64,000 nt of DNA from Paraflavisolibacter caeni (lineage in GTDB: Bacteria > Bacteroidota > Bacteroidia > Chitinophagales > Chitinophagaceae): the NCBI RefSeq assembly GCF_025628885.1, contig NZ_JAOTIF010000003.1:186001-250000 (forward strand), given 5' to 3'. Position 1 is the first letter of the stretch; the number at the start of each line of letters is the position of its first letter. The notes beneath the pieces are model-generated. The model was not told the origin of the DNA. It was given only the letters and a program-made list of their open reading frames with translations, and searched no databases. Both the position numbers and the translations under genes were made by a program. Positions 1-64,000 of this stretch are shown piece after piece.

Positions 1-230
1 GTACTTTCTTACATGCTACTGATGATGAAGCTTTAGAAGCAGCTTTCCAGCTGGCCAAGTTAGAAGGTATTATTCCAGCACTGGAATCTTCTCATGCGCT
101 GTCTGCATTAAAGCAGATACAGTTTAAGCAAAATGAAGTTGTGGTTGTTTGCTTATCTGGCCGTGGCGATAAGGACCTGGCTACTTATATGAAAGCAATG
201 GGTGTGCATTCAAACGAAGTGACCGGTTAG
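1..230 (+). CDS. trpB: Tryptophan synthase beta chain, C-terminal fragment
   Basis: Only the last 75 codons are in the window (reading frame begins at base 3). The beta subunit is the PLP enzyme that joins indole to serine to give tryptophan in the cytoplasm. The fragment carries the conserved tail: an ALESSHA motif followed by the SGRGDKD glycine-rich loop typical of TrpB ends, then a stop at 228-230. It is followed 60 bp later by trpA in the same direction, the normal order in a trp operon. Cut by the window edge, so the N-terminus and the PLP lysine cannot be seen. Confidence 0.95.
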
Positions 231-290
231 TCACACATGCGCTTTTAATTTCAAAACCTGGGATTAATATCTCATTATTCACACTTTACA

Positions 291-1088
291 ATGAGCCGAA
301 TACAAGAACTATTCAATCGGAAGAACAAAAAAATACTGAATGTTTATTGCACCGCGGGTTATCCGGAATTAGACAGTACGCTGGAAGTGATGAAAGCCTT
401 ACAGGATTCTGGTGCAGACTTGATTGAACTCGGTATGCCTTATAGCGATCCTTTAGCCGATGGTCCAATTATTCAGGAAAGCAGTAGCATTGCGCTGAAA
501 AATGGCATGACCATTTCAAGACTGTTCAAGCAGTTAAAAGATTTTCGTACTGACGCCGCTGCCGGTGGTGCTGGCATTCACGTGCCTGTGGTCCTGATGG
601 GCTATCTAAATCCTATATTACAATATGGCTTTGAAAGATTCTGTGCTGACGCTGAAGCAGTAGGAATTGATGGCCTTATACTTCCCGACTTACCGATTTA
701 CGAGTTTGAGACGGAATATGGCGAGATTATAAAGAAGCATAACCTTGATTTTGTTTTTCTGGTAACACCAGAAACATCCGCAGAAAGGATCAAAAAGCTG
801 GATAGCTTGAGTTCTGGATTTTTATATGCAGTTTCATCCTCTTCAACAACCGGGAAGAACAAGGAGTTTGCATCCGCAGAGCAGTACCTGCAAAAACTGG
901 CTTCTTTGAATTTAAAGAACCCGGTATTGGTTGGGTTTGGTATTAGGGACAGGGAAACTTTTGAAGCTGCTTGCAAACATACGAATGGTGCAATAATTGG
1001 TAGTGCTTACATCAAAGCTTTGAGTAACAGTTCAAATGTTCAGGAAGCTACAAAAGAATTTTTGGAAAGCATTTTAACTGAAGAGTGA
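291..1088 (+). CDS. trpA: Tryptophan synthase alpha chain
   Basis: A 265-residue TIM-barrel protein that cleaves indole-3-glycerol phosphate to indole and glyceraldehyde 3-phosphate and passes indole to TrpB. The catalytic acids are visible as E46 in LIELGMPYSDP and D57 in PLADGP; the phosphate-binding end GFGI..R is near residue 217. Length is normal for the family. It follows trpB by 60 bp and is the last gene of the trp operon, because the next locus is a tRNA on the other strand. No clear Shine-Dalgarno precedes the ATG, as is usual in Bacteroidota. Confidence 0.97.
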   Translation: MSRIQELFNRKNKKILNVYCTAGYPELDSTLEVMKALQDSGADLIELGMPYSDPLADGPIIQESSSIALKNGMTISRLFKQLKDFRTDAAAGGAGIHVPVVLMGYLNPILQYGFERFCADAEAVGIDGLILPDLPIYEFETEYGEIIKKHNLDFVFLVTPETSAERIKKLDSLSSGFLYAVSSSSTTGKNKEFASAEQYLQKLASLNLKNPVLVGFGIRDRETFEAACKHTNGAIIGSAYIKALSNSSNVQEATKEFLESILTEE

Positions 1089-1098
1089 CGAAAAAATG

Positions 1099-1171
1099 AG
1101 CGGAAGACGGGACTCGAACCCGCTACCTACAGCTTGGGAAGCTGTCGCTCTACCAGGTGAGCTACTTCCGC
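1099..1171 (-). tRNA. tRNA-Gly (anticodon CCC)
   Basis: Read on the minus strand from 1171 to 1099 this folds as a cloverleaf: 7-bp acceptor stem GCGGAAG/CTTCCGC, D arm with TAGCTC, anticodon stem ACAGC/GCTGT around loop TTCCCAA (anticodon CCC), and T loop TTCGAGT. The discriminator is U73, which fits bacterial glycine tRNAs. CCA is not encoded. A run of T on its own strand follows immediately (1091-1096), suitable for termination. It lies antisense between trpA and hisH, so its transcript runs toward trpA. Confidence 0.96.
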
Positions 1172-1243
1172 GGTACAATTAATATGATTTGTAATGGAAA
1201 ATGATTCTTAGGATACATTTTCAAATCACAGGTGAAAGATACA

Positions 1244-1843
1244 ATGAACTTAGCAATAATAAAATATAACGCAGGAAATATTCAGTCAGTTTTGTATGCA
1301 CTAGAAAGACTAGGCATACAGGCTGAGGTTACCGATGATGCGGAAAAAATCAAAAGTGCAGATAAGGTCATTTTTCCTGGGGTTGGTGAAGCCGGAAGCG
1401 CCATGCAAAGCTTGAAGGAAGGTAATCTCGACCAGGTGATCAAAGACTTGAAACAACCTGTCCTTGGCATTTGTGTGGGCATGCAACTCTTATGCAATCA
1501 CTCCGAAGAAGCTGATACAAATTGCTTAGGTATTGTGCCTGTAGAGGTAAAGCGTTTCCCTGCAACTAAAATAGGGGAGGGGGTGTTAAAAGTTCCACAG
1601 GTTGGCTGGAATAGTATATATGACCTGAAGTCACCACTATTCCGGGACATTAAGGAGCACAGCTACATTTACAACGTACATAGTTACTTCGCCGAGGATA
1701 GTGAATACACCATTGCTCACTGCAATTATGGAATCCAATACGCCGCAGCCATTAATAAGGATAACTTCTATGGCGTCCAGTTCCATACCGAAAAGAGCGC
1801 ACAAATAGGCGATCAAATCATCCAGAATTTTTTGAATATTTAA
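1244..1843 (+). CDS. hisH: Imidazole glycerol phosphate synthase, glutaminase subunit
   Basis: A 199-residue class I glutamine amidotransferase that supplies ammonia to HisF for imidazole ring closure in histidine synthesis. The triad is visible: C77 in GICVGMQ, H181 and E183 in VQFHTEKS. I chose the ATG at 1244 because MNLAIIKYNAGN matches the family's usual start; an in-frame GTG at 1232 would add four residues. It begins the distal his block hisH-hisA-hisF-hisIE; the proximal genes hisG/D/C/B are not in this window. Confidence 0.95.
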   Translation: MNLAIIKYNAGNIQSVLYALERLGIQAEVTDDAEKIKSADKVIFPGVGEAGSAMQSLKEGNLDQVIKDLKQPVLGICVGMQLLCNHSEEADTNCLGIVPVEVKRFPATKIGEGVLKVPQVGWNSIYDLKSPLFRDIKEHSYIYNVHSYFAEDSEYTIAHCNYGIQYAAAINKDNFYGVQFHTEKSAQIGDQIIQNFLNI

Positions 1844-1857
1844 GCAACTTACACAAC

Positions 1858-2649
1858 ATGACAGATCCAAATAAAAAGAGCTCAGGAGCCCAACCGCTCT
1901 CCGCCTCAGGCGGAGAGCGGGGTGTGAGTGCCATCATCCCCGCCATCGACATCATCGATGGTAAATGTGTTCGCCTTACCCAGGGTGACTATAACCAGAA
2001 AAAGGTATACAACGAAAATCCTTTAGAAGTTGCTAAAGAATTTGAAGATGCTGGATTGAAACGCCTGCATCTGGTTGACCTTGATGGTGCTAAAGCTGGG
2101 CAGGTGCGCAACTGGAAGGTTCTGGAATCCATTGCCGGCAAAACAGGTTTGGTCATCGACTTTGGTGGCGGTGTAAAAGCTGAAAAGGATGTAGAGATTA
2201 TCTTCAGCTCCGGCGCAGCCCTGGTTACAGTAGGGAGTATCGCTGTGAAAGATGAAGTTACCTTTGTAAGCTGGCTGAAGAAGTTTGGCGGTGACAGGTT
2301 TTTGTTGGGAGCAGATGTGAAGGATGAAAAGATCGCTGTCCATGGATGGTTAGAAACAACCGATGTTTGGATCTATGACTTTATCGAGAAGTATATCGAA
2401 CATGGCGTGCAGCAGATTTTCTGTACCGACGTAGCTAAAGATGGTGCCTTACAGGGCCCTTCGATCGATCTTTATAAAAGCATCATTCAGAAGTTCCCTG
2501 ACCTTCATTTCATAGCTAGTGGCGGTGTCAGCAATATCGGCGATGTCCATCAATTATTAGACATCGGTTGCAAGGGTATCATCATTGGCAAAGCCATTTA
2601 CGAAGGCCGCATATCACTGAAAGAGTTGCAAAAGATCAATCTTCAATAA
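1858..2649 (+). CDS. hisA: ProFAR isomerase (HisA) with palindrome-encoded N-terminal extension
   Basis: Phosphoribosylformimino-5-aminoimidazole carboxamide ribotide isomerase, a TIM barrel, 263 residues from this ATG. The family normally starts directly at IIPAIDIIDG; here that motif begins at residue 26, with the general-base aspartate at D31, and the second catalytic aspartate lies in CTDVAKDG. The extra N-terminal residues are encoded by a perfect GC-rich palindrome at 1894-1920. A GTG at 1924, just after the palindrome, would give a 241-residue protein of ordinary length, so the start is uncertain: ATG 1858 sits 14 bp after hisH and fits coupled translation. The identity is certain; only the N-terminus is open. 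Confidence 0.93.
   Translation: MTDPNKKSSGAQPLSASGGERGVSAIIPAIDIIDGKCVRLTQGDYNQKKVYNENPLEVAKEFEDAGLKRLHLVDLDGAKAGQVRNWKVLESIAGKTGLVIDFGGGVKAEKDVEIIFSSGAALVTVGSIAVKDEVTFVSWLKKFGGDRFLLGADVKDEKIAVHGWLETTDVWIYDFIEKYIEHGVQQIFCTDVAKDGALQGPSIDLYKSIIQKFPDLHFIASGGVSNIGDVHQLLDIGCKGIIIGKAIYEGRISLKELQKINLQ
1894..1920. repeat. GC-rich perfect palindrome at the hisA 5' end
   Basis: Two 12-base arms (CCGCTCTCCGCC at 1894-1905 and its exact complement at 1909-1920) flank a TCA spacer. It is far more GC-rich than the surrounding gene. It lies either inside the first 22 codons of hisA (ATG 1858) or between hisH and a GTG start at 1924. Similar elements lie at the starts of hisF and hisIE, and a short relative (TCCGCC..GGCGGA) at 6089-6103. 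Confidence 0.85.
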
Positions 2650-2667
2650 CTTCTACATTAATTTAAA

Positions 2668-3501
2668 ATGGATAATCAAAATAACACAAGCCCGGTGGCC
2701 CAGCCCTCCCCTTTAGGAGTAGGGGGTGAGCCTGGGCTCTTCGGTCTCACCAAACGCATCATCCCATGCCTGGATATCAAAGATGGGCGTACTGTAAAAG
2801 GTACCAACTTCGTTAACCTGCGCGATGCAGGAGATCCGGTTGAGTTGGGTGCAACATACGCGCAGCAGGGTGCTGATGAACTTGTGTTCCTGGATATTAC
2901 GGCAACCGTAGAAAGAAGAAAAACACTCAGTGAATTGGTAAAGCGTATTGCCCGTCACATCAATATCCCTTTTACAGTGGGCGGTGGTATTAAAAGCGTG
3001 GAAGATGTCAGCGTTTTACTGAATTCTGGCGCCGATAAGATATCCGTAAATACTGCGGCTTTCAATTCTCCGGAACTGATTACTGGCATTGCCAATGCTG
3101 CAGGTAGCCAGTGTGTGGTTTTGGCCATTGATACCCGCCAGGAAGAAGATGGCGAGTGGTATGTTTACCTGAATGGTGGACGTACCAAAACAGATAAAAA
3201 ATGTTTCGACTGGGCCAAAGAAGCCGTGGAAAGAGGGGCCGGAGAGATACTGCTGACTTCTATGAACCATGACGGCACTAAAGCTGGCTTTGCTTTGGAT
3301 ATTACGCGCAAACTTTCAGATAATCTGCCAATTCCGGTAATTGCATCAGGTGGTGGTGGCAAAATGGAGCATTTTGAAGACGTATTTCAACAAGCTCATG
3401 CAGACGCGGCATTAGCTGCTAGTATTTTCCATTTTAAGGAAATCGATATTCAGGATCTGAAACATTATTTAAAAGAGCGGAATATTGCGGTTCGACTCTA
3501 G
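2668..3501 (+). CDS. hisF: Imidazole glycerol phosphate synthase, cyclase subunit, with inserted N-terminal peptide
   Basis: HisF closes the imidazole ring using ammonia channelled from HisH, giving imidazole glycerol phosphate and AICAR. TIM barrel, 277 residues against about 250 usual. The conserved [12 protein letters not shown] begins at residue 29 (catalytic D36); the second catalytic aspartate is in [11 protein letters not shown]. The added residues, rich in P and G (for example [10 protein letters not shown]), are encoded by an imperfect palindrome at 2698-2737. Between the element and the conserved core there is no in-frame ATG, GTG or TTG; the only other start, GTG 2695, also precedes it, so the element should be translated. 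It follows hisA by 18 bp. Confidence 0.95.
2698..2737. repeat. Imperfect GC-rich palindrome inside the hisF reading frame
   Basis: Left arm begins GCCCAG (2698-2703) and continues through CCCTCCCC; right arm ends CCTGGGC (2731-2737); the centre is CTTTAGGAG. The arms pair with small bulges. It is in frame and encodes a P/G-rich segment before the conserved HisF core. The CTCCCCTTT core is shared with the element before hisIE. Confidence 0.8.
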
Positions 3502-3609
3502 CACTAAACTCTAAACCGCAATCCATTGCCATTCAATGTACCTTTGTGCACTTGTAGTTCAAAACTGAGGCTAAGAATTGCTAACATTAATTATATAAAC
3601 AAACTTAAA

Positions 3610-3626
3610 AGCTCCCCTTTTGGGGC
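3610..3626. repeat. Short GC-rich palindrome just before hisIE start
   Basis: AGCTCCCC (3610-3617) pairs with GGGGCT (3621-3626) with one bulged base, giving a small hairpin that ends 5 bp before the hisIE ATG at 3632. It shares the CTCCCCTTT core with the hisF element. A hairpin this close to the start could hinder ribosome entry; that is inference. Confidence 0.6.
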
Positions 3627-3631
3627 TGGGT

Positions 3632-4231
3632 ATGAAAATAGACTTTGCTAAATATGCTGATGGGCTGGTTCCTGCTGTAATTCAGGACTATACAACAAAT
3701 AAAGTGTTGATGTTGGGATTTATGAATGACGAAGCTTTGAAGAAAACAGAAGAACTGGGACTGGTTACTTTTTACAGCCGTTCCAAAAACCGTCTGTGGA
3801 CCAAGGGGGAAGAAAGTGGTAATCACCTGCAGCTTCGTCAGATCCTAGTGGATTGTGATAATGATACCCTTTTGATTAAAGCTGAACCTAAAGGACCGGT
3901 TTGTCATACTGGAGCGGATACATGTTGGAGCGAAAAAAACCACAAGGACGATTTCCTTTATTATCTGGAGGATATCATCCGTCTTCGGCGGACCAGCAAT
4001 GACGAAACTTCCTATGTAAGAAAACTGTTTGGCAAAGGAATTAACAAAATTGCCCAGAAAGTTGGTGAAGAAGCTGTAGAAGTTGTCATAGAAGCAAAGG
4101 ACGTTAACCAAGAGTTATTTTTGAACGAAGCTGCGGATTTACTGTTTCATTATTTGATATTATTGCAAGCTAAAGGAAGTTCCCTTTCAGAAGTGATTGA
4201 TGTTTTAAAGCAAAGACATCAGCCAAAGTAA
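3632..4231 (+). CDS. hisIE: Bifunctional phosphoribosyl-AMP cyclohydrolase / phosphoribosyl-ATP pyrophosphatase
   Basis: Fused HisI-HisE, 199 residues, catalysing steps two and three of histidine synthesis. The N-terminal HisI half (about 1-105) shows VTFYSRSKNRLWTKGEES, the metal-binding DCDNDTLL and the zinc-ligand cysteines in GPVCHTGADTCW. The C-terminal HisE half (about 110-199) is a MazG-like helical domain with KLFGKGINKIAQKVGEEAVEVV. The ATG at 3632 gives the usual HisI start; an in-frame TTG at 3620 lies within the palindrome. A 130-bp gap separates it from hisF, so it may also have its own promoter (a TACCTTTG box is at 3539-3546). It is the last his gene here. Confidence 0.95.
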   Translation: MKIDFAKYADGLVPAVIQDYTTNKVLMLGFMNDEALKKTEELGLVTFYSRSKNRLWTKGEESGNHLQLRQILVDCDNDTLLIKAEPKGPVCHTGADTCWSEKNHKDDFLYYLEDIIRLRRTSNDETSYVRKLFGKGINKIAQKVGEEAVEVVIEAKDVNQELFLNEAADLLFHYLILLQAKGSSLSEVIDVLKQRHQPK

Positions 4232-4335
4232 ATTCTGTAAGCCCTTTTGTAATTAAATAAAAGAGCAATGGGAAGCTCCACTTGAACAGTTTAAATAAAG
4301 TGAACAGTTAAATAATTTAATATAAATACTGGCTG

Positions 4336-5418
4336 ATGAAAAAAGTGCTATTGGCCCTTGCCCTGCTTCCCTCATTATTGTTTGCGCAGACGTCTGGCTT
4401 TGTTCTGAATGGTAAGGTATCAGATTTGCCGGATGGCGCCGAAGTGAAAATTACGGACGCATTCACCAACAACCCGGTCGCTTCCTCAACAGTAAAAGGT
4501 GGAACGTTTACCGTCAAAGGCTCTATTCCTGAACCTGGTTTGTTTTGGATAACCATTGGGAAAGAACAGGCGCAGCATATTTACCTGGAAAATAAGAACA
4601 TCTCAATTACCGGTACTCGTACAGACCTGAAACATATGAAAGTGGAAGGTTCCCAGTCTCATAAAGACTTTGAAGAGTTCCGGGACATTTTCAATCCGTT
4701 GGTTGGTAGCCTCAATGCGACCGCTGCCCAAATTGAAAAAACAGAAAATCAAGCAAAACGTGACGAATTAATGCAGCAATATTTTGCGCTCAGTCAAAAA
4801 GTTAAAGACGAGGTCGCAAAATTCATTGCTTCTAAACCATCATCATTTGTTTCTCCCTTCCTGCTTCACCTGACAGGTCAGTTGATTGACGATGTGAGTG
4901 TAACGGAAAAATATTACAATAGCTTATCTGAGAATGTCAGGAATTCACAAATAGGCAAAGCCCTGGCTGAGCAGATCGCGGAAAGTAAAATTGGTGCTGT
5001 AGGCACTGAAGCCATGGATTTTACCCAAAGCGATCCTGATGGCAAGCCGATTTCACTCTCTTCTTTCCGTGGTAAATATGTCCTGGTTGACTTTTGGGCA
5101 AGTTGGTGTAAACCTTGCCGGATGGAGAATCCTAATGTGGTAAAGGCTTATAATAAGTTTAGTAACAAAAACTTTACTGTTTTCGGCGTTTCTCTCGATA
5201 AAGAAAAGGATTCCTGGGTAAAGGCTATCGAAAAAGACGGACTTGTCTGGCCTCAGGTAAGTGATCTTCAATTCTGGCAAAACAGTGCAGCTGTTTTATA
5301 CCGTGTTCAGGGCATTCCTCAAAACTTCCTGATTGACCCCAACGGAAAGATTGTAGCCAAAAACCTCCGCGGCGAAGAACTCGAATCCAAACTGTGCGAA
5401 TTGCTCGGATGTAATTAA
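4336..5418 (+). CDS. TlpA-like thiol-disulfide oxidoreductase with DUF4369 domain
   Basis: A 360-residue envelope protein. Residues 1-18 form a signal peptide ending LFAQ. A DUF4369-type beta domain (about 20-120) is followed by a helical linker and a C-terminal thioredoxin fold (about 215-358) of the TlpA/AhpC-TSA group with the redox motif WCKPC (C258/C261) and the cis-proline region GIPQNF. Such Bacteroidota proteins are thought to reduce or shuffle disulfides in the periplasm; substrate unknown. It is monocistronic: 104 bp after hisIE and closed by a strong terminator at 5441-5480. Confidence 0.88.
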   Translation: MKKVLLALALLPSLLFAQTSGFVLNGKVSDLPDGAEVKITDAFTNNPVASSTVKGGTFTVKGSIPEPGLFWITIGKEQAQHIYLENKNISITGTRTDLKHMKVEGSQSHKDFEEFRDIFNPLVGSLNATAAQIEKTENQAKRDELMQQYFALSQKVKDEVAKFIASKPSSFVSPFLLHLTGQLIDDVSVTEKYYNSLSENVRNSQIGKALAEQIAESKIGAVGTEAMDFTQSDPDGKPISLSSFRGKYVLVDFWASWCKPCRMENPNVVKAYNKFSNKNFTVFGVSLDKEKDSWVKAIEKDGLVWPQVSDLQFWQNSAAVLYRVQGIPQNFLIDPNGKIVAKNLRGEELESKLCELLGCN

Positions 5419-5440
5419 AAAATAAAAATCTAATTGATAT

Positions 5441-5480
5441 AAAAAAAGGCTGGCTCCTATTTTTGAGCCAGCCTTTTTTT
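5441..5480 (+). terminator. Rho-independent terminator after the TlpA-like gene
   Basis: Perfect stem AAAGGCTGGCTC/GAGCCAGCCTTT with a short AT-rich loop (CTATTTTT), followed by a T run. The A run before the stem makes it potentially bidirectional. Confidence 0.93.
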
Positions 5481-5570
5481 ATATGATTCGCTACCAATGC
5501 TCAACATCCCCAAGCCAAAACCTCCTCGCCTCGCCACCCAATCCCACCATCATTCCCCTCCCTGCTCTTT

Positions 5571-6024
5571 CCGCTTTTGGACGCAAATGACCGGCTATAA
5601 CATGTTTTGTCCGCTCTGGCAGAATCCATCCTTCGTACCTTAAGTATACCTGAAGCATACCATCAGTATACCTAAAGTATACCTAAAGTAGGGCTAGAGT
5701 ATTCCAACAGCATCCCTCCATTCCCCCTACTTCCCCCATACTTACTCCATAGCTAAGCCGTACCATAGCCGTACTTAAGCCTAGGCTAGTTCGACCATCC
5801 TTCGATCATCCTTCGATCATCCTTCGACTATCCTTCGACCATCTTTCGACTATGCTTCGATCTGAATTGAGCAAATGCTCCTAAATATGGGAGGAAAACA
5901 ACCTACAGGCAGAACGCCTTCAATGCCCTGAACGGAGTTAGGTGGAGCTGTGCCTAAAGATACAAAACCAACCCCCACCTTCCAAGTTTTGACCCATCAT
6001 GGTACACTTCCCTTTATTCCTCAT
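5571..6024 (+). repeat. 11-bp-phased repeat element, copy A
   Basis: Gene-free. The segment is homologous, in reverse complement, to 20131-20563. Its core 5643-5862 is exactly 20 consecutive 11-bp units without a single-base slip. The unit sequence drifts from AGTATACCTAA-type (5643-5708) through CCGTACYWWAG-type to ATCCTTCGAYC-type (5797-5862). After the core come a GAGCA-AA-TGCTC hairpin (5869-5880) and a conserved stretch including AACAACCTACAGGCAGAACG. The copies diverge past about 6024. I do not recognise it as a described family. No convincing reading frame is shared by the copies. Confidence 0.85.
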
Positions 6025-6569
6025 TCTAACCCCTTCTCCCTTTCCTCCAATTCACAATTCACGATTGACAATTCACCATTCGCACTTGTCCGCCCCTGGC
6101 GGATTCAATTCATTTGTTATTCCTTCCTCTCATCCGCGCTAAAGCATACCTCCTGTATAGATACTCCCAGGATACTCCCTACCAAAGCCCACCCAAAGCC
6201 CAGGATAAAGTATGAAAATGGCAATTTTTCTCCTTCCTGATCCACTAAATCCTTCAACTCATCCCTCATTACTCATCATTCCTTCCTCACTTCACTTCCA
6301 GATACCTGGCTCCATTTCACCCTTTTATTAATTCCATATAATACCGACTCCCCAATCTTTTTATGCCAGCCCCCAATCTTTCTTACTATCTATTCCTACA
6401 CGCAAACATCCTCTTCCTCCTAATCTCCTTAATCCCTCAAATTCAGGTCTAGGTATCCTTCTAACAAGCTTCAGAAAATCTTAAAAATTTACTCCCAAGT
6501 CCTTTTTCTCCCTTCTTTCATCGTTCAAATCCGCGGTTTCTGGAAATCTGTGGTTAATTTTGCGCCCTT
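6025..6569. other. Gene-free, G-poor pyrimidine-rich stretch with a short 11-bp-phased block
   Basis: No supportable gene. The plus strand is strongly depleted in G and rich in C and T from about 5490 to 6540. It holds AT-rich direct repeats of AATTCAC/ATTGAC type (6050-6080), a small TCCGCC..GGCGGA palindrome (6089-6103) related to the hisA element, and a third 11-bp-phased block of six units at 6141-6206 (for example AAGCCCACCCA followed by AAGCCCAGGAT). Confidence 0.7.
6555..6562 (+). promoter_or_regulatory. Candidate -7 box (TAATTTTG) for mtaB
   Basis: Matches the Bacteroidota -7 motif TAnnTTTG and ends 7 bases before the mtaB ATG at 6570, so initiation would give a transcript with almost no leader. 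No clear -33 TTTG partner is visible. Confidence 0.4.
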
Positions 6570-7844
6570 ATGGATAATCAGCGCACGGTAGCATTTCATA
6601 CATTGGGTTGCAAACTGAATTTTTCAGAAACTTCTATGCTTTCCAGGAGCTTGGAAGCTCAGGGCTTTTTGAAAAAGGAGTTTGAAGAAGAAGCTGATGT
6701 ATATGTCATCAATACTTGTTCTGTTACAGATAATGCAGACAAGGAGTGTCGCCAGATTGTGCGTCGTATTCAACGAAGAGCGCCCCAGAGTATGGTGGTG
6801 ATAACTGGTTGTTATGCACAGTTAAAACCGAAACAGATCGCTGAAATTCCGGGTGTAAACCTCGTATTGGGCGCAAAAGAGAAGTTTAACTTGGCTGCTC
6901 ACTTAAAAGAATTGACAAAAGGGGACTCTGCCAAGATCTCCAGTTGCGATATCGAAGACGTTACCGGTTTCAATGCTTCTTACTCATTGAACGACCGTAC
7001 AAGAACTTTCTTAAAAGTTCAGGACGGCTGCGATTATAACTGTTCCTTCTGCACCATTCCAATGGCTCGTGGTAAAAGCCGCAGCGACAGTATTGCTAAT
7101 GTATTACGTAATGCCCGGGAACTGGCTCAAAATGGTGTAAAAGAAATTGTGCTAACGGGTGTTAACCTTGGCGATTTTGGAAAAGGTCCTGATGGTGCTA
7201 AAAAAAGTGAAGAATCCTTCTTTAGCCTGATTCAAGAACTGGATACTATTGATGGCATTGATCGTTACCGCATTTCTTCTATTGAGCCGAACTTGCTCTC
7301 AAAAGAGATCATAGAGTTTGTGGCAGGTAGCCAAAAATTTATGCCGCATTTTCATATTCCTTTACAAAGCGGTAGCAATGATATACTGAGCCTGATGCGC
7401 CGCCGTTATAAAAGGGAGTTATATGCCGAAAGGGTAGAGGTGATCAAATCATTAATGCCACATTGCGCAATCGGGGTTGATGTAATTGTTGGCTTCCCTG
7501 GCGAAAGTGACAATCATTTCCAGGAAACCTTCAATTTTTTGCATGACCTGGATATTTCTTACCTCCACGTTTTTACCTATTCAGAAAGAGACAATACCAA
7601 AGCGTTAGAAATAAAACCTGTTGTGCCAGTAAACCTCAGGCATGAACGAAATAAGCAATTGCGCAATCTTAGCTATATGAAGATGCAACACTTCACGGAA
7701 CAGCATGTTGGTCAAACGCGGAAAGTATTATTTGAAGGCAGTGAAAAGAACGGCATGATGGAAGGGTATTCCGATAATTACATCCGGATTAGCACGCCTT
7801 ACAAAGTAGAATGGGCAAATAAAATTGTTGATTGGAAAATTTAA
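6570..7844 (+). CDS. mtaB: tRNA t6A37 methylthiotransferase MtaB
   Basis: A 424-residue radical SAM enzyme that adds a methylthio group to N6-threonylcarbamoyladenosine at position 37 of tRNAs. The N-terminal MTTase domain has its three cluster cysteines C14 (HTLGCKLN), C50 (NTCSVT) and C81 (TGCYAQ). The radical SAM domain shows C154, C158 and C161 in the spaced CDYNCSFC motif; a TRAM-like tail (about 370-424) binds tRNA. Length is normal for the MtaB subgroup. It stands alone downstream of the repeat element and just upstream of two tRNA genes. Confidence 0.95.
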   Translation: MDNQRTVAFHTLGCKLNFSETSMLSRSLEAQGFLKKEFEEEADVYVINTCSVTDNADKECRQIVRRIQRRAPQSMVVITGCYAQLKPKQIAEIPGVNLVLGAKEKFNLAAHLKELTKGDSAKISSCDIEDVTGFNASYSLNDRTRTFLKVQDGCDYNCSFCTIPMARGKSRSDSIANVLRNARELAQNGVKEIVLTGVNLGDFGKGPDGAKKSEESFFSLIQELDTIDGIDRYRISSIEPNLLSKEIIEFVAGSQKFMPHFHIPLQSGSNDILSLMRRRYKRELYAERVEVIKSLMPHCAIGVDVIVGFPGESDNHFQETFNFLHDLDISYLHVFTYSERDNTKALEIKPVVPVNLRHERNKQLRNLSYMKMQHFTEQHVGQTRKVLFEGSEKNGMMEGYSDNYIRISTPYKVEWANKIVDWKI

Positions 7845-7947
7845 TTGAAAAAGTTCAGCAAAAAATTTGAAAGAATAAAAACATCCCTATATTTGCACTC
7901 CCAAAACGGGAATAACGGTTAGAAAATCAGTTCTTTATAAAATATTC

Positions 7948-8022
7948 GGGAGCATAGCTCAGCTGGTTCAGAGCATCTGCCTTACAAGCAGAGGGTCCGC
8001 GGTTCGAATCCGTGTGCTCCCA
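7948..8022 (+). tRNA. tRNA-Val (anticodon TAC), first copy
   Basis: 75 bases forming a full cloverleaf: acceptor GGGAGCA/TGCTCCC, D arm GCTC, anticodon stem TCTGC/GCAGA around CTTACAA (anticodon TAC), T loop TTCGAAT, discriminator A. CCA is not encoded. Identical to the copy at 8067-8141. Confidence 0.97.
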
Positions 8023-8025
8023 CTA

Positions 8026-8047
8026 AATTCAGTTCAAAAACTGAATT
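8026..8047 (+). other. Hairpin between the tandem tRNA-Val genes
   Basis: AATTCAGTT (8026-8034) pairs with AACTGAATT (8039-8047) around a 4-base loop. There is no T run after it, so it looks like a processing spacer in a joint precursor rather than a terminator. Confidence 0.6.
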
Positions 8048-8066
8048 CTACAAGTTCTTAAATAAT

Positions 8067-8141
8067 GGGAGCATAGCTCAGCTGGTTCAGAGCATCTGCC
8101 TTACAAGCAGAGGGTCCGCGGTTCGAATCCGTGTGCTCCCA
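8067..8141 (+). tRNA. tRNA-Val (anticodon TAC), second copy
   Basis: Base-for-base identical to the first copy, 44 bp downstream of it, with the same anticodon TAC read from the CTTACAA loop. The pair is followed at once by a strong terminator, so they probably form one transcription unit. Confidence 0.97.
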
Positions 8142-8144
8142 CAG

Positions 8145-8178
8145 AAAAACCTCAGTGATAAACACACTGAGGTTTTTT
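8145..8178 (+). terminator. Terminator of the tRNA-Val pair
   Basis: Stem AACCTCAGTG/CACTGAGGTT with a short loop and a T run starting 3 bases after the second tRNA. Confidence 0.9.
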
Positions 8179-8217
8179 ATTTTATGCCATTTCCTCAGCT
8201 TCATATATCAAGATTCT

Positions 8218-8225
8218 TAACTTTG
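8218..8225 (+). promoter_or_regulatory. Candidate -7 box (TAACTTTG) for clpS
   Basis: TAnnTTTG match ending 6 bases before the clpS ATG at 8232. As with mtaB, the implied transcript would be nearly leaderless. No good -33 element is seen. Confidence 0.4.
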
Positions 8226-8231
8226 TAACGT

Positions 8232-8528
8232 ATGGCAGGAACAAAGGAGCGCATAAGTCCCTCAGAAGTAGAAGATCTTCTTACCGATATAGAAGCTCCA
8301 TACCAATTAATTGTGTGGAACGACGATGTAAATACTTTCGATTGGGTAATTGAAACCCTAATGGAAGTGTGCGACCATTCTTATGAACAGGCAGAACAGT
8401 GTGCATACATTATTCATTTCAAAGGAAAGTATGCAGTTAAAGAGGGCTCTTTCGACTTTTTAAAACCTATGTGTGATGCAATAACTGAAAGGGGTATTGG
8501 CGCTACCGTAGAAACTGTTCTTGCCTAA
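8232..8528 (+). CDS. clpS: ATP-dependent Clp protease adaptor ClpS
   Basis: A 98-residue cytoplasmic adaptor that binds N-degron substrates and hands them to the Clp AAA+ unfoldase. The family core is clear: PYQLIVWNDDVNTFDWVIETL, with the NDD/hydrophobic-pocket region, then the helix with the conserved H of DHSYEQAEQC and the IIHFKGKYAV strand. Length is normal. It is monocistronic, between the tRNA terminator and a 340-bp gap. No clp ATPase gene is nearby. Confidence 0.94.
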   Translation: MAGTKERISPSEVEDLLTDIEAPYQLIVWNDDVNTFDWVIETLMEVCDHSYEQAEQCAYIIHFKGKYAVKEGSFDFLKPMCDAITERGIGATVETVLA

Positions 8529-8868
8529 AAATGGTATAATTATTTTATATTATAAAATCCAATTGCTACTTCTGAAATACCTAAGCAGTTCTTTACAATT
8601 GCAGACAAAGATCCTATCCTGACAAGTATTATCCTTGTACTTCACCGGAAAATTATCCTGATCGTTTTAAATTTTACATTTAAATATTATCTTTCTGATC
8701 TTAAAAGCGTAAATCTAACCTCTTTACGTTTAGATTTATGTTTTTATAGAACACTGTTTATTTGAATTTATTGCAGAAGTCGCAGTTGTTTTATTGAAAA
8801 TAAATTTAAAAAACAGCATTCTTTTATTCACCCTATTTTAATTATCTACCAAAAGCGCTTTAACCATA
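8529..8868. other. Intergenic region upstream of the PAS kinase
   Basis: AT-rich and gene-free. The only distinct element is an inverted repeat TAAATCTAA (8710-8718) / TTAGATTTA (8730-8738), about 130 bp before the kinase start, which could be an operator or a weak hairpin. Confidence 0.5.
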
Positions 8869-10902
8869 GTGAAAACACCAGGGATGAAGGATGGGAAGAG
8901 CAATAAAGAGTTTAGCTCTATGCAAGATATATTTCAGAAGAAAGCAAAAGTAAACCCCTTGATAAAAAATAATGATCGATATGAAAAGTTAACACTGGCG
9001 ACTTCAGACATTATTTGGGATTGGGATTTGGAAACTGATGAAATTGTTTGGTCTGGAAATTATGCGCATTTATTCGGTTGGCAGTTGCCGGAAGATAATA
9101 AATTAATAGCTGCAGATAGCTTCTCAAGGTTTCACCCCCAGGATTATAAACGTGTATTTAATAAATTAATGGATGTTATCCATGATCCTGCAGAAACAAA
9201 ATGGCAGGATGAATACCGCTATCAAAAAGCAGATGGCAGTTATGCATTCGTGATAGACAGAGGGTATGTTATCAGGGGCCAAAATGGAAAAGCCTGGCGT
9301 ATGGTGGGCGCCATGCAGGATCATTCAGAAAAATATTATCAAACAGAGTTACTTGCACTAGAGCGTAAAATTTTTGAGCTATCCTCTAACCCTGAAATAC
9401 TATTTATAGATATCATACAACAATTCCTGCGAGGTATTGAAGTGATCTACCCTCAAATGTTCACGGCTGTTATATCTATAAATAATGGTACAATTGAACA
9501 ACTAATAGCACCAAATATTCCTGATGAGTTATTGGCCACTTTTTATGGAAGAAAGACCAGTATAGAGGAAAGGTATTGGGAGGATGCTATACGTAAGAAG
9601 CAAATGATCGTTGTAAAAGATATTGCTGCCGATCCTTTATGGGTAAATAATAAGGAGTTGCTCTTGAATTATGGCCTAAAGTCATGTTACGCATTACCTG
9701 TTATTCATAACTTGGGACAGGTAATTGGATGTTTCCTGATCTTTCATAAAGTAAAAGCTTTTGACTTATCAAAAGAGGAGTTCCAGATCATTGAAAGAGC
9801 GGCGAATATATTGAGAATTTTAATGGAAAATCGTCAGTCATTACGTGAGTTGAAAATGACAAATGAGAGGTTCGATGTCATTATGAAAGCTTCCAATGAC
9901 CTTATTTGGGACTGGAACCTCGAAAAAGGCATAGTTTATCGCGATGTAGAAGGTGTGCAAAAGGTTTATGGTATAACCGACGATACAACAATCAGCGATA
10001 TAAACGCCTGGATACAACGCATCCATCCTGATGACCGCTTGAAAGTGCAAAAAACTATTAAATCCATAGTAAAGTCTACAGAGCAGAACTCCTTTGAACT
10101 GGAATACCGGTTTATGCGTGAAGATGGTACTTATGCATTCGTATACGATAGGGGCATATTATTGCGAAATGAAAAGGGCAAGCCGTACCGGATGATTGGC
10201 GCAGCCCACGATATTACTGAGCGCAAAAGGCTGGAAAGAGAGTTGATTAATAAGGAACTTGAAAAACAAAGAGCCATCAACCAGGCTACTATTGATACGC
10301 AGGAGCAGGAGCGGACCGAGATAGGAAAGGAACTGCATGACAATGTGAACCAGGTTCTTACTACCACAAAACTTTATCTGGAACTGGCTTCAAGCAATCC
10401 GGAAATGAAAGACCAGTTAATAGAAAAGTCAATCAAAAATGTCATTTATGTTATCAATGAGATCCGGCAGCTTTCCCGCTCATTGATGAACCCGAGTTTA
10501 GGTGATTTAGGATTAATCGACGCTTTGAGGGATTTGGCCGAAAATATTCACTTTACAAAAAAACTTCACTTAAATTTAGATTTAAATGAGGAAGTTGATT
10601 CAAATTTAAATGAAAACCAAAAAGTAATGCTCTTCCGTATCGCTCAGGAGATTTTGAATAATACCATTAAGCACGCTCAGGCTACAACTGTTGACATGAA
10701 ATTGGATCAATTAAATGATCAGGTAGTGCTGATGATCAAAGACGACGGGAAAGGATTTGATATTTCGAAAGTAAAAAAAGGTTCAGGGCTGAAAAATATC
10801 CAAAACAGGGTATATTTAGCCGGTGGAAACTTAGAAATTCACAGTAAGCCTGGAAAAGGTAGTACTACAATCGTAAAATGTCCTATAAAAACTCATTTGT
10901 AA
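8869..10902 (+). CDS. PAS-GAF-PAS sensor histidine kinase, NarX/DesK-type
   Basis: A 677-residue soluble kinase with no membrane segment. Domains in order: PAS fold with PAC (about 40-165), GAF-like domain (about 180-325), second PAS with PAC (about 335-455), HisKA_3 dimerisation domain with the phospho-acceptor H490 in GKELHDNVNQ, and HATPase_c with DDGKGFD and GSGLKNIQNRV. The two PAS domains are similar to each other (DIIWDWDLE and DLIWDWNLE). It ends 10 bp before a NarL-type regulator, its likely partner. The start is GTG 8869; an ATG at 8884 is equally possible. The signal is unknown. Confidence 0.9.
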   Translation: MKTPGMKDGKSNKEFSSMQDIFQKKAKVNPLIKNNDRYEKLTLATSDIIWDWDLETDEIVWSGNYAHLFGWQLPEDNKLIAADSFSRFHPQDYKRVFNKLMDVIHDPAETKWQDEYRYQKADGSYAFVIDRGYVIRGQNGKAWRMVGAMQDHSEKYYQTELLALERKIFELSSNPEILFIDIIQQFLRGIEVIYPQMFTAVISINNGTIEQLIAPNIPDELLATFYGRKTSIEERYWEDAIRKKQMIVVKDIAADPLWVNNKELLLNYGLKSCYALPVIHNLGQVIGCFLIFHKVKAFDLSKEEFQIIERAANILRILMENRQSLRELKMTNERFDVIMKASNDLIWDWNLEKGIVYRDVEGVQKVYGITDDTTISDINAWIQRIHPDDRLKVQKTIKSIVKSTEQNSFELEYRFMREDGTYAFVYDRGILLRNEKGKPYRMIGAAHDITERKRLERELINKELEKQRAINQATIDTQEQERTEIGKELHDNVNQVLTTTKLYLELASSNPEMKDQLIEKSIKNVIYVINEIRQLSRSLMNPSLGDLGLIDALRDLAENIHFTKKLHLNLDLNEEVDSNLNENQKVMLFRIAQEILNNTIKHAQATTVDMKLDQLNDQVVLMIKDDGKGFDISKVKKGSGLKNIQNRVYLAGGNLEIHSKPGKGSTTIVKCPIKTHL

Positions 10903-10912
10903 CCTAAGAACT

Positions 10913-11560
10913 ATGGAAAAAATCACAATTCTTATTGCTGACGATCACACCCTTGTAAGAGAAACCTGGAGTTTTATTTTAAACACCGATCCTCGTTTTA
11001 GCGTAGTTGCCGAAAGCGGTAGCGGCGAAGAAGCCGTGGAGCTGGCAAATAAACTGCGGCCTCACATTGTTATTATGGATATCAACTTGCCCGGAATGAA
11101 TGGTATCGAGGCTACTCAGTTGATTCGCAAATACTCTCCTGGAAGTAAAGTCCTGGGTGTATCTCTCCATACTCAACCTACATATGCCCGTAAAATGATC
11201 CAAAAAGGGGCTATGGGATATGTAACCAAAAATTCTTCCCGCGAAGAAATGTTTAAGGCACTTATGGAAATTCATAATGGCCGCAAGTACATCTGCGATG
11301 AAATCAAGAACATCTTATCTGAGCAGGTAATTAGCGGTGAAGATGCTCAAACAGGCCTGAATGCATTGTCTCAACGCGAAATTGAAATTATTGCTTACAT
11401 CAAAAAAGGGTTCTCTTCTAAAGAAATAGCCGATGCCCTGCATATTTCAGTAAAAACCGTCGAAGTACACCGTTACAATATTTTAAAGAAGCTGAATCTG
11501 AAAAATGCTGCAGCACTTGTCAATTTTATTAACAATAGTCAATTGGACTTTGAAAGTTAA
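10913..11560 (+). CDS. NarL/LuxR-family response regulator
   Basis: A 215-residue regulator. The receiver domain (1-120) has the acidic pair D10/D11, phospho-acceptor D56 in IVIMDINLPG and the conserved K in YVTKNSS. The LuxR-type HTH (about 148-205) shows LSQREIEIIAYIKKGFSSKEIA and SVKTVEVHRYNILKKL. It sits 10 bp after the PAS kinase and is most likely its DNA-binding output. A strong hairpin follows at 11566-11608. A decayed paralogue lies directly downstream. Confidence 0.95.
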   Translation: MEKITILIADDHTLVRETWSFILNTDPRFSVVAESGSGEEAVELANKLRPHIVIMDINLPGMNGIEATQLIRKYSPGSKVLGVSLHTQPTYARKMIQKGAMGYVTKNSSREEMFKALMEIHNGRKYICDEIKNILSEQVISGEDAQTGLNALSQREIEIIAYIKKGFSSKEIADALHISVKTVEVHRYNILKKLNLKNAAALVNFINNSQLDFES

Positions 11561-11565
11561 TATAC

Positions 11566-11608
11566 AAAACAGTATTTTCACTATATAACATCGTGAAAAT
11601 ACTGTTTT
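11566..11608 (+). terminator. Terminator-like hairpin after the NarL-type regulator
   Basis: AACAGTATTTTCAC pairs perfectly with GTGAAAATACTGTT across an 11-base loop, followed by TTATCTTTT. Confidence 0.8.
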
Positions 11609-11626
11609 ATCTTTTGTAACTGCATT

Positions 11627-11920
11627 GAAGCTGCGGTTCCATTAAATCCCGATATCATGTTAATGGATATCAACATGCACCCCATGAATGGATTTGAAGC
11701 TACCTCCGAAGTACTAAAAGTGAATCCCCAAATAAAGATCATAGGAGTATCAGTGAATAACTAGGTTTCCTATGTTCGCAATATACTTGATGCCGGAGCA
11801 AGGGGATATGTCACTAAAAATTCCAGCCGCGAGGAAATGATTAAAGCAATCAAGTTAGTATATGAGGGGCAAATTTATATCTGCGAAGAAATTAGAGGAA
11901 AAGTGGCAGATAATATATAA
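11627..11920 (+). pseudogene. Decayed NarL-type response regulator receiver fragment
   Basis: Conceptual translation gives the second half of a receiver domain: PDIMLMDINMHPMNGFEA, then an in-frame TAG (11762-11764), then DAGARGYVTKNSSREEMIKA and YICEEI before a TAA at 11918-11920. It aligns well with the intact neighbour at 10913-11560 (shared MDIN, GYVTKNSSREEM, YIC.E). The N-terminal third of the receiver and the whole HTH are missing. It looks like a tandem duplicate that has decayed. A readthrough gene is unlikely because both ends are gone. Confidence 0.8.
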
Positions 11921-11939
11921 TTAAATCTATAGACTCTAG

Positions 11940-11976
11940 AAGGTGTGCAATTGACTAACTTTGCACACCTTTTTAT
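11940..11976 (+). terminator. Hairpin with T run just before valS
   Basis: AAGGTGTGCAA (11940-11950) pairs with TTGCACACCTT (11961-11971), followed by TTT. It probably ends transcription from the regulator region. Its right side overlaps a TAACTTTG box (11956-11963) that could be the -7 element of valS, so terminator and promoter may be interleaved. Confidence 0.8.
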
Positions 11977-11986
11977 TTAATACAGC

Positions 11987-14710
11987 ATGAGCAATACACT
12001 CCCTAAGAATTTTGAACCGCAGCAGGTTGAAGAAAAATGGTACAAGCATTGGACCGAACAAGGTTATTTCAACAGTACTCCCGATGACCGTAAACCATTT
12101 ACAGTTGTCATTCCTCCACCAAATGTTACCGGCGTATTGCACATGGGCCATACGCTCAACGAGACTGTGCAGGATGTATTGGTCCGCAAGGCTCGTATGA
12201 GTGGTTTTAATGCGTGCTGGGTTCCCGGCAGCGACCACGCTTCTATCGCTACTGAAGCTAAAGTGGTGCAATTGCTTGAAAAAGAAAAAGGTATCAAAAA
12301 ACAAGACCTTTCCAGGGAAGAGTTTTTGAAACATGCCTTTGAGTGGAAAGATAAATACGGTGGCATCATCAACCATCAGATCAAGAAGTTGGGTTGCAGC
12401 GTTGACTGGAATCGTGTCACCTTTACCATGGATGATCACTACTACCAAGCCGTAATTAAGGTATTTATTGACCTCTATAATAAGGGGCTCATCTACCGTG
12501 GTGCCCGTATGATCAACTGGGATCCCCAAGCCAAAACAGCTCTGAGTGATGAGGAAGTTGAATACAAGGATATCCAGGGTAAATTGTACTATGTTCGATA
12601 CAAGGTTGCTAATGGAGCCGGCGATGAAAGTATATTGATTGCTACCCAGCGTCCTGAAACCATCATGGGTGATACTGCAGTTTGTGTCAACCCTAACGAT
12701 GAACGCTACCAGCATCTTAAGGGTAAAAAGGTAATTGTGCCACTTGTTAACCGCGAGGTTCCGGTAATATTTGATGAATATGTAGATCCTTCTTTTGGAA
12801 CAGGTGCTCTGAAGGTAACACCTGCTCATGATATTAATGACTATAATCTTGGTTTGAAGCATAACCTGCCTGCAATTGATACTCTGAACGAAGATGGTAC
12901 GCTCAGTGCCGCTGCCCAGGTATTTGTTGGTATGGATCGTTTTGAAGCCAGGAAAAAGGCGGTTGAGCAATTAAAAGCAGAAGGCCTGCTGATGAAAGAA
13001 GAAGAATATCAAACCCGTCTTGGTTTTTCTCAAAGGACCAATGCAGTTGTTGAGCCTCGCATTTCCACTCAATGGTTTGTGAAGATGAGGGAAATGGCAG
13101 ATGACGCTTTAAATGCCGTAACGAGTGGAGACGTTAAGATCCACCCGGAAGAACGCTTCCTCGCAACCTATAAATACTGGCTGGAAAATGTAAAGGATTG
13201 GTGTATCAGCCGTCAATTGTGGTGGGGACAGAGAATTCCTGCCTGGTATTTACCCGATGGTACATTTGTAGTTGCTGCAACGAGAGAAGAAGCATTTCAA
13301 GAATTTCAGAACCAGTGGGCTAAGGCAGGCAATCAATCCAATAGTACAGCAAATGATCATTCACCTTTTACTATCGACGACCTTACCCAGGATGAAGATG
13401 TGCTTGACACCTGGTTCTCTTCCTGGTTGTGGCCTATCGAAGTATTCAATGGTATCTCTCAGCCTAACAATCCTGATATCAATTATTACTATCCAACTTC
13501 TGTATTGGTAACCGGGCAGGATATTATTTTCTTCTGGGTAGCTAGGATGATCATGGCTGGCATGGAATACATGAAGGAGAAACCCTTTGAATATGTGTAT
13601 TTCACTGGTATGGTGCGTGACAAGCAGGGCAGAAAGATGAGTAAAAGCCTGGGTAACTCACCTGACTTGCTGGAATTGATTGATCGTTTCGGAGCGGATG
13701 CAGTAAGGTTTGGTATCATGATCTCTGCGCCGGCGGGTAATGATCTGTTATTCGATGATAGCAGTTGCGAGCAAGGCAAGTTCTTTAACAATAAGATTTG
13801 GAATGCCTTGAAACTCTTAAAAATGTGGGAGACTAATGGCATTGCCTCTTATGACAGGAGCAAAGAGGGTTTTGAAAAAGCAACCTTTGCTGCTACCTGG
13901 TTCCAGGCAAGGTTAAACCAGGTAAAGAATGAAGTAGAGGCCCTGTATAAGGAGTTCAAGTTAAGCGAGGCGCTCAAAACCATTTACTCTCTTATTTGGG
14001 ATGACTTCTGCAGTTGGTATCTCGAATGGGTTAAACCTCCTTTTGGGCAGCCCATCGATCAACATTTGTACAACAGTACATTAGACTATTTTGAGCAACT
14101 GATGCAGCTGTTACATCCGTTCATGCCTTTTGTAACTGAAGAAATCTATCATCACCTGCGCGATAGGGAGAATGGTAATGATTTAGCAATTAGCCAGTTT
14201 GGGGATTTAGGGGAACAACAAGCTGTAGTATCAAGCTTGCAGGATAATGTAGTATTGCTTTTGGGTAATAGCCTAAAAGATGCCATTACAGCCATCAGGG
14301 ATGTTCGGAATAAGAACAATATGAAGCCTAAGGATGCGATCAAACTTTATATACAATCTGACAATCAAAAAGGATATGAATTGGTTGCTGATATATTGGC
14401 CAAGCAGGTCAATGCTGATGAGGTGAATTTTGTTGCAGATGCAGTTGCAGGTTGCATTACAACTGTTGTTGGTAAGGATAAGTTTTATATACAATCAGAG
14501 GTTGCGGTTGATGCTAACGTACAAAAGGATCAGTTGTTAAAGGAATTGGAATATCAGAAGGGCTTTCTGGAAGCGGTAAACAAGAAACTTTCTAATGAAC
14601 GGTTTGTACAAAATGCAAAGCCTGAGATTGTAGAAAATGAACGCAAGAAACAAAATGATGCAGCGCAAAAGATCAAGGCTATAGAGGAAAGTTTGGCCAC
14701 TTTGGGGTAA
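11987..14710 (+). CDS. valS: Valyl-tRNA synthetase
   Basis: A 907-residue class I synthetase that charges tRNA-Val and edits misactivated threonine. The HIGH signature is HMGH at residues 52-55 after PPPNVTGVL; KMSKS is at 550-554 in GRKMSKSLGNSPD. The CP1 editing domain with TQRPETIMGDTAV is intact, and the C-terminal coiled-coil tRNA arm (about 840-907) is present. A short unusual stretch (about residues 446-463, containing NDHSPFTIDD) is inserted just before the conserved QDEDVLDTWFSS. Monocistronic between two terminators. Confidence 0.97.
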   Translation: MSNTLPKNFEPQQVEEKWYKHWTEQGYFNSTPDDRKPFTVVIPPPNVTGVLHMGHTLNETVQDVLVRKARMSGFNACWVPGSDHASIATEAKVVQLLEKEKGIKKQDLSREEFLKHAFEWKDKYGGIINHQIKKLGCSVDWNRVTFTMDDHYYQAVIKVFIDLYNKGLIYRGARMINWDPQAKTALSDEEVEYKDIQGKLYYVRYKVANGAGDESILIATQRPETIMGDTAVCVNPNDERYQHLKGKKVIVPLVNREVPVIFDEYVDPSFGTGALKVTPAHDINDYNLGLKHNLPAIDTLNEDGTLSAAAQVFVGMDRFEARKKAVEQLKAEGLLMKEEEYQTRLGFSQRTNAVVEPRISTQWFVKMREMADDALNAVTSGDVKIHPEERFLATYKYWLENVKDWCISRQLWWGQRIPAWYLPDGTFVVAATREEAFQEFQNQWAKAGNQSNSTANDHSPFTIDDLTQDEDVLDTWFSSWLWPIEVFNGISQPNNPDINYYYPTSVLVTGQDIIFFWVARMIMAGMEYMKEKPFEYVYFTGMVRDKQGRKMSKSLGNSPDLLELIDRFGADAVRFGIMISAPAGNDLLFDDSSCEQGKFFNNKIWNALKLLKMWETNGIASYDRSKEGFEKATFAATWFQARLNQVKNEVEALYKEFKLSEALKTIYSLIWDDFCSWYLEWVKPPFGQPIDQHLYNSTLDYFEQLMQLLHPFMPFVTEEIYHHLRDRENGNDLAISQFGDLGEQQAVVSSLQDNVVLLLGNSLKDAITAIRDVRNKNNMKPKDAIKLYIQSDNQKGYELVADILAKQVNADEVNFVADAVAGCITTVVGKDKFYIQSEVAVDANVQKDQLLKELEYQKGFLEAVNKKLSNERFVQNAKPEIVENERKKQNDAAQKIKAIEESLATLG

Positions 14711-14748
14711 GAACTGTTCGTCCTATTCTTTTGCTAAAAATATAGCTT

Positions 14749-14779
14749 ACGCCTTCGCAATTTCTGCGAAGGCGTTTTC
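14749..14779 (+). terminator. Terminator after valS
   Basis: Perfect 11-bp stem ACGCCTTCGCA/TGCGAAGGCGT with a 5-base loop, followed by TTTCTTT. The next gene starts only 9 bases later, so its promoter must overlap. Confidence 0.85.
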
Positions 14780-14787
14780 TTTGCACT

Positions 14788-15252
14788 ATGCCAGAGGCAA
14801 AGCCTATAATAAATAAAGAGCAACTCAAGGTCTTCAAGCAGTATTTGCAAAAGGCGGATAAAAACAAAGTGCTCCGCCAATTGCCAGACTTGCATGAAGA
14901 GGCCATGGAGAAAGTGGATTGCCTGCAATGTGCTGCCTGCTGTAAGAATTACTCGCCCCGTTTCAAAACGCCTGATGTAAAACGCATTAGTAAGCATTTA
15001 AGAATGCGTGAAAGCGAGTTTATTGATACTTATCTTAGGGTAGATGAGGACGGTGACTTTGTAGTCAAAGCTTCTCCTTGTCCTTTTTTAGGTTCTGATA
15101 ATTTCTGTTCTATTTATGATGTGCGGCCTTCTGATTGTGCCCGTTTTCCTTATACAGATGAAGATGTTTTATTAAAGCGCCAGGCTTTAACCTTAAAAAA
15201 TGCAACTTTCTGTCCCATCGTATTTCATGTATTGAGCCGCCTTTCAGTTTAG
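14788..15252 (+). CDS. YkgJ-family cysteine cluster protein
   Basis: A 154-residue protein of the YkgJ/UPF0153 family, proposed to bind a metal or Fe-S cluster through conserved cysteines; molecular role unknown. The cysteine pattern is clear: CLQCAACC near residue 47, CPFL near 93, FCSIYDVRPSDCARFP near 105, and a final C near 145. Length and spacing are typical. It is followed after 44 bp by a DUF4242 protein on the same strand. Confidence 0.9.
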   Translation: MPEAKPIINKEQLKVFKQYLQKADKNKVLRQLPDLHEEAMEKVDCLQCAACCKNYSPRFKTPDVKRISKHLRMRESEFIDTYLRVDEDGDFVVKASPCPFLGSDNFCSIYDVRPSDCARFPYTDEDVLLKRQALTLKNATFCPIVFHVLSRLSV

Positions 15253-15296
15253 AATTGGGGGATTTTTTTGTTACATTTAATATTAAAACCCCTTTT

Positions 15297-15569
15297 ATGC
15301 CACGCTACATTATTGAAAGAGAATTGCCAGGTGCTGGCAATTTGTCACACGATGAACTCCGCGCAATTTCACAGAAATCCTGCAGTGTTTTGGATGAATT
15401 AGGTCCAAAGATTCAATGGGTGGATAGTTATGTTACAGAGAATAAAATCTACTGTATTTATAACGCTCCTAACAAAGAAATTATTGAAGAGCATGCCAAA
15501 AGAGGAGGTTTCCCTGCCAATAGAATTGAGGAAGTGAAAAATATGATTAATCCTGTAACGGCGGAGTGA
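15297..15569 (+). CDS. DUF4242 family protein
   Basis: A 90-residue protein beginning MPRYIIERELPGAGNL, the usual DUF4242 start (the family includes the Streptomyces nickel-binding protein SCO4226, a ferredoxin-like alpha/beta fold). I chose the ATG at 15297; an in-frame start at 15255 would add 14 poorly conserved residues. Conserved parts include WVDSYVTENKIYCIY and the C-terminal AKRGGFPANRI. No signal peptide. A terminator follows. Function in this organism is unknown. Confidence 0.85.
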   Translation: MPRYIIERELPGAGNLSHDELRAISQKSCSVLDELGPKIQWVDSYVTENKIYCIYNAPNKEIIEEHAKRGGFPANRIEEVKNMINPVTAE

Positions 15570-15623
15570 GTTAGCTATTCAATTCATCGTAAGATTGCAG
15601 CTAATGGGCATTCTATGTCATCT

Positions 15624-15658
15624 ACCTGCCTGGCGGTGACGCTGGGCAGGTTTTTTTT
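15624..15658 (+). terminator. Terminator after the DUF4242 gene
   Basis: A 12-bp stem (ACCTGCCTGGCG with CGCTGGGCAGGT, two G-T pairs) around GTGA, followed by eight T. Confidence 0.88.
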
Positions 15659-15694
15659 GCTGCGACGCATATTGGAAATTTAAGGGTGAATTGA

Positions 15695-16951
15695 TTAGTA
15701 TTCGAATTTGCGTAACCCCGGTGCTCTTAACCATGTAATTATAACAACAAGGAGTGTCATGGAGCCGCCGAAAATAACAGCAGGTGCCGTACCAAAAAGG
15801 CGTGCAGTGAAACCACTTTCGAATTGCCCCAACTCGTTGCTTGAATTAATGAACATCGAGTTTACCGAACTTACGCGGCCACGCATTTCATCGGGTGTGG
15901 TTAGTTGTAAAATCGTTCCCCTTATCATCACACTGATGCCGTCCATCATACCTGCAATTAACAGGGCCGCAAAAGACAGGAAGTAAATGTTGGACAGTCC
16001 AAAGGTAATAATACAAATACCAAAGCCTGAGACTGCAAACAGCAGTATCTTTCCCTGGTTTTTATGAAGCGGTTTTAAAGTAAAAGTTGTAATCATAATA
16101 ATAGATCCAATGTCAATGGCAGCGTTCAACCAGCCAAAGCCAATGGGACCCACCTGTAAGATGCGCTCAGCGAATTCCGGGATCAGGGCCACTGCGCCAC
16201 CAAAGAGTACAGCGAATAAATCAAGAGATATGGCACCCAGCATGATCTTGTTTTTGAAAACGTATCGCAAGCCTTCTTTAACGCTTTCCCAAGCGCTGAT
16301 GGTAATATTGGTATGTACGATTGGTTTCTTTTTGATCCTGGAAACAAAGAATGAGGCCATTAAGATATAACCAAGGATTATTATAAAGGTGTTATTGACT
16401 CCGAACCATGCGATGAAGAAACCGGCTGAAGCATGGCCAAGGATGGAACCTGCTAACCAGGTTGTAGAGCTGATGTTTGCTGCATAATGAAGAATTGGCC
16501 GCCGTACTAACTGTGCGATAATCGCGTTAGATGTTGGTCCCGCAAAAGAGCGGATAATTCCTGTAAAGAATATAACTCCATAAATACATAAAGGCAATGC
16601 CCTGGTACTTAGCTTGCTTTCTACATATGGATGCGTGACTGTGATCAGGGCCAGGATGCAAGCAGAGTAGGATAGTATGCCTTTTAATAATAGGGTGCGC
16701 TTGTCCGATTTGTCAATCACATGACCTGCATATAGTGCTAAAGTAAATACAGGTATAAATTCTGACAGACCTACCAGGCCTATTGAAAAGGAATCTTTAG
16801 TGATCTGAAACAGTTTGTAGGCTACTACTGTAGTCACCATGCGCAAAGCCATGATGTAAAAGAAACGGGAGCCTATGTACCATCTATATTCGGTTTCTTG
16901 TAAAGGTGCTAAGGAAGAATTTGAACGTATTAATCCTTGGAGGTTAAACAT
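15695..16951 (-). CDS. MFS transporter, MFS_3/EntS-like
   Basis: A 418-residue inner-membrane carrier with about 12 hydrophobic segments. I start it at the ATG at 16951 (MFNLQGLIRSN). The upstream extension of this frame runs through the 3' end of the GntP gene and reads as nonsense. Family features include GHVIDKSDKRTLLLKG after TM2 (the MFS loop 2-3 motif), a long central loop and RGTILQLTTPDEMRGRVSSVNSM in the C-half, typical of the EntS/MFS_3 group that exports siderophores or drugs. Substrate not predictable. Same strand as gntP, 41 bp downstream of it. Confidence 0.88.
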   Translation of the reverse strand: MFNLQGLIRSNSSLAPLQETEYRWYIGSRFFYIMALRMVTTVVAYKLFQITKDSFSIGLVGLSEFIPVFTLALYAGHVIDKSDKRTLLLKGILSYSACILALITVTHPYVESKLSTRALPLCIYGVIFFTGIIRSFAGPTSNAIIAQLVRRPILHYAANISSTTWLAGSILGHASAGFFIAWFGVNNTFIIILGYILMASFFVSRIKKKPIVHTNITISAWESVKEGLRYVFKNKIMLGAISLDLFAVLFGGAVALIPEFAERILQVGPIGFGWLNAAIDIGSIIMITTFTLKPLHKNQGKILLFAVSGFGICIITFGLSNIYFLSFAALLIAGMMDGISVMIRGTILQLTTPDEMRGRVSSVNSMFINSSNELGQFESGFTARLFGTAPAVIFGGSMTLLVVIITWLRAPGLRKFEY

Positions 16952-16992
16952 AAGTTTGCAATAAAAGCTGCAAAGGTGCGAAGAAAGTAGGT

Positions 16993-18306
16993 TCAAACAA
17001 ATAAATCCAATATTAAAACTCCTACCAGGCCTATTATAGCCACTAATGTTTCCATCAATGTCCACGATCGAAAAGTTTCCTTCATGCTTAGGTTGAAGTA
17101 TTCTTTGAACATCCAAAAGCCTGAATCGTTGACATGCGAACATACCAAACTGCCAGCACCAATGGAAAGTACCATTAGGCTTGGATTGACATGTGCTTGT
17201 GTAATGAGCGGGGCTATAATGCCTGCGGCTGTTAAACCGGCTACCGTTGCAGAACCGACGCAAATGCGAATGAAGGCTGCAATCAGCCAGCCTAAGATCA
17301 GGGGTGCGATGTGCAGGTGTTGCATCATTTGTGCAATTTCTTTACTGATACCGCTATCAGCAAGTACCTGTTTCAATGCACCGGCTGCACCAATAATGAG
17401 GAGGATCAATGTAATATCCTTTAAGGACTCTCCGTAAAAGGACATGATCTCTTTGATGCTTTTACCCATGCTTACACCCAGTGAGAAAGTGGCGACAATC
17501 AATGAAATCAGCATTACGATTGTTGCATCGCTCAGGAAGGAAAGGGCGTTTTTGATAATAGAGTTATTGATAGTTACAAAGTAGGTTAAGGAGGTGACTA
17601 CCAGCAAAAAGACAGGTAATAAAGCAGTGAGAAAACTGTTTGCTGTTCCCGGTAATTTATTAGGGGGCAAGTCATTTGGTCGAAAAGTTTCAAGTGGCGT
17701 TGCTGTAATGCTTTTTACAGTTTTGGCGAAAATTGGACCTGCAATGATGACTGTTGGGATAGCGATGATAATGCCATAAACCAATGTCAGGCCAATGCTT
17801 GCTCCGAATTGAGTGGCCAGGGCTACAGGAGAAGGGTGTGGAGGTAGAAAGCCATGTGTTACAGACAGTGATGCGATCATTGGCAAGCAGATGTATACAG
17901 CAGGCAGCCTGTACTGATAGACAACGGAGAAGGCCAGCGGTACCAATAGCACAAAACCAACTCCATAAAACAGGGGGATACCCAGGATGAATCCTGTTAT
18001 CATCAATGCCCATTGAATGTTCCTGGGACCAAAAAGGCGCATTAACACGTCTGAGATTTTTTGTGCAGCCCCACTTTCTGCAACTAGTTTGCCTAACATG
18101 GCGCCCAGGGCAATGATCAATACAATTGATCCCAATGTATCACCAAAGCCTTTTTGAATGGATGCTGTTACCTTGTTGGCAGGAATCCCCAATAGCAACC
18201 CTGCTGTAAAAGATATTAATAATAAAGCAAGAAAGGGATTGACTTTACCCCAGGAGATCAGCAAAATCAGTAAGATGATGCAGACCAGAATTATGAGCAG
18301 GGACAT
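16993..18306 (-). CDS. GntP-family gluconate:H+ symporter
   Basis: A 437-residue, very hydrophobic inner-membrane protein of the GntP/GntT family, which imports gluconate and similar sugar acids with protons. Family features: SFTAGLLLGIPANKV near the start, IALGAMLGKLVAESGAAQKI, and FLPPHPSPVALATQFGA, the conserved PPHP region. Full length. The ATG at 18306 is the first good start. It may be co-transcribed with the MFS gene 41 bp downstream. No gluconate kinase is nearby, so the substrate could be another sugar acid. Confidence 0.93.
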   Translation of the reverse strand: MSLLIILVCIILLILLISWGKVNPFLALLLISFTAGLLLGIPANKVTASIQKGFGDTLGSIVLIIALGAMLGKLVAESGAAQKISDVLMRLFGPRNIQWALMITGFILGIPLFYGVGFVLLVPLAFSVVYQYRLPAVYICLPMIASLSVTHGFLPPHPSPVALATQFGASIGLTLVYGIIIAIPTVIIAGPIFAKTVKSITATPLETFRPNDLPPNKLPGTANSFLTALLPVFLLVVTSLTYFVTINNSIIKNALSFLSDATIVMLISLIVATFSLGVSMGKSIKEIMSFYGESLKDITLILLIIGAAGALKQVLADSGISKEIAQMMQHLHIAPLILGWLIAAFIRICVGSATVAGLTAAGIIAPLITQAHVNPSLMVLSIGAGSLVCSHVNDSGFWMFKEYFNLSMKETFRSWTLMETLVAIIGLVGVLILDLFV

Positions 18307-18346
18307 GGAGGGTTGGGAGTTTGAAGTTAGGGGATTAGGAGTTCGT

Positions 18347-19237
18347 TTAAGGGAGGAATCTTGTGCTCACTTTCAGGTCTTTACTTCCTGGTGTATAGGT
18401 ATAGAAGCCTTCTCCACTTTTAACACCAAGCTTTTTGGACATTACCATGTTTACAAGTAGAGGACAAGGTGCGTATTTAGGGTTGCCAAAGCCTTCATGC
18501 AATACATTTAATATACTGAGACAGACATCCAGACCAATGAAGTCGGCCAGTTGTAAAGGGCCCATAGGGTGAGCCATACCTAATTTCATGATCGTATCTA
18601 TTTCTTCAACGCCCGCAACTCTTTCATACACACAGTAAATGGCTTCGTTAATCATGGGCATTAATATCCGGTTTGAAATAAAGCCTGGGTAATCGTTGAC
18701 TACACAGGGCACTTTCCCTAATTGCTTGCTCAGGGATACGATTGTATCGGTTACTTCCTGCGCTGTTGCGTAACCGTTAATAACTTCCACCAGCTTCATT
18801 ATGGGTACCGGATTCATGAAGTGCATACCGATTACTTGCTGGGGACGGCTGGTAGCCGCAGCGATTTTTGTAATAGATATAGAAGATGTATTGGTAGCAA
18901 GAATACTTTCCTCTGAGACTATTTCATCTAACTGTCTAAATAAGTCCAGTTTTAATTCTGTTAGTTCTGTAGCCGCTTCTATAATTAATGAGGCATCCTG
19001 TACGCCTGCCGCCATAGAGGTGTGCAGCGCGATATTTTGGAGGGCCATTTCCTTTACTTCTGCAGCAATACTGTTTTTTGCCAGCTGGCGGTCAAGGTTC
19101 TTGGTTATAATGTCCAGTGCCTTATTCAACTGGTTCTGTGAAATATCGATCAGGGAAACAGAAAATCCATTCTGGGCAAACACATGTGCTATGCCGTTAC
19201 CCATAGTACCTGCGCCAATGACAGCTATTTTCTTCAT
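18347..19237 (-). CDS. 3-hydroxybutyryl-CoA dehydrogenase
   Basis: A 296-residue NAD-dependent short-chain 3-hydroxyacyl-CoA dehydrogenase of fatty-acid or butanoate metabolism. The Rossmann motif GAGTMGNGIAHVFA is at residues 8-21; the catalytic histidine lies in GMHFMNPVP and the partner glutamate follows in KLVEVI. NDYPGFISNRI and the C-terminal dimerisation domain are intact. It is 40 bp upstream of gntP on the same strand. A 14-bp palindrome (19251-19264) lies 13 bp upstream of the ATG and could be a repressor site. Confidence 0.94.
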   Translation of the reverse strand: MKKIAVIGAGTMGNGIAHVFAQNGFSVSLIDISQNQLNKALDIITKNLDRQLAKNSIAAEVKEMALQNIALHTSMAAGVQDASLIIEAATELTELKLDLFRQLDEIVSEESILATNTSSISITKIAAATSRPQQVIGMHFMNPVPIMKLVEVINGYATAQEVTDTIVSLSKQLGKVPCVVNDYPGFISNRILMPMINEAIYCVYERVAGVEEIDTIMKLGMAHPMGPLQLADFIGLDVCLSILNVLHEGFGNPKYAPCPLLVNMVMSKKLGVKSGEGFYTYTPGSKDLKVSTRFLP

Positions 19238-19250
19238 GCAACCGTTTTAT

Positions 19251-19264
19251 TGTAACAAGTTACA
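19251..19264. promoter_or_regulatory. Candidate operator upstream of the hydroxybutyryl-CoA dehydrogenase gene
   Basis: TGTAAC-AA-GTTACA: two perfect 6-base arms around AA, 14 bases before the ATG on the minus strand. The size and position fit a dimeric repressor site such as TetR/FadR-type regulators use; the cognate regulator is not known. Confidence 0.35.
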
Positions 19265-19301
19265 TGAATTTGGGATTAGAAGTTGAAAGATCCGGATATT
19301 G

Positions 19302-20078
19302 TTACAATTGCTTAATTACATCATAGGTAAAGCGTAGGAGAGTGGCTATGACGATGCAGAGAAAGAAAATGCGGATGAATTTATTTCCTTTTGCAATGGC
19401 CAGGTTTGCACCCAAGTAGCCGCCAAGTGCATTACTGGCTGCCATTGGCAGAGCTATGGCCCAGATGATCTTTCCTTTGATAAAAAAAAGAAATATGGAG
19501 CCGAGATTTGTAGCCAGGTTTACCATCTTGGCATGTGCTGATGCATTTAGAAAGTCGAAGCCCAGCCAGGAAATAAATGCCAGTATGAGGAAGCTGCCGG
19601 TACCAGGACCTATAAATCCATCATAAAAGCCAAGCAGCAAGCTGGTGGTAATTGCTAAAAGAAGTTCTGTTTGAGGAGAATGGTTCTTTATGACCTTTTG
19701 ACCAAAGTTTTTCTTAGTATAGGTGTAGATGGCTACACCTAAAAGTACTATTAACAAGACTGGTTTCATGAACTGATTACTGACCAGAGTAAGCACTTGT
19801 GAGCCAGCAAAAGAGGCAAAAAATGCAAGAGTACAAATGATGGTGATCAGCTTCCAGCGAATAGGTACCTGGCGTACATATTGACTTGTGGCCATGCTGG
19901 TTCCGCTGAAAGCGGGAATTTTTAAAGAACCTATGACATTTACAACTGGGAAATAGGGAAGTATTACAAGTGCTGCCGGTGTTTGTATCAATCCGCCCCC
20001 TCCAACAATGGCATCAACAAAGCCTGCTGCAAAAGCTGCTATACACAATAGAACAATTTGCCAGAAATGGATCTCCAT
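19302..20078 (-). CDS. TSUP family (TauE/SafE) permease
   Basis: A 258-residue inner-membrane protein with about eight hydrophobic segments, of the sulfite exporter TauE/SafE (TSUP) family that moves small sulfur-containing anions. The duplicated family motif is visible: AAGFVDAIVGGGGLIQTPAALV near the N-terminus and LGFYDGFIGPGTGSFLIL at mid-protein. Full length. It lies on the minus strand downstream of repeat copy B and 64 bp upstream of the dehydrogenase gene. Substrate cannot be told from sequence. Confidence 0.93.
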   Translation of the reverse strand: MEIHFWQIVLLCIAAFAAGFVDAIVGGGGLIQTPAALVILPYFPVVNVIGSLKIPAFSGTSMATSQYVRQVPIRWKLITIICTLAFFASFAGSQVLTLVSNQFMKPVLLIVLLGVAIYTYTKKNFGQKVIKNHSPQTELLLAITTSLLLGFYDGFIGPGTGSFLILAFISWLGFDFLNASAHAKMVNLATNLGSIFLFFIKGKIIWAIALPMAASNALGGYLGANLAIAKGNKFIRIFFLCIVIATLLRFTYDVIKQL

Positions 20079-20130
20079 AAAAAAGTAGGCAAGCTAAGAA
20101 AGAAAATGCTTAGAAAGTGGGAGAGAGGTA

Positions 20131-20563
20131 AATGACGAATAAAGGGAAGTGTAAAGGGAGGGGGGGCAACACTTGGAAAGTGGGGATTGGTGTTGTACCT
20201 TTAGGCGCAGTTCCATTGCCTCCGTTCAGGGCTTTTCAGGGCGTTCTGCCTGTAGGTTGTTTTCCCCTTATTTATGAGCATTTGCTCAATTCAGATCGAA
20301 GCATAGTCGAAGGATGGTCGAAGGATGATCGAAGGATGGTCGAAGTAGCCTAGCCTTAAGTACGGCTGATGTATACTTAAAGTACGCCTATGGTACGGCT
20401 TAGGTATGGAGTAGGTATCGAGTCAGTATGGAGTAAGTAGAGGGAATGGGGGATGCTGGTGGAATACTTTAGCCCTACTTTAGGTATACTGATGGTATAC
20501 TTATGGTATACTGAAGCTACGAAAGATGAATTGGTTTTGGTGGACAAGACAAGTCAAAAGCGG
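20131..20563 (-). repeat. 11-bp-phased repeat element, copy B (inverted relative to copy A)
   Basis: Reverse complement of the element at 5571-6024. On the plus strand its core 20294-20513 is again exactly 20 units of 11 bp, most starting GTA or GGT (for example GTACGGCTGAT, GTATACTTAAA, GTACGCCTATG). It has five units of the TCGA type against about seven in copy A, and extra GTATGGAGTA-type units. The GAGCATTTGCTC hairpin and the CAGGCAGAACG stretch are also kept. It lies between two minus-strand genes, so relative to flanking transcription it has the same orientation as copy A. Confidence 0.85.
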
Positions 20564-20645
20564 TCGTTTTCGGTTAAAAGAGACATGGCTAACTTGTATA
20601 TGTATAGGTAGAAAAATTGATATTGAACTGAAATGTTTAAAATGA

Positions 20646-20672
20646 AAAAGTGCACTTATACAAGTGCACTTT
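20646..20672 (-). terminator. Terminator after the KGG gene
   Basis: AAAGTGCACTT and its perfect complement around a 4-base loop; on the minus strand it is followed by T residues. It lies 25 bp downstream of the KGG-domain stop. Confidence 0.85.
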
Positions 20673-20697
20673 AAAATGTTTTATTTCCTTCAACTTT

Positions 20698-21006
20698 TCA
20701 CATTATTCCTTCCTCATTGCTTAGTTCCATGTTTCCACGGTTTTCGGAAGTAACTCTACTGCTTCCACGGTTACGTCCACCGCCATGTGAGTTTTGGCCA
20801 CCTTTTCTGCCTGCTTCTCTAGCTTCATCGGAGTTCCATTCATGGGCTACACCCTGACGGTGTGCCGCACGACCGCCCTCGCTAGCGATAGATCTTTGTT
20901 TTTGGGGATCCATAGAAGCAAACCCGCGCCTGGAAGTGTTTCCACGGCTTGAGGGTTCCCGCATAGAGGATTCCTGCGGGCTGTTGTCAAGTCTGTCTTC
21001 TGCCAT
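20698..21006 (-). CDS. KGG-domain general stress protein (YciG/GsiB-like)
   Basis: A 102-residue, very hydrophilic, G/R/S-rich protein. The KGG-type repeats are visible: RRGFASMDPQKQRSIASEGG and AREAGRKGGQNSHGGG. In other bacteria such proteins are induced by general, desiccation or acid stress and resemble plant group 1 LEA proteins. No signal peptide, monocistronic, with a terminator 25 bp downstream. Likely disordered in solution; function inferred from the family only. Confidence 0.88.
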   Translation of the reverse strand: MAEDRLDNSPQESSMREPSSRGNTSRRGFASMDPQKQRSIASEGGRAAHRQGVAHEWNSDEAREAGRKGGQNSHGGGRNRGSSRVTSENRGNMELSNEEGIM

Positions 21007-21512
21007 GATCGATAGTTTTTAGTTAAACAATTACATCAATAATGTTTTCTTTCTAATAGGATGCCAGCCTTTTTCAGGCAGGACACATGTAATTGCTGAG
21101 GAAATTTTGCTATACAGATGCCCATTTTGTTGACCTTTGGGGAATGCAGCAATCTTAGCACCAAAAAGCAGAGCTTTTCGTATTTATTAGCAAAAAAATA
21201 GTGATGTGCTGCTGAAAAGGATCTAAAAGGCGTTTGATTTATTGCGCTGGTAGATATTTATTTTCTTTTTTATTGCTGATTTGCAGTGCCTTACAGTTTA
21301 ATTTCTATTTTAAATCATTGATTGTTGAGTTATTTTAAAATTTTATAGATTTTAAATTTTTTTTGCACGATTTTTTTCTATTGAATATAACAAGCTTGAA
21401 ATTTTTGAAGTGGATAATATAGAAGTCAGTAGAATTGTAGAAATGTTAATGGTCCAAGGTGAGCAATAAACTTTTTCAGGTCATTGGAGTCAAAATTTGT
21501 AGCGTAAAAACT
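21007..21512. other. Divergent AT-rich intergenic region
   Basis: Between the KGG gene (minus) and a small secreted protein (plus). Strongly AT-rich toward 21300-21420. I see no gene, RNA motif or clear operator; it presumably holds both promoters. Confidence 0.5.
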
Positions 21513-21776
21513 ATGAAAATGAAGTTATTATTTATTATATCAGGATTTCTTTTCTTTTCGGTTTCTTTAAATGCTCAGACTGTACGCGAAAAAATTGATC
21601 AGCAAGCGAAGGATCCTAAAGCAAAGGAAAATGCCGCCAAAGCAGATGTTTATATTGCTAAACAAAAAGAGATAGCTGACAGTAGTAAAATGAAATCTGA
21701 TCGTTACAATAGTTGTAAAGCAAGGAAGGAACGAAAAGCAGAAAGCCGGAGAGCGCGCAAGAGTGTAAACAAATAG
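21513..21776 (+). CDS. Small secreted basic protein, unrecognised
   Basis: An 87-residue protein with a signal peptide (MKMKLLFIISGFLFFSVSLNAQ, likely cut after AQ), leaving about 65 highly charged, K/R/A/D-rich residues ending in a basic cluster (RKERKAESRRARKSVNK). I chose ATG 21513 because it starts the signal peptide directly; a GTG at 21459 would bury it. I recognise no domain. An imperfect hairpin (21744-21800) overlaps the 3' end. Probably a periplasmic basic protein; function unknown. Confidence 0.6.
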   Translation: MKMKLLFIISGFLFFSVSLNAQTVREKIDQQAKDPKAKENAAKADVYIAKQKEIADSSKMKSDRYNSCKARKERKAESRRARKSVNK

Positions 21777-21800
21777 GTTCACTCTTGCCGGCTTCCGGCT
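21744..21800 (+). terminator. Imperfect hairpin overlapping the end of the small secreted gene
   Basis: AGCCGGAGAGCG..GCAAGAGTG (21744-21765) pairs imperfectly with CACTCTTGCCGGCTTCCGGCT (21780-21800). No long T run follows; it could serve both convergent genes. Confidence 0.5.
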
Positions 21801-21824
21801 ATATTTAGAAAGTATTTTAATCTA

Positions 21825-23204
21825 TTACATGCCTCTAGGATCAATCAAGCCTTTGAAAGATGATCTTTCTAAAACTTCATTTCCAGCTTTAACCTTTGGT
21901 TGTTCAACATAAGAGTTGTCTTCTTCTCTTGAAGCAATTCTTGATGTAAATGAACCAGTTGTGAGGTAACGAATTGACCGGGCCAAACAAGCTTCCTCTA
22001 AATCGCCCCAGTCTTTGTTCAGGTCATCTTTAACCTGGCTATTGACTGCGAGCCCATTAAAGAAATTGCCATCTCCATTCTTGTTAGTACTTCTAAATGA
22101 TATAGGGAAAATATCCCAGTCACCAACCTCTATAGGGAAATAACCGACGGGTTTACCATAAGTATTGCTTGGGCCAACCAGTTTCACCTCCATGTATGGC
22201 TTCAGGTTGTTGATCAGCAGTTCACTGGCGGAGGCTGTACTATTACTTACGATGAAGATAATGCGAGGGAGGTTTAACGTTCCGATTTTTTCAAAATAGT
22301 CCGTGGTGTTGTAATCCGGGAACTTGTCATTAAATGTTTGCTTCATCATCAAGCCGCCATTGGCTGAATTTGGTGCCAGATAATTGGCCAACTTTTGCTG
22401 AACAGATACATAACCACCACCATTGTATCGCAAGTCAACTATTAGGTCTGAGATCTTGGCATTAGCAAAGCGGTTAAATGTTTGCAGGAACTGTTCATAG
22501 ATTTTTACTGTGTCGCCCAGGAATGAATTGAAAACAAAGTAACCAATCTTTTTACCTCCGTAATTATAAACAGTATCTAAATAAACTGAATGGTCCTGGG
22601 TAGAAGTTGTAGCCAACCTGATGTTGGTTGTAGTACCATCAGGCTTTAAAAAGGTAAATGAGGCGGTAGGGCTATTTAAAACATTGTTTGCAATAAAGTC
22701 TGCATTATCCGTAGAAATGTTGGAGTTGCCGTTGATAGCAATTATTTGCCAGCCTCTGCGGATGCCTGCTTTCCCTGCGGGAGAAGAAACGTCAACGGCT
22801 TTTACCCGTAAGTCCTTTTCTTCATTGAAAGATACGTTTAAGCCAAAGTTGCCAGAGCCACCAGAACTAATTTGAGCCCATTCTTCTTTTTTAATAGCAA
22901 AACTCCAACGGTCTACCGGGTTGGAGAAACCGCTTTCCTTGCTGTATTGGCGTATACCTTTCATTAAGCCAGCGAGATCGCTATAGCTTCTTGCATTGAA
23001 GGTCGATGGAATTTGACTGTACCACAGGTAGAGGTCCTTTGAGAACATCAAAGCCGTGTCTTTTTGCTTGTTTGCAATTTCTGTTAAAGTATCGTTAGTG
23101 TTGGGTTCCGGAGCAAGCGAATCCGTCATGTCTTTTTTGCATGCCGATAAAATGCTTATCACCAGCAAAGCAGTTAATATAAATTTTGAGGTTTTGATCT
23201 GCAT
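21825..23204 (-). CDS. S41 family peptidase lipoprotein (C-terminal processing protease-like)
   Basis: A 459-residue lipoprotein: the signal peptide ends in LSAC, lipid on C22. After a helical N-terminal region comes a PDZ domain (about 115-200; FGLNVSF..., VDVSSPAGKAGIRRGW) and an S41 protease domain (about 210-430) with DLRYNGGG, the nucleophile region SNSTASASELLINNL and the later GKPVGYF loop. Such Bacteroidota envelope proteases are membrane-anchored; substrate unknown. It lies convergent to the small secreted gene and divergent from the MFS gene. Confidence 0.92.
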   Translation of the reverse strand: MQIKTSKFILTALLVISILSACKKDMTDSLAPEPNTNDTLTEIANKQKDTALMFSKDLYLWYSQIPSTFNARSYSDLAGLMKGIRQYSKESGFSNPVDRWSFAIKKEEWAQISSGGSGNFGLNVSFNEEKDLRVKAVDVSSPAGKAGIRRGWQIIAINGNSNISTDNADFIANNVLNSPTASFTFLKPDGTTTNIRLATTSTQDHSVYLDTVYNYGGKKIGYFVFNSFLGDTVKIYEQFLQTFNRFANAKISDLIVDLRYNGGGYVSVQQKLANYLAPNSANGGLMMKQTFNDKFPDYNTTDYFEKIGTLNLPRIIFIVSNSTASASELLINNLKPYMEVKLVGPSNTYGKPVGYFPIEVGDWDIFPISFRSTNKNGDGNFFNGLAVNSQVKDDLNKDWGDLEEACLARSIRYLTTGSFTSRIASREEDNSYVEQPKVKAGNEVLERSSFKGLIDPRGM

Positions 23205-23576
23205 AAAGTTAATGGGAGGTGTTTTTATAATGGTTTATATAACAGCAAATAATAGGCAGAAATTGTGGGACGGGTTAGTTTTAACAAGAAGTAAGGCAAT
23301 AAAGGTACATGATGGAAAGGATAATTGGATATGGCTTGTGGTGGAGAAGAGCAAGATTGCTTTAAAAAATGTTAGTGTTCAGATAAATGAGCGGATGGGA
23401 TAAAATATGGCCTTATGTTTGTGTTTTTTAGACATACTGAATTGATGACATACATTTGTACTTCCAATTCTATCTTTGCGGGCTCCAAAATGTCCTGCTT
23501 TGTATTGTTCCCGCCGTATGGAAGTTTACATTAAGTTTTAATTAGGATTTCACCCGTTAATAATTCACGTTTAGAT
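23205..23576. other. Divergent intergenic region between the S41 peptidase and MFS genes
   Basis: No gene supported. A TATCTTTG box at 23471-23478 could be the -7 element for the plus-strand MFS gene, giving a leader of about 90 bases. Nothing else distinct is seen. Confidence 0.4.
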
Positions 23577-24731
23577 ATGTCTGAATTTGTTCTTTCTCTT
23601 CGGCATTCCAATAGGGCTTACAGGATTGCAGTTGGCTTACTATTTTTTATGCAAGGTTTGTGTTTTGCCAGTTGGGCATCACGTATTCCGAGCATCCAGG
23701 AACATTTACATCTTTCTGATGCAGCCTTAGGCATTGTTTTGTTTGCCTTGCCTGTTGGTTCTATGGCGGCTTTGCCCCTGGCTGGTTGGATGGTCAGCAA
23801 ATTCGGGAGCAAGAGAATGGCGGCCAATGCCATAGTACTTTATAGTATTATGCTGGTTGCACTAGGACTTGCATCCAATATTACTGTTCTTGTACTCAGT
23901 TTAGTTGTGTTTGGAATGGCTGGAAATGTGGCCAATATAGCTATTAACACCCAGGCTGTTGGCGTGGAAGCAAGATATGGGCGGAAAATTATGGCTTCAT
24001 TTCATGGATTATGGAGCCTGGCCGGGTTTACTGCTGGTGGTATTGGGACTTTGATGATCGGAAAGGGCATTATTCCGTTTCATCATTTCCTGGTAATCAT
24101 GTCGATCATACTTTTTGGGATTGCAGCAAGTTTTCAATATTTATTGCCTCATGAAAAGGGCAGTACCGGTACAGGCCGGCTTCTTGCAATGCCTGACAAA
24201 ACACTATTCAGGTTGGGAATTATTGCTTTTTGTTGTATGATCTGCGAAGGTGCGATGTTTGACTGGAGTGGGATTTATTTTCAAAAAGTGGTAAGGGCGG
24301 AAAAGGAGTGGATTGGACTTGGGTATACAGCTTTTATGTGTACTATGGCAGCCGGGCGTTTTATAGCAGACTGGGTGACACATCACATAGGTTTTAAGAA
24401 GACCATTCAGGCCAGTGGCTTATTAATTACAACTGGCTTGGCTATTTCTATACTGTTTCCATTCATGGTTCCTTCCGTTATTGGATTTTTTCTGGTAGGA
24501 TTTGGTGTTTCATCTGTAGTGCCATTGGTTTATAGCGAAGCTGGTAAATCGAAGCGATTATTACCAGGTGTGGCATTGGCTGCGGTTTCGAGCATTGGAT
24601 TTTTAGGTTTCCTGATTGGGCCACCATTAATTGGTGTTGTTGCTGGCATGGCTGGTTTGAGAGTGTCTTTTATGATTATTGCCATCATGGGCTTTTGTGT
24701 GAGTTTGATGGTAAATGGGAAGGAAAGATAG
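23577..24731 (+). CDS. MFS transporter, YbjJ/fucose-permease-like
   Basis: A 384-residue carrier with 12 predicted membrane segments. It shows FASWASRIPSIQEHLHLSDAALG in TM1-2 and MAALPLAGWMVSKFGSKRMAA (MFS loop 2-3 motif), which match the YbjJ/FucP-like branch, often annotated as sugar or inner-membrane permease. C-half signature GFGVSSVVPLVYSEAGK. Monocistronic, ended by a very strong symmetric terminator. Substrate not predictable. Confidence 0.9.
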   Translation: MSEFVLSLRHSNRAYRIAVGLLFFMQGLCFASWASRIPSIQEHLHLSDAALGIVLFALPVGSMAALPLAGWMVSKFGSKRMAANAIVLYSIMLVALGLASNITVLVLSLVVFGMAGNVANIAINTQAVGVEARYGRKIMASFHGLWSLAGFTAGGIGTLMIGKGIIPFHHFLVIMSIILFGIAASFQYLLPHEKGSTGTGRLLAMPDKTLFRLGIIAFCCMICEGAMFDWSGIYFQKVVRAEKEWIGLGYTAFMCTMAAGRFIADWVTHHIGFKKTIQASGLLITTGLAISILFPFMVPSVIGFFLVGFGVSSVVPLVYSEAGKSKRLLPGVALAAVSSIGFLGFLIGPPLIGVVAGMAGLRVSFMIIAIMGFCVSLMVNGKER

Positions 24732-24750
24732 ATGTAGTGTTTCAAGTATA

Positions 24751-24798
24751 ACAAATAAAAATCCCTCTACGTAAATGTAGAGGGATTTTTATTTGTTA
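24751..24798. terminator. Bidirectional terminator with perfect 20-bp arms
   Basis: AACAAATAAAAATCCCTCTA (24751-24770) pairs perfectly with 24779-24798 around an 8-base loop. Both strands have the A-run/stem/T-run form, so it can end transcription from either side and supports a minus-strand gene just to the right. Confidence 0.92.
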
Positions 24799-24850
24799 TT
24801 CCTATAAGTTTTAAAGGTTGATGAATTTCGTTTTTGAACCTCAGGAGGTG

Positions 24851-25036
24851 TTAATTGTCTGAAGGCTGTGTTTGATTTAGGGCCTTAGGCCAGGCAATAA
24901 ATCCTCCGTTTCGTGTCCGGCGTTTTAGTTTTTCGTCAATGTTAACTGTTTCATTGATCTTTTTTATTACCAGATAATTGTTGTTTATGCTGGTATTTTC
25001 TTGCTTATAGCTTTTGTTTTCTACATTACCGTTCAT
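24851..25036 (-). CDS. Small hypothetical protein
   Basis: A 61-residue frame (MNGNVENKSYKQENTSIN..., ending ..ALNQTQPSDN), hydrophilic, no signal or membrane segment, no family recognised. Support is indirect: the bidirectional terminator 53 bp downstream of its stop and a 200-bp gap upstream that could hold a promoter. It could also be a chance frame. Confidence 0.35.
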   Translation of the reverse strand: MNGNVENKSYKQENTSINNNYLVIKKINETVNIDEKLKRRTRNGGFIAWPKALNQTQPSDN

Positions 25037-25256
25037 AAGTTTTCGTTTTTTTGTTACGAGTTATGCACAGTAAACCAGTTTAAAATTGCTATTAAAAATC
25101 TTACAATGGTTTTACTACGCTACAACCCAAATGTTCCTCTTTCCATGGCAAGTTTTAATACAGCAAACGATCATTTTTAATTGTTTTAGGTTTTGAGTTT
25201 TTATTGTTTCCTTCTTGTTGACTGCAGAACTAAATGATTGGCGCCATAGATTTATT

Positions 25257-25568
25257 TTACATGATTCGCACCTGTTTTCCTGCTTGCAACGCTTCCCCGA
25301 TAAAATTCATGTCATCTGCTTTGGGTGAAAGGACAAGAATAAAGTCAATGGTTTTATCTTCCAGGATTGCTGATTTATCTTTAACAATCTCTGCTTGCGG
25401 GCATTTCATCTGGATAATTCCTTCAGAAGATTTATCTATTACATATGCTTTAGTAATTGAATAGCCATTCAGATGGCTTGTATGCTCAAGGTGAAATATT
25501 TCATCCGAGACGCCACATTCAATGAGCCCGGTATTATTTATAGCTGTTTTATTTATAGTTGAGTTCAT
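25257..25568 (-). CDS. Hypothetical protein, about 103 residues
   Basis: Starting at the ATG at 25568 (MNSTINKTAINNTG) this gives a soluble 103-residue protein with regularly alternating hydrophobic strands and a C-terminal helix (MNFIGEALQAGKQVRIM). No signal peptide, membrane segment or family recognised. A longer frame from 25613 would add an unlikely K/L-rich leader. It is divergent from a LacI-type regulator, and a LacI-like pseudo-palindrome centred on CG lies 60 bp upstream (25628-25641), so it may be under that control. Confidence 0.5.
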   Translation of the reverse strand: MNSTINKTAINNTGLIECGVSDEIFHLEHTSHLNGYSITKAYVIDKSSEGIIQMKCPQAEIVKDKSAILEDKTIDFILVLSPKADDMNFIGEALQAGKQVRIM

Positions 25569-26071
25569 GATTTTAAGTTTTAATGTTTTGCTTTGGTTGA
25601 TTAATAACTTCAAATTTAGTTATTTTGTTTAAACGATTAAACACTACTGTTCAAAAACTAGGCCAACAATAATAATGAGTATTATGCACTGATCCCGCAA
25701 GGATTTTATTTGTTAGAGGAACATTTGTAATTATTGATTGAACTGAACCTGAAGTTTTGTGTTTTTGAGTTGCTTTAGGTGTTCTGATCTTCTTATTTAA
25801 CGATGAGATACCGTTTGCAGCTATCTGTAAATGAGTAGTTTAAACTAAAAATATAACTATAGCATAACTTAAGTAGCTTTGCTTTAATGGTTGAGTTGTC
25901 AATCAGCCATATTTACTGAAATATTCCTTTTGCAGCAGATCGTCATCTGAAGTAGACAAAATGGCGCTTATTTTGAAATCTCGACAAATAGGTAGCTATT
26001 ACGGTATCATTCAATTGGCAGAGTTTTAACTAAAATACATTGTTTAAAGTGATGTTAACAGGTCAGTAATC
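25569..26071. other. Divergent intergenic region before the LacI-type regulator
   Basis: About 500 bp, AT-rich, no gene supported. Contains the candidate LacI-type operator at 25628-25641; otherwise no distinct structure seen. Confidence 0.4.
25628..25641. promoter_or_regulatory. Candidate LacI-family operator
   Basis: TTTAAA-CG-ATTAAA: a pseudo-palindrome centred on CG, as LacI-family operators usually are, 60 bp upstream of the 103-residue gene and in the intergenic region of a lacI-type gene. One mismatch between arms. Confidence 0.3.
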
Positions 26072-27109
26072 ATGGTAAAAAGGATTTCTTTAAAAGACAT
26101 AGCTAAGAAGGTGGGTGTATCCACTGCATTAGTTTCTTATGTGCTCAACAATAAAAAGGAAGGTAGGATCAGCAAAGAGGTTGCCCAGAAAATAAAAGAT
26201 GCGGCAAAGGAGTTGAATTATACGGCCAACCAGATAGCCAGGAGCCTGAAAACAAATAAAACCTTTACCATTGGACTGATTGTATCGGATATTTCTAATC
26301 CTTTTTCATCAATTCTGAACAGGATCATAGAAGATGAAGCTGAAAAAAGCAATTATCTAGTTCTTTCCGGAAGTTCTGATGAAAGCAGTGATAAATTATG
26401 GAAACTTACGAGGGTATTGCAGAATTATCAAGTAGACGGGTTCATCATTTCTCCGGCTGAGCATTCAGCGCCGCTGATACAACAACTTCAGGAACAAAAT
26501 ATCCCATTTGTATTAATTGACCGTTATTTTCCAGAGATCAAGACGAATTATGTAACGATAGACAATTATAAGGCCGCCTATGAAGGTGTGAAGCATATGA
26601 TTGAAAATGGTTACAGGCAAATTGGATTGGTGGGACTTGATATTGCGCTCTTTAACATGCAAGAGCGCAGGAGAGGATATATGGACGCATTAAAGGAACA
26701 TGATCTGCCCATAAAGGAGGAGTGGATCAAGAGGGTAAAGCGTGAACATGTTAAGGAGGCTGTTCCTAAAGCGATCGATGAACTGATGGCGTTGGATGAA
26801 CCAGTTGATGCCGTTTTGTTTACGAACAATGTTGTTTCTACGCAGGCATTGAAGTATATCAACACTTTGCCGATCAGGGTTCCGGATGACCTTGCTATTG
26901 TATCATTTGATGAATCGGATGCTGCAGATCTTTTTTATGCTCCAATAACGCATATCAAACAACCCTTGCAAGAAATGGGGCGATTGGCTGCTGATATCTT
27001 ATTGGAAAATATTGCAGAAAGGCAAGAAATCAAGCAGGTAAAAATGGAGGCAAAGCTTATTGTGAGAAAGTCTACAGAAAGAAAGGGTAAATTAGGGCGG
27101 ATACTTTAA
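26072..27109 (+). CDS. LacI-family transcriptional regulator
   Basis: A 345-residue repressor. The N-terminal HTH (1-50) is classic: ISLKDIAKKVGVSTALVSYVLN, then the hinge helix ELNYTANQIARSLKTN; a periplasmic-binding-protein-like effector domain follows (about 62-335; TIGLIVSDISNPFSSILNRI, DGFIISPAE). Family members sense sugars or derivatives. The gene is followed after only 4 bp by a DUF6122 membrane protein. No sugar-use genes are directly adjacent on this strand, so targets cannot be named. Confidence 0.94.
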   Translation: MVKRISLKDIAKKVGVSTALVSYVLNNKKEGRISKEVAQKIKDAAKELNYTANQIARSLKTNKTFTIGLIVSDISNPFSSILNRIIEDEAEKSNYLVLSGSSDESSDKLWKLTRVLQNYQVDGFIISPAEHSAPLIQQLQEQNIPFVLIDRYFPEIKTNYVTIDNYKAAYEGVKHMIENGYRQIGLVGLDIALFNMQERRRGYMDALKEHDLPIKEEWIKRVKREHVKEAVPKAIDELMALDEPVDAVLFTNNVVSTQALKYINTLPIRVPDDLAIVSFDESDAADLFYAPITHIKQPLQEMGRLAADILLENIAERQEIKQVKMEAKLIVRKSTERKGKLGRIL

Positions 27110-27113
27110 AAGG

Positions 27114-27440
27114 ATGCTGATACAACAGATTATTCATTATTTTTTACACTTTATTTTCCCAGTTGTTATTGCTTATGCTTTTTATAGGACAGAGTGGAGG
27201 AAGGTTTATTTTGTTCTGCTTTTAACAATGCTGGTGGATATAGATCATTTGCTAGCCAATCCTATTTTTGCACCCTGCAGATGCAGTATTGGATTTCATT
27301 TATTACATAGTTACCCTGCAATTGCTGTTTATATACTACTCTTATTTTTTAAGCCGACCAGAATAATAGCAATTGGGCTGCTGTGGCATATGATCACCGA
27401 TTCTATTGATTGCATGATGCAGGCCGTTCATTGTAATTGA
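27114..27440 (+). CDS. DUF6122-like small membrane protein
   Basis: A 108-residue protein with three to four hydrophobic segments. Conserved-looking features are MLVDIDHLLANPIFAPCRCSIGFH, with an HLL...RCSIGFH motif of acidic, His and Cys residues, and HMITDSIDCM near the end. I believe this matches DUF6122, found widely in Bacteroidota, and the metal-ligand-like residues (D, H, C) recall membrane hydrolases such as the YfhO/YdjM-type metal-dependent families, but no activity is known. Start ATG 27114 lies 4 bp after lacI, suggesting co-transcription. Confidence 0.75.
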   Translation: MLIQQIIHYFLHFIFPVVIAYAFYRTEWRKVYFVLLLTMLVDIDHLLANPIFAPCRCSIGFHLLHSYPAIAVYILLLFFKPTRIIAIGLLWHMITDSIDCMMQAVHCN

Positions 27441-27515
27441 AACCAATAAAATATGATGAATTGTGTTTGAAGGTGTATAAAAGATGAGTAGCTTAGAAGG
27501 GCAAAAGACGATTTT

Positions 27516-27989
27516 ATGAGAACAACTTCGAAGATCCTTTTAGGCTTATTGATTGTATTAATTGCTATTCAGTTTATTAAACCTACGCGCAATATCAATC
27601 CACAAACACAACAGGGTAGCATTATCAACTACATGAGTGTTCCTGAAAATGTACAAGGCATCTTAAAAAAAGCTTGTTATGACTGTCATAGCAACAATAC
27701 CAAGTATCCATGGTATGCTAATATTCAGCCAGTAGCCTGGTATTTGGCTCATCATGTAAATGAAGGAAAAGAGAAACTGAATTTCGATGAGTTTGCCAGT
27801 TATAAAGCCAAAAAACAAGACCATAAGCTGGAGGAAGTTGTTGAAACCGTTGAAAAGGGAGAAATGCCTGTATCTTCCTATACCTTCATCCATAAAGAAG
27901 CTAAGCTCTCGGAACAAGAAAAGACTCTACTTATTGGTTGGGCAAAAAAAGCAAGAGCCAGTTTATCAGTTGCGGCATTAAATCATTAA
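27516..27989 (+). CDS. Heme-binding domain-containing protein (Haem_bd type)
   Basis: A 157-residue protein with an N-terminal membrane anchor or uncleaved signal (residues 7-23) and a single CxxCH-type heme motif in ACYDCHSN, followed by TKYPWYANIQPVAWYLAHHVNEGK, typical of the PF14376 family. Probably membrane-tethered facing the periplasm, a small c-type heme protein; partner unknown. 75 bp after the DUF6122 gene, same strand. Confidence 0.88.
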   Translation: MRTTSKILLGLLIVLIAIQFIKPTRNINPQTQQGSIINYMSVPENVQGILKKACYDCHSNNTKYPWYANIQPVAWYLAHHVNEGKEKLNFDEFASYKAKKQDHKLEEVVETVEKGEMPVSSYTFIHKEAKLSEQEKTLLIGWAKKARASLSVAALNH

Positions 27990-28193
27990 AAGACTTTGAA
28001 CATCGGTCAAGTATTGATTCGGATGTTTACTTGAAGCAAATGGGAGGATTTTATAATAGGGTAAATCGCAATTTCAGTTATGCAATACTGAAATTCCAAT
28101 TTGCAGGAACCTGGTTAAGGCAGTGAAAATGAGATTTTAGGACTTATATTTACTGCGACAAAAATTAATACATTATTTACTGTTTAAGTTCCC

Positions 28194-28811
28194 ATGAAAA
28201 AAGTATTTATTCTTTTGCTCCTGTTTTTCTTTGCATCTTCCATTTTTGTTTCATCTAACGCACAATCTGCACCCGATACCCGAAAGAGTCAGCACAAGGA
28301 GAAGAAGTGGTTCAAGAAAAAAGAGTGGCTTGGCGGATTAAAAATACAACCGCATTCATCAGTTAATGTCCATGAGTTTGCCCGACAATACCAACTCAAT
28401 AAGGCGTATTGGGATAAGGCATTCGCATTTCTTAAGGAGAAGGATCTAAAAACTTTGCCTAATGGTAAGTATACTATTGAAGGTGACCAGGTTTTTGCGT
28501 CCGTAACTGAAAATCCAACCAAAAATTATGATAGTACGCAATGGGAGTCTCACAAAAAATATATCGACATCCAATATGTTATAGCAGGTGAAGAGCGCAT
28601 GGGTGTAAATCCAGTGGCACAATCTACAGTAACCAAAAGCTATAACGAAGCAAAAGATGTGGCTAATTATTCTGGAGAGGGGAAGATCTATAGTGCTACT
28701 CCTGAATATTTTTTCATTTTTTTTCCTACAGATGCACACCGTCCTAATATAACTCCAGGAGGAAACAAGCCGGATAAGAAAATCACCATCAAGGTCAGGT
28801 ATACTGAATAA
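28194..28811 (+). CDS. Secreted YhcH/YjgK/YiaL family protein
   Basis: A 205-residue protein of the DUF386 family (EbgC/NanQ-like, cupin-type fold; NanQ is a sialic-acid anomerase). The family core is visible: GKYTIEGDQVFASVTE, DSTQWESHKKYIDIQYVIAGEERM, and FFPTDAHRPNITPGG with conserved H. Unusually it has a signal peptide (MKKVFILLLLFF...SSNAQ), so it acts outside the cytoplasm, whereas the characterised members are cytosolic. Monocistronic. No sialic-acid genes are nearby, so the ligand is unknown. Confidence 0.88.
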   Translation: MKKVFILLLLFFFASSIFVSSNAQSAPDTRKSQHKEKKWFKKKEWLGGLKIQPHSSVNVHEFARQYQLNKAYWDKAFAFLKEKDLKTLPNGKYTIEGDQVFASVTENPTKNYDSTQWESHKKYIDIQYVIAGEERMGVNPVAQSTVTKSYNEAKDVANYSGEGKIYSATPEYFFIFFPTDAHRPNITPGGNKPDKKITIKVRYTE

Positions 28812-28966
28812 AAGAGTTTAATTAAGTGCCCTTTGTGGCAACCTATTCATTTAAGGAAGCTGGTATCGACGCCAGCTTTCAGTCTTTATAAAATCTTTAT
28901 TCCATTTGAAGGTTTCTTTATAACTACTTTACAAGCGTTGATTTAATTTTGTTCTGCTGTTATATA

Positions 28967-30067
28967 ATGGCAGAACTCTTCATCAATAAGATCAGTAAAC
29001 CTAAACAAAGCCTTCTTAGTTTATTATCTGTAGGTGTTGTATCGCTTGTTTGCACCATTTTTTCTGCATTTTTAGGATACAGGGTAGTGGCATTGATATT
29101 ATTAGTAACCGTTTCATTGCTAGCTATTTCTTTTGATATTTTACCCGTATTGATTGCAGCAGTGCTCAGTGCATTAGTCTGGAACTTTTTCTTTATTCCT
29201 CCCCGATATACTTTTCATGTTGGTTCAACAGAAGATTTGATCTTATTTGTAATGTATTTTGTCATATCGTTAGTGAATGCTGTGCTTACCTATAAGATCA
29301 GACTCATACAAAAGGGCACGAAGCAAAAAGAGGAAAAAGCAAGTACAGTTAAGCTGTACAATACTTTGCTGAATTCGTTGTCGCATGAATTGCGAACACC
29401 TATTGCCACTATCATTGGTGCTACAGATACTTTGCTTGCCAATAATACAAAACTTAAGCAGGAAGACAGGGGAGAGTTGTTAGCTGAAATTTCAAAAGCA
29501 TCCTTTCGTTTAAACCAACAAGTAGAAAATCTCCTGAGTATTTCCAGGCTTGAATCAGGCTTTATTGAGCCCAAAATGGACTGGTGTGATATTAATGAGG
29601 TGGTTTATAATGCTATAAAAAGAATTGAGGAACATAAGTATACCCAACTGATATCTGTAAACATTAACCCCAATTTCCCGCTCTTCAAACTAGACAAGGG
29701 AATGATGGAACAGGTGATATATAATCTCCTGAATAATGCCTGCCTTTATACACCCTGGAACAGTGAAATCAATATTACATCATTGAACCATGCCAATATT
29801 TTAGAAATCATTATTGAAGACAATGGGAATGGCTTTCCTGAGGAAGAAATCAAAAAAGTCTTTGATAAATTTTACCGATTGAAGGATTCCAGTACAGGGG
29901 GCACAGGTTTAGGTTTATCCATTGTTAAGGGATTTATAGAAGCATTAGGAGGAAGTATTTATCTCGAAAACGTGCGCACAGGTGGAGCGCGGTTTACCAT
30001 TAATATTCCCGCAGATACAGTGCAATTCGATAGAAAACCAGAGTTATGGCTAAGACGGAAATTTTAG
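28967..30067 (+). CDS. DUF4118 sensor histidine kinase, equal to the KdpD C-terminal half
   Basis: A 366-residue kinase. Four closely packed membrane segments (about 14-110), the DUF4118 module of KdpD, then HisKA with H140 in SLSHELRTP and HATPase_c (EDNGNGFP, TGLGLSIVKG). The KdpD N-terminal sensor and Usp domains are absent here; they are encoded alone at 40174-41301. ATG 28967 is preferred over an in-frame TTG at 28949. It overlaps the OmpR-type regulator by 22 bp, so the pair is surely a two-component system for potassium, with Kup next. Confidence 0.9.
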   Translation: MAELFINKISKPKQSLLSLLSVGVVSLVCTIFSAFLGYRVVALILLVTVSLLAISFDILPVLIAAVLSALVWNFFFIPPRYTFHVGSTEDLILFVMYFVISLVNAVLTYKIRLIQKGTKQKEEKASTVKLYNTLLNSLSHELRTPIATIIGATDTLLANNTKLKQEDRGELLAEISKASFRLNQQVENLLSISRLESGFIEPKMDWCDINEVVYNAIKRIEEHKYTQLISVNINPNFPLFKLDKGMMEQVIYNLLNNACLYTPWNSEINITSLNHANILEIIIEDNGNGFPEEEIKKVFDKFYRLKDSSTGGTGLGLSIVKGFIEALGGSIYLENVRTGGARFTINIPADTVQFDRKPELWLRRKF

Positions 30068-30741
30068 TAATAGATGACGAACCCCAGATCAGAAAGCTGC
30101 TGAGTATTACTTTAGGCAGTAATGGATATTTTGTAAAGCAGGCAGCTTCGGCAAAGGAAGGTATGATGAATATAGCTAATGATCCTCCGGATATGGTGAT
30201 CTTGGATTTGGGTCTCCCTGATGAATGTGGACATACAGTACTACAAAAGCTAAGGGAATGGTATACCAATCCTATCCTCATTCTTTCTGTTCAAAATAGT
30301 GAAGATGATATAATTAATGCCCTGGATAGTGGCGCTAACGATTACCTGTCAAAACCTTTCCGGACAGGTGAATTATTAGCCCGAATACGTTCGGCCCTAA
30401 GAAGTACTATCCAGGAAGAATGTTCGCCTATCATTACCTGTGGGGAATTACAAATTGATTTAAGTGAAAGAACAGTAAAAAAGAATGGAGAACTGATCAA
30501 GTTAACGGCCACAGAATATGCATTGCTGGCATTATTTGTCAGAAACGAGGGTAAAGTTTTGACACACCAGTATTTATTGCGAGATGTGTGGGGGCCTGGT
30601 TATATCAATCAATCCCAATATTTAAGAGTATTTATTGCACAACTCAGAAAGAAAATTGAAAACGATCCTAACCGCCCGGAACTGTTCCTGACAGAGTCGG
30701 GCGTTGGTTATCGCTTTATCTGTAAAAACAATGAATTGTAG
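30046..30741 (+). CDS. KdpE-like OmpR-family response regulator
   Basis: A 231-residue regulator: receiver with D10/D11, phospho-acceptor D54 in VILDLGLPDE and K in DYLSKPFR; winged-helix trans_reg_C (about 130-228) with LTATEYALLALFVRNEGKVL and YLRVFIAQLRKKIE. It overlaps the DUF4118 kinase gene by 22 bp and ends 33 bp before kup. Best read as KdpE, phosphorylated by the overlapping kinase; it may control kup and/or the kdp genes 4 kb downstream. Confidence 0.93.
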   Translation: MAKTEILVIDDEPQIRKLLSITLGSNGYFVKQAASAKEGMMNIANDPPDMVILDLGLPDECGHTVLQKLREWYTNPILILSVQNSEDDIINALDSGANDYLSKPFRTGELLARIRSALRSTIQEECSPIITCGELQIDLSERTVKKNGELIKLTATEYALLALFVRNEGKVLTHQYLLRDVWGPGYINQSQYLRVFIAQLRKKIENDPNRPELFLTESGVGYRFICKNNEL

Positions 30742-30773
30742 GAAACAATTGTTAAAACCTTATTTAAAATTAA

Positions 30774-32741
30774 ATGTCTACAAGTCAAAATAAAGTTACT
30801 CTAGCGGGTCTCCTTATTGCTCTTGGAATTATTTATGGAGACATTGGTACCTCGCCACTTTATGTATTGAATGCCATTATGAATGGTAAATCAATTTCAG
30901 AAGAACTAGTGATAGGGTCGTTGTCTTTAATTATCTGGACACTCACACTACAAACGACCTTAAAGTATGTAGTGCTGACGCTGCAAGCTGATAACAGGGG
31001 GGAAGGTGGAATCTTTTCCCTGTATGCACTGGTGCGGAGAAGGAAGAGGTGGTTAGTCATTCCTGCAATGATTGGAGGGGCTGCACTTCTGGCTGATGGC
31101 ATGATCACTCCCCCGATCTCTGTTACATCCGCAATAGAGGGTTTAAAGCAAGTACCTGCCTTGTCGCATATTACTCAACAAACCATTATTTATATTGTTA
31201 TCGGCATCTTATCAGCCATGTTTTTTTTACAACAGTTTGGAACTGCTTTTATTGGCAGATCGTTTGGGCCTATCATGTCTATTTGGTTCCTCATGCTGGC
31301 AACTTTGGGCATTGTCCATATTTCTGATGATTTGCATGTATTTAAGGCGCTCAATCCATACTACGGAATCAATTTATTGATTACTTACCCCAAAGGTTTT
31401 TATATCCTAGGTGGTGTTTTCCTCTGTACCACGGGTGCCGAAGCGCTTTATTCGGACCTGGGCCACTGCGGGAAATGGAACATACGCTATTCCTGGATAT
31501 TCGTTAAAAGCTGCCTTATAATGAACTATTTGGGACAGGGTGCATGGTTATTGAGCAATTATATGGGGCAACGTATTTCACCTGAATTAATTGAAAAGGG
31601 CTTCAATCCCTTTTACGGCGTGATGCCAGAGTGGTTCCTTTATTTTGGTATTGCCATTGCCACAGCAGCGGCCATCATTGCCAGCCAGGCACTGATTTCC
31701 GGTTCTTTTACCCTGATCAGCGAAGCCATGCGACTGAACCTGTGGCCTAAGTTCAAGATTGTCTATCCAACTGAGGCAAGGGGGCAGCTGTTTATTCCTG
31801 CTATTAATATGTTGTTGTTCGCAGGGTGTGTTGGCATTACACTTTATTTTAAGAAGGCTTCAAATATGGAAGCTGCTTATGGACTGGCCATTACACTTTG
31901 CATGATTGCCACCTCCATGCTCTTTGCCAATTACCTGGTGCTGCACAGAGCAAAGGCTGGTTTGATATACTTATATCTTGTAGTTTATCTTACCATAGAG
32001 TTTAGTTTCCTTTCTGCAAACATGGAGAAGTTTCATCACGGTGGATATGTTACCCTGTTTGTTGGTGGCGCCTTATTCTTAGTTATGTTTGACTGGTTCA
32101 AAGCCCGTAAGATCAAGAACCGCTATGTGGAGTTTGTACGGCTGGAGCACTATATTCCCAAGATCCAGGAATTGAGCAACGACCGCTCGGTACCCAAGTA
32201 TGCCACCCACCTGGTGTACCTGACCAGTGCCGACAACCCTAAAGAAATAGAGCACAAGATCATTTACTCCATACTGAACAAAAAGCCCAAAAGGGCGGAC
32301 ATCTACTGGTTTGTGCATGTTGACACCCTGGATGATCCTTATACCTCAGAGTATGCCGTAGAACACATTATTCCCAACGATATTATCCGAATTGAGTTTA
32401 AGCTTGGCTTTCGTGTACAACCCCGCATCAACCTGATGTTCCGCAAAGTGGTGGAAGACCTGGTGGCCAACAGGGAAGTGAACATCACCAGTCGCTATGA
32501 AAGCCTGGAGCGCAGCAATATTGTGGGAGATTTCTCCTTTATTGTCATGGAAAAATTCCTCAGCCAGGATAACGACCTGCCGATCTTAGAGCGCATGGTC
32601 ATGAAGTTTTATTTTTGGCTGAAGGAGGTCAGTCTTTCAGAGGAAAGGGGCTTTGGACTGGATGTCAGTACGGTAACCGTAGAAAAATTCCCGCTGATCG
32701 TGGCACCTGTTACCGATCTTAGGCTGAAGCGTTTAAAATAA
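30774..32741 (+). CDS. kup: Kup low-affinity potassium transporter
   Basis: A 655-residue inner-membrane K+ uptake protein (K+:H+ symport) with about 12 membrane segments in residues 1-440 and a cytoplasmic C-terminal domain. Family signatures: GIIYGDIGTSPLYVLNAI at the start, ADNRGEGGIFSLYALVRR, and LYSDLGHCGKWNIRYSW. The last third (about 32090-32741) is visibly richer in G- and C-ending codons than the first two thirds. It follows the kinase/regulator pair by 33 bp and precedes an NtrC-type gene by 33 bp, so the four likely form one operon. Confidence 0.95.
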   Translation: MSTSQNKVTLAGLLIALGIIYGDIGTSPLYVLNAIMNGKSISEELVIGSLSLIIWTLTLQTTLKYVVLTLQADNRGEGGIFSLYALVRRRKRWLVIPAMIGGAALLADGMITPPISVTSAIEGLKQVPALSHITQQTIIYIVIGILSAMFFLQQFGTAFIGRSFGPIMSIWFLMLATLGIVHISDDLHVFKALNPYYGINLLITYPKGFYILGGVFLCTTGAEALYSDLGHCGKWNIRYSWIFVKSCLIMNYLGQGAWLLSNYMGQRISPELIEKGFNPFYGVMPEWFLYFGIAIATAAAIIASQALISGSFTLISEAMRLNLWPKFKIVYPTEARGQLFIPAINMLLFAGCVGITLYFKKASNMEAAYGLAITLCMIATSMLFANYLVLHRAKAGLIYLYLVVYLTIEFSFLSANMEKFHHGGYVTLFVGGALFLVMFDWFKARKIKNRYVEFVRLEHYIPKIQELSNDRSVPKYATHLVYLTSADNPKEIEHKIIYSILNKKPKRADIYWFVHVDTLDDPYTSEYAVEHIIPNDIIRIEFKLGFRVQPRINLMFRKVVEDLVANREVNITSRYESLERSNIVGDFSFIVMEKFLSQDNDLPILERMVMKFYFWLKEVSLSEERGFGLDVSTVTVEKFPLIVAPVTDLRLKRLK

Positions 32742-32774
32742 TGAGTCTAAGGCTTTATAATAAAAAAGATTAGC

Positions 32775-34121
32775 ATGAACATTGGCAAGATTCTGATTGT
32801 TGATGATGAGGCGCAATTACGTAGTTTATTAGCACGGATCATCAAATTGGAAGGATTCCTGGTAACCGAAAAAGAAGATATAAACTCTGCCGTAAAACTT
32901 CTTGATAAAGAAGAAATAGATGTTATCCTTTGTGATGTTAAACTTCCGGATGGCAATGGTGTTGATTTTGTAAAGGAAGTAAAATCCAAATACCCTATCA
33001 TTGAGATTATCCTGCTTACTGCATTCGGGAATATACACGATGGCGTTCAAGCAATGAAAAATGGCGCTTTTGATTATATTACAAAGGGTGATGATAATGA
33101 TAAAGTGATTCCTCTCTTACATAAGGCATTGGAAAAAGTCATGCTTCAAAAAAGGGTATTGCAGTTAGAAAAACAAGCTGGAAAACGATACAGTTTTGAA
33201 AACATCATAGGTAAGTCTGATGCCATTAGAGCGGCTATTTCTTTTGCTCAAAAAGTAGCGCCTACTGATGCTACTGTTTTGTTATTAGGAGAAACGGGAA
33301 CCGGCAAGGAAGTGTTCGCACAAGCAATACATTATGCCAGTCCCAGAGCCAAGAAAATGTTCATGGCACTCAATTGCAGTGCATTTTCCAAGGAGTTGCT
33401 TGAAAGCGAAATCTTTGGACATAAGGCAGGAGCTTTTACTGGTGCTACAAAAGACAAAAAAGGCTTGATTGAGGAAGCTAATGGTGGTACTTTATTCCTG
33501 GATGAAATTGGTGAAATGCACCTCGACCTTCAAAGCAAACTGTTAAGGGTACTAGAAACTTCCGAATTTATCAAGGTAGGGGATACTAAGCCTACAACAG
33601 TAAATGTGCGGATTATAGCTGCTACCAACCGGAACCTGGAAGAAGAGGTGAAAATTGGCAGATTCCGGGAGGATCTTATTTATCGCCTGAATGTTTTTAC
33701 AATCAGTTTGCCATCCCTCCGGGACCGCAGGGAAGATATACCCTTATTGGCTGAAAATTTTTTGCAGATGTATGCACTACGCTCTAACAAACGCATTACC
33801 GGAATGAATAAAGATTTTATTCATCATTTGACGAATCATTACTGGCGGGGAAACATTAGAGAACTGAAAAATGTAATTGAACGATCTGTTATTCTAACGG
33901 AGGGAGATGAATTAACAACTGATTCATTACCTCTGGAACTTCAAATATCTTCATTAGCTCAATCGAGTTCTTCTTTTGATTTAGCAACAATTGAAAAGGT
34001 ACACATACAAAAAGTATTACGACATACAAAAGGTAATAAAACCAAGGCGGCAGAACTCCTGGGTATTGGTTTAACTACTCTTTACCGTAAAATGGAAGAA
34101 TACCAGTTGTCTGCAAATTAG
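32775..34121 (+). CDS. NtrC-family sigma-54-dependent response regulator
   Basis: A 448-residue activator: receiver domain (1-120; D10/D11, phospho-acceptor D54), AAA+ domain (about 140-370) with Walker A GETGTGKE at 172-179, the sigma-54 contact loop GAFTGA at 219-224, Walker B GGTLFLDEIGEM, and a C-terminal Fis-type HTH with NKTKAAELLGIGLTTLYRKM. All key residues are intact. It sits directly upstream of the kdp operon; the HAMP kinase that ends that operon is its likely partner (inference). Confidence 0.93.
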   Translation: MNIGKILIVDDEAQLRSLLARIIKLEGFLVTEKEDINSAVKLLDKEEIDVILCDVKLPDGNGVDFVKEVKSKYPIIEIILLTAFGNIHDGVQAMKNGAFDYITKGDDNDKVIPLLHKALEKVMLQKRVLQLEKQAGKRYSFENIIGKSDAIRAAISFAQKVAPTDATVLLLGETGTGKEVFAQAIHYASPRAKKMFMALNCSAFSKELLESEIFGHKAGAFTGATKDKKGLIEEANGGTLFLDEIGEMHLDLQSKLLRVLETSEFIKVGDTKPTTVNVRIIAATNRNLEEEVKIGRFREDLIYRLNVFTISLPSLRDRREDIPLLAENFLQMYALRSNKRITGMNKDFIHHLTNHYWRGNIRELKNVIERSVILTEGDELTTDSLPLELQISSLAQSSSSFDLATIEKVHIQKVLRHTKGNKTKAAELLGIGLTTLYRKMEEYQLSAN

Positions 34122-34147
34122 TTGTTTTTGCAAGGGTGCAAAAACAA
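34122..34147. other. Perfect palindrome after the NtrC-type gene
   Basis: TTGTTTTTGCA and its exact complement around AGGG, starting at the base after the stop codon. It may be a first terminator hairpin or an activator-binding site upstream of kdp; no T run follows. Confidence 0.5.
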
Positions 34148-34156
34148 GCATGATCA

Positions 34157-34205
34157 AACCCTTTCAAAATGAAAAATGACCATTTCATTTTGAAAGGGTT
34201 TTCTA
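34157..34205 (+). terminator. Terminator between the NtrC-type gene and the kdp operon
   Basis: AACCCTTTCAAAATGAAA (34157-34174) pairs perfectly with 34183-34200, followed by TTTTCTATT. It separates the kinase-regulator-kup-ntrC unit from kdp. Confidence 0.9.
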
Positions 34206-34359
34206 TTCTACGTTTTTCTATCTCTTTACATAATACATCTTAATGAGAGCCACCAGCCTGCATTTCCAAGCACTTCGCTCTAGAGATTAAGTTTTGGTAC
34301 GCATTTATGCTATCTAAAGCAAAGAGAAAATAAAAACAAAGTACCAAGTAAATATCCAA

Positions 34360-34473
34360 ATGGGAATTAGAAATCCAAATATCAAGTCTATAATGATAAT
34401 TACCCTTGCCTGGCTGTTGTCCATAGCACTTATCATTATTGCAGTTGTAAAAATCAAAATACTATTTCACTAA
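34360..34473 (+). CDS. Membrane microprotein 1 upstream of kdpF
   Basis: A 37-residue frame (MGIRNPNIKSIM...IKILFH) with one hydrophobic helix (about residues 12-31, LAWLLSIALIIIAVV) and basic ends. It is followed after 11 bases by a second small membrane frame and then kdpF. Family unknown. Support comes from the tight tandem spacing in the kdp leader region and the clean helix; a short chance frame is possible. Confidence 0.45.
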   Translation: MGIRNPNIKSIMIITLAWLLSIALIIIAVVKIKILFH

Positions 34474-34484
34474 ATAAATACTAT

Positions 34485-34571
34485 ATGTTATTAACCATTT
34501 TGTTGTTTTTGGCCGGTCTAATAAGTTTCTGGCTATTTTATAAATCGATCCACTTTTTTGAAAACATTTAA
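34485..34571 (+). CDS. Membrane microprotein 2 upstream of kdpF
   Basis: A 28-residue frame (MLLTILLFLAGLISFWLFY..HFFENI) with one hydrophobic helix and an aromatic, charged tail. It starts 11 bases after microprotein 1 and ends 3 bases before the first ATG of kdpF. Such compact stacking suggests translational coupling. It resembles KdpF in size and topology but not in its C-terminal motif. It may be an extra small subunit of the Kdp complex (inference). Confidence 0.5.
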   Translation: MLLTILLFLAGLISFWLFYKSIHFFENI

Positions 34572-34574
34572 GCT

Positions 34575-34655
34575 ATGATGAACGCATTATTCATTTTATC
34601 CATTCTGGTTTTTTTCTATCTCGTTTACGTTTTGCTGAAACCAGAAAAATTCTAA
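34575..34655 (+). CDS. kdpF: KdpF, small subunit of the Kdp ATPase
   Basis: A 26-residue membrane peptide (25 if the second ATG is used): one helix (ALFILSILVFFYLVYVLL) and the short tail KPEKF, corresponding to the YLVYALINAEAF end of the E. coli subunit. KdpF stabilises the KdpABC complex in the membrane. It lies 30 bp before kdpA, its standard place. Confidence 0.8.
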   Translation: MMNALFILSILVFFYLVYVLLKPEKF

Positions 34656-34685
34656 TTGTAAATCCACCCCTTACAACTCACAATT

Positions 34686-36401
34686 ATGAATACAGAATTA
34701 TTAGGAGTAATTATTACATATGTTCTAACGGTCTTACTCGCCATTCCGTTAGGAAAGTACATTGCAAAAACTATTAAAGGCGAGCGGACCATTCTGGGCT
34801 TTATGGCGCCGGTAGAAAGGTTTATATTCAAGATTTGCGGTATTGATCCAAATAAGGAGATGAACTGGAAGCAGCACCTGAAAGCCTTGCTTACTATCAA
34901 CTTCATCTGGTTTATTTATGGGTTTATTATGCTCATTACACAAGGCTCATTGTTCTTAAATCCGGATGGCAATCCATCGCAAACACCCGACCTGGCGTTT
35001 AACACTGTTATCTCATTTATTGTAAACTGCAACCTGCAGCACTATTCCGGGGAATCTGGCTTGACTTATCTGACACAGCTATATGTGGTTATGTTTTTCC
35101 AATTTGTTTCGGCCGCAACAGGTATTGCAGCCTTATTTGTGTTGTTTAAGGCTTTGAGGGATAAGGTGACTGATCAACTGGGTAACTTCTGGGTATTCTT
35201 TGTACAATCAATCACCCGATTACTGTTGCCATTGAGTATTATTGTTGCTATTGTCCTGGCTTTTAATGGTACACCCACTTCTTTTGAAGGAAAGGATAGT
35301 ATTGTAACACTGCAAGGCGATAGCGTGCAAGTAAGCCGTGGGCCTGCGGCCGGTATGATAGCTATTAAACAATTAGGTACGAATGGAGGAGGATGGTTTG
35401 GTGTCAACTCTGCGCATCCGCTGGAAAATCCCAATTATTTCACCAACGTAGTTGAGAATATTGCTATTCTGCTGATACCTATCGCACTTGTATTTGCGCT
35501 TGGTTATTATTTGAATCGAAGAAAACTGGCAAAGGTTATTTTCGGAGTAATGACGGTTGGATTCCTATTCATTCTATCTACTTCAGTATACTCAGAAATC
35601 AAGGGCAATCCTGCTCTTTCAAAAATGGGTGTTTTACAACCTACTGGTAGCATGGAAGGTAAAGAAGCTCGTTTCGGGCCGGCTGCATCCGCTCTTTGGG
35701 GTATAAGCACTACAGCCACTTCCAATGGTTCTGTAAATGCGATGCACGACAGCATGACGCCAATGTCCGGCGCTATGCAAATGCTGGATATGATGATCAA
35801 TGCTTTTTATGGCGGTATCGGTGTAGGCATTTTGAACTATTTCGTTTTTCTCATTGTAGCTGTTTTTATTTCTGGTTTAATGGTGGGAAGGACACCAGAA
35901 TTCCTGGGCAGAAAGATAGAAGCTAAGGAAATGAAGATTGCCTCTGTCATTGCATTATTACATCCACTGCTTATTTTGGCAGGAACAGCCTTGTCTTCCT
36001 ATATCATAGTGCATCATCCAGAAGCAGACTGGGCAGTCAAACCTGCTAACTGGCTGAACAACCCAGGATACCATGGCTTCGGCGAAATGCTGTATGAATA
36101 CACATCCTCAGCAGCAAATAACGGTAGCGGTTTTGAAGGCTTGGGTGATAACAATATTTTCTGGAACGTAACCACAGGTTTTGTGCTGATTTTGGGAAGA
36201 TTCCTGCCCATTGTTGGGCCAATAGCCATAGCCGGTATTTTAGCACAAAAGAAATATATTCCGGAATCGGCAGGTACACTGAAATCTGATAGCTATACTT
36301 TCGGTCTGATGACGTTTGCTGTAATTGTCATCATTGCAGCCCTTGCTTTCTTCCCGGCCTTAACATTAGGGCCTTTAGCTGAACATTTTTCACTTAAATA
36401 A
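34686..36401 (+). CDS. kdpA: Potassium-transporting ATPase, channel subunit KdpA
   Basis: A 571-residue inner-membrane protein with about ten helices, the K+-selective channel-like subunit of the high-affinity Kdp pump. Pore-loop signatures are intact: [15 protein letters not shown] (first loop), the selectivity region [18 protein letters not shown] (second), [15 protein letters not shown] (third) and [15 protein letters not shown] (fourth). Length matches the family. 13 bp before kdpB. Confidence 0.97.
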
Positions 36402-36414
36402 TTCCGAACTCGTT

Positions 36415-38472
36415 ATGTCAATACATAGAAGAAAAACGCACGGTTTATTTGAACCTGCGCTCGTGAATACGGCGCTTAAGCAATCTTTTGTCAAACTAAG
36501 TCCACGACTGATGGTGAAGAACCCCGTCATGTTCACTGTGGAGATCGGCACGCTTGTGATGATGCTGGTTGTAATTTACTCTATTGTTACCGGAGATACC
36601 AATGAAGGTCCATTATGGTACAACATCTCCATATTTATTGTGCTGTTCCTAACTGTTTTGTTTGCCAACTTTGCTGAGGCCATTGCGGAAGCAAGGGGCA
36701 AAGCACAGGCTGAAAGCTTGCGCAAAACAAGACAAGATACACCGGCAAAGAAGATATTTCCAGTTGGAGAAATGTATGTAAATGAGGTTAGGGTGGTACA
36801 TTCATCAGAACTCCAGTTAGGAGACATGTTTGAATGCGAAGCCGGAGACATCATTCCTATGGATGGTGAAATAGTAAAAGGTATTGCTACTATTGATGAA
36901 AGCGCCATTACAGGAGAGTCCGCTCCAGTAATCCGCGAAGCTGGTGGAGATAAATCTTCAGTTACGGGTGGTACCAAAGTGTTGTCAGATAAGATCATTG
37001 TGAAGGTAACCACACAACCTGGTGAGACCTTCCTGGATAAGATGATTGCATTAGTAGAAGGTGCTAACCGTCAGAAAACACCTAATGAAATTGCATTGAC
37101 CATTTTGCTGGCAGCTTTTACACTGGTGTTCATTATCGTATGTGTGACACTGAAGCCTTTTGCCGATTATGCAAATACGCCAATAACCATTGCCGCTTTC
37201 ATATCTCTTTTTGTCTGTCTCATACCCACAACAATTGGGGGTTTATTATCAGCTATTGGTATAGCAGGCATGGACAGGGCGTTAAGAGCCAATGTGATTG
37301 CAAAATCAGGTAAAGCGGTGGAAACCGCAGGTGATGTGGATACGCTTCTGCTGGATAAAACAGGGACCATCACCATTGGTAACCGTAAAGCTACCCACTT
37401 TTATACTGCTAATGGAATCGGAGAGCAGGACTTTGTCGAACTGGCTGTATTAAGCTCTTTAGCCGATGAGACACCGGAGGGTAAATCCATCATTGAATTA
37501 GCCCAGGCAAAAGGCATTAACAAAAGCCGCGAAGAAGATATGCACTTCATCAACTTCACTGCTGAAACAAGAAGCAGTGGTGTGGATTTAAAAGACGGCA
37601 GAAAAATACGCAAAGGCGCTTTCGATGCTATCCGCAACATGGTGACAAAACATGGTGGTACTGTTCCTAAAGAAGTGGAAGAAAGAGTGAAAACCATTGC
37701 TGCTAATGGAGGAACACCTTTGGTAGTTGCTTTGAATAATGAAGCAAAGGGTGTGATTGAATTGCAAGATATTATCAAGCCAGGTATGCAGGAGCGGTTC
37801 CAGCGTTTGCGCAAGATGGGTGTGAAGACAGTAATGGTGACTGGCGACAATCCGCTGACAGCCAAATACATTGCTGAAAAAGCTGGTGTAGATGACTTTA
37901 TTGCTGAGGCTAAGCCGGAAGATAAAATGAACTATATTAGAAAAGAACAGCAAACCGGTAAATTGGTAGCTATGATGGGAGACGGTACTAACGATGCTCC
38001 GGCATTAGCACAAGCTGATGTAGGCGTGGCCATGAACAGCGGAACACAGGCTGCCAAAGAAGCCAGTAATATGGTGGATATGGACAATGACCCTACCAAA
38101 CTGATTGAAGTGGTAGAAATTGGTAAGCAGTTACTCATTACCCGTGGTACGCTGACTACATTTTCTATTGCTAACGATGTGGCCAAATATTTTGCCATTG
38201 TTCCGGCTTTGTTCGTAGCCTCTATCCCGGCACTGCAAGGCTTGAATATCATGAACCTAAAAAGCCCGGAAAGCGCTATTCTTTCAGCCGTTATTTTCAA
38301 TGCCATCATCATTCCATCGCTGATTCCGCTGGCTTTGCGTGGCGTAGAGTATAAACCAATTGGCGCTTCAGCATTGCTACGCAGGAACCTGTTGATTTAT
38401 GGATTTGGTGGAATCATCGTACCATTTATTGGTATTAAGTTGATTGATTTAATTATTGGATTTTTTATTTAA
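36415..38472 (+). CDS. kdpB: Potassium-transporting ATPase, catalytic subunit KdpB
   Basis: A 685-residue P-type ATPase (IA) that couples ATP hydrolysis to K+ uptake through KdpA. The phosphorylated aspartate is D314 in LLDKTGTIT; the TGES actuator loop (AITGESAPV) and the hinge [21 protein letters not shown] are intact. Regular length. 13 bp gaps on both sides to kdpA and kdpC. Confidence 0.97.
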
Positions 38473-38485
38473 AAGTATTTACAAA

Positions 38486-39046
38486 ATGAAAAAATATTTA
38501 TGGCCTTCTCTTAAAATGACCCTTGTGATGCTGGTTTTGTGTTGCCTGCTTTATTCACTTGTGGTTGCCGGAATTGGCAAATTGACACCAGGCGGCGGTG
38601 ACGGTGAAAAAATCACAGTAAATGGTAAAGTGGTGGGCTATGCCAACATTGGGCAAAAGTTCACTGAAGATAAATATTTCTGGGGCCGACCTTCTGCCGT
38701 TGATTACATTGCTTCCGGTTCTGCCGGCAGCAACAAAGGCCCCAGTAATCCTGACTATTTAAAAATTGTTCAGGATCGTATTGACACATTTTTAGTACAC
38801 AATCGTGGCATCACCAAGGAGCAGATTCCAGCTGAAATGGTAACGGCTTCGGGTAGTGGATTGGATCCCAATATTTCTCCGGCTTCCGCATATATCCAGA
38901 TAAAAAGGGTTGCAGCAACCCGTGACCTGGATGAAAGCAAGGTAAAATCATTAGTTGACCAGCGTATTGAAAAAAATCCTATTGGCCCGGATGTGATAAA
39001 CGTTTTGAAACTAAATGTGGCTTTGGATCAGTTGAATCAAAAATAG
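38486..39046 (+). CDS. kdpC: Potassium-transporting ATPase subunit KdpC
   Basis: A 186-residue single-span subunit that assembles with KdpA/B and raises nucleotide affinity. One N-terminal helix (about 9-28), then a periplasmic domain with conserved ASGSGLDPNISPASAYIQIKRVA and a C-terminal LNVALDQL. I chose the ATG at 38486 rather than a TTG at 38456 that would overlap kdpB. 36 bp before the porin gene. Confidence 0.96.
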   Translation: MKKYLWPSLKMTLVMLVLCCLLYSLVVAGIGKLTPGGGDGEKITVNGKVVGYANIGQKFTEDKYFWGRPSAVDYIASGSAGSNKGPSNPDYLKIVQDRIDTFLVHNRGITKEQIPAEMVTASGSGLDPNISPASAYIQIKRVAATRDLDESKVKSLVDQRIEKNPIGPDVINVLKLNVALDQLNQK

Positions 39047-39082
39047 GCTAACTTAACTAGTATTACCATTAAGCAAAACAAA

Positions 39083-40174
39083 ATGAAGAAGTTGATGGCA
39101 GGCTTGGCTGTAACCTTGGCACTTTCTGCTACAGCACAAGACAGCACCGTACAAGCACAAGCTGAATCCAATCCTTTGAATTTTAGCGGTTTTATTGAAG
39201 GCTATTACTGCTACGATTTCAACAAACCTGAGGACAATACCCGGCCGGGCTTTCTGTACAGCCATAACAGGCATCATGAGTTTAATGTGAACCTTGCTTT
39301 TTTAAAAGGAAGCTATAATACGGATAGAGTACGGGCCAACCTGACATTAGCTGTTGGAACATATATGAATGCTAACTATGCTGCAGAACCGGGCGTATTG
39401 AAAAATATTTATGAAGCCAATGCCGGATACAAGTTAAATCGCAATCAAAACCTATGGTTTGATATCGGAATAATGCCATCGCACATTGGCTGGGAAAGTG
39501 CTCACGCTCCAAGTTGCTGGACATTAACCAGAAGTATCGCGGCTGAGAATTCACCTTACTATGAAAGTGGTGCAAAATTGACCTATAATACCAATGATGG
39601 TAAGTGGCTATTCAGCGCTTTGGCATTGAATGGCTGGCAGCGAATACAAAGAGTAGATAGCAATTCACTCATGAGTTGGGGCACACAAGTACAATTCAAA
39701 CCTTCGGACAAGGTTTTGATCAATTACAGTACATTCTTTGGTACAGACAAACCAGATGCAGAAAGAAAATGGCGTTATTTCCATGACCTGTATGCTATAC
39801 TCCAACTCACTGATAAAATAGGTGTGATTGCCGGGTTGGACTATGGTCAGGAGCAAAAGGTGAAAGATGGCGACGACAAATCAGACTGGTTCACACCCGT
39901 TGGAATTGTACGCTTCACGCCAAACGATCATTGGGCAATGGCCCTACGTGGTGAATATTATAGTGATGAAGATGGCGTAATTATCAGCACAGGTACTCCA
40001 AATGGTTTTAAAACTGCCGGATTCTCTGCCAATGTTGATTACTGGCCAATGAAAAACATTTCACTGCGGTTAGAAGGAAGAACATTGAACAGCAAGGATG
40101 AAATTTTTGTAAAAGAAGGAATATCCAGAGACAACAATACAGCTATTACATTTTCAACTGCTATTAATTTTTGA
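39083..40174 (+). CDS. Outer-membrane beta-barrel porin of the kdp operon
   Basis: A 363-residue protein with signal peptide (MKKLMAGLAVTLALSATAQ) and alternating amphipathic strands typical of a beta barrel, ending in aromatic-terminated strands (FSTAINF). Related porins are common in Bacteroidota kdp operons, where they may let K+ across the outer membrane; that role is inference from context. 36 bp after kdpC; its TGA overlaps the next ATG (TGATG). Confidence 0.85.
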   Translation: MKKLMAGLAVTLALSATAQDSTVQAQAESNPLNFSGFIEGYYCYDFNKPEDNTRPGFLYSHNRHHEFNVNLAFLKGSYNTDRVRANLTLAVGTYMNANYAAEPGVLKNIYEANAGYKLNRNQNLWFDIGIMPSHIGWESAHAPSCWTLTRSIAAENSPYYESGAKLTYNTNDGKWLFSALALNGWQRIQRVDSNSLMSWGTQVQFKPSDKVLINYSTFFGTDKPDAERKWRYFHDLYAILQLTDKIGVIAGLDYGQEQKVKDGDDKSDWFTPVGIVRFTPNDHWAMALRGEYYSDEDGVIISTGTPNGFKTAGFSANVDYWPMKNISLRLEGRTLNSKDEIFVKEGISRDNNTAITFSTAINF

Positions 40175-41301
40175 TGGACGAAAAAAATCATACAGCAGAA
40201 GAATGGTTGCAGCGTGTAAAGCAATCAGAAAAAGGGAAATTGAAGATTTACATTGGCATGAGTGCCGGTGTAGGTAAAACATACCGCATGTTACAGGAAG
40301 CGCATGCTCTTTTACGCAACGGAGTCAATATCAAAGTAGGGTATGTAGAAACGCATGGCCGCAAAGAAACAGAAGCATTAATTGAAGGCTTACCTGTAAT
40401 ACCGAGAAGAGAAGTTTTTTACAAAGGCAAAAGACTTGAAGAACTGGATGTGCAGGCTATTCTATTGTTGCAACCGGAAGTAGTCATTATTGATGAGCTG
40501 GCTCATAGTAACATACCCGGTAGTAAAAATGAAAAGCGCTGGCAGGATGTGCTGGATGTGCTTGAAGCTGGCATCAATGTTATTACTGCTGTGAACATTC
40601 AACATATAGAAAGCATAAATGAAGATGTGAAGGCTATTACTGGTGTTGAAGTAATGGAACGGGTGCCTGACAAATTGCTGCAAATGGCCGATGAAGTAGT
40701 GAATATTGACTTAACTGCAGATGAACTGATCACTCGTTTAAAAGAAGGAAAGATATATGACCATGGCAAAGTACAGCAGGCATTGACTAACTTCTTCCAA
40801 CCACAGAAGATTCTGCAGCTACGAGAGCTCGCTTTAAAGGAAGTAGCAGGACAGGTTGAGCGTAAAGTAGATTACGAGATTACAGCCAGGCAAACTCCCT
40901 TTCGGCATGAGCATTTCCTGGCCTGTATTTCTTCCAATCATGAAATTGCACAAAAAATTATACGCAAAACAGCGCGTTTGGCTTCTTATTATAATAGTCA
41001 GTGGTACGTACTGTATGTACAGACACCAAAAGAAACTCCTGATAAAATTGCCTTAGCTGCTCAACGGCATTTAATCAATAACTTTAAAAATGCCATAGAT
41101 TTGGGTGCTGAGGTGATTCAAGTAAAGGCAACCAACGTTGCCGAAGCTATTATGGAGACTGTTCAGGCAAAAGGTATCACTACCGTTTGTCTGGGAAAGC
41201 CACACCTAAGCCTTTTTCAGATCATATGGAAAACAGGTGTGTTCAGCCAGTTATTAAAGACGCTTTCAAAAAATGATGTTGATCTTGTAATCTTATCTTA
41301 A
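40174..41301 (+). CDS. Stand-alone KdpD sensor module (KdpD N-terminal plus Usp-like domain)
   Basis: A 375-residue soluble protein equal to the N-terminal half of E. coli KdpD. The KdpD domain (about 15-225) has Walker A GMSAGVGKTYRM, VGYVETHGR, and VIIDELAHSNIPGS; a universal-stress-like domain follows (about 245-375). No membrane segments and no kinase domain. The missing DUF4118-kinase half is a separate gene at 28967-30067. Start ATG 40174 overlaps the porin stop, and its TAA overlaps the next ATG (TAATG), so translation is coupled. Confidence 0.93.
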   Translation: MDEKNHTAEEWLQRVKQSEKGKLKIYIGMSAGVGKTYRMLQEAHALLRNGVNIKVGYVETHGRKETEALIEGLPVIPRREVFYKGKRLEELDVQAILLLQPEVVIIDELAHSNIPGSKNEKRWQDVLDVLEAGINVITAVNIQHIESINEDVKAITGVEVMERVPDKLLQMADEVVNIDLTADELITRLKEGKIYDHGKVQQALTNFFQPQKILQLRELALKEVAGQVERKVDYEITARQTPFRHEHFLACISSNHEIAQKIIRKTARLASYYNSQWYVLYVQTPKETPDKIALAAQRHLINNFKNAIDLGAEVIQVKATNVAEAIMETVQAKGITTVCLGKPHLSLFQIIWKTGVFSQLLKTLSKNDVDLVILS

Positions 41302-42992
41302 TGGCTGCGAGTGTAAAAAATAAAATCCGATTCGGCACGCTTTTCCTTTTCTTCCTTCTGTTGCTTTCTGGCGGTGTAGGCATCTTTTATTTAGTGAAAT
41401 TTAAAAACGATGCCAAGGATATTTTAAAAGATAACTATGAATCACTGGATTATTGCCATACGATGCTAAATGCATTGGATAGTATAGCTTTAAATCCGCC
41501 AATTTATTTAGCCAAATTCGAAAAGGTTTTGCATGATCAAGAAGCAAACCTTACAGAACCTGGTGAAGAAAAAGCTACAACTATATTACGAGTTCAATTC
41601 GATAAACTCAAGGCAGGTGATACTTCTTTTGGGGTAAGACCAATCATAGCTCAACAATTGCAACATATCCTAGCGGTTAATATGGTGGCTATCTATCAAA
41701 AGAACCAAAAAGCAGAAGCTGCAGCAAATAAAGCATTAGCGTATATTTCATTGATCGGTGCCGTTGTTTTTTTAATTGCCTTTACTTTCACAATCAATTT
41801 TCCTTTTATAGTTACCGAACCAATAAGACAACTAACTGAAGCCATAAAACAAGTTGGGAGTAAAAATTATAAACACCGGATACATATTGACAGTAAGGAT
41901 GAATTTGGCCAACTGGCAGATGCTTATAATGAAATGGCAGAACGATTAGAATATTTTGAAAGTAGTAACCTTAATAGATTAATGTTTGAAAAAAGCAGAG
42001 CTGAATCTGTGATTAACAGTTTGAAAGATGCCAGTATTGGTATTGACAAAAATAACAACATACTATTCGCCAATTTCCAGGCTCTGCAATTATTGGGTGT
42101 TGAAGCAAGAGATGTTGTAGGAAAATCTGTTGACGAAATCACTAATAAAAATGACTTATTCCGCTATTTGATTGATAATAATAATTCCATGCCCTTTAAG
42201 ATCGTTGTAGAGAATAAGGAAAATTACTTTGTAAAAGAGGTAATTGATGTGCCGTTACAAGATTCAAAAAGTACGGTTATTGTTTTGAAAAATATTACTT
42301 CCTACAAAGAACTGGATGTGGCCAAAACAAATTTCATTGCCACCATATCACATGAATTAAAAACTCCATTGGCTTCATCTGATTTCAGCTTAAAATTGTT
42401 GGAAGATGAACGAATTGGGCATCTTACTCACGAGCAAAAAGAATTGATACAGCATTTAAAACAAGACAACCATCGCATGCTGCGTATTCTAAGCGAGTTG
42501 TTAAACATGTCGCAGGTAGAAGCGGGGAAGATGCAGTTGGATATAAAAGAGGTGCATCCTCATTCAATTGTCGATAATGCCATCAATGCAGTCAACACCG
42601 CTGCAAAAGAAAAGAGAATTATCATTCAGAAAAATATACCGGAGCAAATGCCCGCCATTGCAATTGATGCAGAAAAGACAATTTGGGTATTAAATAATTT
42701 TTTGACCAATGCCATTAAATACAGTCCGGAGAACAGCAACATAAACATATCAGTAAAAAAGGCAGATCACAAAATTGTTTTTACTGTAACTGATCAGGGT
42801 CCAGGTATTCCGGAAGAGTACCTCCCAAAAGTATTTGACCGCTATTTTAAAGTCCCCGGTTCAAAAGCAAAGGGCACAGGTTTAGGTTTGGCCATCAGTA
42901 AAGAATTTATTGAAGCACAAGGCGGAAATATCTGGGCCGAAAGCGAATTGGGAAGGGGATCTTCTTTTAATTTTAGTTTAAATGCCTTATAA
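41301..42992 (+). CDS. HAMP-PAS membrane sensor histidine kinase
   Basis: A 563-residue kinase. TM1 (about 13-32), a 115-residue helical periplasmic domain, TM2 (about 150-172), HAMP (about 173-225, with GQLADAYNEMAERL), PAS (about 235-330), HisKA with H351 in TISHELKTPLASS, and HATPase_c (NNFLTNAIKYSP, DQGPGIP, GTGLGLAIS). Start coupled to the KdpD sensor module by TAATG, so this kinase is read together with it. It is the obvious partner for the NtrC-type regulator upstream of kdp. No terminator is obvious after it. Confidence 0.92.
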   Translation: MAASVKNKIRFGTLFLFFLLLLSGGVGIFYLVKFKNDAKDILKDNYESLDYCHTMLNALDSIALNPPIYLAKFEKVLHDQEANLTEPGEEKATTILRVQFDKLKAGDTSFGVRPIIAQQLQHILAVNMVAIYQKNQKAEAAANKALAYISLIGAVVFLIAFTFTINFPFIVTEPIRQLTEAIKQVGSKNYKHRIHIDSKDEFGQLADAYNEMAERLEYFESSNLNRLMFEKSRAESVINSLKDASIGIDKNNNILFANFQALQLLGVEARDVVGKSVDEITNKNDLFRYLIDNNNSMPFKIVVENKENYFVKEVIDVPLQDSKSTVIVLKNITSYKELDVAKTNFIATISHELKTPLASSDFSLKLLEDERIGHLTHEQKELIQHLKQDNHRMLRILSELLNMSQVEAGKMQLDIKEVHPHSIVDNAINAVNTAAKEKRIIIQKNIPEQMPAIAIDAEKTIWVLNNFLTNAIKYSPENSNINISVKKADHKIVFTVTDQGPGIPEEYLPKVFDRYFKVPGSKAKGTGLGLAISKEFIEAQGGNIWAESELGRGSSFNFSLNAL

Positions 42993-43309
42993 GGTTGCTG
43001 TAGTTGACCTTCACGTGGATGGATTCCTGATAAAAGGTATCGCCAGGATGGCATCATTTTTTTCGATGTATTTCAATTTTTAAGCTGGACAAATCCTATT
43101 GCCGGCTTATCTTTGCTTAAGATTGATCCTTTCATGTGCAGTTCAGATTTAAGTTGTCAATTTCCGATCCCAAACTCTGACAATAAGACTGCATAGTAAC
43201 TTAAATTGAAACGATTTGACACTTCACTCCATATTTAAAGAGTCTGTCAATTTACATGGCCAACTTTTTGAAGATAATTTAGAATTATTTATTAAATGCA
43301 GTTCAATAG
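42993..43309. other. Intergenic region between the HAMP kinase and the P-type ATPase
   Basis: No gene supported. A TATCTTTG box at 43108-43115 is a possible -7 element for the ATPase gene. No clear terminator hairpin was found. Confidence 0.4.
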
Positions 43310-45361
43310 ATGATGGAAAAAGTTCAAATCGACCCAGATGTAATGATACCAGAAATCCCAAATGTGTATGGAGGAAATGCGCAGGGGGAGGATCTTGTAA
43401 AGCAAGGAGATGGGCATAGCCATCATAGGATTCTGGGACCGAAGACTGAGTTTATTTTTAGTTTGATTTGTGGCTTACTGTTATTAACAGGTTTTTTTCT
43501 TTCTCTTCATAAGGGAGCCGCTCCTGCGATTCCCATTTACTTTTATATAGGGGCATATCTCTTTGGTGGCTTTTATACAACCAGGGAGGCTGTCGAGTCT
43601 ATTAAAAAAGGCGAATTTGAAATTGACTTTTTGATGCTTGTAGCAGCGATCGGAGCAGGCATATTAGGGCAATGGAGTGATGGAGCCCTGTTACTTTTTC
43701 TATTTAGCATGGGTCATTCGCTTGAACATTTTGCCATGGAGAAGGCCCGCAAATCGATTGCCGCTTTGGCTGACCTGGCGCCCAAGACAGCTTTACTAAA
43801 GATTGATGGAGATGTGAAGGAGGTTGGAATTGAAGAGCTTTCTCCCGGCGATATTATTGTTGTGAGGCCCCATACCAAAATATCCGCTGATGGTATTGTT
43901 GTTGGGGGTAACAGTTGTGTGAACCAGGCGCCCATCACAGGTGAAAGTATTCCTGTTGATAAAAGAGCGGTGATTGATCCCAATTTTGATATTTCCAAAG
44001 CCAAGGAAATCGATGCTGAGCACCAGGTGTTCGCTGGTTCTATCAATGGCAATGAATCTTTAGAGGTGAAAGTAAGTAAGCCAGCAAGTGATTCCACTAT
44101 TTCACGCCTGGTCAGGATGGTTCATGAAGCCCAATCACAAAAGTCGCCCACCCAACATTTCTCCGATCAATTTGAAAAGTACTTTGTTCCTTTTGTATTA
44201 ATCCTGGTAGTGCTTCTTTGTTTTGCCTTTTTGGTGATCGATGAGCCGTTCAGCAAAAGCTTTTACCGGGCCATGACGGTACTTATAGCTGCCAGTCCAT
44301 GTGCATTGGCTATATCAACGCCCAGTGCCGTATTAAGTGGTGTAGCAAGGGCTGCGAGGGCTGGTGTATTGATCAAAGGAGGTAAGCCTCTTGAAGATGT
44401 GGGAACTCTTAAAGCGATCGCTTTTGATAAAACAGGAACCCTTACTGAGGGTAAACCAAAGCTAACACACATCATTCCATCACAGCATACTACAGAAAAG
44501 GAGTTATTAATCATAACGGTTGCAGTGGAAGCATTGAGTGATCATCCCCTGGCGAAAGCTATTGTTCGTGATGGATTGGGTAAGCTTGGAGCACAAAATA
44601 TACCACAGGCACAAAATCTTGAAGCAATCATAGGGAAAGGAATAAAGGCGTCATTAGATAATGATGTCGTATATATAGGCAACCTCAGATTATTTGACTC
44701 TTTGGATGCTTTCAAGCCTTCTGATGAGCTTATTAAAGAAGTTAAAAAACTTGAGGATGCGGGTAATACGACAATGATTGTTCGAAAAAATGAAGAATAT
44801 GCTGGTATTATCGCTGTTATGGATATTCCAAGAAAAGAGGCGAAAGAAACCCTAAGGCAGTTAAAAGAAGTTGGCATCCACAGGATGGTCATGCTGACCG
44901 GAGATAATCAAAAAGTTGCAGATGCCGTAGCCAAACAAATAGGTATTACTGATGTCTGGGGCAGTTTATTACCGGAACAAAAGGTTGAAGCTATCAAAAA
45001 GCTTAAACAAAAGGAGAAGAAAGTTGCTATGGTAGGTGATGGTGTAAACGATGCACCTGCAATGGCGCTCAGCACAGCAGGGATTACTATGGGGGCTGCC
45101 GGAAGTGATGTGGCTTTGGAAACTGCGGATATCGCTCTTATGGGTGATCAATTGAACCTTTTGCCTTTTGCCATTGGTTTAAGCCGGCAAGCAAAAAGGA
45201 TCATCAAGCAAAATGTATTTATCAGCTTAGGTATGATTGCAATCTTAATTCCATTAACGATTACAGGAATGGCAAGTATTGGCCCCGCAGTTATTGCACA
45301 TGAAGGTTCTACGATTGTAGTTGTTTTAAATGCTTTAAGATTATTGGCTTATAAGAAGTAA
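43310..45361 (+). CDS. Heavy-metal P1B-type ATPase (Zn/Cd/Pb type)
   Basis: A 683-residue metal-exporting ATPase. The N-terminus lacks the ferredoxin-like HMA domain and instead has a short tail with GDGHSHHR, a possible metal ligand. The transmembrane metal site is SPC in AASPCALAIS (Zn/Cd/Pb subgroup); TGES loop APITGESIPVD; phosphorylation motif DKTGTLTEGKP; hinge GDGVNDAPAM. All catalytic motifs are present. Start at ATG 43310 (a second ATG follows at once). Monocistronic, ended by a nested hairpin shared with the convergent desaturase gene. Confidence 0.94.
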   Translation: MMEKVQIDPDVMIPEIPNVYGGNAQGEDLVKQGDGHSHHRILGPKTEFIFSLICGLLLLTGFFLSLHKGAAPAIPIYFYIGAYLFGGFYTTREAVESIKKGEFEIDFLMLVAAIGAGILGQWSDGALLLFLFSMGHSLEHFAMEKARKSIAALADLAPKTALLKIDGDVKEVGIEELSPGDIIVVRPHTKISADGIVVGGNSCVNQAPITGESIPVDKRAVIDPNFDISKAKEIDAEHQVFAGSINGNESLEVKVSKPASDSTISRLVRMVHEAQSQKSPTQHFSDQFEKYFVPFVLILVVLLCFAFLVIDEPFSKSFYRAMTVLIAASPCALAISTPSAVLSGVARAARAGVLIKGGKPLEDVGTLKAIAFDKTGTLTEGKPKLTHIIPSQHTTEKELLIITVAVEALSDHPLAKAIVRDGLGKLGAQNIPQAQNLEAIIGKGIKASLDNDVVYIGNLRLFDSLDAFKPSDELIKEVKKLEDAGNTTMIVRKNEEYAGIIAVMDIPRKEAKETLRQLKEVGIHRMVMLTGDNQKVADAVAKQIGITDVWGSLLPEQKVEAIKKLKQKEKKVAMVGDGVNDAPAMALSTAGITMGAAGSDVALETADIALMGDQLNLLPFAIGLSRQAKRIIKQNVFISLGMIAILIPLTITGMASIGPAVIAHEGSTIVVVLNALRLLAYKK

Positions 45362-45410
45362 AAAATTATAAACTGAGTAGATTCTGAAGGATCGTAGAAA
45401 GGTTGAAAGA

Positions 45411-45464
45411 TGGAGAGCATTTCATTTTTAAATGAAATCCATTTGATCATTTCCATGCTCTCCA
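45411..45464. terminator. Nested hairpins between convergent genes
   Basis: TGGAGAGCAT (45411-45420) pairs with ATGCTCTCCA (45455-45464), and within it ATTTCATTTT/AAATGAAAT forms an inner stem. It lies between the stops of the P-type ATPase (+) and the desaturase (-) and probably serves both. Confidence 0.65.
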
Positions 45465-45477
45465 ATTATGATTTTGA

Positions 45478-46455
45478 TTAAGCATTGATCCAGCTGAACT
45501 TGTAGGAAGTTGGCTGGGGTGTCATTCTTTCTGTCAGTTTATGCAACCTTGCGGGTAAGGCCATTATATAATCTCTTGCCTTTTCACCTGCTTCATTCAG
45601 GCCGCAAATTTTTTCAATGTGCCATTCTTTAATCAAGGAATGCAATATATGGATATAGTCTTTTCCTGTATACACGCCAATTCGTTGAGCTACTTCAGAA
45701 AAATGGCGGAAGGCGTCACCTCTAGGCGTTCCCTTTTCGCGCAGGAAGTGGGCTGGCATTACAATTTTTTTTCGCATCATGTCTTCAAAGGCAATCATCA
45801 TTTCGCTTGGATCTACTTCAAATATCTTTGACACAAATGATTTATAGGCACTGGCATGCCTGGCTTCATCGGAAGCTACATTACCACAAATTTTCGCCAG
45901 CAGGTCGTCTCCTTCTTTTTTAGCAAACTTCGCCACTCGTCTATGTGATAAGTTGGTTGCTAATTCCTGGAAGGAAGTATAAACAAAATTCCTGTAAGGG
46001 TCTTTGGTTGTACCGATGTCGAAGCCATCTGCCAACAGGTATTGGGTAGAAATTTCCATTGCCCGCATATTGATGCGGCCTGAAAGGTATAAGTACTTGT
46101 TTAAAATGTCTCCATGCCGGTTTTCTTCTGCTGTCCAGGCTCTTACCCATTGATTCCATCCTCCTTCTCTTTCTTCATTTATAGGGTGCAATGAAGAGAG
46201 CCAGGACTCATATGTAGGTAGCGCTTCCTCTGTAATTGTATCGCCGATCAGGACTACAAGTAAATCATAAGTGAGGTTGCTTGCTTTTTTCTGAAGTTCT
46301 TTTATCTGATCATAAAATTCTTCATGTTCAGACTTTGGTAACAAGTCTGCAGGTTGCCAAATGTCATCGATTGGTTTTAAGTAAGCAGGAATTGCATCTA
46401 AAACTCCTTTGTCCAGGTGTTTCATTACTTCTGCCCGGGATACCTTTTCTGCCAT
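45478..46455 (-). CDS. Acyl-ACP desaturase (stearoyl-ACP 9-desaturase family)
   Basis: A 325-residue soluble di-iron enzyme that puts a double bond into acyl-ACP. The iron-binding motifs are EENRHG near residue 110 and DEARH near residue 195, the two ExxH sites of the family, with the accompanying glutamates. Length is typical of bacterial members. No membrane segment. It needs ferredoxin-type reductant, not seen nearby. The KAS III gene 750 bp away hints at a lipid-related neighbourhood (weak). Confidence 0.93.
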   Translation of the reverse strand: MAEKVSRAEVMKHLDKGVLDAIPAYLKPIDDIWQPADLLPKSEHEEFYDQIKELQKKASNLTYDLLVVLIGDTITEEALPTYESWLSSLHPINEEREGGWNQWVRAWTAEENRHGDILNKYLYLSGRINMRAMEISTQYLLADGFDIGTTKDPYRNFVYTSFQELATNLSHRRVAKFAKKEGDDLLAKICGNVASDEARHASAYKSFVSKIFEVDPSEMMIAFEDMMRKKIVMPAHFLREKGTPRGDAFRHFSEVAQRIGVYTGKDYIHILHSLIKEWHIEKICGLNEAGEKARDYIMALPARLHKLTERMTPQPTSYKFSWINA

Positions 46456-46757
46456 TGAGTAAATTTTTAATGCATATTAAATAATATTTATCAAATGATG
46501 TACCGTTCTATTCTCAGCGGTATGAATTACAATGAGTTGAGCATCAGGGAGGCTGAGGGCAAAGCCTAATATTGATGATTTATTATTAATAATTTATATA
46601 TTGTTTCGTTTTGGTTAAAACAACTATGGTTTGTAAGTTGTTGAGGTAAAATTAACTATAATCTACATACGCTGAATTACATTAATAACTAATTTGGTAG
46701 TCTTCTCCTAGCCGTTAAAAATCAGCGAGTTGAACACGGTCCTATTAAATTGTGTCT
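46456..46757. other. Divergent intergenic region upstream of the desaturase
   Basis: AT-rich, no gene or clear motif seen. Presumably contains the desaturase promoter. Confidence 0.4.
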
Positions 46758-47047
46758 ATGAAAACTAGTATTGTAATTCTCCTCTTTACTTTACTATTTT
46801 GTACAAGTTGCGTTAAATCAATTGCAGGTGAAGAAGAAACTATTGATGATGAGTTCTTGCACAACAGGGAACTCCAATGCAAAATGGGCATCAAGATGAA
46901 ACTCACTCTAGCCATTGTAATAACCGTAAATGTTTGATGTATTATAGTATTGGTACCAAAGATAAATTTGGATATCTGATCAAAAGTAACATTCCGGAAC
47001 TGGATGAAAACTGTTTGGCTGATCTTAGGGCAAATGGTGGAAAATAA
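46758..47047 (+). pseudogene. Frameshifted small lipoprotein
   Basis: The first frame (ATG 46758) encodes a lipoprotein signal MKTSIVILLFTLLFCTSC and an acidic stretch (GEEETIDDEF), then runs into a stop at 46935. From about 46853 a second frame reads on as a plausible protein (..THSSHCNNRKCLMYYSIGTKDKFGYLIKSNIPELDENC..) to a TAA at 47045. Joining the frames near 46850-46870 gives a lipoprotein of about 95 residues. This is either a natural frameshift or a sequencing indel. No family recognised. Confidence 0.6.
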
Positions 47048-47198
47048 GTGGAATGACAAATGAATCTAATGACGAATGGGGGAGTGATTATTGTTTTTGG
47101 GATTTGGTGGGATGTGGGAAACTGGTTTTAAAGCCATAGACTCTACTTTGATTTATGAGTAGTGCCTATGGCATATTATTTTAGTAAGATTGTAAATA

Positions 47199-48272
47199 TT
47201 AGATTCTATAACAAATAGCGTTTATGTTCATGCCTGCGCCTACGGAAGCAAACAGGACCACGTTACCCTGATCTACACTGTGATCATCATCTTTACCTTT
47301 TAATACAATGTCATATAGCGTTGGGATTGTGGCTACTGAGCTATTCCCCAGGTAATGTATGCACATTGGCATGATGTCGTTTGGAGCTTCGTTGTAGCCA
47401 TAGAGGCGGTACATGGACTGAACGATTGCTTCATCCATTTTTTCATTTGCCTGGTGGATGAATATTTTTTTGAGGTCTCTGATATCAACGCCACTATTAT
47501 CAAGGCATTCTTTCATGGCTTCCGGCACGTGTTTCAGGGCATACTCATATACTTTTCTGCCTTTCATTTTAATGAACCTTGTATTGGCGTCGACTTCTGG
47601 ATTATTAGATGGGTGCATGCTGAGGTAATATGTTTCATCTATGCAGTGACTGAGTGCGCAGCTTGACAAAATACCACTTCCATTTTCTTCTACATCTTTG
47701 TATTCTATAACAGTTGCACCAGCTCCATCGCTGAAGATCATACTATCCCTATCGAATACGTCAATCACTCTTGATAAGGTTTCCGCACCGATGATCAATG
47801 CTTTTTTTGCCATGCCAGCTTTGAAAAAAGCATCAGCCTGGATAACTCCCTGCACCCAACCGGGGCAACCAAATAAAACATCAAAAGCAACACACCTTGG
47901 ATTGCTGATCTTTAAGTTGTGTTTGACACGGTTTGCTAAAGAAGGAACTACGTCTGTTTGAATTGAATTCTTTAAGACGTTACCAAAATTATGGGCAACA
48001 ATGATCAGATCGAGGGTTTCCATGTCGATCCCGCTGTCTTTAATTGCGTCCCTGGCTGCAAGTGTAGCTATATCAGACGTGTTGAGATCGTCTGTGACAT
48101 AGCGTCTTTCCTCGATACCAGTAATTTTTTTGAACTTATCGATAATGATATTCGACTTGATACCTATTAGCGTGTTATCTTCAGCATAAAAGTTTTGAGC
48201 AATAAAGTCTTCATTAGTTTTAGTGTGAGAAGGAATATAGCACCCTGTTCCAGTTATTACAGACCTGAGCAT
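47199..48272 (-). CDS. 3-oxoacyl-ACP synthase III (FabH-like)
   Basis: A 357-residue thiolase-fold condensing enzyme starting at ATG 48272 (MLRSVITGTGCYIPS); an in-frame TTG at 48302 would add ten residues. Triad: C136 in DVLFGCPGW, H in IFIHQANEK and N in HYLGNSSVATIP. Length exceeds that of canonical FabH (about 320), and the sequence fits the broader KAS III group used for fatty-acid start or secondary products. No other fab gene is adjacent. Monocistronic. Confidence 0.88.
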   Translation of the reverse strand: MLRSVITGTGCYIPSHTKTNEDFIAQNFYAEDNTLIGIKSNIIIDKFKKITGIEERRYVTDDLNTSDIATLAARDAIKDSGIDMETLDLIIVAHNFGNVLKNSIQTDVVPSLANRVKHNLKISNPRCVAFDVLFGCPGWVQGVIQADAFFKAGMAKKALIIGAETLSRVIDVFDRDSMIFSDGAGATVIEYKDVEENGSGILSSCALSHCIDETYYLSMHPSNNPEVDANTRFIKMKGRKVYEYALKHVPEAMKECLDNSGVDIRDLKKIFIHQANEKMDEAIVQSMYRLYGYNEAPNDIMPMCIHYLGNSSVATIPTLYDIVLKGKDDDHSVDQGNVVLFASVGAGMNINAICYRI

Positions 48273-48404
48273 GTTTTTTATAAGATTTTTTGGAGCGCTC
48301 AAGATATTTATTTCTTTCTAATTATTTCTTGATTTCCCTCGTCGTACTGTTATTTCCCAGGTCTATAGCATTATTTAACTTGAAATTGTTTATTTCCGTT
48401 ATAC

Positions 48405-49547
48405 TTAATTATGCCTAATCTTTTGCTTGTTTTCAATTATATTATATTCAATATCTGTGATTTCCAATTTGTACCAGGTAAAGTCTCCTTCTGCAAGTTG
48501 CCAGGTAGCTTCTGATTTTACGGGCATTCTAATGCCATTCATGACGGCGAATCCTGTTGAGTTCACTACCCATTTTTCCAGAGTAGCACCTGGGCCGCTT
48601 CCTTTAAACCTGTCTGCTTTGCAACTGACCATATCGCCAAGTTTATTAAAGTAAAATGTTACGCTTCCTTTAGTGCCATGGTAAGTCATTATAGCGGTAG
48701 CTGTACTATCATCTATGGGTTGCCATATGATGTATGGGCTCAATGCCGCAGAGGGAAACCAACATATTTCTGCCAGGTAGCGTTGCAGTGTTCCCTGGTC
48801 TATTTTTTCATCTTCGTCATTTACTATGTTTACCAATGAAAACGCTTTGATCAACATTTGCCCTTTACCATCAACAAACTTATCGCGTCCAGAAACAGAA
48901 ACTAGAGGCATCATCTGCATTTTCACATGCCAAATGAATGCAGGTTTGTCTGTAGTAAAATATTGTTCTGAGGTAGCTTCTATCCAGTTCTTCTTGTCTG
49001 GAGCCATACGCATCCATCCTTTTTGCTTCAGGTGCACAGAGTGGATCATTTCCCTGCCCATAATTCCTGAATTCCTGAGCCATCGTTGCACAGGTGTCGG
49101 CAAATTTTTGATCATATCTTCTGTAACAATATTTTTTTTAAAATGATCAATTTGCCGTAGTGCCCGGTCTTCCTGTTGCATGACCTGTCTGATCTCCTGT
49201 TGCACTTTTTTGTTGAAGTCCCATTTTGCCCATGAAACCAAAGCAACCAGGAAAATTATGATATTCGCTACAGTTCCAGCTTTAGCATCATGCCAGTAGA
49301 TAACCACCAGTATTTGAGATAAAAGCAATGCCATTGCGGCCAATATCCACCAACTGCCTTTATCTAAAAGAAAAACAAAGGCAGAAGTAATAAATAAGAA
49401 ACAACTTAACAGCCAAAGAAGACCTGCGGGTTTTGAAATATTGCCAGTTATTCCAGAGGTTTCATTATACTTGAAAGCCTTCGTAAATCCCATTAAGTGT
49501 ATCAAACCGTGAAGAATCATGAGAGCTGCAAAAATGTAGCGTATCAT
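48405..49547 (-). CDS. Membrane protein with DUF6544/DUF6920-like domain
   Basis: A 380-residue protein. The first 110 residues hold four hydrophobic helices (MIRYIFAALMILHGLIHLMGF..., ILVVIYW...); the remaining 260 form a soluble domain with LPTPVQRWLRNSGIMG, QKGWMRMAPDKKNWIEATSEQYF and YLAEICWFPSAAL. I recall this pattern from DUF6544 or DUF6920 proteins, whose function is unknown; the exact family name is uncertain. Same strand as truB, 129 bp downstream of its stop with a long inverted repeat between. Confidence 0.7.
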   Translation of the reverse strand: MIRYIFAALMILHGLIHLMGFTKAFKYNETSGITGNISKPAGLLWLLSCFLFITSAFVFLLDKGSWWILAAMALLLSQILVVIYWHDAKAGTVANIIIFLVALVSWAKWDFNKKVQQEIRQVMQQEDRALRQIDHFKKNIVTEDMIKNLPTPVQRWLRNSGIMGREMIHSVHLKQKGWMRMAPDKKNWIEATSEQYFTTDKPAFIWHVKMQMMPLVSVSGRDKFVDGKGQMLIKAFSLVNIVNDEDEKIDQGTLQRYLAEICWFPSAALSPYIIWQPIDDSTATAIMTYHGTKGSVTFYFNKLGDMVSCKADRFKGSGPGATLEKWVVNSTGFAVMNGIRMPVKSEATWQLAEGDFTWYKLEITDIEYNIIENKQKIRHN

Positions 49548-49608
49548 AGCGGTGATTTTAAATGGTCAAAATTGTGATTTCACGGAGATGATCTGAAAAG
49601 GATGGATG

Positions 49609-49673
49609 GAATGACGACTGATTTGAATGACAAATTGAGGAGCAGTAATCGTCATTCGAATCAGTCGTCATTC
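49609..49673. repeat. Long inverted repeat between truB and the DUF6544-like gene
   Basis: GAATGACGACTGATTTGAATGAC (23-base arm, written here for its first 20: GAATGACGACTGATTTGAAT) at 49609-49631 pairs with 49651-49673 with one mismatch, around a 19-base loop. No T run follows on the minus strand, so it is not a classic terminator; it may be a terminator variant or a small palindromic element. Confidence 0.7.
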
Positions 49674-49675
49674 GT

Positions 49676-50365
49676 TTATAATTGTGTTTTATAGTTTTTT
49701 ACCAATTCTTCTATGCCTTCGATGGAATAGGCGTCTTTGAGGAGGAAGTTGCCGATGCGCGTACGACATAATTTGCTTAAGTGACCGCCTACTCGAAGCA
49801 TTTTGCCAAAGTCGTTAGCCAGGCTACGTATGTAAGTACCTGTAGAGCAAACCACGCGAAAATGTACAACCGGCATTGCGATTTCTGTAATTTCAAATTC
49901 GGAAATTGTGACTGGCCGAGGTTCCAGTTTTACTTCTTTTCCTGCACGGGCCATTTCATATACCCTTTTGCCTTCTTTCTTTATTGCTGAATGAATAGGT
50001 GGAATTTGTAATATGTCACCTGTAAAAGATTGGGCAGCTTGCTGCAGTTGTTGTGCCGTGATGTGCTCATAGGGTTGAAAGTTTTCCGGTTCACTTTCCA
50101 GGTCATATGTCGGCGTTGAGGAGCCAAGGGTTATGCTGCCCGTGTATTCTTTTTCCTGCGCCATGTATTCATTTATCTTCTTGGTATATTTTCCGGTACA
50201 CACAATGAGCATTCCTGTTGCCAGGGGATCGAGTGTGCCAGCATGGCCAACTTTTTTTGTTTTGGTAAGATAGCGCACTTTGCGAACCACATCGAAAGAT
50301 GTCCATTCAAGTGGCTTATCGATTAACAACATTTGTCCTGTATCGAAAATTGTTTCAGCTTTCAT
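49676..50365 (-). CDS. truB: tRNA pseudouridine(55) synthase
   Basis: A 229-residue enzyme that makes pseudouridine 55 in the T loop of tRNAs. Motif I KPLEWTSFDVVRKVR; catalytic aspartate D46 in GHAGTLDPLATGML; motif Y..R in the GTYIRSLANDFG region. Length suits the short bacterial form without a PUA domain. 110 bp downstream of the DUF58 gene. A TACTTTTG box ends 6 bp before its ATG. Confidence 0.95.
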   Translation of the reverse strand: MKAETIFDTGQMLLIDKPLEWTSFDVVRKVRYLTKTKKVGHAGTLDPLATGMLIVCTGKYTKKINEYMAQEKEYTGSITLGSSTPTYDLESEPENFQPYEHITAQQLQQAAQSFTGDILQIPPIHSAIKKEGKRVYEMARAGKEVKLEPRPVTISEFEITEIAMPVVHFRVVCSTGTYIRSLANDFGKMLRVGGHLSKLCRTRIGNFLLKDAYSIEGIEELVKNYKTQL

Positions 50366-50370
50366 CGGTG

Positions 50371-50378
50371 CAAAAGTA
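50371..50378 (-). promoter_or_regulatory. Candidate -7 box (TACTTTTG) for truB
   Basis: On the minus strand TACTTTTG ends 5 bases before the truB ATG (50365). The spacing is similar to that at mtaB and clpS and again implies a nearly leaderless mRNA. Confidence 0.4.
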
Positions 50379-50474
50379 AACCACGAATTTTAAGGATGAA
50401 GCAGGAATGGCAGGAATTCTAGCGAGGTGGTTATTTTTATATATTTAAAATCTGAAATGGTATTAATATGCTCG

Positions 50475-51830
50475 TCAGATCGATTGCCTGTTTTTTAATT
50501 CGAGGTATTTGTTTAGTGCATTGATTGTCAATTTTTGGGGGGCAGTGAGAATGGAGATGATACCGTGTTTCTGGAGTTCTTTTGCGATCAATCTTTTTTC
50601 ATGGTTGTATTTTTCACCAATTGTTTTTATATAGATGTCTTCAATTGTAGCAGTATTGCCTTCTGTCAGTAGTTTCAATTCGGTATTTTCAAAGAAAATC
50701 AACATCAGTAAATGATAATGTGCAATCCTTTTCAAAGACGGAAGGTCCCGTTCCAAACTTTCGATTGATTCATAGTTCGTAAAAAGGACCAGGAGGCTGC
50801 GTTGCGTAATGCGGTTGCGAATAATGGAAAATAGCTTTTCAAGGTCCGGTTCCATAAATTCAGTTTCCTGTTGGTAAAGCAATTCCAGCAGCTGATTCAT
50901 CTGTCCAGGTTTTTTATCTGCGGGCAGGAAAGTATCAATTTGTTCAGCAAATGTGATCAATCCTGCTTTATCCTGTTTAAAAATGGCAGTATTAGAAAGA
51001 ACCAGTGTAGCATTTATGGCATAATCCAAAAGCGTCATCCCATCGAAAGGCATCTTCATGGCGCGTCCCTTGTTCACCAGACAATAGATCTGCTGGCTTC
51101 GCTCGTCAGTGTAGCTGTTGACCATAAAATCGCCTCGACGGGCCGTAGCTTTCCAATTGAGCGTGCGGTAATCATCACCTCTTACATATTCTTTAATTTG
51201 TTCAAACTCCATACTATGACCCAATTTGCGTAATTTTTGCACACCAGCCTCCTGCAAACGATTAGCGGCGGCAAGCAGTTGGTACCGGCGCATTTGTAAA
51301 TAGGAGGGATACACTTTTACGTTTTCCTCCTGTTTGAAAGAAAACCGGCGGATACTCAGGTTTAAGGGAGTAGACACATATAAATTGATGTTTCCAAAGT
51401 TAAAGACGCCTCTTTGTACAGGTTTTATTGAATAATCTATTGTAACGGCTGTTAAAGCCTCCATATCAAATTTACGTTTCCAGTTCCTTTCCTGTAACTG
51501 GAAAGGCAGTTCATCTATGAGCTGACTATGAATTTTAAAATGGTAATCGTTTACGACTTCTATAGATATTTTATTATCATCACCATTGCTGAGGCGTTCA
51601 GGAGTCACTCTTTTTGCGGTAATAGCGTTCTTATGGCTGTACAATAGAAAAATATCAATCAATATCGCAACCGATATTAGTGCAAGGATTGCTATTGCCA
51701 GTTCGAACAAGAAAACAATAAAATAACTAAGTACAAACAATACCGATACCATTAAGAGAGTGTAGTACACTCTGCGATGGAGATAAAAAGAAGAAGTATC
51801 ATAAAACCGTATGACTGATCTGTACGTCAT
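50475..51830 (-). CDS. DUF58 domain-containing protein
   Basis: A 451-residue membrane-anchored protein. Two hydrophobic helices (about 22-60), a beta-sandwich region, then the DUF58/vWA-like domain with EFEQIKEYVRGDDYRTLNWKATARRGDFMVNSYTDERSQ, the family hallmark. DUF58 proteins work with MoxR ATPases; the role is poorly understood. 60 bp downstream of the moxR-like gene in the same operon. Confidence 0.9.
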   Translation of the reverse strand: MTYRSVIRFYDTSSFYLHRRVYYTLLMVSVLFVLSYFIVFLFELAIAILALISVAILIDIFLLYSHKNAITAKRVTPERLSNGDDNKISIEVVNDYHFKIHSQLIDELPFQLQERNWKRKFDMEALTAVTIDYSIKPVQRGVFNFGNINLYVSTPLNLSIRRFSFKQEENVKVYPSYLQMRRYQLLAAANRLQEAGVQKLRKLGHSMEFEQIKEYVRGDDYRTLNWKATARRGDFMVNSYTDERSQQIYCLVNKGRAMKMPFDGMTLLDYAINATLVLSNTAIFKQDKAGLITFAEQIDTFLPADKKPGQMNQLLELLYQQETEFMEPDLEKLFSIIRNRITQRSLLVLFTNYESIESLERDLPSLKRIAHYHLLMLIFFENTELKLLTEGNTATIEDIYIKTIGEKYNHEKRLIAKELQKHGIISILTAPQKLTINALNKYLELKNRQSI

Positions 51831-51890
51831 TAGCCGAAGATTTTCAGGAATATTTTATGGCTTTGATTTTAAGGATTCTACCCAATTATA

Positions 51891-52868
51891 TTATCTCGGA
51901 ACGTCCATTGACTGAATAATTTGTTTGATTACGGCATCTTCGGATATGCCTTCCATTTCTTTATCAGGTGATAATATGATGCGGTGTCGTAAAACCGGTG
52001 GTACCACATCGAGGATATCTTCCGGCGTAACAAAGTCGCGGCCTTTGATTGCGGCCATAGCTTTTGATGCATTCATTACAGCTAGAGAAGCCCTGGGAGA
52101 AGCTCCCAGGTAAATATCCTTGTGATTACGGGTATGGGTTACCAGTTTTGCTATAAACTCCAGCAAGCGTTCTTCAATAATCAAGGTTTTTACTTGCTTG
52201 CGTATTTCTGCAATCTGCTCAGCCTGCAACACAGGTTCTATTTGTGCCACTACATCAATATTGCCCATCTGGTGAAAACGGGTAAGTATTTCCAGTTCCT
52301 CAGCTTCTGTTGGATATGGAACTATGATTTTGAATAAGAAACGGTCCAGCTGCGCTTCAGGTAGACGGTAGGTACCTTCCTGTTCTATAGGATTTTGCGT
52401 TGCTACTACCATAAATGGAGGTTGCATGCGATAGGTCCTGCCATCAATAGTGGCTTGTCGCTCTTCCATTATTTCGAAAAGGGCTGATTGGGTTTTTGCC
52501 GGAGCCCTATTGATCTCATCAATTAATACTATGTTGCTGAATACCGGGCCACGTTTGAACTCAAATTGCGCTTCTTTGGGATTAAAAACCGGTGTACCCA
52601 GCACGTCGGAAGGCATGAGGTCGGGTGTGAATTGTATACGGGAGAAATGGACATTAAGGCAACGGGCCACCAATTTGGCTGTAAGCGTTTTAGCTACCCC
52701 TGGTACTCCTTCAATCAGTACATGCCCGTCGGCCAACAGAGCAGCAATGATCAGTTTTACCATTTCATCTTGTCCAACAATGATCTTTTTTATTTGTTGT
52801 CTTATAGAAAGTACAGCTTCACTCAATTGCGTCAGGTCGGTACGTTGTATAAATAGTTGCTCTTCCAT
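51891..52868 (-). CDS. MoxR-family AAA+ ATPase
   Basis: A 325-residue AAA+ protein: Walker [14 protein letters not shown], Walker [11 protein letters not shown], sensor 1 [11 protein letters not shown], and arginine finger/lid region LDRFLFKI. MoxR proteins act as chaperones for partner proteins with vWA domains such as the adjacent DUF58 gene. I choose ATG 52868 (MEEQLFIQ), one base after the upstream stop, over an ATG at 52895 that would overlap the previous gene. Confidence 0.95.
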
Positions 52869-52869
52869 T

Positions 52870-54087
52870 TTATGCGTTTTGATAAAAGTTTTCAAGTTGA
52901 AGGTAGAATTCAGATAATTGTTCGTCTGAAATAAACTTTGCGGTATCTGTAAACCGGATAAATCGGGTAATCTGTTTCAGGTCTTCCTTAGGATAGTCTG
53001 TTTTAGAATGAACAGTAGCTACAAAAGACTCATCCAGCACCTGCGTTGTTATTTTGTAGTGATTTCGCAAGTGGTCAAGGAAATATGCGGACATTTTCTT
53101 TGCGAGGTTCACATGGTCATTCTGATCATAATACAACCGTCCAATGGTTTTTATAAAGTCAAGCGAATCATTTATTGGAGGTGTTATTTCAGGAATCATC
53201 CGTTGCTTACGGCGCATTTCGAGTAATATAAAAAGCAATAACGCCCCAAGTGCTGTAAGCAGGCCCCATTTAAAAGCCGGGTATTGAAATAACACACGGT
53301 AGAGGCTTGGATCCTTTTCCTTTTTATTGCTTCTTTTTACCAGAAAATATTCATTCCATACAATCTTGTTAACTTGTGGCGGAATTACTGAAAGCACTTG
53401 CTCGTAGTAGTGAATATTGTCTTTATGCAACAGGAAATAATTGCTAAATGCAAGGGGGGCCAGATGTAAATAAAAGTGCCCCTTGCCCGTATTCATTTGT
53501 ATAAAATTGACCTGTTTTTTTTCATTGCGGCCCATAATATTAGTACGCAATGTATCTATTTCAATAAAGGAGGCTTCATACTTTCTTCCAGGGTATTGAT
53601 AGGCAAGATGGTTGATAAAGGGTGGGTTTTCCAGATTAAGTTGCAGGCTATCCAATCCTTCACCAAAGTATTCATCAAATACCAGGTCTTTTGTACGCGT
53701 GTGGAAATACCGGTTGGCCTCATACGAAAATGTATTGGCAATGATGAAAACATAATTGCCATTTTGTGCAAAGTCTTTTAGTGGCTCCAATTCCCATACT
53801 TCAGCATTGAAATCTTTTGTTACAATAATAACTGCCTGGTTGCCAGTTTTATAATCTAGGGAGTCCCAGTCGCCAGGGCGTTTTTTATCGTAACTGACAC
53901 TGGCATTTGGAAATAATGCAGGTAGTAATTGGTATGCAACATTAGTTCCATAAGGGATTTTTTCATTATGCCTTAATGTAATCCGAGGATTAAATTTACG
54001 AGGTCTGTTTTTAGCTGAAATTAGCAGCAAGCTCATAAATGCTATCACCGACACCGCAACTATAAAAAAGAGGCTGTATTTTTTCAT
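52870..54087 (-). CDS. DUF4350 domain-containing protein
   Basis: A 405-residue protein with a signal-anchor near residues 5-24, a DUF4350 Rossmann-like domain (about 35-230; for example GTNVAYQLLPALFP), a second membrane helix near 278-294 (WGLLTALGALLLFILL) and a cytoplasmic tail. This is the usual third partner in Bacteroidota MoxR clusters. Its ATG overlaps the upstream stop by 4 bp. Molecular role unknown. Confidence 0.85.
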   Translation of the reverse strand: MKKYSLFFIVAVSVIAFMSLLLISAKNRPRKFNPRITLRHNEKIPYGTNVAYQLLPALFPNASVSYDKKRPGDWDSLDYKTGNQAVIIVTKDFNAEVWELEPLKDFAQNGNYVFIIANTFSYEANRYFHTRTKDLVFDEYFGEGLDSLQLNLENPPFINHLAYQYPGRKYEASFIEIDTLRTNIMGRNEKKQVNFIQMNTGKGHFYLHLAPLAFSNYFLLHKDNIHYYEQVLSVIPPQVNKIVWNEYFLVKRSNKKEKDPSLYRVLFQYPAFKWGLLTALGALLLFILLEMRRKQRMIPEITPPINDSLDFIKTIGRLYYDQNDHVNLAKKMSAYFLDHLRNHYKITTQVLDESFVATVHSKTDYPKEDLKQITRFIRFTDTAKFISDEQLSEFYLQLENFYQNA

Positions 54088-54878
54088 ATGCGGTTATTGA
54101 AGGATGTGAAATCTTTAAGAATGGTTTGAAAAGCTTCTGCTGAGATATCGAATTTACCATACCAGGTATAATCAAAATCTCTTGTAAGGCGAAAAAAATC
54201 CTTGTAGAAAGCAGTTCCCTGTAATTGCCATAAATAATCACTATTTGTTTTTTCAGCTTTGTATTGAATAATATCTTTATCTGCCATCAATTTTAATGTT
54301 TGTAAATATAGGAGGCGGATGGCAAGGCGATAATTGTTTGTATTTAGCGCATTTTTGATATCTGTATCATAATTGATAGAATATATATCATTAGTCTCCA
54401 CTTCTTTACTCGCATTGCTAATACTGATAGCGGATTTTCGGAACAGGCGGACATTACTCACCTCTAGGTACCAGATCAATACAGCAACAAATGTCCCTAT
54501 AATAAAAATCCATAACATTGTTTTGAACCAGGGCTGACGATAGAATGATATACCTTCTGATGGTTGTTCTTTAGCTTCTGTCTTTTTCATTTTTACAGGT
54601 GCTGTATTTGCATACCAAAAGTCCGGATTATTTTTCAGCGTATTGACAAGGCTGTCCGGCACACTGCGCAGGTGTATATAAGGTGCTACGGATATATTAT
54701 CAAAGTAGAAAGTAGTGTCATCACTTGCTGTTACAACCGAAGGCACATCTATCAAGGTGTCAAGTAGTGTAATTGTATCATCCTTTTCCTGTGCGTGAAT
54801 GTTCGGTGCTGCAATCGTAAGCATTGCCATGTAGCAAAACCGGAATATTATGATTATATGTTTAGAACTCTTATTCAT
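54084..54878 (-). CDS. DUF4129 domain-containing protein
   Basis: A 264-residue protein: signal peptide (about 1-29), a periplasmic segment, one membrane helix (about 113-133) and a C-terminal DUF4129-type domain (about 165-260; NNYRLAIRLLYLQTLKLM, KTNSDYLWQL). Overlaps the SpoIIM gene by 8 bp and the DUF4350 gene by 4 bp, so the cluster is translationally coupled. Function unknown. Confidence 0.8.
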   Translation of the reverse strand: MNKSSKHIIIIFRFCYMAMLTIAAPNIHAQEKDDTITLLDTLIDVPSVVTASDDTTFYFDNISVAPYIHLRSVPDSLVNTLKNNPDFWYANTAPVKMKKTEAKEQPSEGISFYRQPWFKTMLWIFIIGTFVAVLIWYLEVSNVRLFRKSAISISNASKEVETNDIYSINYDTDIKNALNTNNYRLAIRLLYLQTLKLMADKDIIQYKAEKTNSDYLWQLQGTAFYKDFFRLTRDFDYTWYGKFDISAEAFQTILKDFTSFNNRI

Positions 54879-55851
54879 GTATTTTAGGGAAACGGTTTTG
54901 CCGGGTATTTACCAGCTTACGGTATAATTTAACAGGATAGATTATAAAGTACCAAATGATAAAAGATGCAGATGCTGCTAATAATAAAAGGCTAAGCGCA
55001 AGTGGCATGTTATAATAGCGAGTGATAAATCCTTCAAAAAAAGCTGCGACGATAAAGATTGGCATTAATCCTACAACTATTTTAACTCCATCTTTGAGTC
55101 CAATGCGCAGAGAGTCCCAGCGTTTGATAGTGCCTGGGAACAAAAAGCTTTTACCAAGGACAATGCCCGCGCTACTGGCAATTATGATGGCAGTTAATTC
55201 CAGAATGCCATGAATTAAAATTGTAATAGTCGCTTTAGTGCCAAGGCTCTTAGCATAAAACATGAACTCAAAAGCCCCAAGTCGCATAGCTTCCTTGATG
55301 AGCGATGAAATGGTAGGGATACCAAAAAAAATGCCTTTTGCAAAATACATAAAAGACACAACGATATTGTTGATCATCAGTCCCAGCCACATTAAAAAGG
55401 AATTACCCATCATATAGACTCCGAAAGGGTTGCCTTCTTCAATATTACGTTCGGTCATGTCCACATAAGCATCGCTGAGTACTTCTCGTACAAAGGTTGG
55501 GTCTTTGTAGGAAGAGAAGAAGCCTACAATAAAGAAGATGATGAAGAGTACAAATGCCAAAAGTATGATGAGGTGATGTTTTTGGATTGTTAAGGGGACA
55601 TCATACTTCCAAAATTTGATCAACCGGTTGGATTCTTCCTTTCGGTTTTGATAAATGTTCAGGTAAATGCGGGCTGCCAGTCCATTGATATATGGTGTCA
55701 CTTTCCCGTTGGGGTAAAAGGTTTTGGCATAGGCCAAATCATCGACAAGCCGGGTAAAGTCTTTTGCCACCTCATCGGCATCTTTAGAGGCCCCATTTTG
55801 AATGCGTTCCCAGCGATCTTTGTTTTTCTTTATGAATAATCCTTCACGCAC
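54871..55851 (-). CDS. Stage II sporulation protein M-like (SpoIIM/DUF95) membrane protein
   Basis: A 326-residue protein with a soluble N-terminal part (1-100) and about five membrane segments (SpoIIM fold), with GNSFLMWLGLMINNIVVSFMYF and HGILELTAIIIASSAGI as family hallmarks. The organism is not a sporeformer; in Bacteroidota these genes head the MoxR-DUF58 cluster. The start is GTG 55851. First gene of the cluster. Confidence 0.88.
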   Translation of the reverse strand: MREGLFIKKNKDRWERIQNGASKDADEVAKDFTRLVDDLAYAKTFYPNGKVTPYINGLAARIYLNIYQNRKEESNRLIKFWKYDVPLTIQKHHLIILLAFVLFIIFFIVGFFSSYKDPTFVREVLSDAYVDMTERNIEEGNPFGVYMMGNSFLMWLGLMINNIVVSFMYFAKGIFFGIPTISSLIKEAMRLGAFEFMFYAKSLGTKATITILIHGILELTAIIIASSAGIVLGKSFLFPGTIKRWDSLRIGLKDGVKIVVGLMPIFIVAAFFEGFITRYYNMPLALSLLLLAASASFIIWYFIIYPVKLYRKLVNTRQNRFPKIHE

Positions 55852-56002
55852 TTAGAAAGTTTGTATTAAATAGTTAGTTATTTGGGGTTTGAAGCTAATG
55901 AAAAAATGGATAAGCTGTGTCTGATTGGTAAATCAATCTTCAGTCATTTTGTCATTGAAAATCGCTGGTAGAGATTTTGTGCAGAGATTCCAAATATTCT
56001 TT

Positions 56003-56980
56003 ATGGAAAACAGTTATTCTGAAATAACCGATGCCTATTTATTGGATGAATATTCCAAAACAGTTGTGGGGGTGGCTGAACGCACAGCGGAGAGTGTAGG
56101 TCATATTGAAGTACTGAAGCAGGTATTCAATAACCGAACTGGTAAAAACCATTTGCAGCCAGCATCCGGCTCAGGTTTTTTGATTTCTTCAGACGGATAT
56201 ATGATCACCAACAATCATGTTATTGAAAAAGCTGAAAGCATTTTGGTGACATTTCCGGATGGAAGAAAAATTTCTGCCGAAATAATTGGTGCTGACCCCT
56301 CTACAGATATTGCTGTATTAAAAATATATGCTGAAGGTTTGAAGGCTTTACAATTTAGTGATTCCAAGCAAATAAGGGTTGGCCAGATAGCAATTGCCTT
56401 AGGCAATCCTATGGGCTTGCAACATACCGTAACAACAGGAGTGGTGAGTGCACTCGGTCGATCATTACGTGCCAACAATGGCCGTTTGATTGATGATGTG
56501 ATCCAGACTGACGCAGCTTTGAATCCGGGTAATAGTGGTGGCCCTTTGCTGGATTCTTCAGGCCGGGTGATTGGCGTAAATACGGCTGTAATTGCAGGTG
56601 CCCAGGGGCTGTGTTTTGCAGTTTCTTCAAATCTGGCAGCTACCGTTACAGGTCAGCTGATCTTGCATGGAAAAGTAAAGCGGGCGCAATTAGGTATAGC
56701 CGGACAGTTGGTCAACTTGTCAGCAAGGATGATCGCTGTTAATCATCTTAACAATGTAACTGGTGTTTATGTTTTTGAAATTGTTGCAGATTGCCCTGCT
56801 GATAACCAGGAATTACGTGTAGGAGATATTATTGTTGCTTTTGATGGCGTTAGTGTTTCCAGCGTTGATGATTTGCACCGTTTTTTGAATGAAGGAGCTA
56901 TCGGCCGTAAAGTGGGGTTGAGCGTACTGCGTGGAGGTAGAGCACAGGAGATTACCGTTGTTCCAGGCGAGATATGCTAA
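56003..56980 (+). CDS. S1C (HtrA-like) serine protease with one PDZ domain
   Basis: A 325-residue trypsin-like protease with a full triad: H72 in TNNHVIE, D102 in PSTDIAVLKI and S178 in NPGNSGGPL; a single PDZ domain follows (about 225-320, GVYVFEIVADCPADNQELRVGDIIVAFDG). I see no signal peptide from ATG 56003 nor from the alternative TTG at 55925, so it may be cytoplasmic, unlike DegP/DegQ. It lies between spoIIM (divergent) and rdd, inside the MoxR neighbourhood. Confidence 0.92.
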   Translation: MENSYSEITDAYLLDEYSKTVVGVAERTAESVGHIEVLKQVFNNRTGKNHLQPASGSGFLISSDGYMITNNHVIEKAESILVTFPDGRKISAEIIGADPSTDIAVLKIYAEGLKALQFSDSKQIRVGQIAIALGNPMGLQHTVTTGVVSALGRSLRANNGRLIDDVIQTDAALNPGNSGGPLLDSSGRVIGVNTAVIAGAQGLCFAVSSNLAATVTGQLILHGKVKRAQLGIAGQLVNLSARMIAVNHLNNVTGVYVFEIVADCPADNQELRVGDIIVAFDGVSVSSVDDLHRFLNEGAIGRKVGLSVLRGGRAQEITVVPGEIC

Positions 56981-57095
56981 GCAGCATTGATATTCTTATT
57001 AGGAATTGGGGACGTTGCGTAAATAACATGGTGTATTCAAATAAAATGATAACTTCAAATTATAAATCGTAATCTTTTAAGTTCAAACCTGCTCC

Positions 57096-57902
57096 ATGTC
57101 GATTGTCCGCATCAGTACCAACTTTAATATTGATATTGATTTTGAGACGCCGCCTTTTCATCAAAGACTGTTTGCTTGGGCGATTGATTTATTCCTGCTT
57201 GTTTTTTACATTATCGTGGCCAGCAAGTTTATTAATTGGCTGGAACAACGGGTAGGCTATAGTAAGGATAGTTTATATAATCTATGGGCAGTGGGATTGT
57301 TGCTCATTTTGCCTTTCTTTTTATATCACATTGTTTGTGAGGTGACCATGAATGGTCAGAGTATTGGCAAAAAGTTGATGGGTATCAGGGTTGTAAGTGA
57401 AAATGGGGGTAGGCCAAGCATCAGCCAGTATATAATACGGTGGCTGATACGCACCTCTGACTATACAGTGCTTATTATTATCATTTATGCACCTTATATA
57501 GCCGTTTACGGTCCAATGTTCTTTTGGGCCCTGGGTGGATCTGTTCTTTTGTTGTTTGTTGATATTGTTTTGGTTAATTCCAGAAAGCAACAACGGCTGG
57601 GTGATATCCTTGCGCATACTTTACTGATCAGGACAAAGCAAAATATGACCATCAATGATACTATTTTCCAGGCTATAGCCAGTGATTATATCCCTTATTT
57701 CCCACAGGTGATGCAATTGAGTGATCGAGATATTAATACCTTGAAATCAATACTTACCAGGGCTCAGAAAAGTAATGATCTATTGTTAGCAGCTAATACA
57801 AGTGAAAAAATTAAAAAACACCTGCATATTGAAACTTCAATGTCTCCGTTCGATTTCCTAGATGCATTGCTGAAAGATTATAATTATTTATCAGGAATAT
57901 AA
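57096..57902 (+). CDS. RDD family membrane protein
   Basis: A 268-residue protein with an RDD domain (about 20-175): four hydrophobic segments, the Arg and Asp pair in FHQRLFAWAIDLFLL and NGQSIGKKLMGIRVVSE, and a soluble C-terminal tail (about 180-268). In many Bacteroidota an RDD gene is divergent from spoIIM in MoxR clusters; here the S1C protease gene stands between. Function unknown. Convergent with the next gene. Confidence 0.88.
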   Translation: MSIVRISTNFNIDIDFETPPFHQRLFAWAIDLFLLVFYIIVASKFINWLEQRVGYSKDSLYNLWAVGLLLILPFFLYHIVCEVTMNGQSIGKKLMGIRVVSENGGRPSISQYIIRWLIRTSDYTVLIIIIYAPYIAVYGPMFFWALGGSVLLLFVDIVLVNSRKQQRLGDILAHTLLIRTKQNMTINDTIFQAIASDYIPYFPQVMQLSDRDINTLKSILTRAQKSNDLLLAANTSEKIKKHLHIETSMSPFDFLDALLKDYNYLSGI

Positions 57903-57916
57903 AGGTTTGCCTGGTT

Positions 57917-58384
57917 TTAAGAAAACATAGAAGTCCCGATAACAGCGAAAATGATTCCGATGGCATAGAAAGCTAATAGAATGATCGTAATTATACCCAG
58001 GTAGCGAAAATAAGCTTTCAAATTTTGAAATGAATAATTCAACGCATGCTGGTCGTTTCCATTTAAAGAAGCGCTCATTCGGTTGGCAAAACGTAACAAA
58101 TAAAGAAGTGGAAAAAATATGATTAGGGCGCTGATGATATAAATAAAAGCGAACGCTCCCATGCCAAAAGTTCCAAAAATATTGGAAGAGCCGTATTCCT
58201 GACTTATGCTGCTACTCATTTCAGAGGACATGCCAATCAACATAAAAATACCCATGACCAACATAAACGCAAGAAGGATGAAACCGCAGATTGCCAGGAA
58301 TTTTGCCCACCGGGCAGTATCAGCAAGATGAGCTTTCGTTACAGGGTCGATGGACAGGGAAAATAAAGAAGAAGTAGGTTCCAT
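57917..58384 (-). CDS. DUF5362-like small membrane protein
   Basis: A 155-residue protein with four hydrophobic segments and an N-terminal amphipathic stretch (KAHLADTARWAKFLAICGFILLA) as in the DUF5362 family. There is a loop rich in S/M (SSEMSSSISQEYGSSN) after TM1-2. Family assignment moderately sure; function unknown. 15 bp from the convergent RDD stop. Confidence 0.65.
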   Translation of the reverse strand: MEPTSSLFSLSIDPVTKAHLADTARWAKFLAICGFILLAFMLVMGIFMLIGMSSEMSSSISQEYGSSNIFGTFGMGAFAFIYIISALIIFFPLLYLLRFANRMSASLNGNDQHALNYSFQNLKAYFRYLGIITIILLAFYAIGIIFAVIGTSMFS

Positions 58385-58531
58385 AATTATTAGGGTTTGA
58401 TAAGATTAAATTTAACAGCATCTGTGTATTTATGCAAGTTTAATTTATCACCCAAGAGTCCCCAGTCCCTGCAAAAGGGCACCAGGTTATTGTTGTAAAC
58501 TGTTATAGGTGTTTTAAAGAAGATATAAAAG

Positions 58532-58566
58532 AAAAGGTTCTGAGCCTTATGGCTGCAGAACCTTTT
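58532..58566 (-). terminator. Terminator after proS
   Basis: AAAAGGTTCTG..GCC pairs with GGC..CAGAACCTTTT (one bulged base), with T-rich sequence following on the minus strand, 40 bp downstream of the proS stop. Confidence 0.85.
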
Positions 58567-58609
58567 AAATATTAGATGTAGAAAAATGAATTGCTCTTTT
58601 TCACTCCCG

Positions 58610-60088
58610 TTAATAGGCCCGGGCAAAGAGGACGCGTTGTTTGGATGGCTTACCGGTTAGTATGCACTTGCCTTCTTCATGTGTATTGTTCAGAGGAATG
58701 CAGCGAATGGTCGCTTTGGTCTTTTCCTTGATCGCGTCTTCCGTTTCTGGTGTTCCATCCCAGTGAGCTGATACAAAACCTCCTTTTTCGTCCAGCATTT
58801 TTTCAAATTCTTCCCAGCTATCTACTATTGTGGTATGTTCCTCGCGGTAAGTATTAGCTTTTTGGTACAGGTTCTGCTGGATATCATTCAATAATTTCTG
58901 GATATTCTCTGCCAGGTTATCTAATGAAAGAGATTGCTTTTCTTTTGTATCCCTACGGGCAACTTCGGCAACATTGTTTTCCAGGTCTCTTGCTCCCAAT
59001 GCAATCCGCACCGGAACACCCTTCATTTCATATTCGGCAAATTTCCAGCCTGGTCGGGTGTTGTCATTGTCGTCGTATTTGACACTGATGCCCATAGCTT
59101 TTAATTGGGAAATAATCTCGCCCACCTTGGCGTCAATTTTTGCTTTTTGTTCTGCGCCCTTGTAAATGGGAACGATTACTACCTGAAGCGGTGCAATTTT
59201 GGGTGGCAGAACTAAACCATCATCATCGCTGTGCGCCATAACGAGGGCTCCAATCAGTCGGGTACTCACGCCCCAGCTGGTAGCCCACACATATTCCTGT
59301 TTGTTTTCGCGGCTGAGGAACTTAACTTCAAAAGCTTTGGCAAAATTTTGTCCCAGGAAGTGGGAAGTTCCAGCCTGCAAAGCTTTCCCATCCTGCATTA
59401 GTGCTTCAATGCAATAGGTGTCTTCAGCACCTGCAAAACGTTCATTCGGCGTTTTTACGCCTTTTACTACAGGCAATGCCATATACTCTTCGGCAAATGT
59501 GGCATATACATCCAGCATTTTCTCTGTTTCAACAATGGCTTCTTCGGCAGTAGCATGGGCCGTATGGCCTTCCTGCCAGAGGAATTCAGCTGTGCGCAAA
59601 AAAAGCCGGGTACGCATTTCCCAGCGTACTACGTTGGCCCATTGGTTGACCAGGATAGGGAGGTCGCGATAAGATTGTATCCAGTCTTTATAAGTATTCC
59701 AGATAATTGCTTCACTGGTTGGACGTACGATCAGTTCTTCTTCCAGTTTTGCCTCAGGATCTACAATTAATTTGCCTTTGTTGGAAGGATCTGTTTTCAA
59801 GCGGTAGTGAGTAACAACGGCGCACTCTTTTGCAAAGCCTTCTGCGTTTTTCTCTTCAGCCTCAAACAAGCTTTTGGGGACAAAAAGAGGGAAGTAGGCA
59901 TTTTGATGCCCGGTTTCCTTGAACATTTTATCCAGCACATCTCTCATATTTTCCCAAAGCGCAAAGCCATAAGGTTTTATCACCATACAGCCTCTGACAG
60001 CAGAGTAATCTGCCAGTCCGCCTTTGATCACGAGGTCGTTATACCATTGTGAGTAATCCTGTGACCGTGAAGTAATTTCCTTGCTCAT
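58610..60088 (-). CDS. proS: Prolyl-tRNA synthetase (eukaryote/archaeal-like type)
   Basis: A 492-residue class II synthetase without the bacterial editing insertion. Motif 2 region [31 protein letters not shown] and motif 3 [17 protein letters not shown] are clear; the anticodon-binding domain and a C-terminal zinc-like domain ending RVLFARAY (Tyr terminus, typical of this type) are intact. A TACTTTTG box at 60215-60208 (minus) could be its promoter, giving a leader of about 115 bases. Confidence 0.96.
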
Positions 60089-60194
60089 ATATTGGTTTGA
60101 AGTTTGGAGTTGTCAGTTTGGAGAACTGATAACTATTCTTTTCTTTATCATTAGTTTAACAGCAAACTGCTGTAACTTAGATAAGGATGGTAAT

Positions 60195-60202
60195 TAAATT
60201 TG
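60195..60202 (+). promoter_or_regulatory. Candidate -7 box (TAAATTTG) for the Tyr-rich lipoprotein gene
   Basis: Plus-strand TAnnTTTG match 42 bp before the ATG at 60245, back to back with a minus-strand TACTTTTG (60215-60208) that faces proS. The two could form a divergent promoter pair. Confidence 0.35.
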
Positions 60203-60244
60203 ATGCGCAAAAGTAGGCATCTTCCACGTTTAAATACGACTGCC

Positions 60245-61048
60245 ATGAAAACAGTTTTACCGCTTCTCGCCCTTATTACCTTCTTCACCAGCTGCTCGAC
60301 CGCATATAAATCAGGACAAACACCTGATGACGTATATTATTCACCTGAGCGACCACAAGTTGTCCGTAATGAATATGCCCAGGTAGATAAAGAAAATGAC
60401 CGTCAGTATCGCGGCAGCAGAAGAAATGAATACCAGGATGATTATTATAACGACAATTACTACAATGACCGGTACCTGCGCATGATGGTACGTAACCGTA
60501 GAACATGGTCTGATTTGGATTTTTATTATAGCGATCCTTATGCTTACAGGTATAATTATCCTAACTATTTCTCCAACTACTGGAGTCCGTATAGTGCCTG
60601 GAACTCGAATTCATACTGGAATTATTACTATAATCCATATTGCAGCCATTTTTATAATCCTTACTATTATACCAATACTTATTATGGCGGTAGTTATGGC
60701 AATGTAATTATCGTGAATCCGAAGAGTCCGGTTTATAACCGGCCTCGAACTGCTAACCTGCAGGTGTACAATTCACCGCAAAAATCGCAGGGCACTCGCC
60801 AGCAGAGTTATGGAAATTATAAAAGTGGAGATGCTCCTGTTTACTCTACTCCTGCACCAAGACGCAGCAGTAATACAGGAAATGAGCTGAGAGATATTTT
60901 TGGAAGCAGTAATTCATCTTCCTCTGGCAATAATTCCTCTATTTCGCCCTCAAGGCCCTCCAGTAGTAGTTCTGGTAATTCAGGTAGCTCCGGAAGCTCT
61001 AGCAGTAGTTCGGGAGGTGCAAGCCGGGCCCCATCACGCAGTTTTTAA
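60245..61048 (+). CDS. Tyrosine/serine-rich lipoprotein, unrecognised
   Basis: A 267-residue lipoprotein: signal MKTVLPLLALITFFTSC with the lipid cysteine at about C17. The mature part is very rich in Y, N and S in the middle (repeats of YNY, NYYYNP, YYNDNYY) and has a low-complexity Ser/Gly tail (SSSSGNSGSSGSSSSSSGG). ATG 60245 is chosen because it starts the lipoprotein signal. No domain recognised; such Y/N-rich surface proteins occur in many Bacteroidota. Likely outer-membrane attached. Confidence 0.65.
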   Translation: MKTVLPLLALITFFTSCSTAYKSGQTPDDVYYSPERPQVVRNEYAQVDKENDRQYRGSRRNEYQDDYYNDNYYNDRYLRMMVRNRRTWSDLDFYYSDPYAYRYNYPNYFSNYWSPYSAWNSNSYWNYYYNPYCSHFYNPYYYTNTYYGGSYGNVIIVNPKSPVYNRPRTANLQVYNSPQKSQGTRQQSYGNYKSGDAPVYSTPAPRRSSNTGNELRDIFGSSNSSSSGNNSSISPSRPSSSSSGNSGSSGSSSSSSGGASRAPSRSF

Positions 61049-61136
61049 AGATATTTGAATCGTAAAAAGGTTTTATGGGTGTTGGCAGCGGCATCTATAG
61101 AACCTTTTTTATAAAGCATAGTTTGAAAAGTACAAT

Positions 61137-62681
61137 ATGAAAAAAATATTACTATTAACAGTCGGTTATTTACTGTCACAATCAATATTGGCACAAGAGC
61201 CTTCTGATGCGCTCAGGTTCTCCTGGACAGTGCCCAGTGGGACAGCCCGCCAACAGGCAATAGGGGGCGCTATGGGGTCTTTGGGAGGGGATATTTCAGC
61301 TGCTTATGTTAATCCTGCAGGCTTAGCCTTTTATAAGACCGGTGATTTTGTTTTTAGTCCTATATACCAGGTACAAAGGGCAAAGGGATCTTATCTGGGC
61401 TATAATGAAAGCGAGGTGAAAAGGAAAATGCTTTGGGGAACAACAGGATTTGTGACCGGATCGGGTGGAAATGGACGCAAAGTAAAGAGCACTTCTTTTG
61501 CGCTTGCTTATAACCGCAGTGCAGATTTCAACAGCAATTTTACTTACAAGGGTGCAAATAATACCAGCTCTTATTCGCAGAAATATCTCGAAGAAATAGC
61601 TGGTGATAAAAGCGGTAATAGTGTGAATGTCAACTATCCATTTGGGGCCAGCCTGGCATTTAGAACCCTATGGATCGATACCGTTGGTGGAGGTACTGAA
61701 CCAAACTTTGATTTTCAAAGCCGGTCCCAGAATATTTTGACTTCCGCTGGCCTATTACAAAGGCAAACATTTCAATCGAGGGGTGGTATCCATGAATTTG
61801 CCATTGCGGGTGCAATTAATTTAAATGATAAAGTGATGCTGGGCGGAACTCTTGGAATTCCTGTTTTAAGTTATCATCGTAACACGCAGTTCGCAGAGGC
61901 CGATGCCACCGAAAACAGCTCGAACCAATTTAATTTTGCAACAGTAGATGAGGATATTGATGTAAGCGGGGCTGGCATCAATCTGAAGGCAGGTGTGATT
62001 TTTAAGCCGGAAGAATACTGGAGGATAGGTTTCGCTTTTCATACACCTACACTTTACAGTTTAACGGATCATACGATGATCACTGTTACGGCAGATGTGG
62101 AATCGGCTGATGGGACATTGTTTACCAATAACGAAGATATTACCGGCGCTCCTTCTGAGTTTAAATACACTTTTACTTCTCCATATAGGGCAATAGCCAG
62201 TGTTTCGTATGTATTGCGGGAAACCCAGGATATTTCACAACAGAAGGGATTTCTTACCGCTGATATTGAATATGTGAATTATAAGGCTTCCTCTTATGAG
62301 CCCGATCAGGAAAGTGCATACGATACAGGTACCACGGAATATTTGAAATCCCTTAACCGGGCTATTGACAATGCTTATAAGGGCGCTTTCAATATCAGGG
62401 CCGGTGGCGAACTGAAGTTTACCACTTTTATGGTTCGTGCTGGTGCTGCGTACTATGGCAATCCGTATCAAAACATTAATGGTGAAAAAGGCAGCAAGCT
62501 AAATCTGAGTGGTGGGATTGGCTATCGGGATAAGGGTTTTTTTGCTGATCTTACCTATGTGCATTCTATACAGAAAGATACTCATTTTCCTTACCGCCTG
62601 ATTGATCCCAGTCAGTATTATGGAGCTCAAATCAAGTCGAATGTGGGCAATGTGCTGATGACGGTGGGATTGAAGTTTTGA
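61137..62681 (+). CDS. OmpP1/FadL-family outer-membrane protein
   Basis: A 514-residue beta-barrel with signal peptide (MKKILLLTVGYLLSQSILAQ). The N-terminal hatch region RFSWTVPSGTARQQAIGGAMGSLGGDISAAYVNPAGLAF matches the FadL/TodX transporter group, here the OmpP1 type of Bacteroidota, which take up long-chain or hydrophobic compounds across the outer membrane. Regular length; C-terminal strand ends TVGLKF. A terminator follows at 62701. Confidence 0.9.
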   Translation: MKKILLLTVGYLLSQSILAQEPSDALRFSWTVPSGTARQQAIGGAMGSLGGDISAAYVNPAGLAFYKTGDFVFSPIYQVQRAKGSYLGYNESEVKRKMLWGTTGFVTGSGGNGRKVKSTSFALAYNRSADFNSNFTYKGANNTSSYSQKYLEEIAGDKSGNSVNVNYPFGASLAFRTLWIDTVGGGTEPNFDFQSRSQNILTSAGLLQRQTFQSRGGIHEFAIAGAINLNDKVMLGGTLGIPVLSYHRNTQFAEADATENSSNQFNFATVDEDIDVSGAGINLKAGVIFKPEEYWRIGFAFHTPTLYSLTDHTMITVTADVESADGTLFTNNEDITGAPSEFKYTFTSPYRAIASVSYVLRETQDISQQKGFLTADIEYVNYKASSYEPDQESAYDTGTTEYLKSLNRAIDNAYKGAFNIRAGGELKFTTFMVRAGAAYYGNPYQNINGEKGSKLNLSGGIGYRDKGFFADLTYVHSIQKDTHFPYRLIDPSQYYGAQIKSNVGNVLMTVGLKF

Positions 62682-62700
62682 AAGGTGAGTGTTGATCATG

Positions 62701-62756
62701 AAAAGTCCTGAAGTGGATTTGTTTAAATGAACAAGGCACTTCAGGACTTTTTATTT
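62701..62756 (+). terminator. Terminator after the FadL-like gene
   Basis: AAAAGTCCTGAAGTG pairs perfectly with CACTTCAGGACTTTT (62737-62751), followed by more T. Confidence 0.9.
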
Positions 62757-62797
62757 ATAGATTAGCTGGATCGCAGCCATCGATATTAGTTAAGTAA

Positions 62798-63241
62798 TTA
62801 TTGCTTTTTAAAGGTCGCGGTAACATCAACCTGTCCCAAAAGAGGGGCATTTTGCTTGTAACCAACTCTTAAATTTGTGCCATCAAAACTTATGATGTTT
62901 AATGTTTGATCCTTAATGGTGATGGTAGAGCTATTGGGTAAACTCCAAGTTCCATTATCACTTCCATCGGGAGAACATTTTGTACCAGCATCTGTGGAAA
63001 CGAAGGTGTTATCTGTTTTTAAGGTTAAGATATCATCTTTTTTGCAAGCAGGAAGAATGGTTGGGTAGCTAGTAATATCTATATCTATACCATTGACTTT
63101 TCCTGTTGCAGAAACTAACATGTAGCTGCCGGCAAGGTTTTCTTTTGTAATGGCTGAGGGGTCATTATTGTTGTCATCATCTTTATTACAAGAAGAGACC
63201 AAAAGCAGAAGGCTACAAATGGTTAAGAGGTGTTTTATCAT
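62798..63241 (-). CDS. Lipocalin-like domain lipoprotein
   Basis: A 147-residue lipoprotein (signal MIKHLLTICSLLLLVSSC, lipid Cys at about C18) followed by an acidic N/D linker and a lipocalin-like domain: LAGSYMLVSATGKVNG, CKKDDILTLKTDNTFVSTDAGTKC with two further cysteines, and DNGTWSLPNSSTITI. Such small lipocalin-like proteins are common in Bacteroidota; the ligand is unknown. Same strand as the next, partial gene. Confidence 0.75.
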   Translation of the reverse strand: MIKHLLTICSLLLLVSSCNKDDDNNNDPSAITKENLAGSYMLVSATGKVNGIDIDITSYPTILPACKKDDILTLKTDNTFVSTDAGTKCSPDGSDNGTWSLPNSSTITIKDQTLNIISFDGTNLRVGYKQNAPLLGQVDVTATFKKQ

Positions 63242-63298
63242 TTTAGATAGATTTAATTGTCTTTGTATAACTATAAATCTAAGGTTGGAATTTAAAAA

Positions 63299-64000
63299 TT
63301 ACTGGCACGAGTAACTATAGCTGGCTAACACAACACCTCCTATTTTTAAATCCTTTAAATTCTTCTTATCATCTGAAACATAATCAATCTGGGTGTTCTC
63401 AAGTTTAGTTACATTATTTTCACTGAAAGCCATTGGCAATAGAGATCCTTGTGAATCAAATAAAAGAGGGTTGAAGAAAAAGTCAATCTGATATGTCTGG
63501 CTATTTTGTTTTTTGAAAAGATTGGGATTCGTATCATAAGTATAATTGATAGTTCCCTGGGTAGTATCGGTATAGTCTACATAACTTAAAGAAGTGATGT
63601 TGTTCCCTGTATAAGTATAGGTATTTTCCACCAGGAGGTCAGAAGCCCCGCCAGTCACATCTAAATACCTTACTTTACTGAGTTTTCCGCCGGTATAAAC
63701 GAAGTCAAGCCGATAGACTGATGAATAAGTGGAACTTGTATTTGATTTAGAAAAGGTTTCAATTTTGCTAACTGTATTATCACTATTATAACTTATCTGG
63801 TCATAAGCTTCTGGAGATGATCCCGCTGAAAAGAAATAATTGCGTTTAGAGACATTATTACCAGTATACTCGAAAGTAAAATTGTAATCGTTGAATTGGA
63901 TTTTCGATACCTGGTTGCCTGTATAAGTATAAGTACCAGTTTCAATAACCTGGCCGCTGTCGAAATATTGCACATTTGAAACCTTACAAGCATTTTCTGA
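63299..64000 (-). CDS. Partial secreted repeat protein, unrecognised
   Basis: An open frame running off the right end of the window (N-terminus missing); 233 codons plus stop are visible. It is rich in short YT.TGN-type repeats (YTYTGNQVSKI, FEYTGNNVSK, YTYTGNNITSL), as in RHS/YD-like or DUF4595-type Bacteroidota proteins, with few charged clusters. Probably secreted; the domain assignment is tentative. It lies 57 bp upstream of the lipocalin-like lipoprotein on the same strand. Confidence 0.6.
   Translation of the reverse strand, partial: SENACKVSNVQYFDSGQVIETGTYTYTGNQVSKIQFNDYNFTFEYTGNNVSKRNYFFSAGSSPEAYDQISYNSDNTVSKIETFSKSNTSSTYSSVYRLDFVYTGGKLSKVRYLDVTGGASDLLVENTYTYTGNNITSLSYVDYTDTTQGTINYTYDTNPNLFKKQNSQTYQIDFFFNPLLFDSQGSLLPMAFSENNVTKLENTQIDYVSDDKKNLKDLKIGGVVLASYSYSCQ

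Follow-up and report, generated by a model that had tools for sequence, protein, structure and literature searches.

A dispersed intergenic element of phased 11-bp words with a promoter-like tail in a Chitinophagaceae genome

REPINs are inverted pairs of REP sequences that are tied to RAYTs. BrickBuilt, from Porphyromonas gingivalis, is presented in its published description as a minisatellite inside a MITE, with 19 copies and a unit of 23 nt (PMC4596501). Heptamer direct repeats (TAACTGA) are reported from intergenic regions of Beggiatoaceae, Cyanobacteria and some Bacteroidetes (PMC4679880). In the original prediction the repeat described here was not recognized as a described family. For its sequence this stands, as we found no 11-bp family of such sequence in the open-licence papers of PMC; its architecture, however, has a close published analogue in BrickBuilt. 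The element is real and little described, and it looks like a small dispersed repeat with a promoter-like tail.

The window analyzed is a stretch of 64,000 nt from the 7-Mb genome of Paraflavisolibacter caeni. Copy A of the element lies on the plus strand, where 1.15 kb separate a TlpA-like gene (4336–5418) from a MiaB/MtaB-type gene (6570–7844), both named from their translations. A terminator-like hairpin (approximately 5440–5482, by eye) stands between the TlpA-like gene and copy A. The 5' cap (CATCCTTCGTACCTT, 5627–5641) is common to cap-1 copies and marks the point at which array homology begins. From the TTCGT of the cap at 5632 to 5861 the sequence can be followed by eye as approximately 21 phased 11-bp words, in register with other copies, and from 5862 to 5991 there is a non-periodic tail (CTGAATTGAGCAAATGCTC ... 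CCAAGTTTTG) that is conserved in an alignment of 39 copies. Over 5643–5862 the lag-11 self-identity is 0.684 (z 13.7), compared with a mean of 0.267 (sd 0.030) under dinucleotide shuffling, and none of 1000 shuffles reaches the observed value. Lags of 22, 33 and 44 come next. With the CTTCGA block removed (leaving 5643–5790) the identity is still 0.642 (z 9.4). No ORF of at least 100 aa overlaps the array, and with the limit lowered to 30 aa no ORF spans it; two short minus-strand ORFs touch its ends only (5491–5658, 55 aa, and 5850–5978, 42 aa). A coding reading is ruled out because no ORF spans the array. The original prediction of a gene-free array with strong lag-11 autocorrelation and three related unit types is thus borne out.

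Other repeats share this intergenic region. A second, shorter 11-bp array on the plus strand (6137–6221), recognized from a period-11 row at 6182–6202, ends in a different tail (AGGATAAAGTATGAAAATGG at 6202–6221), and this tail motif has 14 genome matches at up to two mismatches and none in the reversed control. A palindromic repeat (TTGTCCGCCCCTGGCGGATTC, 6086–6106) has 27 genome-wide matches at up to one mismatch, again with none in the reversed control, and a relative of it seems to stand before the cap in several copies. Phased 7-bp intergenic arrays (CATTCAC and AACTCCA types) occur at 6048–6081, at two further loci, and at many loci of Cnuella takakiae and of a sister species (G015). These arrays often come after the tail, and some form inverted halves in Cnuella.

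Copy B occupies the minus strand of the window, with its cap at 20519–20528, its array at 20295–20524 and its tail at 20167–20294. Lag-11 identity over 20293–20536 is 0.605 (z 11.5), and the 5' half of the array is one base out of register. Copies A and B (5620–6000 and 20163–20532) form one of three copy pairs that lie 13–16 kb apart, each in plus/minus orientation; the others lie at 257542 and 273359 of contig G000:C1 and at 16976 and 30301 of G000:C16. The number of such close pairs is near that expected by chance.

We found 41 tail-bearing copies in this genome, copy A among them. A search with 5620–6000 gave 54 matching pieces and full-length relatives at 76–100% identity, in the best 40 of 111 candidate places. 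A degenerate pattern for the junction of array and tail has 40 exact matches; at up to two mismatches there are 151 versus 20 for the reversed control, an excess that arises partly because a similar motif occurs inside the tail itself. The order of parts is a 5' cap, 11-bp words and a conserved non-periodic tail of approximately 130 bp, which matches the BrickBuilt plan of leader, direct-repeat minisatellite and tail. Array words directly precede the tail in 40 of 41 copies, the remaining one (L052) being a tail only. Along the array the words change gradually, beginning with AGTATACC types, passing over ACTCC and AAGCCGTA types and ending with CTTCGA types before the tail; several copies carry other 5' words (for example CTTATAGAGAC) in the same register. 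The tails can be aligned over approximately 130 bp in 39 of the 41 copies, L052 and L044 having been left out. The ends of the element are not sharp, as different modules come after the tail. A third tail (CACGAAACAGATTTTG-like) follows AGTATACC/AGCATACC arrays at six loci.

All copies but one (40 of 41) are free of overlap with long ORFs, and the element is intergenic as well as short, non-coding and multicopy, as is expected of a MITE. Terminal inverted repeats are absent from copy A (5600–6010), where the only inverted repeat is internal (19 nt, 74%). For the 21 copies in which both ends were recognized, the target-site duplication score is 4.05 versus 3.75 ± 0.23 for re-paired ends, with the true 3' end uncertain. 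Both neighboring genes could be assigned for 37 of the 41 copies, giving 14 divergent, 12 ++, 7 -- and 4 convergent arrangements; in a 400-kb sample the intergenic base pairs are 30% divergent, 33% ++, 25% -- and 13% convergent. As there is no orientation preference beyond these shares, the element was rejected as a regulator of neighboring genes.

The original prediction emphasized exactly 20 units without one inserted or missing base, and proposed that the kept register reflects selection on spacing. The phasing at 11 bp is real, and the intact register holds for copy A; however, the number is incidental. Of 17 aligned copies, 13 have a cap-to-tail length of 187, 198, 209, 220, 231 or 242 bp, which corresponds to 17 to 22 units in steps of 11 bp, so that 20 is not special. 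The 17-copy set derives from 20 of the 41 copies that passed the cap-1 word test, three of which have no recognized cap. One copy (L018) counts as off-register by its length of 221 bp because the match to its altered cap falls one base early; inspected by eye, the copy keeps register.

Insertions and deletions between copies were expected to be multiples of 11, and this is largely but not uniformly the case. Among the 39 copies used for register and pairwise-gap statistics (all but L052 and L046), 93% of the shared ungapped segments (3468 of 3724) fall on diagonals at multiples of 11, and in the 17-copy alignment 201 of 282 pairwise internal gaps have a length divisible by 11. A looser count over 369 of 741 pairs puts 508 gaps at multiples of 11 and 547 at other lengths. 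Many of the 547 look like split 11-bp gaps (for example 4+7), which is not proven gap by gap. Off-register segments come mainly from seven copies (L044, L021, L049, L011, L040, L039 and copy B, L017). The register is strong but not absolute, as approximately 8 of the 39 copies, copy B among them, show a break. Gaps other than multiples of 11 are no rarer in the arrays (9.5 per kb) than gaps are in the tails of the same pairs (8.8 per kb). Because of this and the looser count, the register is no evidence of selection on spacing. Such selection is not required by the data, since whole-word gain and loss by slippage or unequal exchange keeps register by itself, and off-register joins do exist.

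The full element was not found in 97 relatives, with at most 7 candidates scored per genome. Across these and the present genome (98 in all), the only others that match are Cnuella takakiae (G012, record NZ_MTFE01000010.1) and the record of Flaviaesturariibacter sp. RYN_296 (G007), over approximately 30 bp in the array. Among the matches listed, the RYN_296 arrays agree with the window in cap, in phase and in the succession of their words (CTCATA types followed by CTTCGG types), with a similar cap (CATTCGTAG) preceding them and a different tail. The sister species G015 shares 85% identity with the present genome in its mtaB product; BLAST with the element, which scored 7 of 40 candidates there, gives no match. 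None of the 13 relatives with an mtaB ortholog has an 11-bp array (score of at least 17) within the 1.5 kb that precede the gene. Among the mtaB flanks of relatives, the TlpA–mtaB pair was seen to be kept only in Cnuella takakiae, where the gap is approximately 0.4 kb compared with 1.15 kb here. These intergenic regions align too poorly by eye to place an insertion point.

A pattern of three CTTCGR words is found in 10 of 394 genomes of the family, the present one included, and in 81 stretches of GTDB genomes, including Chitinophaga, Opitutae, Bacteroidales and Anaerolineales records. Their similarity to the window element need not reflect common descent. CTTCGGT words phased at 11 bp and followed by their reverse complement make up long inverted arrays at four or more Chitinophaga and three or more Opitutae loci, and so in distant phyla. 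The period of long degenerate arrays in 400-kb samples is 11 in 12 of 18 cases in the present genome, 5 of 22 in G015 (which has three further arrays of period 22), 1 of 27 in Cnuella takakiae and 0 of 9 in another relative (G003). Period 7 accounts for 3, 11, 20 and 5 arrays, respectively. Period 11 is thus the most frequent in the present genome and period 7 in the three relatives; even close relatives differ in this respect, and the difference could be used to study how such arrays arise.

We favor, with a probability of roughly 0.6, the reading that the array forms the minisatellite of a non-coding and non-autonomous dispersed element, consisting of the cap, the 11-bp words and the tail of approximately 130 bp, which has spread between genes in this lineage. 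This reading rests on the copy number, the intergenic position, the common architecture, the variation in length by whole words and the absence from the orthologous site in relatives. The element would spread as a mobile unit through some enzyme, slippage or unequal exchange would add and remove words, and the tail may carry a promoter that transcribes the array on the minus strand. Several observations count against this reading. A search for Y1_Tnp tied no transposase to the element, copy A has no terminal inverted repeats, no target-site duplication signal stands out, and the ends are not sharp. When the 25 of 39 arrays that reach 150 bp under a crude length cutoff are compared with permutations of their words, the actual order folds better (mean z -2.46 on the plus strand and -1.87 on the minus strand), so the word order holds some inverted arrangement. 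Word order thus favors fold-back on both strands, which a plain minisatellite does not need.

The array could instead be a selected scaffold that offers a DNA-binding protein one contact per 11-bp turn, with spacing under selection. The in-register segments described above are consistent with this, and so is the content of the words. Among 168 distinct words, the two columns that carry most information and are kept across word types hold C at position 8 (0.82 bits) and A/T at position 10 (0.79 bits), the next best having 0.58 bits. In three arrays of G015 the corresponding C column is again the highest (1.07 bits), although the register there was set on CYGTA, which favors that column. With this caveat, one word column is best conserved in two species, which leans toward the original proposal, as does the better folding of the actual word order. 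However, no unusual intrinsic curvature is predicted for the array by a wedge model, and curvature as a reading in its own right was rejected on that ground. The register breaks, the frequency of gaps that are not multiples of 11, the variation of word number from 17 to 22 and the lack of a known binding protein also weigh against a scaffold, and we consider it improbable.

Much the same standing is given to the possibility of a multicopy gene for a non-coding RNA on the minus strand, in which a tail promoter transcribes the 11-nt-phased array; this too we regard as unlikely. The evidence for it comes chiefly from the tail. On the minus strand, TACCTTTA or TATCTTTA (TAYCTTTA) is present in 40 of 41 copies, the exception (L044) being cut by a contig end. 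In copy A the box TATCTTTA lies at 5955–5962, reading into the array. A possible -33 element, AACTTGG (5982–5988, minus strand), stands 20 bp before the box in most tails and is nearly unchanged among the box contexts listed. The box resembles the -7 consensus given for sigma-A of Flavobacterium psychrophilum, TAnnTTTG (PMC9723704), although its last base is A rather than the consensus G in all 40 copies. By position and sequence it is promoter-like, and it may alternatively be a conserved end sequence of another kind. In G015, TAYCTTTR follows 6 of 8 sampled arrays (two families of three) on the minus strand, no more than 300 bp downstream, and is absent from the 24 other positions, against a background of 0.024 per 300 nt; however, no -33 element at such spacing was seen there by eye. 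Among 12 sampled period-11 arrays of the present genome the box is downstream-minus in 4 rows, downstream-plus in 2 and upstream-minus in 1. The 4 downstream-minus rows represent three copies (two rows coming from one copy), all with this tail, and other array families are thus without the box. The idea of a regular RNA also draws support from the better folding of the arrays than of shuffles, but 0 of 15 predicted pairs in 17 array copies show two-sided change, and this, together with the stronger folding of the plus strand relative to permutation, disfavors an RNA selected on the minus strand. A structured RNA in the tail was rejected on window-tail folding no better than shuffles (z -0.1) and a weak consensus fold. 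Only tRNAs reach the Rfam gathering score, and with a relaxed E-value the element gives only chance-level matches far below gathering scores. Far less probable than either of these is a REP/REPIN-like origin through a RAYT (Y1_Tnp) transposase. Several CTTCGR stretches of Chitinophaga and Opitutae, among the matches listed, are inverted 11-bp arrays, and a separate palindromic repeat flanks copy A in its intergenic region. However, the element has no terminal palindrome, and the genome, a draft assembly, has no match to Y1_Tnp (PF01797) at E <= 0.001 (8 candidates scored), whereas 5 of 14 control genomes are positive; this absence led us to reject a RAYT origin.

Few bacterial repeats take the form of long, ordered arrays in which diverged 11-bp words stay in register. 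More speculatively still, and with less confidence than for either the scaffold or the RNA gene, the array with its promoter-like tail might give rise, from dozens of loci, to an RNA whose 11-nt period sets each word at one A-form turn, or might present a protein with a contact at every turn. It would then be a scaffold made of words, conserved in vocabulary and phase among species of the family even as the other parts of the element turn over. Should the tail promoter prove active, dozens of repeat loci in the genome would be transcribed and would have escaped annotation pipelines.

Our best reading remains that of a minisatellite-bearing dispersed element, probably BrickBuilt-like, whose array grows and shrinks by whole words. 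REPINs, the subject of PMC3116915, are likewise short, dispersed, intergenic and non-autonomous repeats; they differ in their tie to RAYTs, none of which was found in this genome. The TAACTGA heptamers resemble the element as short phased intergenic repeats that include some long Bacteroidetes arrays and are missing from the shorter intergenic regions of close relatives, but as described they have a 7-bp unit and no conserved tail, and often lie just upstream of start codons (PMC4679880). In comparison with BrickBuilt as published (PMC4596501), the unit is 11 bp rather than 23 nt, and the small inverted-repeat ends reported there were not found here. Promoter activity is reported for the BrickBuilt leader and tail, whereas the element described here has a -7-like box recognized from its sequence. 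Its unit types drift in order along the array, unlike those in the BrickBuilt description, and the likeness drawn here is one of architecture. Both are found in Bacteroidota, and both consist of a leader, imperfect direct repeats and a tail, in multiple intergenic copies with a variable number of repeats (PMC4596501).
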